This document shows, piece after piece, positions 1-34,803 of a DNA stretch of 34,803 nt. Each line of letters starts with the position of its first letter. The stretch's first letter is position 1. This DNA is from Hyphomicrobiales bacterium (GTDB lineage Bacteria > Pseudomonadota > Alphaproteobacteria > Rhizobiales > Beijerinckiaceae), in assembly GCA_947456435.1 (NCBI GenBank), contig CANGSG010000004.1:1-34803 (forward strand), in the 5' to 3' direction. Position numbers and translations under genes: made by a program. Below the pieces are notes generated by a model. That model was not told the origin of the DNA. It saw only the letters and a list, made by a program, of their open reading frames with translations, and made no database searches.

Positions 1-53
1 ACTGACCCGCGCAGCCCAACGGGTTTTGGAAGAGATTTAGTCTTTTTTCAAAT

Positions 54-129
54 TGGTGCCCGGGGTCGCGATCGAACCACCGACACTGCGATTTTCAGTC
101 GCATGCTCTACCAACTGAGCTACCTGGGC
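54..129 (-). tRNA. tRNA-Phe (GAA), 3' half mispaired
   Basis: Read on the minus strand this is a 76-nt tRNA with encoded CCA. The D stem (GCTC/GAGC) and anticodon stem (TGCGA/TCGCA) are perfect, and the loop CTGAAAA gives anticodon GAA, hence phenylalanine. The 3' half is unusual. The T stem GGTGG/GCGAC has a G-G opposition at the normally invariant 53:61 pair and G-A at 50:64, and the acceptor GCCCAGG/CCCGGGC has one A-C mismatch at 5:68. All deviations fall 3' of the T loop. It may still be functional, or it may be a pseudo-tRNA or a hybrid made by recombination at the T loop. Identity is sure; functionality is not. Confidence 0.85.
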
Positions 130-261
130 GTCCGGAAGCCTTGAAAAAGCTCAGGAACAGGCGGGCCTTATAGTCGGTGAACTGGGGTGTGTCCAGCGCC
201 CCCGCACTTTTCCCTTGATAATGCTTGGGCGGTCTCAAATGGGGTCCGCGGGTGCCTCCTG

Positions 262-297
262 CCCGAGGCATAAAGCCGCTTTATGACCTCCTGCGGG
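262..297. promoter_or_regulatory. Structured leader hairpin upstream of glyA
   Basis: Positions 269-275 (CATAAAG) and 279-285 (CTTTATG) form a perfect 7-bp stem with a 3-nt loop. The stem is extended by GAGG (265-268) pairing with CCTC (287-290) across one bulged A. The octamer CCTCCTGC occurs on both sides of the hairpin. The 303-bp stretch between tRNA-Phe and glyA (130-432) holds no convincing gene; this hairpin and a weak promoter are all that is visible. No known riboswitch consensus was recognised. There is no U-tract that would make it a clear terminator. Confidence 0.4.
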
Positions 298-306
298 TTT
301 TGCAAT

Positions 307-334
307 TTGACCGGGCCGCTCCGCGTGCTAGGAC
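307..334 (+). promoter_or_regulatory. Possible glyA promoter
   Basis: TTGACC at 307-312 resembles an alphaproteobacterial -35 box and is followed after 16 bp by TAGGAC at 329-334, a poor -10 box. It lies about 100 bp before the glyA start, downstream of the leader hairpin. Support is only the hexamer match and spacing. Confidence 0.25.
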
Positions 335-432
335 CCGCCTTTAAGAGCCCGACTCGATCCGGAAGGGTCGCGGGTCCGTAAACCAGCCGTTTCCTGCAGT
401 CTTGCGCCCGTTCCGAAAGGGTTCCCGTATCC

Positions 433-1740
433 ATGAACGATCTTGCCGCCTACCGCGCCTCGCGCCTGTCGAATTCCTTCTTTTCCGCCTCTTTGGCCGA
501 TCGCGATCCGGAGATTGCCGAGGCCGTGAAATTGGAGCTCGGTCGCCAGCGTGATGAAATTGAGCTGATTGCGTCCGAAAACATCGTCTCGCGCGCTGTT
601 TTGGAAGCGCAAGGCTCGATCATGACCAACAAATATGCCGAGGGCTATCCGGGCCGTCGCTATTATGGCGGCTGCCAATTCGTTGATATCGCCGAAGATC
701 TCGCCATCAAGCGCGTTACCGAGCTCTATGGCTGCAAATTCGCCAATGTGCAGCCCAATTCCGGCTCGCAGGCGAACCAGGCTGTGTTCTTGGCGCTACT
801 CCAGCCAGGCGACACCTTCATGGGTCTTGATTTGGCCGCCGGTGGTCACTTGACCCATGGCGCACCGCCGAATGTCTCGGGCAAATGGTTCAAGGTCGTG
901 TCCTATGGCGTCGAGCCGGACACGCAGATGATCAATATGGATAAGGTTGAGGCGCTCGCGCTCGAAGCCAAGCCGAAGCTGATCATCGCGGGTGGCTCAG
1001 GCTATGCGCGTCATTGGGATTTCGCGCGTTTCCGTGCGATTGCTGACAAGATCGGCGCTTGGTTCCTCGTCGATATGGCGCATTTCTCAGGCCTCGTGGC
1101 CGGGGGTGCGCATCCTTCGCCGTTCCCGCATGCGCATGTTGTGACATCCACAACGCATAAGACTTTGCGCGGCCCACGCGGCGGTATCATTTTGTCGAAT
1201 GACGAAGATATCGCGAAGAAGGTCAATTCGGCTGTGTTCCCGGGCATGCAGGGCGGCCCGCTGATGCATGTGATCGCAGCAAAGGCTGTGGCCTTTGGTG
1301 AAGCGCTCACGCCAGAGTTCAAAGCCTACACACGCGCTGTCGTTGAAAATGCGAAGGCGCTTGCCGATGAACTCATCAAGGGTGGGTTTAAAATTGTTAC
1401 CGGCGGCACAGACAATCATTTGATGCTTGTCGATCTGCGTCCGAAATCAATCACGGGCAAAGCATCAGAAGCCTCGCTCGGCCGCGCGCATATCACCTGC
1501 AACAAAAATGGCGTGCCGTTTGATCCTGAAAAGCCGACAATCACATCGGGCATTCGTTTGGGCACACCAGCTGGCACATCGCGCGGCTTTGGTGTGGAAG
1601 AATTCCGCGAAGTCGGTCGCCTGATTGTCGAAACACTTGATGGTTTGGCGAAGAATGGCGAAGCGGGCAATGGCGCGGTTGAAGCAGACGTAAAAGCCCG
1701 CGTTCATGCTTTGACAAAGCGTTTCCCGATTTACCAGTAA
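433..1740 (+). CDS. glyA: Serine hydroxymethyltransferase
   Basis: 435-residue PLP enzyme that interconverts serine and glycine while moving a one-carbon unit to tetrahydrofolate, in the cytoplasm. The family PLP-lysine motif [13 protein letters not shown] is present with Lys at residue 243, as are ASENIVS near residue 48 and [14 protein letters not shown] near 67. Full length for the family, with an N-terminal extension of about 20 residues as often seen in alphaproteobacteria. It heads a dense cluster: nrdR follows after 13 bp with its ribosome-binding site directly at the glyA stop. The glyA-nrdR-rib order is common in Hyphomicrobiales (known from the group, not computed here). Confidence 0.97.
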
Positions 1741-1753
1741 GAGGTAAAAACCG

Positions 1754-2251
1754 GTGCGGTGTCCTTATTGCGGCAGTCTTGAAAGCCAGGTGAAGGACTC
1801 CCGTCCCGGTGAAGACGGGTCTGTGATCCGTCGTCGTCGAGTCTGTCCCGATTGCGGCGGACGTTTTACGACATTTGAGCGCGTGCAATTGCGCGAGCTC
1901 ACGGTTGTGAAACGCTCGGGCCGCCGCATTCCTTTCGAGCGTGAAAAACTTCTTCGGTCTGTTGAAGTCGCGCTTCGCAAACGTCCGGTTGATCCGGAGC
2001 GTATTGAGCGCATGGTCAATGGCATTGTGCGTCAATTAGAGAGCATGGGCGAGGGCGAAATCACCAGCCAGATGATTGGCGAATTGGTGATGGAAGGGCT
2101 GAAGGGCCTTGATGATGTGGCCTATGTCCGTTTCGCATCCGTCTATCGCAATTTCCGCGAAGCGAAAGATTTTGGCGAATTGATTGATGAATTATCGGCC
2201 GATGAAACGCCGCCACGCGCGCCGCCGCGTCGCAATCCGACGGACTCATGA
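1754..2251 (+). CDS. nrdR: Transcriptional repressor NrdR
   Basis: 165-residue zinc-ribbon/ATP-cone protein. NrdR senses ATP/dATP and represses ribonucleotide reductase genes. The N-terminal zinc ribbon has C3-x2-C6 and C31-x2-C34, followed by the ATP-cone (about residues 49-139) with the typical [16 protein letters not shown] start. The start is GTG at 1754, giving the canonical MRCPYC N-terminus, with GAGGT at 1741-1745 as Shine-Dalgarno. The stop overlaps the ribD start by 4 bp (ATGA), so translation is probably coupled. The charged, proline-rich C-terminus (PPRAPPRR) is outside the domain. No NrdR box was identified in this window. Confidence 0.95.
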
Positions 2252-3366
2252 GCTTGTCGCCCATTGATGAGATGATGATGCGTCATGCGTTGACGTTGGC
2301 CGAACGCGGGCTTGGTCATACATGGCCTAATCCGTCTGTTGGCGCGGTCATCTGGCAGATGCGTGGTGATCAACCCGTTATTGTTGGTCGCGGTTACACG
2401 CAAAAAGGCGGTCGTCCGCATGCTGAAACAGAAGCCTTGCGTATGGCAGGTGATGCGGCGCGCGGCGCGTCAATGGCGGTGACATTAGAGCCTTGCGCGC
2501 ATCACGGCAAAACACCGCCTTGTGCTGAAGCGATTGTGAAGGCAGGGATTGCGCGTGTTGTCTCTGCGCTTGAAGATCCTGATCCGCGTGTGAGCGGGGA
2601 GGGGTATCGCATTCTGCGTGATGCAGGAATCTCGGTCACAACGGATGTGTTGAAAACGGACGCCGAACTCGTCAATCGCGGCTTTCTTCTGCGTGTTCGT
2701 GAAAAGCGTCCTTTCATCACCTTGAAGCTCGCTCAAACTGCTGATGGATTTGCGGGTGCCGATGGTAAGCCCTTGATGATTTCCTGCGCTCTCTCAAAAC
2801 AACGCGTTCATCTTGCGCGTGCGTCGCATGATGCGATCATGGTCGGTGTCGGGACTGTGATTGCCGATGATCCGGATCTCACATGTCGTCTTTCTGGCAT
2901 GATGCATCTCTCTCCTTTACGTTTAATTGTGGATACGCATCTTGATACATCGCCCACGGCACGCGTGATCGAAACAGCATCAAAGGTGCCGACATGGATC
3001 ATTACGGCTGATGACGCTTCGGTGGAACGCGAAGCCGCTTTGATGAAAGAGGGCGTGCACGTGATCCGCGTGAACAAAGACGTGCAGGGTCATGTTGATG
3101 TGAAAGTCGCGATGGCTGCGCTTGCTGAATTGGGACTCACTCGAATTTTTACCGAAGGTGGCCCCACTTTAGCGGAAGCCTTAGTGAGTCATCACCTTGT
3201 CGATTGCATTGAAATCATCACGAGCCCCGATGCGCTCGGGCGCGCGGGCACCGTAGCCTTGCGTCCCGCGCTAAAATCCGCTCTTGCTGATCCGACTTTA
3301 TTCAAGGCCTCGTCCCCGCGCGTGGTGGGGCGTGATCACGTGCAGCATTTTGAAAAGGTGCGTTGA
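2248..3366 (+). CDS. ribD: Bifunctional riboflavin deaminase/reductase RibD
   Basis: 372-residue fusion carrying out two successive riboflavin pathway steps: deamination of the diaminopyrimidine intermediate (N-terminal half) and NADPH-dependent reduction of its ribose (C-terminal half). The deaminase zinc site is seen as H58-A-E60 in [10 protein letters not shown] plus C83 and C92 in [13 protein letters not shown]. The reductase domain begins near residue 150 ([14 protein letters not shown]) and has the [13 protein letters not shown] motif near residue 300. Overlaps nrdR by 4 bp and the next gene by 1 bp (TGATG). No FMN (RFN) riboswitch is visible upstream, so regulation through FMN at this site is not supported. 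Confidence 0.95.
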
Positions 3367-4004
3367 TGTTTACTGGAATCGTTAGCGATTGTGGAACGAT
3401 AGCGTCCGTATCCGCGCATGGGTCGTCATTGAAGCGCTTACGTATAAACGCCTCTTATGATTCAGCAACGATTGCACTCGGAGCGTCGATTGCTTGTGCG
3501 GGTGTTTGCCTCACGGTTGTTGCTTTTGATGCGCGGCCTGAAGGCGGATGCTGGTTTGAAGTGGATGCTGCCGCCGAAACACTTGCGCTGACGACGGTGG
3601 GGCAGTGGACAGAGGGAACGCTGATCAATCTCGAACGCGCATTGAAAATTGGTGATGAGTTGGGTGGTCACCTTGTGTCTGGGCATGTCGATGGTTTGGC
3701 CACCATCATCGCGCGTGAAGAGGTCACGGCCGGAGAAGCAGGATCTGGCTGGGGGGCCACTACGCGTTTTGTGCTTGGTGTGCCGCCGGCACTTTCGAAA
3801 TTTATTGCCGTCAAAGGCTCCGTTGCGCTTGATGGCACATCTTTGACCATCAATACGGTGGAACATGATCAATTTTCGGTTTTGCTCATTCCGCACACGC
3901 TGCAAGTGACCACTTGGGGGCAGGCGAAAGCCGGTGATCTCGTCAATCTCGAGGTTGACCAGATGGCGCGTTATGCGGCGCGGTTGATGGAGACGCGTGA
4001 TTAA
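3366..4004 (+). CDS. ribE: Riboflavin synthase alpha chain
   Basis: 212-residue enzyme that dismutates two 6,7-dimethyl-8-ribityllumazines into riboflavin. The ATG at 3366 shares its A with the ribD TGA and gives the canonical N-terminus MFTGIVS; an in-frame TTG three bases earlier would add one Met and is unlikely. Two tandem lumazine-binding domains are seen, the first with CAGVCLTVV near residue 39 and the second around VAVKGSVALDGTSLTIN near residue 145. GHLVSGHVDG links the two halves. The gene is followed by only 29 bp and then two minus-strand toxin-antitoxin genes that separate it from ribH. Called ribC in some nomenclatures. Confidence 0.95.
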   Translation: MFTGIVSDCGTIASVSAHGSSLKRLRINASYDSATIALGASIACAGVCLTVVAFDARPEGGCWFEVDAAAETLALTTVGQWTEGTLINLERALKIGDELGGHLVSGHVDGLATIIAREEVTAGEAGSGWGATTRFVLGVPPALSKFIAVKGSVALDGTSLTINTVEHDQFSVLLIPHTLQVTTWGQAKAGDLVNLEVDQMARYAARLMETRD

Positions 4005-4033
4005 GGATTGATGGGCCGAATGGTGCGAACCTG

Positions 4034-4504
4034 TTAATCAGGATCGATCGCTGCTTTGAATTGAGTGATTTCGATCCTCAATTTTTTAACAAGAATATCG
4101 GCGGCACGAATTGTTGGCTCGAGATCGACACTCTCGAATGCATCGTAATTATGAGTCGCGCGATGACGAAAACGTCTCGTCTCATCCGCGGCCTCGGCAA
4201 GGATTGGGCTTAGAATAGCCGGCCTGCTCCCCGGTAAATCCTTTGCTATACGTCTTATAAGATCGGCGTGCCAATTGCGTCCAATAGGCCGTTCCTCGCC
4301 GAGAAGCTCAAGAATACGTAAAAATCCGTTTTCAAGTGATGTATGTGCAGATTGCAATGCGTGCATCAAAGCCATTTCGGCTTGGTAACCGCGCAGTCCG
4401 GCCTGGTCGAAACCGCCCATTTCAAACAAAGCGATGGATTTTTCAAAATGCCCCAGTGCATTTTCTAAATCTGTCTCGATCTCAATCCAACGCGCGTCAG
4501 TCAT
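4034..4504 (-). CDS. HepT-like HEPN ribonuclease toxin
   Basis: 156-residue, mainly alpha-helical protein of the HepT-like HEPN group. The diagnostic RX4HXY motif is intact: R113-HRAT-H118-N-Y120 within RFRHRATHNYD, preceded by a conserved-looking NWHADL segment near residue 78 and a PGSRPAIL segment near 92. In the studied Shewanella pair, this motif is the RNase active site and its tyrosine is AMPylated by the partner antitoxin. The start codon overlaps the stop of the upstream nucleotidyltransferase by 4 bp (ATGA), so the two are cotranscribed. Both genes run against the surrounding riboflavin genes. Toxicity and RNA target are inferred. A non-toxic HEPN role in substrate binding is the alternative. 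Confidence 0.8.
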   Translation of the reverse strand: MTDARWIEIETDLENALGHFEKSIALFEMGGFDQAGLRGYQAEMALMHALQSAHTSLENGFLRILELLGEERPIGRNWHADLIRRIAKDLPGSRPAILSPILAEAADETRRFRHRATHNYDAFESVDLEPTIRAADILVKKLRIEITQFKAAIDPD

Positions 4505-4833
4505 CCGAGGACCTTGGCATTGGTCAGAGCGCGTTTAAGAAAATCAGGTTTGCAATGAGCATAAGCGAGCGCATCTAGGGGAAGATTTTGTTGAGCTCCA
4601 AGGGCGCTTGCAAAATCGAGTGCAGCGTTCAGCGTTTCGCGTGGAAAATCAGCAAGCACATCGATGTCGCTCTCATAATGCAATCGACCTGTAACCGCAG
4701 AGCCGAATAGAATAAAACGACCTCCATGCTCTTGGGCATAATCCGCCAAGGCGCGCTCAATCACAGGCAATGCCATATGGATTGCCTTAACTTGAGCGTT
4801 TTTCCGGGCTCTGAGCGTCAGGATCTCTCTCAT
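4501..4833 (-). CDS. MntA-like minimal nucleotidyltransferase antitoxin
   Basis: About 110 residues with the nucleotidyltransferase signature GS-x10-DxD: G44-S45, then D56 and D58 in ESDIDVLADF. Such minimal nucleotidyltransferases pair with HEPN toxins, and MntA of Shewanella silences HepT by transferring AMP to the Tyr of RX4HXY. The reading frame stays open up to 5004, but the extra 57 residues run into the ribH start and look non-coding, so I chose the ATG at 4833. The ATG at 4776 (91 residues, with AAGG upstream) is also possible. Here the antitoxin gene comes first, with the toxin overlapping by 4 bp. Confidence 0.78.
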   Translation of the reverse strand: MREILTLRARKNAQVKAIHMALPVIERALADYAQEHGGRFILFGSAVTGRLHYESDIDVLADFPRETLNAALDFASALGAQQNLPLDALAYAHCKPDFLKRALTNAKVLG

Positions 4834-4986
4834 AACAAGAGATTTGGCGTGGTGCAGGGTTATGTCAAGCTGGAGATGTCGTTCTTCGGCAAGTCCGTTC
4901 GTCCGCCCGACTTGCGGAAGTCGTCGCCCGAAGGTAGTTAAGCGCCTCGTCGAAGCACCGTTTCGGCCGAAAATTGGGGACAGATC

Positions 4987-5484
4987 ATGGCCGGAGCCCG
5001 CCAATCCGCTGCGCTTTCTTCTGAACCGCTTGAGGACGCGCGTGTTCTCGTGGTTGAGGCGCGCTATTATGACGATCTGGCCGATGAACTTTTAAAAGGT
5101 GCTCTCGGCGTCCTTAAAGATGCCGGCGTTATGGCCACGGTAGTCACTGTCCCCGGCTCGCTCGAAATTCCATCAACGGTGGCGATCATGGTGGAAGCGG
5201 CGTCGGCCCATGGCTCGCCCTTCGATGCGGTCGTGACATTGGGCACTGTTATCCGTGGTGAAACCTATCATTTTGAAATCGTAGCGGGCGAAAGCGCGCG
5301 GGCGTTGATGGATCTTTCGGTTGCTTACGGCATGCCGCTCGGCAATGGCATTTTGACAGTTGAGAATGACGAGCAAGCTTGGGCGCGGGCGCGCGTGAGC
5401 GAAGGCAATAAAGGCGGCGGTGCCGCCGAAGCCGCCTTGAGCGTGCTGCGCATCAAGCGGCAAGCGATTGCCGGGGCCGTCTGA
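4987..5484 (+). CDS. ribH: 6,7-dimethyl-8-ribityllumazine synthase
   Basis: 165-residue lumazine synthase that condenses the RibD-derived pyrimidine with dihydroxybutanone phosphate, the substrate step for riboflavin synthase. Family motifs: VPGSLEIP near residue 58, the phosphate-binding/active site [14 protein letters not shown] near 85-98, and GNGILTVEN near 119. GGGGA at 4976-4980 is a good Shine-Dalgarno 6 bp before ATG. It overlaps nusB by 1 bp (TGATG). The two opposing toxin-antitoxin genes lie upstream, so ribH-nusB-thiL probably need their own promoter in 4834-4986; none is obvious there. Confidence 0.96.
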
Positions 5485-5945
5485 TGGCCCGCGGTGAATT
5501 GCGAAGCGCTGCGAGGCTTGCGGCCGTCCAAGCGCTTTATCAAATGGAAATAGCCAGCAAAGGCATCGGCGATGTGATTGCCGAGTTTGAAGCCCATTGG
5601 CTTGGCCGCGAAATCGACGGCATGGAAATGAAGCCTGCTGAAGGCGCGTTTTTTCGGAGCCTTGTTGAAGGTGTCGTTTCGAAACAACGCGACATCGATC
5701 CAAAAATTGATGAAGCGCTGTCTGCAGGCTGGCCGCTGCGCCGGATTGAAGCTGTGCTGCGGGCGGTGCTGCGTGCCGGATGTTTCGAATTGCTCGTGCG
5801 CACGGATGTTCCGGCTAAGGTTGTTATTCGTGAATACGGTGACATCGCTGCCGCTTTCTATGATGGCGATGAAATCGGCATGGTCAGTGCCGTGCTTGAT
5901 GGACTCGCGCATAAGTTGCGTAGCGGTGAGTTGGCACCACCTTGA
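5484..5945 (+). CDS. nusB: Transcription antitermination factor NusB
   Basis: 153-residue all-helical NusB. Binds boxA RNA with ribosomal protein S10 in rRNA antitermination complexes. N-terminal SAARLAAVQALYQME is the typical arginine-rich RNA-binding start. The C-terminal half carries the family pattern AVLRAVLRAGCFELL and VVIREYGDIAAAFYDGDEIG ending in SAVLDGLA. Full length. Translationally coupled to ribH by TGATG; ribH-nusB adjacency is widespread in bacteria. Confidence 0.96.
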   Translation: MARGELRSAARLAAVQALYQMEIASKGIGDVIAEFEAHWLGREIDGMEMKPAEGAFFRSLVEGVVSKQRDIDPKIDEALSAGWPLRRIEAVLRAVLRAGCFELLVRTDVPAKVVIREYGDIAAAFYDGDEIGMVSAVLDGLAHKLRSGELAPP

Positions 5946-6008
5946 ACTCAGTCTATGGTGACGTCTTGCCCTTCCGTCAGGGCTGTGAGTGTGTCAGTGG
6001 AGTTGAGT

Positions 6009-7007
6009 ATGGACGGAAACATCGCGAGATCCGGTGAAGACAAGCTCATTGCGCGCTATTTTGCGCCAATGGCAGGCGCTGCCGGCTTGGCGTTAAAGGA
6101 TGACGCCGCGCTTCTTACACCGCCCGTCGGGACTGATCTCGTTGTCACCGTCGATACGGTGGTCTCAACCGTGCATTTTTTTGCAGATGATCCGCCGGAT
6201 GCGATTGCGGAGAAAGCCTTGGGCGTCAATCTCTCTGACATCGCTGCGAAAGGCGCGACGCCGCTTGGCTTTGTCATGGCTTTATCGCTGCCCGATAATT
6301 GGCGTGAAGATTGGCTTGCGCAATTTGCCGATGGGTTAGCGAAAGCCTCCACGAACGGCGCTTGTCCGCTTATGGGTGGCGATACGACGCGCGCGGCCGG
6401 ACCTCTGTCCATTTCGATTACCGTCTTTGGGTCCGTTCCGACGGGCACGATGGTTCGGCGTACAACTGCAATGCCTGGCGATCTCATTGCGGTGAGTGGA
6501 ACAATTGGCGATGCCGCGCTCGGTCTAAAAATTCGCTCAGCACCAGAGCGTGAATGGGCCGGCGGTCTTTCTGAAAAAGATTACAGCCATCTCCTTGGTC
6601 GTTATCTTCGTCCACAACCGCGTCTCGTTCTAGCGGAAGCGTTGCGGCGGCATGCCTCATCCGCAATGGACGTGTCAGACGGTTTGATTGGGGATTGCAG
6701 CAAGTTGCTTCAGGCGTCAGGCGTCTCGGGTCGTTTGCAAATCGAAAATGTACCGTTGTCGCCGGCGGCCCATGTCGCGATTGGTTTTAACCCGGGTCTC
6801 CTCGGCGATGCCGTGACCGGTGGTGATGATTATGAAATCCTCTTCACATTGCCTCCGGATCGGCTTGAAGACATGATTAAGGACGCGCGGGCGGTCAGTT
6901 GCCCCATCACAGTGATTGGAGAGGTGGGGAAGGGCGATGAGCCCTTGACCGTGACCCTTCGCGGTGAAAGGTTCCTGACCCGCGCAGGCTCCTTCAGTCA
7001 CTTCTGA
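6009..7007 (+). CDS. thiL: Thiamine-monophosphate kinase
   Basis: 332-residue ATP-dependent kinase converting thiamine phosphate to thiamine diphosphate. The sequence shows the ThiL/PurM-like N-terminus GEDKLIARYFAP, the metal-binding KDDAALL near residue 30, CPLMGGDTTRA near 121, and the C-terminal-domain motif SAMDVSDGLIGD near 218 with TGGDDYEILFTLP near 272. An upstream in-frame ATG at 5955 adds 18 residues without family similarity. The ATG at 6009 has GGAG at 5999-6002 and gives the normal family start, so I use it. It sits 63 bp after nusB, probably in the same transcript. Confidence 0.94.
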   Translation: MDGNIARSGEDKLIARYFAPMAGAAGLALKDDAALLTPPVGTDLVVTVDTVVSTVHFFADDPPDAIAEKALGVNLSDIAAKGATPLGFVMALSLPDNWREDWLAQFADGLAKASTNGACPLMGGDTTRAAGPLSISITVFGSVPTGTMVRRTTAMPGDLIAVSGTIGDAALGLKIRSAPEREWAGGLSEKDYSHLLGRYLRPQPRLVLAEALRRHASSAMDVSDGLIGDCSKLLQASGVSGRLQIENVPLSPAAHVAIGFNPGLLGDAVTGGDDYEILFTLPPDRLEDMIKDARAVSCPITVIGEVGKGDEPLTVTLRGERFLTRAGSFSHF

Positions 7008-7030
7008 GCGACGCCGTTTCGCTTGATCAA

Positions 7031-8269
7031 TTGAAAGTGCCTGACGTGTCTTCTGTTTCGTCTTCCCCCCTTTCGAGTCCGTCCTCATTTGATGATCGAC
7101 TCGCGCGCCGCAACGCCGTGCTTCTTGCCACGTCAACGGCTCTCGCTGGTGCGAATGCAACGGTCATTTTCGCAACGGCTGCAATTGTCGGTTCAGTGCT
7201 TGCGCCGGATAAGGGGCTCGCAACCCTCCCCATTTCGATTTTCGTGGTGGGGATGGCGAGCGGTACTCTGCCTGTCGGCTGGATCGCAAAACGCTATGGT
7301 CGTCGTACGGCGTTTCTAACCGGAGCCATTGCGGGAATCATCACTGGCATACTCGCCTGTCTTGCTGTGGTGCAGGGGCTTTTCTCTGTTCTCTGTCTAG
7401 CGACGTTTTTCGGCGGATTTTATCAAGCCGCAGCGCAGTCTTATCGTTTCGCGGCCGCTGATTCAGCGAGTGCTGCTTTTCGTCCGAAAGCGATTTCATG
7501 GGTGCTTGCTGGCGGTATCTTTGCCGGCGTGATCGGACCACAACTTGTTACGCATACAATGGATTTGTGGCAGCCTTATCTTTTTGCCGCGACCTATCTT
7601 TTCCAAGCTGCCATCGCCGCTTTATCGATATTTGTTCTTATTCAAGTGAAAGCGCCGCCGCCTTTGGCCGCTGATGAACTTGAAACAAGACCATTAGGTG
7701 AAATTGCGCGCCAGCCAAAATTTATCGCGGCTGTCATCTGCGGCATTGTGAGCTACGGGCTCATGAATTTCATCATGACGTCGGCGCCGCTTGCTATGAA
7801 ATTGTGCGGCCATGCCGTCACTGATTCAAATCTCGCCGTCGAGTTTCACGTGATCGCGATGTATGCGCCGAGCTTTTTCACCGGCGCTTTGATTGCGCGT
7901 TTCGGTGCCGTCCGGATCATTCTTGTCGGCATGGCCTTGATTGTTGCCGCCGCGATCGCCGGCCATTTGGGGACCACGGTCCCGCATTTCTGGGCTGATA
8001 TGATCCTTGTGGGCCTCGGCTGGAATTTTGGCTTTATCGGGGCGTCCGCTCTCGTGACCGAGACCCATCGGCCGTCCGAGCGGACCAAAGTTCAGTCTTT
8101 CAACGATTTTCTGGTCTTTGGCACTATGGTTGTTGGCTCCTTCTCGTCTGGTCGGATTTTGGTCGATTTCGGGTGGGATATGGTCAATATGATCGTGTTT
8201 CCGCTCGTTTTCATCGGAATCGTCGCTCTCTTTTCCGTAAAAAGGGTCGAATCGCGACGCGCGGCGTAA
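7031..8269 (+). CDS. MFS transporter
   Basis: 412-residue polytopic inner-membrane protein with about 12 hydrophobic segments. The MFS loop 2-3 signature appears as GWIAKRYGRRTAFLTGA near residue 79-95. The N-terminal 20 residues are Ser/Pro-rich and probably cytoplasmic. The start assigned is TTG at 7031, since no ATG lies nearby; a GTG at 7037 or 7046 is equally possible. It lies 23 bp downstream of thiL in the same direction, so cotranscription is plausible. The substrate cannot be told from sequence; the thiL proximity is not enough to propose thiamine transport. Confidence 0.85.
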   Translation: MKVPDVSSVSSSPLSSPSSFDDRLARRNAVLLATSTALAGANATVIFATAAIVGSVLAPDKGLATLPISIFVVGMASGTLPVGWIAKRYGRRTAFLTGAIAGIITGILACLAVVQGLFSVLCLATFFGGFYQAAAQSYRFAAADSASAAFRPKAISWVLAGGIFAGVIGPQLVTHTMDLWQPYLFAATYLFQAAIAALSIFVLIQVKAPPPLAADELETRPLGEIARQPKFIAAVICGIVSYGLMNFIMTSAPLAMKLCGHAVTDSNLAVEFHVIAMYAPSFFTGALIARFGAVRIILVGMALIVAAAIAGHLGTTVPHFWADMILVGLGWNFGFIGASALVTETHRPSERTKVQSFNDFLVFGTMVVGSFSSGRILVDFGWDMVNMIVFPLVFIGIVALFSVKRVESRRAA

Positions 8270-8427
8270 GGCTTCGGCGCAAAGTCGCATTTGCCATCCG
8301 AGCGTAATTTTGGCAGAGACGAGGCCGGAATCGGGCGGCTTTGGCCGAACAATGTCAGATTCGGTCAGATTGGGACGTTTCCCCGCGCTCGGGACGAAAC
8401 GACATAAAAAGAGGACGGAACAGCATC

Positions 8428-10560
8428 ATGACAATGGGCTTGATCATTTTGGGTGGCCTTCTCGCCATCGCCTACGGTTTCTGGGCGATTGCGGATGTGA
8501 ATGGCCGCGACGCGGGTAATGCCCGCATGCAAGAAATCGCCGCCGCCATCGCGGAAGGCGCACAGGCTTATCTCAAGCGTCAATATACGACGATCGCAAT
8601 CGTCGGTGTTGTGTTGTTTATTGTAATTGCTGCTCTTCTGAAGCTCCCTGTCGCGATTGGCTTCGCCATCGGTGCCGTGCTCTCAGGGGCTGCAGGCTTC
8701 ATCGGCATGAATGTGTCGGTGCGCGCTAACGTCCGCACAGCACAAGCATCTTCGAAGTCGCTTGCTGATGGTCTCGATGTGGCCTTCAAAGCCGGTGCGG
8801 TAACCGGTATGCTTGTCGCAGGCCTCGCGCTGCTCGGCGTTGCTGTTTATTACTGGTTGCTCACAGGTCCGATGGGCTACACCGCATCGGATCGTATAGT
8901 TGTTGATGCGCTTGTTGCCCTCGGCTTTGGTGCGTCCCTCATTTCGATCTTCGCGCGTCTTGGTGGCGGTATCTTCACCAAGGGTGCAGACGTTGGCGCC
9001 GATCTCGTCGGTAAAGTTGAAGCCGGCATTCCGGAAGATGATCCGCGTAACCCCGCAACGATCGCTGACAATGTCGGCGACAATGTCGGCGACTGCGCTG
9101 GTATGGCTGCTGACTTGTTCGAAACCTATGCTGTGACGGTTGTTGCGACGATGGTTCTCGCATCCATCTTCTTCGCAGGTCAGAGCATTCTCGCTTCCGC
9201 GATGCTTTATCCGCTCATGATTTGTGCGACCTGCATCGTCACCTCGATCATCGGCACCTTCTTTGTGAAGCTCGGTTCCGATAATTCGATCATGGGTGCG
9301 CTTTATAAGGGCCTCATCGCAACGGGCGTATTGTCGGTTGCCGGTCTTTGGTATGCGACCAACCAGATCGGTTGGGGCGTGATTGGTCAGGCTAATGGTG
9401 TCGACATTACCGGCAAGGCGCTGTTCATCTGCGGCTTGATCGGTCTCGTTGTTACAGGCCTCATCGTCTGGATCACAGAATACTATACAGGCACGGGCAA
9501 GCGTCCGGTTGTATCGATTGCGCAAGCTTCGGTTACTGGTCACGGTACGAACGTTATTCAAGGTCTCGCTGTATCGCTTGAATCAACCGCTCTGCCAGCA
9601 CTCGTCATCGTGGGTGGTATCATTTCGACTTATCAGCTTGCTGGTCTATTCGGCACCGCGATTGCAGTGACGACGATGCTCGGTCTTGCCGGTATGATCG
9701 TAGCACTCGATGCCTTCGGCCCTGTCACTGACAATGCCGGTGGTATTGCTGAAATGGCAGGCCTTCCTAAAGAAGTACGCCATGTCACTGATGCACTCGA
9801 TGCCGTTGGTAACACGACGAAAGCTGTGACCAAGGGCTATGCCATTGGTTCGGCTGGTCTTGGCGCCCTCGTGTTGTTCGCAGCCTATACGAATGACATC
9901 GCGGCCTTCACGAAAGCGGGTGTGCCTTACTTCAAGGATATCGGAACGGTCTCGTTTGATCTGTCCAATCCTTACGTCGTTGCAGGCCTCATCTTCGGTG
10001 GTCTCATTCCGTATCTCTTCGGGGGGATCGCGATGACAGCCGTTGGTCGTGCAGCGGGTTCAGTCGTTGAAGAAGTGCGTCGTCAGTTCAAAGAAAAGCC
10101 CGGCATCATGCAGGGCACTGACAAACCTGATTATGCGCGTGCGGTTGATATGCTTACACAAGCAGCCATTCGCGAAATGATCATCCCTTCGCTTCTTCCT
10201 GTTCTTGCACCGCTTGTCGCTTACTTCGGCGTGTTGTTTGTCTCAGGCTCGAAGGCAAACGCCTTCGCAGCACTCGGTGCCTCGCTCTTGGGCGTGATCG
10301 TCAATGGTCTGTTCGTTGCGATCTCGATGACCTCTGGCGGTGGCGCATGGGATAATGCAAAGAAGAGCTTCGAAGACGGCTTCATCGACAAGGATGGTGT
10401 GAAGCACTTGAAGGGTTCGGATGCGCATAAGGCTTCGGTGACAGGTGATACCGTCGGCGATCCCTACAAGGACACCGCAGGTCCTGCGGTCAATCCGGCG
10501 ATCAAGATCACCAATATCGTTGCTTTGCTCTTGATTGCGATCCTCGCCCACATGGCGTGA
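8428..10560 (+). CDS. hppA: K+-independent H+-translocating pyrophosphatase
   Basis: 710-residue integral membrane pyrophosphatase that couples PPi hydrolysis to proton pumping, with about 16 membrane segments. The PPi/Mg site is visible in [36 protein letters not shown] (given here in parts: [11 protein letters not shown] near residue 190 and NVGDNVGDC near 213) and in the C-terminal [18 protein letters not shown]. The residue after GNTT is Lys (K465, GNTTKA); Lys at this place marks the K+-independent class, Ala the K+-dependent class. The frame is open to 8341, but the first 29 residues look non-coding; ATG at 8428 gives the usual short N-terminus, with GAGG at 8411-8414 somewhat distant. 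Ends at a strong terminator. Confidence 0.97.
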
Positions 10561-10589
10561 TCCCCATCAACATCGCATAAAATACAAAA

Positions 10590-10617
10590 CCCCCGGACAA
10601 TGTCCGGGGGTTTTTTT
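10590..10617. terminator. Intrinsic terminator after hppA, bidirectional
   Basis: Nine base pairs (CCCCCGGAC with GTCCGGGGG) around a 3-nt loop are followed by seven Ts at 10611-10617 on the plus strand. Upstream AAAAC gives a shorter U-run on the minus strand. It lies between the convergent hppA and bamE genes and can serve both. Confidence 0.93.
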
Positions 10618-10644
10618 GTTTCGCGTTTTTTTGGAAGCTTTAGA

Positions 10645-11100
10645 TCAGGTGGAACCGACCATCCGCAACATCTGCCGCACGATCGAGAGATCGGTGCCGC
10701 CCGTCGGTGTTGCGTTTTTGTTGAAGTCGAACACTTCGCCATCTTTCATGCCGTAATTGGCAAGGCTTTCGACCTTCAACGATTTTGTGAAGATAACCGC
10801 GAGCACCCGCTGGTCGGTGATTTCAGGTTTCTGGAACATATAGCTCCGGTTCGTGTTCTGGCTGATGTAATACCAGCTCTGATTACCGACCGTTGAAACC
10901 GTTGACGGCGTACCGAGAATGGCGAGCACTTTCTTTGCGTCCATGCCGGGCTTAATTTCCGCTACCGCTTGCTCATCGATGACATAGCCTTGCGTTTGCG
11001 GGCCGGGCGTCGTGCAGGCTGCAAGCGGGCCGGCAATCAGTATAGCGAGCGCCGCTGTCCTGAGGAGCGCGGGGGCGTTTTTACGCGAAAAATCGATCAT
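10645..11100 (-). CDS. bamE: Outer membrane assembly lipoprotein BamE/OmlA (SmpA domain)
   Basis: 151-residue lipoprotein. The signal peptide ends in the lipobox LAAC with the acylated Cys at residue 29. The SmpA/OmlA fold follows: GYVIDEQAVAEIKPGMDAKKVLAILGTPS, then a WYYISQ strand, matching BamE-type proteins that stabilise the BAM outer-membrane assembly complex at the inner leaflet of the outer membrane. A C-terminal tail of about 50 residues is longer than in E. coli BamE, as is common in alphaproteobacteria. Divergent from the bc1 chaperone gene, a well-known pairing in the group. Confidence 0.9.
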   Translation of the reverse strand: MIDFSRKNAPALLRTAALAILIAGPLAACTTPGPQTQGYVIDEQAVAEIKPGMDAKKVLAILGTPSTVSTVGNQSWYYISQNTNRSYMFQKPEITDQRVLAVIFTKSLKVESLANYGMKDGEVFDFNKNATPTGGTDLSIVRQMLRMVGST

Positions 11101-11232
11101 AGGGCAAAAGACTCCGGTGAGGCCTTTAGCAAGGCACGGGATTTTCCTTGCGCGACCCCTTCCTTATGCCTTACCCCGCAGCCAAGGCAAGGGGCGCAGC
11201 CGGTGCGCCTTTCGGGGTTCGGTGGAAGGATC

Positions 11233-11787
11233 ATGGGGATTTTCTCATATTTCAAACAAAGGCGCGCGAACCGGGAAATCCTTGATCGGCTTTATGGCGC
11301 GGTCATGGCGGCGGCTCGGTCCGAGACGCTTTACCGTGACTTTCGCGTCCCCGATACATTCGAGGGTCGATTCGAATCCTTTACTCTTCATGCGTCGTTG
11401 GTAGCCCGGCGGCTCAATATGCTTCCGTCTCCGGCGCCCGATCTCGCGCGCGATTACGTTGACCGGATCTTCTCCGAACTTGATGGCATGTTGCGCGAGA
11501 TGGGTGTCGGCGACATGGGTGTGCCGAAGCGCATCAAACAAATGGCGGCAGCCTTTCTTGGGCGGGCGGGCGCCTATGTCGACGCGTTGCAGTCGCAAGA
11601 TCGCGCTGTGCTTAAGGAAGTTCTTATCCGCAATGTCTATGCGTCAAAACAGCCGACCGATGATTGCGTTGAAAAACTGATCGATTACGTCAACGCGTTT
11701 TCAACCACACTGGATCGATTAACGCTTGATGCGTTCACATCGGAACAAGTGTCGGTGAATTTGATGGCCACACCGATCCAGGAGTGA
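11233..11787 (+). CDS. Ubiquinol-cytochrome c chaperone (CBP3/UQCC1 family)
   Basis: 184-residue protein of the CBP3 family, which in mitochondria assists cytochrome b translation and bc1 complex assembly. N-terminus MGIFSYFKQRR and the conserved segments ARSETLYRDFRVPDTFEGRFE (residues 25-44 region) and YVDRIFSELDGMLREMGVGD near 77 are typical. The frame is open from 10969, but the canonical start is ATG at 11233 with GGAAGGA 2-8 bp upstream. It is 4 bp from the downstream YceD gene, so they form an operon. Confidence 0.9.
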   Translation: MGIFSYFKQRRANREILDRLYGAVMAAARSETLYRDFRVPDTFEGRFESFTLHASLVARRLNMLPSPAPDLARDYVDRIFSELDGMLREMGVGDMGVPKRIKQMAAAFLGRAGAYVDALQSQDRAVLKEVLIRNVYASKQPTDDCVEKLIDYVNAFSTTLDRLTLDAFTSEQVSVNLMATPIQE

Positions 11788-11791
11788 TCTT

Positions 11792-12316
11792 ATGTCATCA
11801 CCGAAAAAATCAACGGATAGTCAATTGCCGCTTTCGCACCCAATTGATGTCGCGACGATTAAGCCCGATGGCTTGACTGTCACTTTCGAAGCCTCCGAAA
11901 GCGAGCGTGAGAAACTAGCAACACTCTTTGATGTTCCGGCTGTTGTTAAGCTTAGGGCGTCCTTCAAACTCATTCGGAAAGGCTCACGCGTAAAAGTACG
12001 GGGTGATGTTTCCGGCGTCGTGACGCGTTCATGCGTTTTGTCGCTTGAAGACTTCGACATGGATTTTCATGAACCCGTGGCGGTGGATTTTGACGAGAAG
12101 GCTGAAACGCCACGCGATGATGACAGCGATCTCGAAGCGCTCGATCCGATTATTGATGGTCAGATCGATCTTGGCGCACTTGCGGCTGAATTCACCGCCT
12201 TGTCACTTGATCCCTATCCGAAAAAGCCCGGCATTGTGTTTGATTATCGTGAAGATGATGATGAAAAGCCACCATCGCCCTTTTCCGCGCTCGCCGGAAT
12301 TAAACCAAAATCCTGA
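11792..12316 (+). CDS. YceD-like DUF177 protein
   Basis: 174-residue DUF177/YceD family protein, associated with accumulation of 23S rRNA in other bacteria. The core pattern is VRGDVSGVVTRSCVLSLEDF near residues 70-90, an acidic stretch DEKAETPRDDDSDLEALDP, and the C-terminal ALSLDPYPKKPG motif. In many bacteria this gene precedes rpmF and plsX; here plsX follows after 152 bp and no rpmF lies between. The 12317-12468 gap shows nothing clear beyond a short inverted repeat (GGATC/GATCC). Confidence 0.88.
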   Translation: MSSPKKSTDSQLPLSHPIDVATIKPDGLTVTFEASESEREKLATLFDVPAVVKLRASFKLIRKGSRVKVRGDVSGVVTRSCVLSLEDFDMDFHEPVAVDFDEKAETPRDDDSDLEALDPIIDGQIDLGALAAEFTALSLDPYPKKPGIVFDYREDDDEKPPSPFSALAGIKPKS

Positions 12317-12468
12317 ATAATGCAGGCGTGCATGAGGCAGAGACATTGGCGAGGGGGTTGGCCCAAGGGCGCTAGACCGCTATTGTCAAAATTCAGTTTG
12401 AACGAGCCGGACGGGATTCGGTGCAAGAGATCCAGGATCGCTCGAGATCCAGAATTGATTGAGGCGCG

Positions 12469-13557
12469 ATGACGGCGGCACGGGTAAGACTTGCGCTTGA
12501 CGCAATGGGAGGCGATCACGGGCCTGAAACCGTCATCCCCGGCGCGGCCTTAGCGCTTGAACGTCATCCGGAGGTCAGTTTTTTACTGTTTGGCGATCCC
12601 GAGCGTATTCGCCCTTTGCTTGAAAAACATCCACGTCTTGCAACCGTAAGTGAAGTTCGCGCGTCCGAAGTTTTTATCGCGATGGACGAGAAGCCCGGCC
12701 AAGCCTTGCGGCGGGGTCGCGGTAAATCATCGATGTGGCAAGCTATCCAAGCCGTTAAAGACGGGGAGGCCGATGCAGCCGTGTCCGCCGGCAACACCGG
12801 AGCGTTGATGGCGATGGCGACATTTTGCTTGCGCACGATGGCGGGTGTTGATCGGCCGGCCATTGCGGCGATCTGGCCGACAATTCGCGGTGAATCGATT
12901 GTGCTCGATGTCGGCGCGACGATTGGTGCTGACTCACGTCATCTCGTGACGATGTCGCTGATGGGCTCCGCGATGGCGAGTATTCTCTTCGATCTTGATA
13001 CACCGACAGTCGGCTTGTTGAATGTCGGGACCGAAGATGTGAAAGGCCTCGATGAAATTCGTGAAGCCGGCCGCGTGATGCGTGATCTTCCCATTCCCTC
13101 ATTTCGTTATGACGGATTTGTCGAAGGCGATGATATCGGCCAAGGCACAGTTGATGTTGTGGTGACGGAAGGTTTCTCCGGCAATATCGCCCTGAAGACG
13201 GCTGAAGGAACCGCGAAGCAAATTGCGACTTATTTGCGTCAAGCGATGAGCTCAAGTCTTATGAGCCGTATTGGATATCTTTTCGCGCGTTCAGCCTTTG
13301 CAGCACTCAAAGATCGGTTAGATCCACGCAAAGTGAATGGCGGCGTGTTCTTGGGTCTTGATGGCGTTGTGATTAAAAGTCATGGCGGCACGGATGGTGT
13401 TGGCTTCGCTGCCGCAATTGATGTTGGTTATGACATGGTCAAATATGAATTGCAGGATCGCATTCGCACTTCACTGCAAGCATCTCTCGCAAGCCTTGAA
13501 GCGGCTGATCATAAACAGACTGAAAGCTCAACCGCGGAACAAGGAGCGTCATCGTGA
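12469..13557 (+). CDS. plsX: Phosphate acyltransferase PlsX
   Basis: 362-residue soluble enzyme that converts acyl-ACP to acyl-phosphate, the substrate of PlsY (also encoded in this window). The family start [19 protein letters not shown] is present at residues 7-25, with [10 protein letters not shown] near 106 and [17 protein letters not shown] near 288. The end overlaps fabH by 4 bp (GTGA). It links fatty acid and phospholipid synthesis; the plsX-fabH order is conserved across bacteria. Confidence 0.97.
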
Positions 13558-14528
13558 CCATCCGTTCTGTTGTTCTTGGCACAGGCCATTATCTTCCCAA
13601 GAAATGCATGACCAATGCCGATCTCGTTTCATTGGTCGATACCAATGACGAGTGGATTGTTGAACGCACAGGCATTCGTCAAAGGCATATCGCGGGCGAG
13701 GGCGAAACGACATCGATGCTTGCGATCGAAGCGGCTAAGGCCGCGCTTGCTGATGCTAAGATTGATGCCAACTCGATTGATTTAATTGTGCTTGCCACCG
13801 CAACGCCTGACCATACATTTCCATCGACCGCGACACAGGTGCAGGCGGCGCTGGGTATTACAGGCGGCGCGGCGTTTGACGTGCAAGCGGTGTGTTCAGG
13901 ATTTGTGTATGCGCTCACAACAGCGGACAATTTTTTGAAAGCCGGTTCGGCCAAACGCGCTCTAGTGATTGGCGCGGAGACCTTTTCGCGTATTCTTGAT
14001 TGGACGGATCGTACGACCTGCGTGTTGTTCGGCGATGGCGCGGGCGCGGTTATTCTCGATGCCCAAAATGGTGGGGGCACCAATACCGATCGCGGCGTAC
14101 TTTGTACGCATCTGCGTTCGGACGGACGTCATCTCGAAAAGCTTTTTGTCGATGGTGGCCCGTCAACCACGATGACGACCGGCCATTTGCGCATGGAAGG
14201 CAAAGAGGTTTTCCGCCATGCGGTTGTCAATCTCGCCGAAACCGTTGAGGAAGCGCTGCATCGCGCGGGGATTACGCCCTCCGATGTGCAGTGGTTTGTT
14301 CCGCACCAGGCCAATCGCCGCATTATTGATGCGACCGCCAAGAAGCTCGGGATCGACCCCTCACATGTTGTGATCACGGTTGACCTTCACGGCAACACAT
14401 CGGCGGCCTCAATTCCCCTCGCGCTCTCTGTGGCCCGTCAAGACGGACGGATCAAACAGGGTGATTTGGTTCTGATCGAGGCGATGGGCGGCGGCTTCAC
14501 ATGGGGGTCGGCGCTGATCCGATGGTAG
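13554..14528 (+). CDS. fabH: 3-oxoacyl-ACP synthase III
   Basis: 324-residue condensing enzyme that starts type II fatty acid synthesis from an acyl-CoA and malonyl-ACP. The catalytic triad is intact: C114 in QAVCSGF, H251 in [10 protein letters not shown]281 in HGNTSAAS. Start codon is GTG at 13554, overlapping the plsX stop, implying translational coupling. The C-terminal [13 protein letters not shown] is typical of FabH. Confidence 0.97.
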
Positions 14529-14561
14529 GGAAGCGCTTGAAAAATCTTGGTAAATAGAGCA

Positions 14562-14590
14562 TTGACGCGCTGTTTGGCCCGCAATAGGGT
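14562..14590 (+). promoter_or_regulatory. Probable ihfA promoter
   Basis: TTGACG at 14562-14567, a 17-bp spacer and TAGGGT at 14585-14590 lie directly before ihfA, with AGGAG as ribosome-binding site just after (about 14603). The -35 box fits the alphaproteobacterial sigma-70 pattern; the -10 box is weak. Confidence 0.45.
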
Positions 14591-14607
14591 TTGCGGGCGT
14601 AAGAGGA

Positions 14608-14925
14608 GTGGGTATGGCGCAACGAACAGTCACACGCGCAGAATTGAGCGAAGCCGTTTATCAGCGGATCGGTCTGTCGCGGAGCGAGTCCGCTGCGCTC
14701 GTTGAATTGGTGCTGGAGGAAATTTCAGCGTCGCTCGCTAAGGGTGACAGCGTGAAACTTTCCTCCTTCGGATCATTCCTTGTCCGTGACAAAGGCCAGC
14801 GTATTGGCCGTAATCCGAAAACGGGTGTCGAAGTGCCGATCGAGCCGCGCCGGGTGATGGTTTTCAAGCCATCAAACATCATGAAAGCCCGCGTGAATGG
14901 CGAAGAGGTTCCCGACTCGGATTGA
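14608..14925 (+). CDS. ihfA: Integration host factor subunit alpha
   Basis: 105-residue nucleoid protein that, with IhfB, bends DNA at specific sites. HU/IHF fold: [18 protein letters not shown] at the N-terminus and the DNA-binding arm [23 protein letters not shown] near residues 63-82, with the IHF-alpha-type [10 protein letters not shown]. Followed 44 bp downstream by a MerR gene, a pairing usual in Hyphomicrobiales. Confidence 0.95.
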
Positions 14926-14969
14926 TCGCGCTAGGTTCCCGCAACTGATTTTCGAGGGAGGGCGCGGTT

Positions 14970-15647
14970 TTGGATAAAGCTCCAGACGCCTATAGAACCA
15001 TCAGCGAGGTCGCAACCGATCTTGACTTGCCCCAACATGTGCTGCGCTTCTGGGAGTCTCGGTTCACCCAAGTGAAGCCTTTGAAGCGCGGGGGCGGGCG
15101 CCGGTTCTATAAGCCCGATGATGTTGATCTCGTTCGGGGCATCAAACAATTACTGCACGGCACCGGTTACACGATCCGCGGGGTGCAACGCATCCTGAAG
15201 GAGGAAGGTGCCAAATATGTTCAGGCCATCGGTCGAACCGGCAAGATCCCTTCAAAATCATCAGCGCAAGACGCGGCCGCCGAGCAGGTCATTTTTGCAT
15301 CACCTTTGAAGACGAAAGGGGCCGTGGAACCCGCCGGTGACCCGCGGCCTGGGTCAGCCGAAGATCTTGCTGCGCTCATTGCCCCGCGTCCGCGTGCGCC
15401 CGCGCGCACTGCAAAGCGCAACAAGGCTCAACTCGGTCTCTTCGGTGAGGTAATCGAAGAGGATAGCGATACGTCCTCGTCGCAAGCGCTTGCACGAATG
15501 TTGCCGTCGGCATGGCGGGGTGTGTCTGTGTCTAGTCAGGTCGCGCAGAAATTGCAGGCTGTGCTGGTCGAACTTGAAGAATGTGGCCAGCTCATTTCGA
15601 CCGCCCGCATTGTCGCGGGCGACAACCGCGCGCCGCGCGGGGAGTAG
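14970..15647 (+). CDS. MerR family transcriptional regulator
   Basis: 225-residue regulator with an N-terminal MerR winged helix at about residues 8-80: [21 protein letters not shown], then [18 protein letters not shown] and [16 protein letters not shown]. The start is TTG at 14970, preceded by GAGGGAGG at 14954-14961; no ATG would keep the helix-turn-helix. The middle is low-complexity (Pro/Arg/Ala) and the C-terminus contains a helical segment [15 protein letters not shown]. No metal-binding cysteines typical of MerR metal sensors are seen. Target genes are unknown; it always sits after ihfA in relatives. Confidence 0.88.
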
Positions 15648-15678
15648 AGCGACGCGTTTTCAGATTTGACGATCTGCG

Positions 15679-15726
15679 GCTGAAATTTTGCGGGAAATAA
15701 ATGGTCGGAGTGATAGGATTCGAACC
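15679..15726. repeat. 48-bp direct repeat, copy 1 (tRNA-Pro 3'-end duplicate)
   Basis: Identical over 48 bp to 15802-15849, offset 123 bp. The repeat contains the last 25 nt of tRNA-Pro (T loop to CCA) and 23 bp of its 3' flank. This copy has no tRNA body attached, so it is a remnant, as left by site-specific integration and later loss of an element, or by a local duplication. Confidence 0.9.
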
Positions 15727-15737
15727 CAAATTCTATT

Positions 15738-15773
15738 CGATCACGCTCTGGGCAAAGCCCAACCTCGTGATCG
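15738..15773. other. Hairpin in the inserted spacer
   Basis: Perfect 8-bp inverted repeat CGATCACG (15738-15745) and CGTGATCG (15766-15773). Inside lies a second stem GGGC-AAA-GCCC (15750-15760). It occupies most of the 75-bp segment between the two direct repeats and has no visible coding content. Confidence 0.7.
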
Positions 15774-15801
15774 GGAAAAGTCGTAGGTTCCGAGCGCGGA
15801 A

Positions 15802-15849
15802 GCTGAAATTTTGCGGGAAATAAATGGTCGGAGTGATAGGATTCGAACC
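15802..15849. repeat. 48-bp direct repeat, copy 2 (overlaps tRNA-Pro)
   Basis: The copy that overlaps the intact tRNA-Pro gene, covering its T loop, acceptor end, CCA and 23 bp beyond. Identical to 15679-15726. Confidence 0.9.
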
Positions 15850-15902
15850 TACGACCCCTAGTCCCCCAGACTAGTGCGCTAACCGGGCTGCGCTACACTC
15901 CG
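15825..15902 (-). tRNA. tRNA-Pro (GGG)
   Basis: 78-nt tRNA on the minus strand with encoded CCA. Acceptor CGGAGTG/CACTCCG is perfect, the anticodon stem is CTAGT/ACTAG and loop CTGGGGG gives anticodon GGG, reading CCC/CCU proline codons. The T arm GTAGG-TTCGAAT-CCTAT is normal with one wobble pair. Its 3' end is duplicated 123 bp downstream. The stretches 15648-15678 and 15903-15999 show nothing else. Confidence 0.96.
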
Positions 15903-15999
15903 ACTGGGGCCGCTTATAGAGGGGGGCGTCAGCGGTTTCAAGCCATGGCCGGTCCGAGACGACAACCTCATTCGGCTACCCTTCCAGATCGCACGAAAT

Positions 16000-16236
16000 T
16001 TACCCGTTCACGCGCTTTAAAAACTCAGTCTTGAGAACAAGACCTTTGATATTTTCAACGCGGCATTCAATCTCGCCTTCGTTATTCGTCAAGCGAATGC
16101 CTTTGATCTTCGTTCCCTGCTTGATCACCGACGAAGTGCCTTTGACTTTCAAATCTTTAATCACATGAACGGTGTCGCCTTCGTGAAGCTGCGTTCCGTT
16201 GCAATCTTTTACGATGAGCTGGTCATCATCTGACAT
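16000..16236 (-). CDS. PhnA/YjdM-like protein, C-terminal domain only
   Basis: 78-residue protein matching the C-terminal (SH3-like) domain of PhnA/YjdM: VKDCNGTQLHEGDTVHVIKDLKVKG, then KIKGIRL and LKTEFLKR. The zinc-ribbon N-terminal domain of the longer family members is absent, and the 5' end of the gene is intact with its own ATG, so this is a short natural form. Function is unknown; the historical link to phosphonate use is not supported by the context. It follows the DUF2842 gene by 10 bp on the same strand. Confidence 0.85.
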   Translation of the reverse strand: MSDDDQLIVKDCNGTQLHEGDTVHVIKDLKVKGTSSVIKQGTKIKGIRLTNNEGEIECRVENIKGLVLKTEFLKRVNG

Positions 16237-16246
16237 TTTATGATCC

Positions 16247-16474
16247 TTATGTGTCTATTGAAGCATCGTCGCGGTCGGGCCGTTCCATCCAGCGGATCAG
16301 CGGCATCAGCGGCAGGATCCAGGCGAGCCCTGCGACAAAATAGTAAACCCCTTGCCATAATTTCTCCGCATCTTGCAGGCGGCCTTGGGCAATCGACATC
16401 GCCGCGAGACTGTAGAGAATGACAAAGATGAGCATGGCGACTGTGCCGATGAGCTTCCGTGTCCTGCGTCGCAT
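16247..16474 (-). CDS. DUF2842 small membrane protein
   Basis: 75 residues with two hydrophobic helices (about 9-30 and 40-60) separated by a short loop, starting with MRRRTRKLIGT and ending IRWMERPDRDD. This matches the alphaproteobacterial DUF2842 pattern. It is divergent from ctaA, with 126 bp between. Function unknown; the neighbour hints at respiration but nothing proves it. Confidence 0.82.
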   Translation of the reverse strand: MRRRTRKLIGTVAMLIFVILYSLAAMSIAQGRLQDAEKLWQGVYYFVAGLAWILPLMPLIRWMERPDRDDASIDT

Positions 16475-16600
16475 GGGAGTTCCTTTGATAAGACGGAGTA
16501 AGAGAGTTGCCCCGTTGGCGCGGCGCGACTATGAGAGGCGCGTGCATGTTGATCAAGTCTCTCGAGGCTTGGTTTCGAGTTGTTTTGGGGGATTTTTTTG

Positions 16601-17662
16601 ATGTCCACAACGGCAGTCCCGTTCGCAGATAGACACCATCACGAAACGGGGCGCGCTTTTGTGCGCGCATGGTTGTGGATTTTGGTGGCGATGGTTTTCG
16701 TTATGGTTGTGGTCGGTGGCGCAACGCGGCTCACGGGCTCGGGCCTTTCGATCACCGAATGGAATCCGATCATGGGTGCGTTGCCGCCTTTGAGCGACGC
16801 CTCATGGCTTGAGGCATTTGAAAAATACAAAGCCATTCCACAGTATCGCCTCGTGAATGAGGGCATGTCGATCGATGAGTTCAAATTCATTTTTTGGTGG
16901 GAATGGTCGCATCGCCAGTTAGGTCGCGCCATTGGTGTTGTATTTGCGCTTGGCTATTTATGGGGCGTTTTCACGGGAGGATTGCGCGGCGGTCTTGCCT
17001 TGCGTGTGTTGGGTATCGGCGCGCTCGGAGGACTGCAAGCCACAATCGGTTGGATTATGGTTGCCTCTGGTCTTCAAGGCGATATGACGGCTGTCGCCCC
17101 TGTTAAACTCATGCTGCATCTGACAACCGCATCCGTAATTTATACCTTGCTTGTGATGCAGGCGACGCATCTCGGCATGTCGAAGGGTGAAGTGGCTTTG
17201 CCCTCGATCAAGACGGGCGCCACATGGGTTCTCCTCTTCACCTTGCTGCAGATTGCGCTGGGTGCCTTGGTTGCGGGTTCAAAAGCCGGTTTCACATGGA
17301 ACACGTGGCCGATGATTGATGGCCATCTCGTGCCCCCGAAAGAGATGTTGTTCTCAGTGTCACCGATGATTGAAAACTTCGTCGATAATACCGCGCTCGT
17401 TCAATTCAATCATCGGATGAGCGCCTATCTTTTACTGGCCGTCGCCTTGTTCCATGGTTGGCAAACGGGACGTCTCATGCCGGCAACAAGTGCCCGTCGC
17501 CGGGCTGTGTCGATTGTCTGGCTGATCGCCATGCAAGCGGTCATCGGCATTGCGACATTGCTTTATGTGGTGCCGCTCTGGCTGGGCCTTCTTCATCAGG
17601 CCTTTGCGTTTATTGTTCTCGGGATGGTGGCCACCCATCGCGCAGCTTTGTCGCGCGGGTAA
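16601..17662 (+). CDS. ctaA: Heme A synthase CtaA/COX15
   Basis: 353-residue membrane enzyme that oxidises the C8 methyl of heme O to give heme A for aa3-type cytochrome oxidase. Eight hydrophobic helices are seen. Type-2 (COX15-like) signatures: VVVGGATRLTGSGLSITEWNPI near residue 36, EFKFIFWWEWSHRQLGR near 92 with a heme-ligand candidate His, and QFNHRMSAYLLL near 268. The frame starts at a TTG at 16580, but ATG 16601 has GGGGGA at 16587-16592 and no leader oddity. The end is 11 bp from the convergent uspA. Confidence 0.95.
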   Translation: MSTTAVPFADRHHHETGRAFVRAWLWILVAMVFVMVVVGGATRLTGSGLSITEWNPIMGALPPLSDASWLEAFEKYKAIPQYRLVNEGMSIDEFKFIFWWEWSHRQLGRAIGVVFALGYLWGVFTGGLRGGLALRVLGIGALGGLQATIGWIMVASGLQGDMTAVAPVKLMLHLTTASVIYTLLVMQATHLGMSKGEVALPSIKTGATWVLLFTLLQIALGALVAGSKAGFTWNTWPMIDGHLVPPKEMLFSVSPMIENFVDNTALVQFNHRMSAYLLLAVALFHGWQTGRLMPATSARRRAVSIVWLIAMQAVIGIATLLYVVPLWLGLLHQAFAFIVLGMVATHRAALSRG

Positions 17663-17673
17663 CAAAAGCGGCG

Positions 17674-18111
17674 TTACCGATAAACAAGAACGGGTATGCT
17701 TGAATGCGCCAGAACCTTTTGCGTTTCTGAGCCCAGGATCACGGCTTTGACTCCGCCATGGCCGTGAGAGGCCATGGCAATGAGGTCACATTTCTTTTTC
17801 TTGGCCGTATCGACGATCGCTTCATAAGGATAATCAGATTCAACATCGAGAAGCGTACATCTTACATCACGCGCTTTAGCGAGAGTTTCGCATTTTCCAA
17901 GAATTGATTTTGCATGCCTCGCCGCATGTTCTTTATAGATATCCGACGTGTCCGTGATCACTTGGTTTTCAAGCGTAAAGATATGAAAAGGCTCATGAAC
18001 CGTGAGGATTGTAACCTCAGCGCCTATCGCTTTTGCAAAATCGAGACCTTGCTTCACAGCGGTTGTGGCAAGCGCCGAACCATCCGTCGGAATTAAAATA
18101 TGTTGATACAT
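17674..18111 (-). CDS. Universal stress protein (UspA family)
   Basis: 145-residue single-domain Usp. N-terminus YQHILIPTDGSALATTAVKQGLDFA and C-terminal ATP-binding stretch SHG-x9-GSETQKVL with VLVYR. The first Gly of the usual G-x2-G-x9-G(S/T) motif is Ala here (ASHG), still compatible with nucleotide binding. An FNR/FixK-type palindrome lies about 66 bp upstream, which suggests induction at low oxygen. The gene is convergent with ctaA. Confidence 0.9.
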   Translation of the reverse strand: MYQHILIPTDGSALATTAVKQGLDFAKAIGAEVTILTVHEPFHIFTLENQVITDTSDIYKEHAARHAKSILGKCETLAKARDVRCTLLDVESDYPYEAIVDTAKKKKCDLIAMASHGHGGVKAVILGSETQKVLAHSSIPVLVYR

Positions 18112-18176
18112 GACGCGACGCCTTTCATGATCCTCATCTTTTTATAGATGACTAATTGAAAGGCGCCGCTTGCGCT

Positions 18177-18190
18177 TTGATAAGGATCAA
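18177..18190 (-). promoter_or_regulatory. FNR/FixK-type binding site upstream of uspA
   Basis: TTGAT-AAGG-ATCAA is a perfect TTGAT-N4-ATCAA palindrome, the consensus of the FNR/Anr family and matching the FixK pattern. Its centre is about 72 bp from the uspA ATG, with an AT-rich candidate -10 (TATAAA on the minus strand, 18141-18146) in between. The spacing to that box does not fit a textbook class II promoter exactly. The other neighbour, metY, ends toward this site, so uspA is the likely target. Confidence 0.65.
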
Positions 18191-18194
18191 TAAA

Positions 18195-18223
18195 ATCTCT
18201 TGAAGCGTTAGACTTCGAGAGAT
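18195..18223 (-). terminator. Probable terminator after metY
   Basis: An 11-bp stem (ATCTCTTGAAG with CTTCGAGAGAT, one G-U pair) around a 7-nt loop, 12 bp past the metY stop. On the minus strand it is followed by TTTATT, a modest U-tract. It lies beside the FNR-type box of uspA. Confidence 0.65.
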
Positions 18224-18235
18224 CAGGATTTTTCC

Positions 18236-19516
18236 TTACTTTGCCGCCAAAGCCTGATCGAGATCGGCGATGAGATCGGCAACATCTTCAATACCGACCG
18301 AGAGACGGACGACATCAGGGCCTGCGCCCGCGATGATTTTTTGTTCATCGGTCAATTGCCGATGCGTTGTCGATGCCGGATGAATAACGAGCGAGCGTGT
18401 ATCGCCGACATTCGCAAGATGCGAGAAGAGTTTTAGATTCTTCATAAGCGCGATACCGGCTTCATAGCCGCCTTTCAAACCAAAGGTGAACACAGCACCA
18501 GCGCCTTTTGGCGTGTAGCGTTTGGCAAGTGCGTGATATTTGTCGCCGTCTAACCCGGGATAGCTGACCCACGCGATATTCGGATGTTTGGCGAGATGAC
18601 GTGCCACTGCAAGCGCATTATCCGAATGTTTCTGCATGCGTAGCGGTAGTGTTTCGATGCCTGTCAAAATTAAAAACGCATTGAAAGGCGAAAGTGCCGG
18701 TCCGAGATCGCGCAAGCCCAAAACACGGGCGGCAATCGCAAAAGCGAAATTGCCGAAGGTCTCGCCAATAATGAGGCCATTATATTCAGGGCGTGGTTGG
18801 GACAGAAGCGGATATTTACCGCTCTTCACATAATCGAAATTGCCACCGTCAACGATAACGCCGCCGATTGAATTGCCGTGGCCACCCAAAAATTTGGTAG
18901 CCGAATGAACGACTATATTCGCACCATGTTCGAAAGGCTTGATGAGATAGGGCGTTGCAAGCGTGTTGTCGACGATCAAAGGCACGCCGGCTTTTTTAGC
19001 AATTGCCGCAATAGCGGCGATATCGGTGACAACACCACCGGGATTGGCGATTGATTCAATGAAGATCGCTTTTGTCTTCGGCGTGATCGCGGCTTCAAAT
19101 GTTGAGAGATCATCGGGATCAGCCCATTTCACACGCCAGTCAAAGCTTTTATAGGAGTGATTGAATTGGTTGATTGAACCGCCATAAAGTTTTTTCGAGG
19201 CGATGAATTCATCACCTGGTTGTAAGAGCGTATGAAAAATCAAAAATTCAGCGGCGTGGCCTGACGCAACGGCGAGCGCGGCGGTGCCGCCTTCAAGCGC
19301 AGCAACACGTCCTTCAAGCGCGGCGTTGGTAGGGTTCGTAATGCGCGTATAGATATTGCCGAACGCCTGAAGCCCGAAGAGCGAAGCGGCATGATCGACA
19401 TCATCGAACACGAAGCTCGCTGTCTGATAGATTGGGGTCACGCGGGCGCCGGTCGACGCGTCGGGGGCGGCACCAGCATGGACGGCAAGGGTAGAAAATC
19501 CGGGCGTAGTGGTCAT
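18236..19516 (-). CDS. metY: O-acetylhomoserine aminocarboxypropyltransferase (MetY type)
   Basis: 426-residue PLP enzyme of the Cys/Met metabolism family, which makes homocysteine from O-acetylhomoserine and sulfide by direct sulfhydrylation. The PLP lysine is K208 in HSATKFLGGHG; the N-terminal TLAVHAGAAPDASTGA and YTRITNPT segments and the length are typical of the MetY rather than MetB/MetC subgroup. The frame continues 24 codons upstream, but the ATG at 19516 has an excellent AGGAG. A sigma-70-like promoter lies 100 bp upstream. No SAM-II riboswitch is visible in the leader. Confidence 0.95.
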   Translation of the reverse strand: MTTTPGFSTLAVHAGAAPDASTGARVTPIYQTASFVFDDVDHAASLFGLQAFGNIYTRITNPTNAALEGRVAALEGGTAALAVASGHAAEFLIFHTLLQPGDEFIASKKLYGGSINQFNHSYKSFDWRVKWADPDDLSTFEAAITPKTKAIFIESIANPGGVVTDIAAIAAIAKKAGVPLIVDNTLATPYLIKPFEHGANIVVHSATKFLGGHGNSIGGVIVDGGNFDYVKSGKYPLLSQPRPEYNGLIIGETFGNFAFAIAARVLGLRDLGPALSPFNAFLILTGIETLPLRMQKHSDNALAVARHLAKHPNIAWVSYPGLDGDKYHALAKRYTPKGAGAVFTFGLKGGYEAGIALMKNLKLFSHLANVGDTRSLVIHPASTTHRQLTDEQKIIAGAGPDVVRLSVGIEDVADLIADLDQALAAK

Positions 19517-19614
19517 GGAAAGCTCCTGGGCAAAGGCGGATGGGTCTTCGGCATTTGGGTCTTGGCGGGCTGAAGTTTTTCCCGACAAAATCCGTAAAAT
19601 CAGTCTATTCGTTC

Positions 19615-19643
19615 TTTTTAGAGAACGTTTTTTAAAAGGTCAA
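19615..19643 (-). promoter_or_regulatory. Probable metY promoter
   Basis: On the minus strand TTGACC (19643-19638), a 17-bp spacer and TAAAAA (19620-19615) match a sigma-70 promoter, leaving a leader of about 90 nt. The spacer is AT-rich and the neighbouring sequence GAACGTTTTTTAAAAGG contains self-complementary pieces. Confidence 0.55.
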
Positions 19644-19726
19644 TCGGGAAGCAGCGGTTCCCCGTAAGAGGTCTTGAGTGCTGCGTTTGTTGTCCTATTC
19701 CCCAATCCAACTCGAGGATCTTTGTC

Positions 19727-20632
19727 ATGTCAAAGGAAGACGCGGTTCAGCCGCAGAGCCCTGCTCCGGCTCTCACACGCGATATTATTTCGCTCTATGA
19801 CACCTTCACCCATGGCGGCATAGATCGTCGTGCCTTCATGACTCGTCTCGCTTCGCTTGCAGGATCAACAGCCGGCGCGATGGCAATCTTACCGCTTCTC
19901 GGGAATGACTACGCGCGTGCTGAAACAATCAAAGCGGATGACCCGCGTTTGGTGATGGAAGAGAATGTTGCCGTGACGGGCGGCGATAAGGGCTTAACGG
20001 GTTATCTCGCCCGCCCGAAAGATATGACGACGTTGCCCGCCGTTCTTGTTATTCACGAGAACCGGGGCCTTAATCCTCATATCAAAGACATCACACGGCG
20101 TGTGGCGCTCGAAGGCTATCTTGCTTTTGGCATTGATGTGCTTTCACCCGATGGCGGTACGCCCAGTGATGAAGATCAAGCGCGCGACATGATTGGTAAA
20201 GTAACGGGTGATCAAGCCGAAGCGCGTGCAACAGCGGCGGTAAGATTCCTTGCGCAACATCCGCTCTCAACCGGCAAAGTCGGCGCCATCGGATTTTGTT
20301 GGGGCGGTGGGCTTGTGAACCGCGTTGCCGCAGGCGAACCAAAATTGAAGGCGGGCGTTGCTTATTATGGCGCGCCGTTACCTGCTGAACGCGTTACGAA
20401 TATCAAAGCGGCACTCTTGTTACACTATGCAGGCCTAGACCAACGCATCAATGCGGGCATTCCGGCATATCGTGCCGCCTTGGATGCGGCAAAAGTTCGC
20501 TATGATGTGCAAATGTATGAGGGCGTCGATCACGCATTCAATAATGATACGAATATCGCGCGCTATAACAAAAATGCAGCTGATCTCGCCTGGTCGCGCA
20601 GCATGGCATTTTTAAAGCGCGAATTGGTTTAA
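19727..20632 (+). CDS. Dienelactone hydrolase family protein, Tat-exported
   Basis: 301-residue alpha/beta hydrolase. A Tat-like signal DRRAFMTRLASLAG (residues 33-46) is followed by a hydrophobic stretch and a likely AxA-type cleavage site near RAETI (about 65), so it is probably periplasmic. Catalytic triad candidates: Cys191 in GFCWGG, Asp238 in GLDQRIN, His269 in GVDHAFN. The fold is that of carboxymethylenebutenolidase, but the twin-arginine group (YghX-like) is not known to act on dienelactones; substrate unknown. It stands alone, divergent from metY and convergent with the CoA-binding gene. Confidence 0.88.
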   Translation: MSKEDAVQPQSPAPALTRDIISLYDTFTHGGIDRRAFMTRLASLAGSTAGAMAILPLLGNDYARAETIKADDPRLVMEENVAVTGGDKGLTGYLARPKDMTTLPAVLVIHENRGLNPHIKDITRRVALEGYLAFGIDVLSPDGGTPSDEDQARDMIGKVTGDQAEARATAAVRFLAQHPLSTGKVGAIGFCWGGGLVNRVAAGEPKLKAGVAYYGAPLPAERVTNIKAALLLHYAGLDQRINAGIPAYRAALDAAKVRYDVQMYEGVDHAFNNDTNIARYNKNAADLAWSRSMAFLKRELV

Positions 20633-20636
20633 CAGT

Positions 20637-20663
20637 TAAAGCGCGCGGTCTTTGCGCGCTTTA
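20637..20663. terminator. Bidirectional terminator between convergent genes
   Basis: Ten-base stem TAAAGCGCGC with GCGCGCTTTA around a 7-nt loop. The A/T ends give short U-runs in both directions. The TAA stop of the minus-strand CoA-binding gene (20663-20661) lies inside the stem. Confidence 0.75.
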
Positions 20664-21191
20664 GATTGTCCGTTTCTGAATCCCATTCGTGGCCATTTGC
20701 GGACGCTTTGAGGAAATCAAACCGGTGTTCACACCGCTCCATCCGATCTCACCGGAGAAACGACCAAATTCGATTTTCGGGCAGCGATTCATAATCACCG
20801 TTAAACCTTCTGCTTCGGCCTTTTCAGCCGCTTGATCATTGCGCACGCCCAGTTGCATCCAGATTACTTTTGGGACGGGGGAAAGCTTTAGCGCTTCATC
20901 GGTGATGTCTTCAGCGGCTTCTGAATTTCGAAAGATATCGATCATATCAATGGGGCCAGGGACTTCGTTCAACGAGGCATAGACTTTTGCACCAAAAAAG
21001 TCTTGCCCGGCTAATCCGGGATTGATCGGGTAGAGTGTATAACCGCGTTCAATCAAATATTTTGTAACAAAAAAACTCGGCCGCGATTGGTTTGATGAAA
21101 AGCCGACCAGCGCAATCGACTTAACGCTTTTCAAGACATGTTCGATTACAGAATCCGGATAAGAATCGTGCCGGTGCGGATCAAAACTCAT
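20661..21191 (-). CDS. CoA-binding domain protein (YccU-like)
   Basis: 176-residue protein with a Rossmann CoA-binding domain: SIALVGFSSNQSRPSFFVTKYL at about residues 27-47 and YPINPG, then the IDMIDIFRNSE and VIWMQLGV patterns. Similar to E. coli YccU and to the succinyl-CoA synthetase nucleotide/CoA domain. I use the ATG at 21191, which overlaps the upstream enoyl-CoA hydratase-like stop by 4 bp and has GGAG 6 bp before; an ATG at 21203 is possible. Coupled to the ECHDC3-like gene; the role is unknown. Confidence 0.88.
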   Translation of the reverse strand: MSFDPHRHDSYPDSVIEHVLKSVKSIALVGFSSNQSRPSFFVTKYLIERGYTLYPINPGLAGQDFFGAKVYASLNEVPGPIDMIDIFRNSEAAEDITDEALKLSPVPKVIWMQLGVRNDQAAEKAEAEGLTVIMNRCPKIEFGRFSGEIGWSGVNTGLISSKRPQMATNGIQKRTI

Positions 21192-21985
21192 GAGCCGCTC
21201 CATTGCGGATCGCGCTTTTCGATAAAGGCGTTTATCCCTTCTTCGGCATCGCGGGCGAGCATGTTCTCAACCATCACGCGTGAGGCATGACGATAAGCCT
21301 CGTCAAGCGTCATTTCCGCTTGTTCATAGAAAGCACGTTTACCGATTGAAACAGTGAGCGGTGATTTTGAGGCGATTGCGCGTGCCATCATTTCGGCTTG
21401 CGCCAGCGCCTCGCCTTCGGTCACAACGCGATTAACAAGGCCAATGCGCAAAGCGTTTTCTGCAGTGACCGTTTCGCCGAGAAGCAACATTTCCATTGCG
21501 TGTTTGCGCGAGAGATTCCGAGACAGCGCGACCATCGGCGTTGAACAAAAAAGTCCAATATGAACGCCGGGCGTCGCAAAGCGTGCTTCTTCACCCGCCA
21601 CGGCAAGATCGCAACTGGCAACAAGCTGACATCCGGCGGCAGTCGCTACACCTTCAATGGCCGCAATGACCGGTTGGGGCAGGGCGATGATTTTTTGCAT
21701 CATCATCGCGCAGCGTGACAGGATCATTTCAAAATAGGCGCGCCCGCGATCAGGATCTTGCCGGTGCGCGCTCATCTCTTTGAGATCATGCCCGGCAGAA
21801 AACACGGATCCATTTGCGGCAAGAATAACCGCACGAATGTCTTTGCGTTTTTCGATCCGGGTGAAGGCATCCATCAGGGCCGCAAGCATGTCTTCCGACA
21901 GGGGGTTGCGTTTGTCTGGCCGGTTCAAAGTGAGAACCGCATAGCCATGCCGTTCAGCTTCGAGGAGGGGTGAGGTCATTGTCAT
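21188..21985 (-). CDS. Enoyl-CoA hydratase-related protein (ECHDC3-like)
   Basis: 265-residue crotonase-fold protein. The oxyanion-hole segments FSAGHDLKE (62-70) and TAAGC (115-119) are present. The two glutamates that catalyse hydration in classical crotonase are replaced: Q120 (AAGCQL) and G140 (ATPGVHIG). The sequence resembles the mitochondrial ECHDC3 family closely, including GLFCSTP and the C-terminal EGINAFIEKRDPQWS. It is therefore unlikely to be a normal hydratase. Translation is coupled to the CoA-binding gene; a PaaI-like thioesterase gene is divergent. Substrate unknown. An alternative ATG at 21979 would shorten it by two residues. Confidence 0.9.
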   Translation of the reverse strand: MTMTSPLLEAERHGYAVLTLNRPDKRNPLSEDMLAALMDAFTRIEKRKDIRAVILAANGSVFSAGHDLKEMSAHRQDPDRGRAYFEMILSRCAMMMQKIIALPQPVIAAIEGVATAAGCQLVASCDLAVAGEEARFATPGVHIGLFCSTPMVALSRNLSRKHAMEMLLLGETVTAENALRIGLVNRVVTEGEALAQAEMMARAIASKSPLTVSIGKRAFYEQAEMTLDEAYRHASRVMVENMLARDAEEGINAFIEKRDPQWSGS

Positions 21986-22080
21986 GCGCGAACCGTCGCG
22001 CCGGACGCACGAAAGGTCAAGATTGTGATCAGTGCGGTGTGCTCTTGTTCGAAACGCATTCCTCGCTTAACGCTCCCATC

Positions 22081-22512
22081 ATGTCTGATGCGGCTCTCAC
22101 TCTTTCGGAAGTCAATGCGTTCCTGCGGCGGGACTTCCCCCAGCTGTTCAGCCATGGCGATCTTTTCTCCGTCACGGAGATTGGCGCTGGCACATGCCAG
22201 ATGCGTATGGCCTATCACGCAAGTCAGCTTCGACCGGGCGGAACGATATCGGGTCCGGCAATGATGCAGCTTGCTGATGTCTCAATTTGGATCGCGCTGT
22301 TGGGCGCGATTGGCGAAGTGCCTCTGGCTGTCACCACCAATCTTTCGATCAATTTCCTGCGCAAGCCCGAGCCGCGCGCGCTGATTTCCACGTGCCGCAT
22401 GTTGAAAATAGGCAAAAGCCTCGCCGTTGGGGAAGCGAGCCTGACATCGGAAGGCTATGAGCATGTCGTGGCCCATGCGGTTGCCACTTATGCCATTCCG
22501 CCTCAGAAATGA
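22081..22512 (+). CDS. PaaI-type hotdog thioesterase
   Basis: 143-residue hotdog-fold protein. The conserved GGTISGPAMMQLADVSIWIAL segment (about 52-70) and the NLSINFLRKP strand match the PaaI/YbgC-like acyl-CoA thioesterase group. The catalytic acid is a likely Asp in QLAD. The frame is open from 21970, but ATG 22081 begins the domain; the earlier residues are Cys/Arg-rich and look non-coding. Divergent from the ECHDC3-like gene (95 bp apart), so acyl-CoA chemistry is a common theme. Confidence 0.85.
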   Translation: MSDAALTLSEVNAFLRRDFPQLFSHGDLFSVTEIGAGTCQMRMAYHASQLRPGGTISGPAMMQLADVSIWIALLGAIGEVPLAVTTNLSINFLRKPEPRALISTCRMLKIGKSLAVGEASLTSEGYEHVVAHAVATYAIPPQK

Positions 22513-22513
22513 T

Positions 22514-22578
22514 GTGGTATTATATTACCTAATTTATTAAACCATTGAAATATAATATATATTTAATTTTGTACTGAA
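22514..22578. promoter_or_regulatory. AT-rich tract, likely UP element of the rplM promoter
   Basis: A stretch almost wholly of A and T (including AAATATAATATATATTT) ends about 10 bp before the -35 box of the rplM promoter. It stands out from the surrounding GC-richer DNA. Such tracts bind the RNA polymerase alpha subunit at strong ribosomal-protein promoters; this is inference from position. Confidence 0.5.
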
Positions 22579-22588
22579 AGATTCCTTG

Positions 22589-22617
22589 TTGACGGCTGAT
22601 AACCGCTTCGCTAAATC
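22589..22617 (+). promoter_or_regulatory. rplM-rpsI promoter
   Basis: TTGACG at 22589-22594, 17-bp spacer, TAAATC at 22612-22617. The -35 is a good match, the -10 moderate; the AT-rich tract upstream supports it. The transcript would have a leader of about 75 nt. Confidence 0.55.
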
Positions 22618-22632
22618 CCTTTCACAAGACGA

Positions 22633-22680
22633 GGGTCGGCTTGCCGGCCCTTTCTGTTTCTCACCGGCCGTTTATCGGCC
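22633..22680 (+). promoter_or_regulatory. Two hairpins in the rplM leader
   Basis: Hairpin A: GGGTCGG (22633-22639) with CCGGCCC (22644-22650), loop CTTG, followed by TTTCTGTTTCT, which resembles an intrinsic terminator with an imperfect U-tract. Hairpin B: GGCCG (22666-22670) with CGGCC (22676-22680), loop TTTAT. Both share GGCC/CGGCC segments and could exchange partners. This could be an attenuator or the autoregulatory L13 leader, or the terminator of an upstream transcript. Confidence 0.45.
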
Positions 22681-22700
22681 CCTGTATTTGGAATTGTCCC

Positions 22701-23165
22701 ATGACCTCTTTTTCGGCCAAACCTGCCGAGGTCCAGAAGAAATGGGTGCTTATTGATGCGAAGGGCCTAGTTGTTGGCCGCCTTGCGTCGATCATAGCGC
22801 TCCGTCTTCGCGGAAAGCATCTTCCGACCTTCACGCCGCATGTTGATTGCGGCGACAATGTCATTGTCATCAATGCGGATAAGGTGGTTCTCACCGGCCG
22901 CAAGCGTGAACAGAAGGTCTATTATCATCACACCGGTTATCCGGGCGGCATCAAGGAACGGACAGCTAAGTTCATTCTCGATGGTCGCTTTCCGGAGCGC
23001 GTTGTTGAGAAGGCGGTTGAGCGTATGCTGCCGCGCGGCCCCCTTGGCCGTCAGCAACTCGGCAATCTCCGCGTTTATGGCGGCGTCGAGCATCCGCATG
23101 CAGCCCAGACGCCCGTCACACTCGATGTCGGCGCGATGAACCGCAAAAATGTGAGGAGCGTCTAA
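22701..23165 (+). CDS. rplM: 50S ribosomal protein L13
   Basis: 154-residue early-assembly large-subunit protein. [15 protein letters not shown] start, then [33 protein letters not shown] and the signature [19 protein letters not shown] near residues 110-127. The frame is open from 22641, but the extra 20 residues come from the leader hairpins; the ATG at 22701 is the conserved start. It is 2 bp from rpsI. Confidence 0.97.
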
Positions 23166-23167
23166 TC

Positions 23168-23644
23168 ATGGCCGCATCGCTTCAATCTCTTTCCGATCTT
23201 AAAGGATCGTCCGCCGCTCCCGCTGAAGCTCCGCGTCATGTGCAGAAGCTTGACAAGCAGGGCCGCGCCTATGCCACCGGTAAGCGTAAGGACGCCGTTG
23301 CCCGCGTCTGGATCAAGCCGGGCAAAGGCACGATCACAGTCAATGGCCGCGCGCTTGAAGTTTACTTCGCGCGTCCGGTTCTGCGCATGATTTTGCAGCA
23401 GCCTTTCGGTATCGCTTCACGCGTCGGCCAATATGACGTCACCGTCGATGTGGCGGGTGGTGGTCTCTCGGGTCAGGCCGGTGCAGTGCGTCACGGTCTC
23501 TCGAAGGCTCTCACTTATTATGAGCCTGAATTGCGTGGCGTCCTCAAGAAAGCGGGCTTCCTCACCCGCGATAGCCGCGTGGTCGAGCGTAAGAAATATG
23601 GCCGCAAGAAAGCGCGCCGGAGCTTCCAGTTCTCGAAGCGCTAA
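23168..23644 (+). CDS. rpsI: 30S ribosomal protein S9
   Basis: 158-residue small-subunit protein, with the alphaproteobacterial N-terminal extension of about 30 residues before [18 protein letters not shown]. The family signature [19 protein letters not shown] lies near residues 96-114 and the C-terminal [17 protein letters not shown] tail that contacts P-site tRNA is intact, ending in the conserved SKR. Closed by a strong terminator. Confidence 0.97.
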
Positions 23645-23670
23645 TCTCCGCTTCTGGTTCTTCGAAATAC

Positions 23671-23699
23671 AAAAGCCCGCGGCATACCGCGGGCTTTTT
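23671..23699. terminator. Intrinsic terminator after rpsI, bidirectional
   Basis: AAAAGCCCGCGG pairs with CCGCGGGCTTTT over 12 bp around CATA, followed by a T run (23695-23699). The A run on the other side makes it usable for the convergent cytochrome gene as well. Confidence 0.93.
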
Positions 23700-23735
23700 C
23701 TTTGGGTTCACACATTTCGATTTTATCGAACGCGT

Positions 23736-24668
23736 TTATTTTGGTGCGCGGGCTTCGCCAGCAATCGGCGCGAGGCTTTTGAGATAGATTGCCATCGCCT
23801 GACGGTCTTGATCGCTGAGTGACGCCGTGTTGCGCACGACTTCAGACATTGAACCACCGACCGAGTCATAATCGGGCGTGAAGCCGTCTTTGAGCAAGGT
23901 CACGATGTCGTCTTCACTCCATGACGCTAATCCGGTTGTATCTTGCGTGAGATTGGGCGCGCGCCCTTTCCCTTCTGGATTAGGGCCACCGGAGAAGCGT
24001 TTGTCGGCGATGATCGCGCCGAGAGCGTTGCGCGGTGAATGGCACTCCGCACAATGACCCGCCGTTTCAACAAGATAATGTCCCTGATTCCATTCGAGCG
24101 ATTGCTTTGCATCAGGTGCTATCACGGTGCCGCTGAGATAGAGCAACTTCCAAAGCCCAACGCCTTGGCGGATCGAATAGGGAAAAGCCAAATCATGGAC
24201 CGGTGCTTTACCTTCTGCCGCAGGCAGTGTTTTCAAATAGGCAAAGAGATCGGCAACATCATCAGGCGAGAGACCACGATAAGATGTGTAAGGAAAAGCG
24301 GGATAATAATGTTTGCCTTCGGGTGACACACCTTCACGCATCGCGCGGATGAATTGCGCTTCGGTCCACTGACCAATGCCATCTTTTGTATCAGATGAAA
24401 TATTCGGCGGATTGAAAATACCGAAGGGCGTCACAAGCGGCTTACCGCCAGAGAGTTTCGTGCGGCTTTCATCATCAGGGGCCGCATGACATGAGGCACA
24501 CCCCCCAGCATTGAAAAGCGTCTTGCCATTTTCAACATCGCGCGCGCGAGTGGGTTCAAGCGCATGATCACCGCGCAAGGCGGAATAGGCTTCAGGCCGC
24601 GTGGAGATAAAAAATGCGGCAGTCCCAAGGACTGCCGCAAGGAGGAGGGGAGAGATCAGACGACGCAT
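23736..24668 (-). CDS. Diheme cytochrome c, membrane-anchored
   Basis: 310-residue c-type cytochrome. One N-terminal hydrophobic helix (about 4-22) serves as signal anchor. Two class I heme sites are seen: C57-A-S-C60-H61 and C206-A-E-C209-H210; Met ligands are candidates further on. The pattern GKHYYPAFPYTSY and NPPNISSD resembles the cytochrome subunit of alcohol/aldehyde/gluconate dehydrogenases, though no dehydrogenase is nearby. It lies 10 bp after the cytochrome c' gene, so the two form an operon for periplasmic electron transfer. Its partner is unknown. Confidence 0.9.
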   Translation of the reverse strand: MRRLISPLLLAAVLGTAAFFISTRPEAYSALRGDHALEPTRARDVENGKTLFNAGGCASCHAAPDDESRTKLSGGKPLVTPFGIFNPPNISSDTKDGIGQWTEAQFIRAMREGVSPEGKHYYPAFPYTSYRGLSPDDVADLFAYLKTLPAAEGKAPVHDLAFPYSIRQGVGLWKLLYLSGTVIAPDAKQSLEWNQGHYLVETAGHCAECHSPRNALGAIIADKRFSGGPNPEGKGRAPNLTQDTTGLASWSEDDIVTLLKDGFTPDYDSVGGSMSEVVRNTASLSDQDRQAMAIYLKSLAPIAGEARAPK

Positions 24669-24678
24669 CAGCGTATCA

Positions 24679-25110
24679 TCAATCTTTAAGGCGATAGGCT
24701 TCGTGGCATGCGCCGCAATTCTTCAAGAGCGCAGGTATTGTTGCCTTAAAGCTTGCTTCGTCTTTGATTGCCATTTCGGCAGCGGCGATTTCAGTCTTGA
24801 ATTTTTCATTGGCGGCTTTGAAGCCGGCAGCATCGCTCCAGATTTTCGGCGAGGCTTCGGTCTTTTCGCCCTTGTCAGAGCCCGCGGGGAATAGCGTTAC
24901 AAATTTTGCATTGCCTTCAGCATAGACGGCGAGGCTCTTTTTTACCTCATCAAGCGAGAAGGGCTTTTCACCCTTCAGCATGGCCGCAAGCGGCTTTGTG
25001 GCACCACCGAAGCTTTTCATGATGGCTTGCCGATCAGCAATTGGGGAAGCAGCCAAAGCAGCGGTGGCGAGAAGAAGGGCGGAGCCGGCGAGGACAAAAC
25101 GATGAATCAT
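24679..25110 (-). CDS. Cytochrome c' (class II c-type cytochrome)
   Basis: 143-residue periplasmic heme protein: signal peptide MIHRFVLAGSALLLATAALA and cleavage near AAS, then a four-helix domain with the C-terminal heme motif C-G-A-C-H (NCGACHEAYR). Cytochromes c' bind NO or CO and are linked to NO tolerance. The frame is open to 25233, but those residues are not signal-like; ATG 25110 starts the signal peptide. A 7-bp inverted repeat with 11-bp spacer lies upstream. Confidence 0.9.
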   Translation of the reverse strand: MIHRFVLAGSALLLATAALAASPIADRQAIMKSFGGATKPLAAMLKGEKPFSLDEVKKSLAVYAEGNAKFVTLFPAGSDKGEKTEASPKIWSDAAGFKAANEKFKTEIAAAEMAIKDEASFKATIPALLKNCGACHEAYRLKD

Positions 25111-25142
25111 GATGGTGCTTTCATAGAAGCGGTTGACGGTGC

Positions 25143-25167
25143 ATTCCACTAAAGAGATTTGTGGAAT
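25143..25167. promoter_or_regulatory. Inverted repeat upstream of the cytochrome c' gene
   Basis: ATTCCAC (25143-25149) and GTGGAAT (25161-25167) form a perfect 7-bp inverted repeat with an 11-bp spacer, centred about 45 bp before the cytochrome c' ATG. It could be an operator or an RNA stem. No known regulator motif is recognised. Confidence 0.35.
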
Positions 25168-25237
25168 AGGACGGGAGTGATGGCGGTTTATGGCTTTTTG
25201 ACGGCCCCGGCATCGTCGTCTAGGAGGAATCATACAA

Positions 25238-25247
25238 TAGTCGACTA
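25238..25247. promoter_or_regulatory. 10-bp palindrome upstream of rcnA-like gene
   Basis: TAGTCGACTA is a perfect palindrome 45 bp before the metal exporter start and within the divergent region with cytochrome c'. Function speculative; it does not resemble the known RcnR site. Confidence 0.25.
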
Positions 25248-25292
25248 AGGTTGAAGTTCGGTTAAGTCCTCAGTGTCGAATGGGAGCGTGAA

Positions 25293-26168
25293 ATGCCGGA
25301 TCTGGTGAGTTTGTTACGTGACGGCGCGACCAATCTCTGGCTCTTTATCCCCACTGCTATTTTGCTTGGCGCTTTGCACGGTCTCGAGCCGGGCCATTCC
25401 AAAACGATGATGGCGGCTTTTATTATTGCCGTTCGGGGCACTGTCGGACAGGCGATCCTTCTTGGTCTTGCCGCAACTTTATCCCATACAGCGATAGTCT
25501 GGCTGGTGGCCTTATTGGGGCTTCATTTTGGGTCGGCTTATGCGACCGAAGCGGTTGAGCCCTGGCTGCAATTGATCTCAGGGATTATCATCGTCGCCTT
25601 AGCTCTCTGGATGATGCGGCAGACTTTTGCCGAACATCACCACCATGATCACGACCATCATCATTCTCACAGTCATGACCACGACCATGATCATCATAAT
25701 CATCATCATGCCCATGATCATGAGCACGATCACGGTCACGATAAAGCAGCTGCACAACCGGCCGGTTTGCAGTTGGGCTCTCTCGATTATGAAGATGCGC
25801 ATGCGCGCGCGCATCGGCTTGATATTGAAAAGCGCTTTGCTGGCCGCAAAGTAACAACGGGTCAGATTGTGATTTTTGGACTGACGGGCGGATTGATCCC
25901 GTGTCCGGCTTCCGTGACGGTTTTGTTAGTGTGCCTCCAATTGAAGCAGATCACTACCGGTGCCTTGCTTGTTTTGTGTTTCAGTATCGGTCTTGCGGTC
26001 ACAATGGTGACCGTTGGTGCGGTCGCCGCTTTGGGCATGGATCGGGCGCAGAAATCCTGGGACGGGTTTGGCCGTCTAGCGGCCCGCGCGCCTTATTTTT
26101 CAAGCGCACTCGTCATTCTGATCGGTCTTTATTCCCTCTGGCTTGGGCTTAAAGGGTTAAGCGTCTAA
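25293..26168 (+). CDS. RcnA/NicO-type nickel/cobalt exporter with His-rich loop
   Basis: 291-residue inner-membrane protein with about six hydrophobic segments. The family motif HGLEPGHSKTMM lies at residues 29-40. Residues 115-149 form a cytoplasmic or periplasmic loop with 22 His in 35 residues, alternating with Asp, an expected Ni/Co-binding region. A second conserved segment is GLTGGLIPCPASV near 200. No RcnR-type repressor gene is adjacent. ATG 25293 has GGGAG upstream. A role in Ni/Co efflux is inferred from the family; other divalent ions are possible. Confidence 0.88.
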   Translation: MPDLVSLLRDGATNLWLFIPTAILLGALHGLEPGHSKTMMAAFIIAVRGTVGQAILLGLAATLSHTAIVWLVALLGLHFGSAYATEAVEPWLQLISGIIIVALALWMMRQTFAEHHHHDHDHHHSHSHDHDHDHHNHHHAHDHEHDHGHDKAAAQPAGLQLGSLDYEDAHARAHRLDIEKRFAGRKVTTGQIVIFGLTGGLIPCPASVTVLLVCLQLKQITTGALLVLCFSIGLAVTMVTVGAVAALGMDRAQKSWDGFGRLAARAPYFSSALVILIGLYSLWLGLKGLSV

Positions 26169-26460
26169 TTAGCAACGCTCACGGCGCATGAGGCCTGTTT
26201 AGGCTCGACCATGCGAATCGGGTTGGCCGAAATGCACAAAATTAGCCCGCCAAGAGGGATGATTTGGTCCATATTCCGTTAGGTCACTTCAAATTACTTA
26301 ACGCATTTTTTCCAATTTTATTAAATCAGCACAGATTTTTTTGTCCGAGACTAAAATTTGTATATTTTTTCTGCGTTCAAGGCGTTCAAGGCGATTGCTT
26401 TATGCCGCCAAATAAGCTTTTTTCATAGAGTAGTTACGTTAGGTCATGTGGGGTTTTGTA
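26169..26460 (+). promoter_or_regulatory. AT-rich leader/promoter region of the cold-shock gene
   Basis: 292 bp with no gene. It is markedly AT-rich from about 26280 on. Two exact copies of CGTTAGGTCA occur at 26277-26286 and 26437-26446, 160 bp apart. A 9-bp tandem repeat GCGTTCAAG lies at 26373-26390 with a partial third copy. Long AT-rich 5' leaders are usual for cold-shock mRNAs. No promoter stands out with good spacing. Confidence 0.45.
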
Positions 26461-27051
26461 ATGGATAAGAGCGTTTTTAAACCAAGTTCTTTGATTTTGT
26501 CCGACTTTGATGGCGACGGGGCGACACAAACCGCGCTAACGACGCCTGTAAGGCTTGTAGGCTCGATCAAGTGGTTCGATGTGGCCAAAGGCTTCGGTTT
26601 TATCGTGCCTGATGGCGGCGGCCCTGATGTTCTTTTGCATGTGACCTGCCTTCAGCGGGACGGGTTCCGTGTGGCCTATGAAGGCGCGCGGCTCGATTTC
26701 GAAGCAGTCGCCGGGCGGCGGGGCTGGCAGGTCTTGAGAATTTTGGCGATGGATCTGTCGACGGCGATCCACCCGGCGCAGATGCCCCCTGCACGCACTC
26801 ATGTGAATGTTAGTCCCGAAGGGGGGTTCGTCCGTGTGCGGGTGAAATGGTTCAACCGGCTGCGCGGCTTTGGTTTTGCCTCAGAAGGTGAGGGCAAGCC
26901 TGATATTTTTCTGCATATGGAAGTGCTTCGACGCTATGGGCTTGCTGATGTGCGGCCCGATCAGGAATTGCTGGTCCGCTATGGCGAAGGGTCAAAGGGC
27001 TTGATGGCGGCTGAAGTTCGTCCCATCGACGGGCCGGTGCTTGATCACTAA
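26461..27051 (+). CDS. Cold-shock protein with two CSD domains
   Basis: 196-residue protein with two cold-shock domains. CSD1: IKWFDVAKGFGFIV (RNP1-like, residues 36-49) with DVLLHV (56-61); CSD2: VKWFNRLRGFGFAS (128-141) with DIFLHM (148-153). Single-strand RNA/DNA chaperone role is inferred. ATG 26461 has GGGG about 8 bp upstream; an ATG at 26446 would add MWGFV and is less likely. Two-domain Csp followed by a DUF192 gene is a familiar alphaproteobacterial layout. Domain 2 lacks the second half of a typical single-CSD protein after 160, but is otherwise normal. Confidence 0.92.
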   Translation: MDKSVFKPSSLILSDFDGDGATQTALTTPVRLVGSIKWFDVAKGFGFIVPDGGGPDVLLHVTCLQRDGFRVAYEGARLDFEAVAGRRGWQVLRILAMDLSTAIHPAQMPPARTHVNVSPEGGFVRVRVKWFNRLRGFGFASEGEGKPDIFLHMEVLRRYGLADVRPDQELLVRYGEGSKGLMAAEVRPIDGPVLDH

Positions 27052-27111
27052 CTTCTGGCGCATTGGTCTTACGGTATTGACCCTCAATTCGGGGAGGGGC
27101 AGAAGGCGGGC

Positions 27112-27579
27112 ATGAAAGCTCGCCTTTTGCGTTTTGCAGTTCTTCTTTTGTTGTCGCTCGTCTCCGAGGCGCCCCTGCAGGCGCTTCATGCGGAACCTGC
27201 GCTCGAGCCCGTTATTATAGACACGGCGTCGGGTCCCATCACGTTTCAAGTTGAAGTTATGCGGACGGAAGAGGAGCGGCAGCGCGGGCTTATGGCTCGT
27301 GCCTATATGCCGGAACTGCGCGGGATGCTGTTCGATTTTGGAGCGCCGCAAGAGGTTCGTATGTGGATGAAAGATACAATTCTGCCGCTTGATATGCTTT
27401 TCATTCGCGCAGACGGCACCATTGCGCGCATTACACGCGGTGAACCTTTCTCCACCCGGACGCTGCCGTCGGGTGAACCGGTCTTGGGTGTGCTTGAGAT
27501 CAATGGGGGCACGAGCGCAAAATTAAAGATTGAGATCGGTAATGTCGTTCGGCACAAATTATTTGGAACGGTTAAGTAG
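27112..27579 (+). CDS. DUF192 secreted protein
   Basis: 155-residue protein with an N-terminal signal peptide (hydrophobic 8-20, cleavage near LHA-EP) and the DUF192 fold: FQVEVMRTEEERQRGLMAR, MPELRGMLFDFG, MWMKDTILPLDMLFI, and GVLEINGGTSAKLKI. DUF192 proteins are probably periplasmic; their function is unknown. GGAGGGG about 15 bp upstream plus AAGG nearer the ATG support the start. Sixty bp after the cold-shock gene, likely cotranscribed. Confidence 0.9.
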   Translation: MKARLLRFAVLLLLSLVSEAPLQALHAEPALEPVIIDTASGPITFQVEVMRTEEERQRGLMARAYMPELRGMLFDFGAPQEVRMWMKDTILPLDMLFIRADGTIARITRGEPFSTRTLPSGEPVLGVLEINGGTSAKLKIEIGNVVRHKLFGTVK

Positions 27580-27630
27580 TTTTTTTCGGATTGAAATCGT
27601 TTCGCTATTGCGAGGATGAGACTCTTAAAC

Positions 27631-27661
27631 CGTCATTGCTTCGCGTTCGCTCGTAATGACG
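27631..27661. repeat. REP-like palindromic repeat
   Basis: CGTCATT (27631-27637) and AATGACG (27655-27661) with GC-rich middle. On the minus strand it reads CGTCATTACGAGCGAACGCG, a variant of the widespread GTCATTGCGAGCGAAGCG palindromic repeat of proteobacteria. It lies between convergent DUF192 and topA and may help termination. Other copies elsewhere in the genome are expected but cannot be checked here. Confidence 0.55.
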
Positions 27662-27664
27662 TGA

Positions 27665-30391
27665 TTATTTCTTCTTCGCCGCCGGCTTTTTTGCAGGGGA
27701 TTTTTTAGCGGGTGCTTTCGCCGTAGCGGTTTTCTTGGCGGGTGCTTTTTTTGCCGCCGGCTTCTTCGCCGCTGCAGGCTTTTCAGCGGCCGCCTTTTTC
27801 GCAGGGGCCTTGGCCGCAGACTTCTTAGCGGGTGCCTTCTTGGGTGCAGCACGTCCCTTCTTGACGGGCGCGTTTGCAGCACGTTGTGCAATTAACGGAA
27901 TGGCTTCTTCAAGCGTTACCGCATCAGCGCCTGTGCCTTTCGGCAATGTCGCATTAATGCCGTTCCAGCTTACATAAGGACCATAGCGGCCATCGCGCGC
28001 GACGATATCGCCACCATCCGGATGTTGACCAACAACACGACCGGGCGCTGCCGCACGACCGAAGCGTGATCCGCCGCCACCGCTTTCTTTCGTCACGATA
28101 AGATCAATCGCTCGATTGGCACCGATGGTGAGAACATCATCAGCCGAGGTCAGGCTCGCATAGACTTTGCCATGCTGAACATAAGGACCAAAACGACCCA
28201 TGCTCACGAGGATCGGTTCGCCGCTCGTGGGGTGTTTTGCCACTTCGCGCGGGAGTGAGAGAAGATTAAGCGCAATCTCAAGATCGACAGCGCCCCGTGA
28301 AAGACCTTTTGGGAGGCCTTGACGTTTTGGTTTTTCACCTTCGCCCAATTGGACGTAAGGACCGAAGCGCCCATCACGCAGCGTGACGTCTTCGCCTGTT
28401 TCCGGATCTTTGCCGAGTGTTTGTGTTCCCGGTGTGCCCCCTTCAGCGGCCGCATCGCCATCGGCATTCGGTGCGCCGAGCTGGCGTGTGAAACGACATT
28501 CCGGATAATTCGAGCACCCAATAAAGGCACCGAATTTACCGAGCTTCAACGAAAGGCGTCCATTGCCGCAAGTGGGGCACCCGCGCGGATCGGCACCATC
28601 ACCGCGCGCAGGGAAAATATGCGCGCCCATATTTTCGTTGAGCGCATCAATGACTTTCGTACGCTCAAGATCGGTCGTCTCACCAATGGCTGCCGAAAAC
28701 TCTTTCCAGAATTTTCTTAAAACCTCTTTCCAACCGATTTCCGAATTGGAAATACGATCGAGATCTTCTTCCAAAGCGGCGGTGAAATCATATTCGACAT
28801 ATTTCGAGAAAAAGCTTTCAAGGAAGCCCGTGACCAACATGCCTTTGTCTTCGGCATGAATACGTTTCTTTTCGATCCGAATATAATCGCGGTCCCGCAA
28901 CACAGCGAGCGTCGAGGCATAAGTTGACGGACGGCCGATGCCGAGCTCTTCCATGCGCTTCACAAGCGAGGCTTCGGAGAAGCGCGGCGGTGGTTCGGTG
29001 AAATGTTGCTCAGCAAGAATGGCGCGCTTTTCAAGCGCATCATTGGCCTTCATTGCGGGCAATTTATTCTTGTCTTCATCATCGCCGTCGTCGTCGCGCG
29101 ATTCCTGATAAAGTTTCAGGAAGCCGTCAAATAAGACAACTTGACCCGATGCACGGAAATCGAGTTTGCGCGATTGGGCATCAGCCACAATATCGACCGA
29201 TGTCCGCTCAAGTTCAGCGCTTTCCATTTGGCAGGCAAGCGTACGCGTCCAGATCAAGTCATAGAGCTTGGCCTGATCCTCATCGATCAATTTACGCACT
29301 TGGCTTGGATGCCGGAAAATATCGGTCGGGCGAATGGCTTCATGCGCTTCCTGCGCATTCTTCAATTTCGATGTGTAGCGACGCGGTGCTTGCGGCACAT
29401 AATCATCACCGAATTCTTTGCCGATCATCGAGCGGATCGAAGAAACCGCTTCCGGCGCAAGATCGACACCATCGGTACGCATATAGGTAATAAGACCAAC
29501 AGTCTCGCCGCCAATATCAACACCTTCATAAAGACGTTGTGCGAGCTGCATCGTGCGCGCAGGCGCAAGGCCGAGTTTGCGGCTCGCTTCTTGTTGAAGT
29601 GTCGATGTGGTGAAAGGTGGATAGGGATGGCGCTTTGCGGGTTTTGACTCAACGGAAGTGACAGAGAAACGGGCCGTCTCAAGCGCAGCCTTGAACGCTT
29701 CTGCTTCAGCACCTGAACCAATATCGAGTTTGGTGATCTTCTTGCCATCGGCGCCGACAAGCCGCGCTTCGAATTCTTGGCCCTTGGGTGTCGCAAGCGT
29801 TGCGGCAATCGACCAATATTCGCGGCTCTGGAACATGTCGATTTCGCGTTCGCGTTCGCAAACCAAACGCAATGCGACTGATTGCACGCGACCGGCTGAC
29901 CGAGCGCCGGGCAATTTGCGCCACAATACCGGCGAGAGACGGAAACCAACGAGATAATCGAGGGCGCGGCGCGCGAGATAGGCATCAACCAACGCCTGAT
30001 CGACTTCGCGCGGATGAGCCATCGCGTCTTTTACAGCATCTTTGGTGATCGCGTTGAAGGTCACCCGTTCGACAGGAATCCCTTTGAGCGCTTTGCGCGC
30101 ATTCAGCGTCTCGACAATATGCCAAGAGATCGCTTCCCCTTCGCGATCCGGGTCGGTTGCGAGAATAAGGCCGTCAGAACTTTTGACCGCGCTGGCAATC
30201 TCGGACACGCGCTTCGACGCTTTCGCGTCGATCGCCCAGGTCATGATGAAATCCTGATCGGGATCAACCGACCCATCTTTCGGCGGCAAATCACGAATAT
30301 GGCCGAAAGAGGCGACCACTTCATAGCCTTTGCCGAGATATTTGTTGATCGTCTTGGCCTTGGCGGGCGATTCGACGATGACAACTTTCAT
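27665..30391 (-). CDS. topA: DNA topoisomerase I
   Basis: 908-residue type IA topoisomerase, which relaxes negative supercoils. TOPRIM start MKVVIVESPAKAKTINKYLG and DPDREGEA (about 80-87); active-site Tyr303 in LITYMRTDG; a 4-Cys zinc finger CPTCGNGRL...CSNYPEC near 610-640; several GRFGPYVQ repeats. The last 68 residues are a Lys/Ala/Pro tail with repeated AKK and KKAP units. The frame extends 53 codons upstream, but the ATG at 30391 gives the conserved start. Divergent from pyrB, 202 bp apart. Confidence 0.97.
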   Translation of the reverse strand: MKVVIVESPAKAKTINKYLGKGYEVVASFGHIRDLPPKDGSVDPDQDFIMTWAIDAKASKRVSEIASAVKSSDGLILATDPDREGEAISWHIVETLNARKALKGIPVERVTFNAITKDAVKDAMAHPREVDQALVDAYLARRALDYLVGFRLSPVLWRKLPGARSAGRVQSVALRLVCEREREIDMFQSREYWSIAATLATPKGQEFEARLVGADGKKITKLDIGSGAEAEAFKAALETARFSVTSVESKPAKRHPYPPFTTSTLQQEASRKLGLAPARTMQLAQRLYEGVDIGGETVGLITYMRTDGVDLAPEAVSSIRSMIGKEFGDDYVPQAPRRYTSKLKNAQEAHEAIRPTDIFRHPSQVRKLIDEDQAKLYDLIWTRTLACQMESAELERTSVDIVADAQSRKLDFRASGQVVLFDGFLKLYQESRDDDGDDEDKNKLPAMKANDALEKRAILAEQHFTEPPPRFSEASLVKRMEELGIGRPSTYASTLAVLRDRDYIRIEKKRIHAEDKGMLVTGFLESFFSKYVEYDFTAALEEDLDRISNSEIGWKEVLRKFWKEFSAAIGETTDLERTKVIDALNENMGAHIFPARGDGADPRGCPTCGNGRLSLKLGKFGAFIGCSNYPECRFTRQLGAPNADGDAAAEGGTPGTQTLGKDPETGEDVTLRDGRFGPYVQLGEGEKPKRQGLPKGLSRGAVDLEIALNLLSLPREVAKHPTSGEPILVSMGRFGPYVQHGKVYASLTSADDVLTIGANRAIDLIVTKESGGGGSRFGRAAAPGRVVGQHPDGGDIVARDGRYGPYVSWNGINATLPKGTGADAVTLEEAIPLIAQRAANAPVKKGRAAPKKAPAKKSAAKAPAKKAAAEKPAAAKKPAAKKAPAKKTATAKAPAKKSPAKKPAAKKK

Positions 30392-30593
30392 GATTTTTTT
30401 CCGGCTCAGACCAAAAAAACGGGCGGTGGGGCCGCCGGCGAAGGGCTTCACATGGCGAAACTGGCCGTCAGGGTCAAGTCCCAAGGCCCAAGATTCGCGT
30501 TTTGGGGTCTTGAACGGAGAGGCGTGGATCATGGCGGCCCGGGCGTCCACTTGCCTTGCGGACCCGTCCTGACCCCTTTATAGCCGAGGCAAT

Positions 30594-31556
30594 ATGACAA
30601 TATCTGGTCGCGAACCCCGCTTGTTCCCGCATCGCCATCTCCTCGGTATCGAGGGGCTGTCCCCGGACGATATTTTGCAATTGCTTGATATGGCGGAGGA
30701 GGCGGTTGAGGTCTCCCGGCAGGTCGAGAAGAAGAAAACGACCCTGCGCGGCCGCACTCAGATCAATCTATTTTTCGAGGCGTCCACCCGTACGCAAGCG
30801 AGCTTCGAGCTCGCCGGTAAGCGTTTGGGTGCGGATGTCATGAATATGTCGGTCGCGTCGTCCTCGATCAAAAAGGGCGAGACGCTGATCGATACAGCGA
30901 TGACCTTGAACGCGATGCGGCCAGATCTCATCGTTGTGCGCCATCATGCGGCGGGCGCTGTGGGGCTCCTCGCGCGCAAAGTTGATTGTTCGGTTATTAA
31001 TGCGGGTGATGGCGCGCATGAACATCCGACTCAGGCTTTGCTTGATGCGTTGACTATTCGCCGCGCAAAGGGTCGAATCCGCGGTCTTGTGGTCGCCATT
31101 TGCGGTGACATTCTCCATTCACGCGTCGCGCGGTCCAATCTCATTCTTCTGAATGCGCTCGGTGCGGATGTACGTGTCATCGGCCCCACCACACTTCTGC
31201 CGCCCGGCATCGAGAATATGGGTGCGCGCGTGTTCACGCGGATGCGGGACGGGCTGAAAGACGCGGATATTGTCATGATGTTGCGTTTGCAACGCGAACG
31301 CATGAATGGGTCTTTCGTCCCGTCGGTGAAAGAATATTTCCATTATTTCGGATTGGATCGCGAGAAGCTTTCGGTCGCGAAGCCTGATGCCTTGGTGATG
31401 CATCCGGGCCCGATGAATCGCGGCGTTGAAATTGCGTCTGACATTGCGGACGGCGCACAGTCCCTTATTCGTGAACAAGTCGAGATGGGTGTTGCAGTGC
31501 GTATGGCGGTGCTTGAAGCACTCTCGCGGCATTTGCCGAATGGGGAGGGACGCTGA
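30594..31556 (+). CDS. pyrB: Aspartate carbamoyltransferase catalytic subunit
   Basis: 320-residue enzyme of pyrimidine synthesis that joins carbamoyl phosphate and aspartate. Carbamoyl-phosphate motif S64-TRT in [14 protein letters not shown]144-PTQALLD, and MHPGPMNRG near residue 265 are all present. Its end overlaps the pyrC-like gene by 1 bp (TGATG). No pyrI regulatory chain is nearby; together with the PyrC-like partner it fits the class A ATCase/pseudo-DHOase arrangement. CGAGG at 30585 is the ribosome-binding site. Confidence 0.96.
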
Positions 31557-32851
31557 TGGTCAGTCATCGTCCTGTTCTTATTATCAACGCGCATCTCGTC
31601 GATCCTGAAACGGGTCGTGAAGAAGCGGGTGCGCTTGCGGTTGAAAATGGCGTCATACGCGAATGGGGTCATGCGATCGACGCGTCAGCACCACCTGAAG
31701 GCGCACTGGTTATTGATGCAAAGGGGCGCGTGCTTGCGCCCGGTCTCGTTGATCTTCGTGCCTTCGTTGGCGAACCGGGTGCGGAACATCGCGAGTCATT
31801 GGCATCGGCCAGCCGCGCGGCAGCAGCAGGGGGTGTGACGACCGTTGTCTGTATGCCCGATACAAATCCGCCAATCGATGATCCCGCCGTTGTTGACTAT
31901 ATTATTCGCCGCGCGCGCGACACAGCGGGTGTGCGTCTCATTCCCTCTGCCGCATTGACCAAAGGCTTGCATGGCAAAGAGATGACCGAGTTTGGTCTTC
32001 TTGGTGCAGCGGGTGCCGTGTTTTTCACCGATGGCGCAAGGTCAGTTTCAAATGCGCAAGTCATGCGCCGTGCTTTGACTTACGCGCGTGATTTCGACGC
32101 GTTGATTGTTCATCACGTTGAAGAACCCTCTTTGTCACAAGATGGTGTGATGAATGAGGGTGAGCTTTCAAGCCGCTTGGGATTGCCGGGCATTCCCAAA
32201 GAGGCTGAAACGATCATGCTCGAGCGTGATCTTGCGCTCGTGCGTTTGACGGGGGCGCGTTATCACGCGGCGATGATTTCCTGTGCTGAATCGCTCTCAA
32301 TCATTGCCCGTGCGAAAGACGAAGGTTTACCGATCACATGTGGCGTGTCGATCAATAATCTTGCGCTCAATGAAAATGATATCGGCTCTTATCGGACCTT
32401 CTTGAAACTCTCGCCGCCTTTGCGTGGGGAAGACGATCGTAAAGCGATGATCGAAGGGGTGGCTTCAGGTCTCATCGATGTCATCGTTTCGGATCATAAT
32501 CCGCAAGATGTTGAAGCCAAGCGCCAACCTTTCATCGAATGTGCAGATGGGGCGATTGGTCTTGAAACAATGCTCTCTGTCGCGCTTCGTCTCGTTCACA
32601 ATGGTGATCTGAAGTTGCCGCAACTCTTCCGTGCGCTCGCGATGAAGCCCGCAGATATCTTGGGACTCCAACAAGGGCGTTTGCGTAAAGGTGCGCCGGC
32701 TGATCTCATCCTGTTTGATCCTGATGAGCCTTTTGTGCTTGATCCTGAGTCACTTCATTCGCGTTGTAAGAATACGCCTTTTGATGGCTCGCGCTTGCAA
32801 GGTCGCGTGCATATGACGATGGTTGACGGGCGTATCGTTCAAGAATCCTGA
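31556..32851 (+). CDS. Dihydroorotase homologue, probably inactive (PyrC'/PyrX)
   Basis: 431-residue member of the class I dihydroorotase group, commonly annotated pyrC. Most of the binuclear metal site is missing. The canonical DxHxH motif reads D66-L-R-A-F, so both His are lost (R68, F70), and the later metal His in HxS is Met (M240, HAAMIS). D159, H187 and D313 remain. In Pseudomonas a dead PyrC' is needed structurally by PyrB; here the two genes overlap by 1 bp, in keeping with a complex. A true dihydroorotase must then be elsewhere in the genome. Confidence 0.9.
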   Translation: MVSHRPVLIINAHLVDPETGREEAGALAVENGVIREWGHAIDASAPPEGALVIDAKGRVLAPGLVDLRAFVGEPGAEHRESLASASRAAAAGGVTTVVCMPDTNPPIDDPAVVDYIIRRARDTAGVRLIPSAALTKGLHGKEMTEFGLLGAAGAVFFTDGARSVSNAQVMRRALTYARDFDALIVHHVEEPSLSQDGVMNEGELSSRLGLPGIPKEAETIMLERDLALVRLTGARYHAAMISCAESLSIIARAKDEGLPITCGVSINNLALNENDIGSYRTFLKLSPPLRGEDDRKAMIEGVASGLIDVIVSDHNPQDVEAKRQPFIECADGAIGLETMLSVALRLVHNGDLKLPQLFRALAMKPADILGLQQGRLRKGAPADLILFDPDEPFVLDPESLHSRCKNTPFDGSRLQGRVHMTMVDGRIVQES

Positions 32852-32875
32852 TCATTAGATAGGTAAAACAAGGTC

Positions 32876-33538
32876 ATGATGATGTCTGATGACAGTCTTG
32901 CGTTTTTCGCCGTAATTCTTGCCTATCTCCTCGGCTCTATTCCCTTTGGTGTGATTTTAACGCGCCTGTTCGGTGCGGGTGATTTGAGACAGATCGGCTC
33001 CGGCAATATCGGCGCGACCAATGTCTTGCGCACAGGGCGCAAAGGATTGGCTGCCGCAACTTTGATTGGCGATATGCTGAAGGGCACAGCGGCTGTGTTG
33101 ATAGCGGCTCATGTCTTTGGACAGAACACGGCATTGTCGGCAGCGATTGCCGCCTTTCTTGGCCATCTCTTTCCTGTCTGGTTGAAGTTTAAAGGCGGCA
33201 AGGGTGTCGCCACCTATCTCGGCGTGGCCTTGGCGCTTCAGCCGTTGAGCGCGCTAGCCTTTGCGGTAAGCTGGTTGATTACGGCGCGCCTTTCGCGCTA
33301 CTCTTCTTTATCGGCTCTGATTGCGAGCCTCGTGACTCCGTTTGTTGCCGCGTATTTCGGCGATGTAAGTATCGGTGGCGTTCTTTTCCTTCTCACACTT
33401 GTGCTGTGGGTGACGCATCGCGCGAATATTAAGCGTTTGATCGCGGGCACCGAAGGGCGGATCGGAGCCAAGAATGGCGGAACCTCCGAAGCCGGATCAT
33501 CCGGTGGGACAAGCACTGACGGATCGTCAGCGTCTTGA
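32876..33538 (+). CDS. plsY: Glycerol-3-phosphate acyltransferase PlsY
   Basis: 220-residue inner-membrane enzyme that acylates glycerol-3-phosphate with the acyl-phosphate made by PlsX. Conserved segments: [32 protein letters not shown], and [12 protein letters not shown], with about five hydrophobic helices. Three in-frame ATGs (32876, 32879, 32882) lie after AAGG; 32882 has the best spacing. The last 24 residues are a Gly/Ser-rich tail encoded entirely in the overlap with dprA. Confidence 0.95.
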
Positions 33539-34688
33539 TTGGCTAAGGCTTACCCGCACAACAAGTATTGGCCCACGAACATTTAGATCGCTTTTGAATC
33601 GTTATGGTGGTGCGGCAGCTGCGCTCGAGGCCTTACCGGCGCTTTTACAATCGCAAGGACGTTCATCCAAAGTTGTAACGGTTGCTGAAGCCGAAGATGA
33701 AGTGGCGCGTGCTCATGAGATGGGTGTGCGCTTTATCGCTTTGGGTGAACCTGACTATCCGCCGCTCTTGCGTGTCATTGATTCTGCACCGCCCTTGATA
33801 GGCGTGCGTGGACGCGTGTCGATTTTATCAAAGCCATCAGTGGCGATTGTGGGTTCGCGCAATGCATCGGCTGCCGGTTTGAAAATGGCCGGAGTGCTCG
33901 CGGCCGATTTGGGTAAGCTCGCTTTTATTGTCGTGTCGGGATTGGCGCGTGGAATTGATGCGTCTGCGCATCGTGCTTCTTTATCGTCGGGTACAGTGGC
34001 AGTTCTCGCGGGTGGACATGATCGACCCTATCCCGATGAACATCGCGATTTGATTGATGCCATTGTCGAGACGGGGGCTGTCGTCAGCGAGATGCCGATG
34101 GGGTGGGAGCCGCGTGGGCGTGATTTTCCCCGTCGCAACAGAATCATATCAGGCTTGAGTTATGGTGTGGTGCTGGTGGAGGCGGCTTTACGATCAGGCT
34201 CATTGATCACCGCGCGTTTCGCAGGCGAGCAGGGCCGCGATATTTTTGCTGTGCCGGGGTCGCCCCTTGATCCACGCTCAGAAGGAACCAACGCGCTTAT
34301 TCGCGAAGGCGCGACCTTAATCACATCGGCAGAGCATGTCGCTGAAGCTTTGGCGCCTGTCCTCGGACGGCTTCCCTTCCCAGGTGGGGCGGAAGAAGCC
34401 AAGGATCTCTCTCTTGGCCCCTTCTGGGACGAGCTCGATCCAGAACCCGACGAAGCGGAGAGGACATCCGCTTTCGCCGAGGACGCACCGGACGACAAAA
34501 TGGAGGGAATTTTGCCGCGAGATCACATCTTTGCATTGATCGGAACGACGCCGATGGCCATCGACGATCTCGTCAGGCTTTCGGGACGTCCCGTTGCATC
34601 AGTCCGCACACTCCTCGTCGAGCTCGAACTCGAGGGACGCATCGCGCGGCAAGATGGGGGCCTGATTACGGCCGTCCTGCCGCGTTGA
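33474..34688 (+). CDS. dprA: DNA-processing protein DprA
   Basis: 404-residue single-strand DNA-binding protein that loads RecA in transformation. An N-terminal SAM-like region (to about 75), the DprA Rossmann fold ([28 protein letters not shown], and [18 protein letters not shown]), the [12 protein letters not shown] and [21 protein letters not shown] segments, and a C-terminal winged-helix domain (about 345-404). The ATG at 33474 has GGAG at 33461-33464 and lies 65 bp inside plsY, in the +1 frame relative to it. No later ATG would keep the N-terminal domain. Confidence 0.95.
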
Positions 34689-34693
34689 TCGCG

Positions 34694-34803
34694 TTAGGTA
34701 AGATCGCCGCGTGATTTAGCCACTTGGCCATTCGCTTCGATCCGGGCCATTTCAAGAAAATAGGCTAGAAGATCGAAATTTGCCTTGCGGGCGATGGCGC
34801 TCA
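34694..34803 (-). CDS. Partial small hypothetical protein (C-terminus)
   Basis: The minus strand is open from the window edge to a TAA at 34696-34694, encoding 35 residues that end LEMARIEANGQVAKSRGDLT. A preceding FDLLAYF stretch is hydrophobic and helical, so this is a plausible small conserved protein of alphaproteobacteria. The 5' end is outside the window; function unknown. It is convergent with dprA with 5 bp between stops. Confidence 0.55.
   Translation of the reverse strand, partial: SAIARKANFDLLAYFLEMARIEANGQVAKSRGDLT

Follow-up and report, generated by a model that had tools for sequence, protein, structure and literature searches.

A family of structured units 3' of tRNA genes in Beijerinckiaceae with a complement of the host tRNA T-arm

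The 48-nt direct repeat at tRNA-Pro(GGG) in the window, which is the whole stretch of 34,803 nt analysed here, is part of a unit found 3' of tRNA genes in independent assemblies that share one architecture. Read in the tRNA direction, the unit consists of a trailer, a segment of 10–14 nt complementary to the 5' strand of the host tRNA's own T-arm (anti-T), a two-step hairpin, a linker, and a repeat of the host tRNA's 3' half that runs from the T loop to CCA. Homologous hairpin cores with a host-matched anti-T and 3' copy occur at 11 tRNA isoacceptors, and it is nearly certain that these tRNA-trailer units form a family with this anatomy. Our preferred reading, to which we give a probability of about one half, is that the window repeat is one unit of a co-transcribed trailer cassette family that resembles the E. 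coli RtT repeats and has spread from one tRNA gene to others.

The unit at tRNA-Pro and its hairpin

A repeat search of the window returned 15679–15726 and 15802–15849 as a direct pair with 48 of 48 positions identical and a spacing of 123 nt, leaving 75 nt between the two copies. Each copy comprises the last 25 nt of tRNA-Pro and 23 nt of its 3' flank. The original prediction had described the repeat and its spacing in the same terms, and both descriptions hold. A perfect pair of 48-mers at this distance is far beyond chance. Within the 75 nt lie two features absent from the original prediction, the reverse complement of the T-arm 5' strand of the same tRNA and a hairpin, so that the locus reads as follows.

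15825–15902, minus strand: tRNA-Pro(GGG), the host gene (ARAGORN; Rfam tRNA, 63.1 bits)
15802–15849, minus strand: copy 1 of the 48-nt repeat, tRNA 3' end (15825–15849) plus 23 nt of trailer (repeat search)
15791–15824, minus strand: 34-nt trailer from CCA to the anti-T, which starts at offset 34
15780–15790, minus strand: anti-T, 11 nt, exact complement of nt 48–58 of the same tRNA (complement search; family-wide host test)
15739–15772, minus strand: two-step hairpin with a 7-bp outer stem, an internal loop, a 5-bp inner stem and a 3-nt loop (folding and alignments)
15727–15738, minus strand: linker, A+T rich in the window and GCAGAAGA-like in several relatives (sequence comparison)
15702–15726, minus strand: copy 2 of the tRNA 3' half, T loop to CCA (repeat search and relatives)
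15679–15701, minus strand: copy 2 of the first 23 nt of the trailer (repeat search)
15702–15790, minus strand: match to the covariance models R1 and R2, 102.5 and 94.5 bits (model search)

The unit in the window is about 123 nt long, compared with about 90–140 nt in the family. Its anti-T reads GAACCTACGAC, its hairpin GATCACG-AGG-TTGGGC-TTT-GCCCA-GAG-CGTGATC, and it ends in 25 nt of the tRNA 3' end including CCA; in the family, the host-derived copy begins at or inside GGTTCRA. On the 5' side of tRNA-Pro, a small membrane-like ORF was noticed by eye at 16247–16474 on the minus strand (inspected stretch, 15825–16474), and a similar stretch, also by eye, lies 3' of the tRNA in L014, L015 and L017, which suggests that a local inversion or move may have switched its position.

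The genome that contains the window is a fragmented draft (2.03 Mb in 212 contigs, 92% complete), in which a search with a 361-base query found the full arrangement in one place only. The 11 further matches were to a second tRNA-Pro, a similar unit at a tRNA-Gly and short weak stretches. The similar stretch lies near tRNA-Gly(GCC) on another contig (L003), and its discovery widened the question from a single repeat to a family. It is very improbable that chance, an assembly artefact or plain local tandem duplication produced the arrangement. The fragmentation of the genome and the fact that several arrays stop at contig ends (L010, L012) would fit an artefact, but the same architecture recurs across independent assemblies, and the first unit is a single insertion with about 75 nt of non-tRNA sequence, which duplication alone does not give. 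The suggestion of a local duplication in the original prediction is thus right in that tandem units exist, but it leaves aside the conserved hairpin, the host-matched antisense arm and the recurrence of the unit at 11 tRNA isoacceptors.

The hairpin is under structural constraint and carries compensatory changes. When 9 units were aligned with MAFFT without a model, 97.8% of the cells in the proposed hairpins and T-stem could pair, and two-sided changes were present in 22 cells compared with 7.3 in shuffles; 7 pairs had such a change, a count that is not unusual (111 of 500 shuffles). An alignment of 33 units, which leans toward the structure because it was fitted to the covariance model, had 97.9% of cells paired, two-sided changes in 11 of 15 pairs (2 of 500 shuffles) and 121 cells changed on both sides compared with 38.5 in shuffles (0 of 500); further pair types (26) were not above shuffles. 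With Rfam 15 at the gathering score, only tRNA was matched in 10 sources, E. coli L135 aside, and when the window stretch and L003 were scanned against Rfam by E-value, all matches besides tRNA were sub-threshold. Two other features were considered and dropped by eye: an integron attC-like core (GTTRRRY), as many units read GGTCGG, and a T-run terminator after the anti-T, which is inconsistent between units.

Some loci depart from this anatomy. The trailers of tRNA-Gly(CCC) in L052 (G000:C6) and tRNA-Gly(TCC) in L078 (G003:C27) carry another hairpin, AATCCGCTCC...CGCGGATT, which replaces or adjoins the standard unit and is possibly a second hairpin type. At the tRNA-Lys of G960 (L166/L180), a divergent tandem unit of 90 nt has its anti-T within the loop of an AGAGAA/TTCTCT hairpin.

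The anti-T follows the host tRNA

The anti-T varies with the tRNA that it follows. With the universal GAAC excluded, 129 of 150 variable positions match the host across 25 distinct host/anti-T combinations, whereas permutations that swap hosts, and that ignore relatedness, gave 96.6 ± 3.9 with a maximum of 113, and none of 20,000 reached 129. The anti-T was placed by the covariance model in this test, which used 46 of 50 units, omitting the 4 without an upstream tRNA and keeping poor ones. A first version, in which the anti-T was picked knowing the host, 2 of 24 combinations without GAAC were omitted and L166 was misplaced, gave 115 of 132 (0 of 20,000). Rare T-stems are also tracked, as in Ser(TGA) with GAACTCACGG, Cys with GAACCCCCGT and one Pro(GGG) with GAACCGACGA. 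The anti-T is lost or decayed at L012, L013 and L171 (4 of 6 positions each) and at L052 (0 of 6). Between orthologous units, its conservation (0.88–1.0) is above or equal to that of the preceding 11 nt (0.23–0.88) and the following 7 nt (0.31–0.90).

The link between the anti-T and the second 3' end is also seen at the level of loci. Among 107 distinct tRNA loci, partly chosen as family matches and therefore a description rather than a random sample, a complement of at least 10 nt to the own tRNA lies within 60 nt at 26 of the 35 tRNAs with a 3' copy and at 4 of the 72 without one, and these 4 are decayed units with an anti-T or unit remnant.

The way in which the anti-T matches its host bears on the main rival of our reading, a selfish or neutral DNA cassette, which we rate as a serious but somewhat less probable explanation. 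In this rival, a hairpin element enters the T loop of a tRNA gene through a recombinase or template switching and duplicates the 3' half, and template-switch correction of quasi-palindromes both creates the anti-T and hairpin arms and maintains their perfect match, without serving the cell; such correction could indeed be an alternative source of the tracking in both the hairpin arms and the anti-T without any RNA function. The anti-T is exactly complementary to the T-arm 5' strand even at positions where the tRNA's own 3' strand forms a wobble pair or a mismatch (CCTAC in the window versus the native CCTAT), and its mismatches have no clear G-U tolerance (4 of 11 are G-U, by a hand count on the first host test with L166 omitted), both of which favor this rival, as does the presence of host-derived parts at each of the 11 isoacceptors. 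On the other hand, the hairpin keeps a conserved internal loop that has not been corrected into pairs.

Distribution of the units and nearby islands

The unit family is patchy. Model R1 (E ≤ 1e-4) matched 15 of 199 Beijerinckiaceae genomes in 4 of 43 genera, and model R2 (E ≤ 1e-3) matched 14 of 17 genomes of genus g43, including the divergent unit of G960. Across the order, 3 of 397 genomes matched under strict filters with 11 candidates scored per genome, and all 3 belong to Beijerinckiaceae. An architecture pattern matched 12 of 385 genomes of the class, among which only G053, again from Beijerinckiaceae, has a true unit by eye; this is a weak negative for the class, as the pattern misses true units such as that of the window (0 matches in its own genome). 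The other class-level matches were, by eye, chance-like occurrences of TCGAACC before a tRNA or outside tRNAs. The records named by a DNA-pattern search were Hyphomicrobiales, Beijerinckiaceae and Methylobacterium MAGs or drafts plus two more broadly labelled ones. GTDB-wide, 22 of 23 pattern matches (19 loci) have a tRNA on their own strand less than 500 nt upstream, and the remaining one lies at a contig edge, where it starts with a tRNA-Gly-like 3' end.

The hosts are tRNA-Pro (GGG, CGG, TGG), tRNA-Gly (GCC, TCC, CCC), tRNA-Lys (TTT), tRNA-Trp (CCA), tRNA-Cys (GCA) and tRNA-Ser (GCT, TGA). Four other genomes of the genus have a unit at tRNA-Pro(GGG), namely G001, G007 (two in tandem), G010 and G011, and units at tRNA-Gly(GCC) are present in G000 (two units), G004 and G009; two units with no recognisable anti-T follow the tRNA-Gly(CCC) of the window's own genome. 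Tandem arrays occur at L003, L010, L052, L095, L101 and L111. The unit is often absent at the same tRNA within one genus: among 12 genomes of the genus, tRNA-Pro(GGG) has a unit in 5 and none in 5 (G004, G005, G006, G008 and G009, the last with 209 nt downstream only), and the gene was absent from the search results of 2. Some relatives have empty sites with the same tRNA and near-identical flanks, and this presence and absence is in line with a selfish cassette. In nearest-neighbour identities, the hairpin cores group by tRNA type, with the Cys unit nearest the Trp units, so most copies appear to be long resident. The homologous cores with host-matched parts at 11 isoacceptors show that the cassette has become established at new tRNA genes on several occasions.

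In the scans, units were confined to tRNA 3' ends, and viral, plasmid and phage collections yielded none, which weighs against a selfish element. The phage matches listed were to tRNA genes or unannotated stretches and covered only the first ~80 bases of the query. A hairpin-only pattern run on 119 Beijerinckiaceae genomes gave 5 matches, 4 of them at units, compared with 2 for a reversed control pattern; the fifth (G046) has no tRNA in the 1.5 kb fetched and is a chance-like exception. A selfish cassette is further disfavored by the lack of a linked recombinase, the one candidate being a decayed fragment: a short frame at 15509–15718 of L136, joined to the tRNA-Trp unit of G160, resembles a tyrosine recombinase C-terminus by eye and has no Pfam hit. 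A small GIY-YIG-like ORF, also recognized by eye, follows the tRNA-Pro unit of G001 (L138, 6670–6906). Among the loci compared, the recombinase fragment occurs at the G160 Trp unit only and the GIY-YIG-like ORF at the G001 unit only, and GIY-YIG or integrase genes were rejected as movers of the family.

In two relatives, displaced tRNA-Trp ends that carry a unit mark island ends. In G175 (L175, G175:C10:36000-53000, 5261–12651), two Trp-type units 7.3 kb apart flank genes for RtcR, a Ro60/TROVE-like protein, RtcB and RtcA, with Mrr and an N6-methylase (HsdM-like) on the outer side. Each unit follows a displaced tRNA-Trp end, of at least 17 nt in one and about 11 nt in the other; the 17 kb contain no tRNA gene, and a Phage_integrase ORF lies at or near the end of the contig. 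The rtc stretch probably represents an island for defence or repair at tRNA-Trp. In G958, a unit likewise follows a displaced tRNA-Trp 3' end at an island end. Genuine islands thus probably use unit-bearing tRNA-Trp genes and take the unit along to their distal end, and the insertion hotspot proposed in the original prediction finds support at these loci.

This support is for tRNA 3' ends as hotspots in the family and not for the window repeat as the scar of an island. The original prediction had taken that repeat as the footprint of an integrated and possibly lost element, and we consider it unlikely that a classical integrative island left an attachment site behind at tRNA-Pro. A directly repeated tRNA 3' end is the usual att signature, and the repeated 3' half with its T-loop junction is shared with tRNA-targeted integrative elements. 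The displaced tRNA-Trp ends in G175 and G958, and in G175 the integrase ORF and the RNA-repair operon between two units, point the same way. However, the window's own genome has no second distant copy, the 7 flanking ORFs tested between 12.5 and 18.1 kb of the window include no integrase (Pfam), and only 75 nt separate the copies. Relatives have the same arrangement without an island: L011 and L013 each carry a single unit, and L010 carries a tandem pair (L010 and L012 are truncated by contig ends). Island-free relatives and a tandem series, both named in the original prediction as counter-evidence, have therefore been seen. Small tandem units with a host-matched inverted arm and a covarying hairpin also differ from att elements. 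REP and MITE elements are, like the family, short, non-coding, hairpin-bearing and probably non-autonomous, but the family is not dispersed over many unrelated sites and has no fixed terminal repeats of its own.

Probable co-transcription, folding and relation to RtT repeats

The position of terminators indicates how the unit would be expressed. At tRNA-Gly(GCC) in L047 and L048, a terminator lies 19–37 nt past CCA, and in L042 a matching terminator lies 18–34 nt past the second CCA, with the flank ATGTCGGGA after both CCA copies, which places the unit between the tRNA and the terminator. L043 has the same arrangement by eye, with a terminator uncalled by the script, and none was called downstream of the unit in the window. 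Judged from these sequences, the unit at tRNA-Gly(GCC) is probably co-transcribed with the tRNA.

We also compared folds of the tRNA together with its first unit. In all 30 arrays, pairing between the 5' acceptor strand and the downstream 3' copy gives a fold that is more stable than the cloverleaf, by 2.8–14.6 kcal/mol; this fold is also favored in the E. coli tyrT units. When the anti-T was shuffled, the mean preference over 22 units was 7.15 kcal/mol compared with 8.0 kcal/mol for the real sequences (p = 0.42), indicating that the preference stems from the duplicated 3' end and not from the anti-T. A thermodynamic proof of anti-T function was rejected on this ground, and the flat control favors the selfish cassette. 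The helix between T-arm and anti-T has a probability above 0.5 in 9 of 17 folds, and RNA folds of the whole region are no better than shuffles (z of 0.30 and −0.35). In these models, the T-arm may pair with the sequence-conserved anti-T, and thermodynamics alone does not show such pairing to direct the fold.

Returning to the trailer cassette reading, a role of the unit in the trailer RNA has, from sequence, about even odds. Evidence against this reading comes from the folding control, the T-arm helix that is likely in only 9 of 17 folds, the units whose anti-T is lost or decayed, and the patchy presence of the family at a given tRNA within one genus. The unit would be transcribed as the 3' trailer of the pre-tRNA, and this trailer may be processed like that of E. 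coli tyrT/RtT to yield a small RNA with a tRNA-like CCA end. The anti-T might be retained because it pairs with the T-arm while the tRNA is nascent or still a precursor, and would thereby alter the folding or processing of that tRNA. The cassette may move by T-loop-centred recombination or template switching, the best fit to a host-derived copy that begins at GGTTCRA or inside it.

The nearest known kind is the tyrT repeat of E. coli. RtT units are 178 bp long, and their RNA is released as a stable small RNA with a role in the stringent response. RtT (Rfam RF00391; annotated RttR) shares with the family tandem units 3' of a tRNA, each closed by a repeat of the tRNA 3' end including CCA. Both also have an inverted T-arm segment inside the unit, a criterion set in this analysis and not a published one: in L135, exact 10-nt complements of tRNA nt 56–65 and 68–77 are followed by hairpins and the 3' copy. 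In both, folds of the cloverleaf with the downstream 3' end are favored. In contrast, RtT is found at tRNA-Tyr with long units, whereas the family, at 11 isoacceptors, has a different hairpin and a shorter anti-T. With cmscan, the RtT covariance model had no match in the window stretch, L003 and 9 unit loci, compared with three in L135, and there were 0 matches in the window's own genome with a positive E. coli control. RtT is thus no sequence relative of the family, and the plan is common to both. In E. coli, the RtT unit is present in 4,695 of 5,426 complete genomes at a median of 3 places; 731 have no match at the sensitivity used, and one genome has 14 places. The literature searched, including a passage of PMC7657543 on RtT and with subscription journals mostly outside the search, yielded no description of a tRNA-trailer unit family, and the family is apparently undescribed.

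A bolder version is a self-tailoring, tRNA-specific mobile cassette that copies the 3' half of its host and builds a T-arm antisense, with RtT as a convergent second case. We regard it as tentative, and rather doubtful. If true, such a cassette would give a pre-tRNA two alternative 3' halves, and antisense-bypass trailers would be a general class.

tRNA trailers are usually treated as featureless waste, and here a structured cassette tracks its own tRNA across 11 isoacceptors. Steering of tRNA folding by the trailer, or action as a small RNA, becomes testable. In mobile-element annotation, the family helps to tell the att sites of islands from trailer cassettes, and it offers a natural counterpart to compare with the E. 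coli RtT repeats, which have long lacked an explanation.
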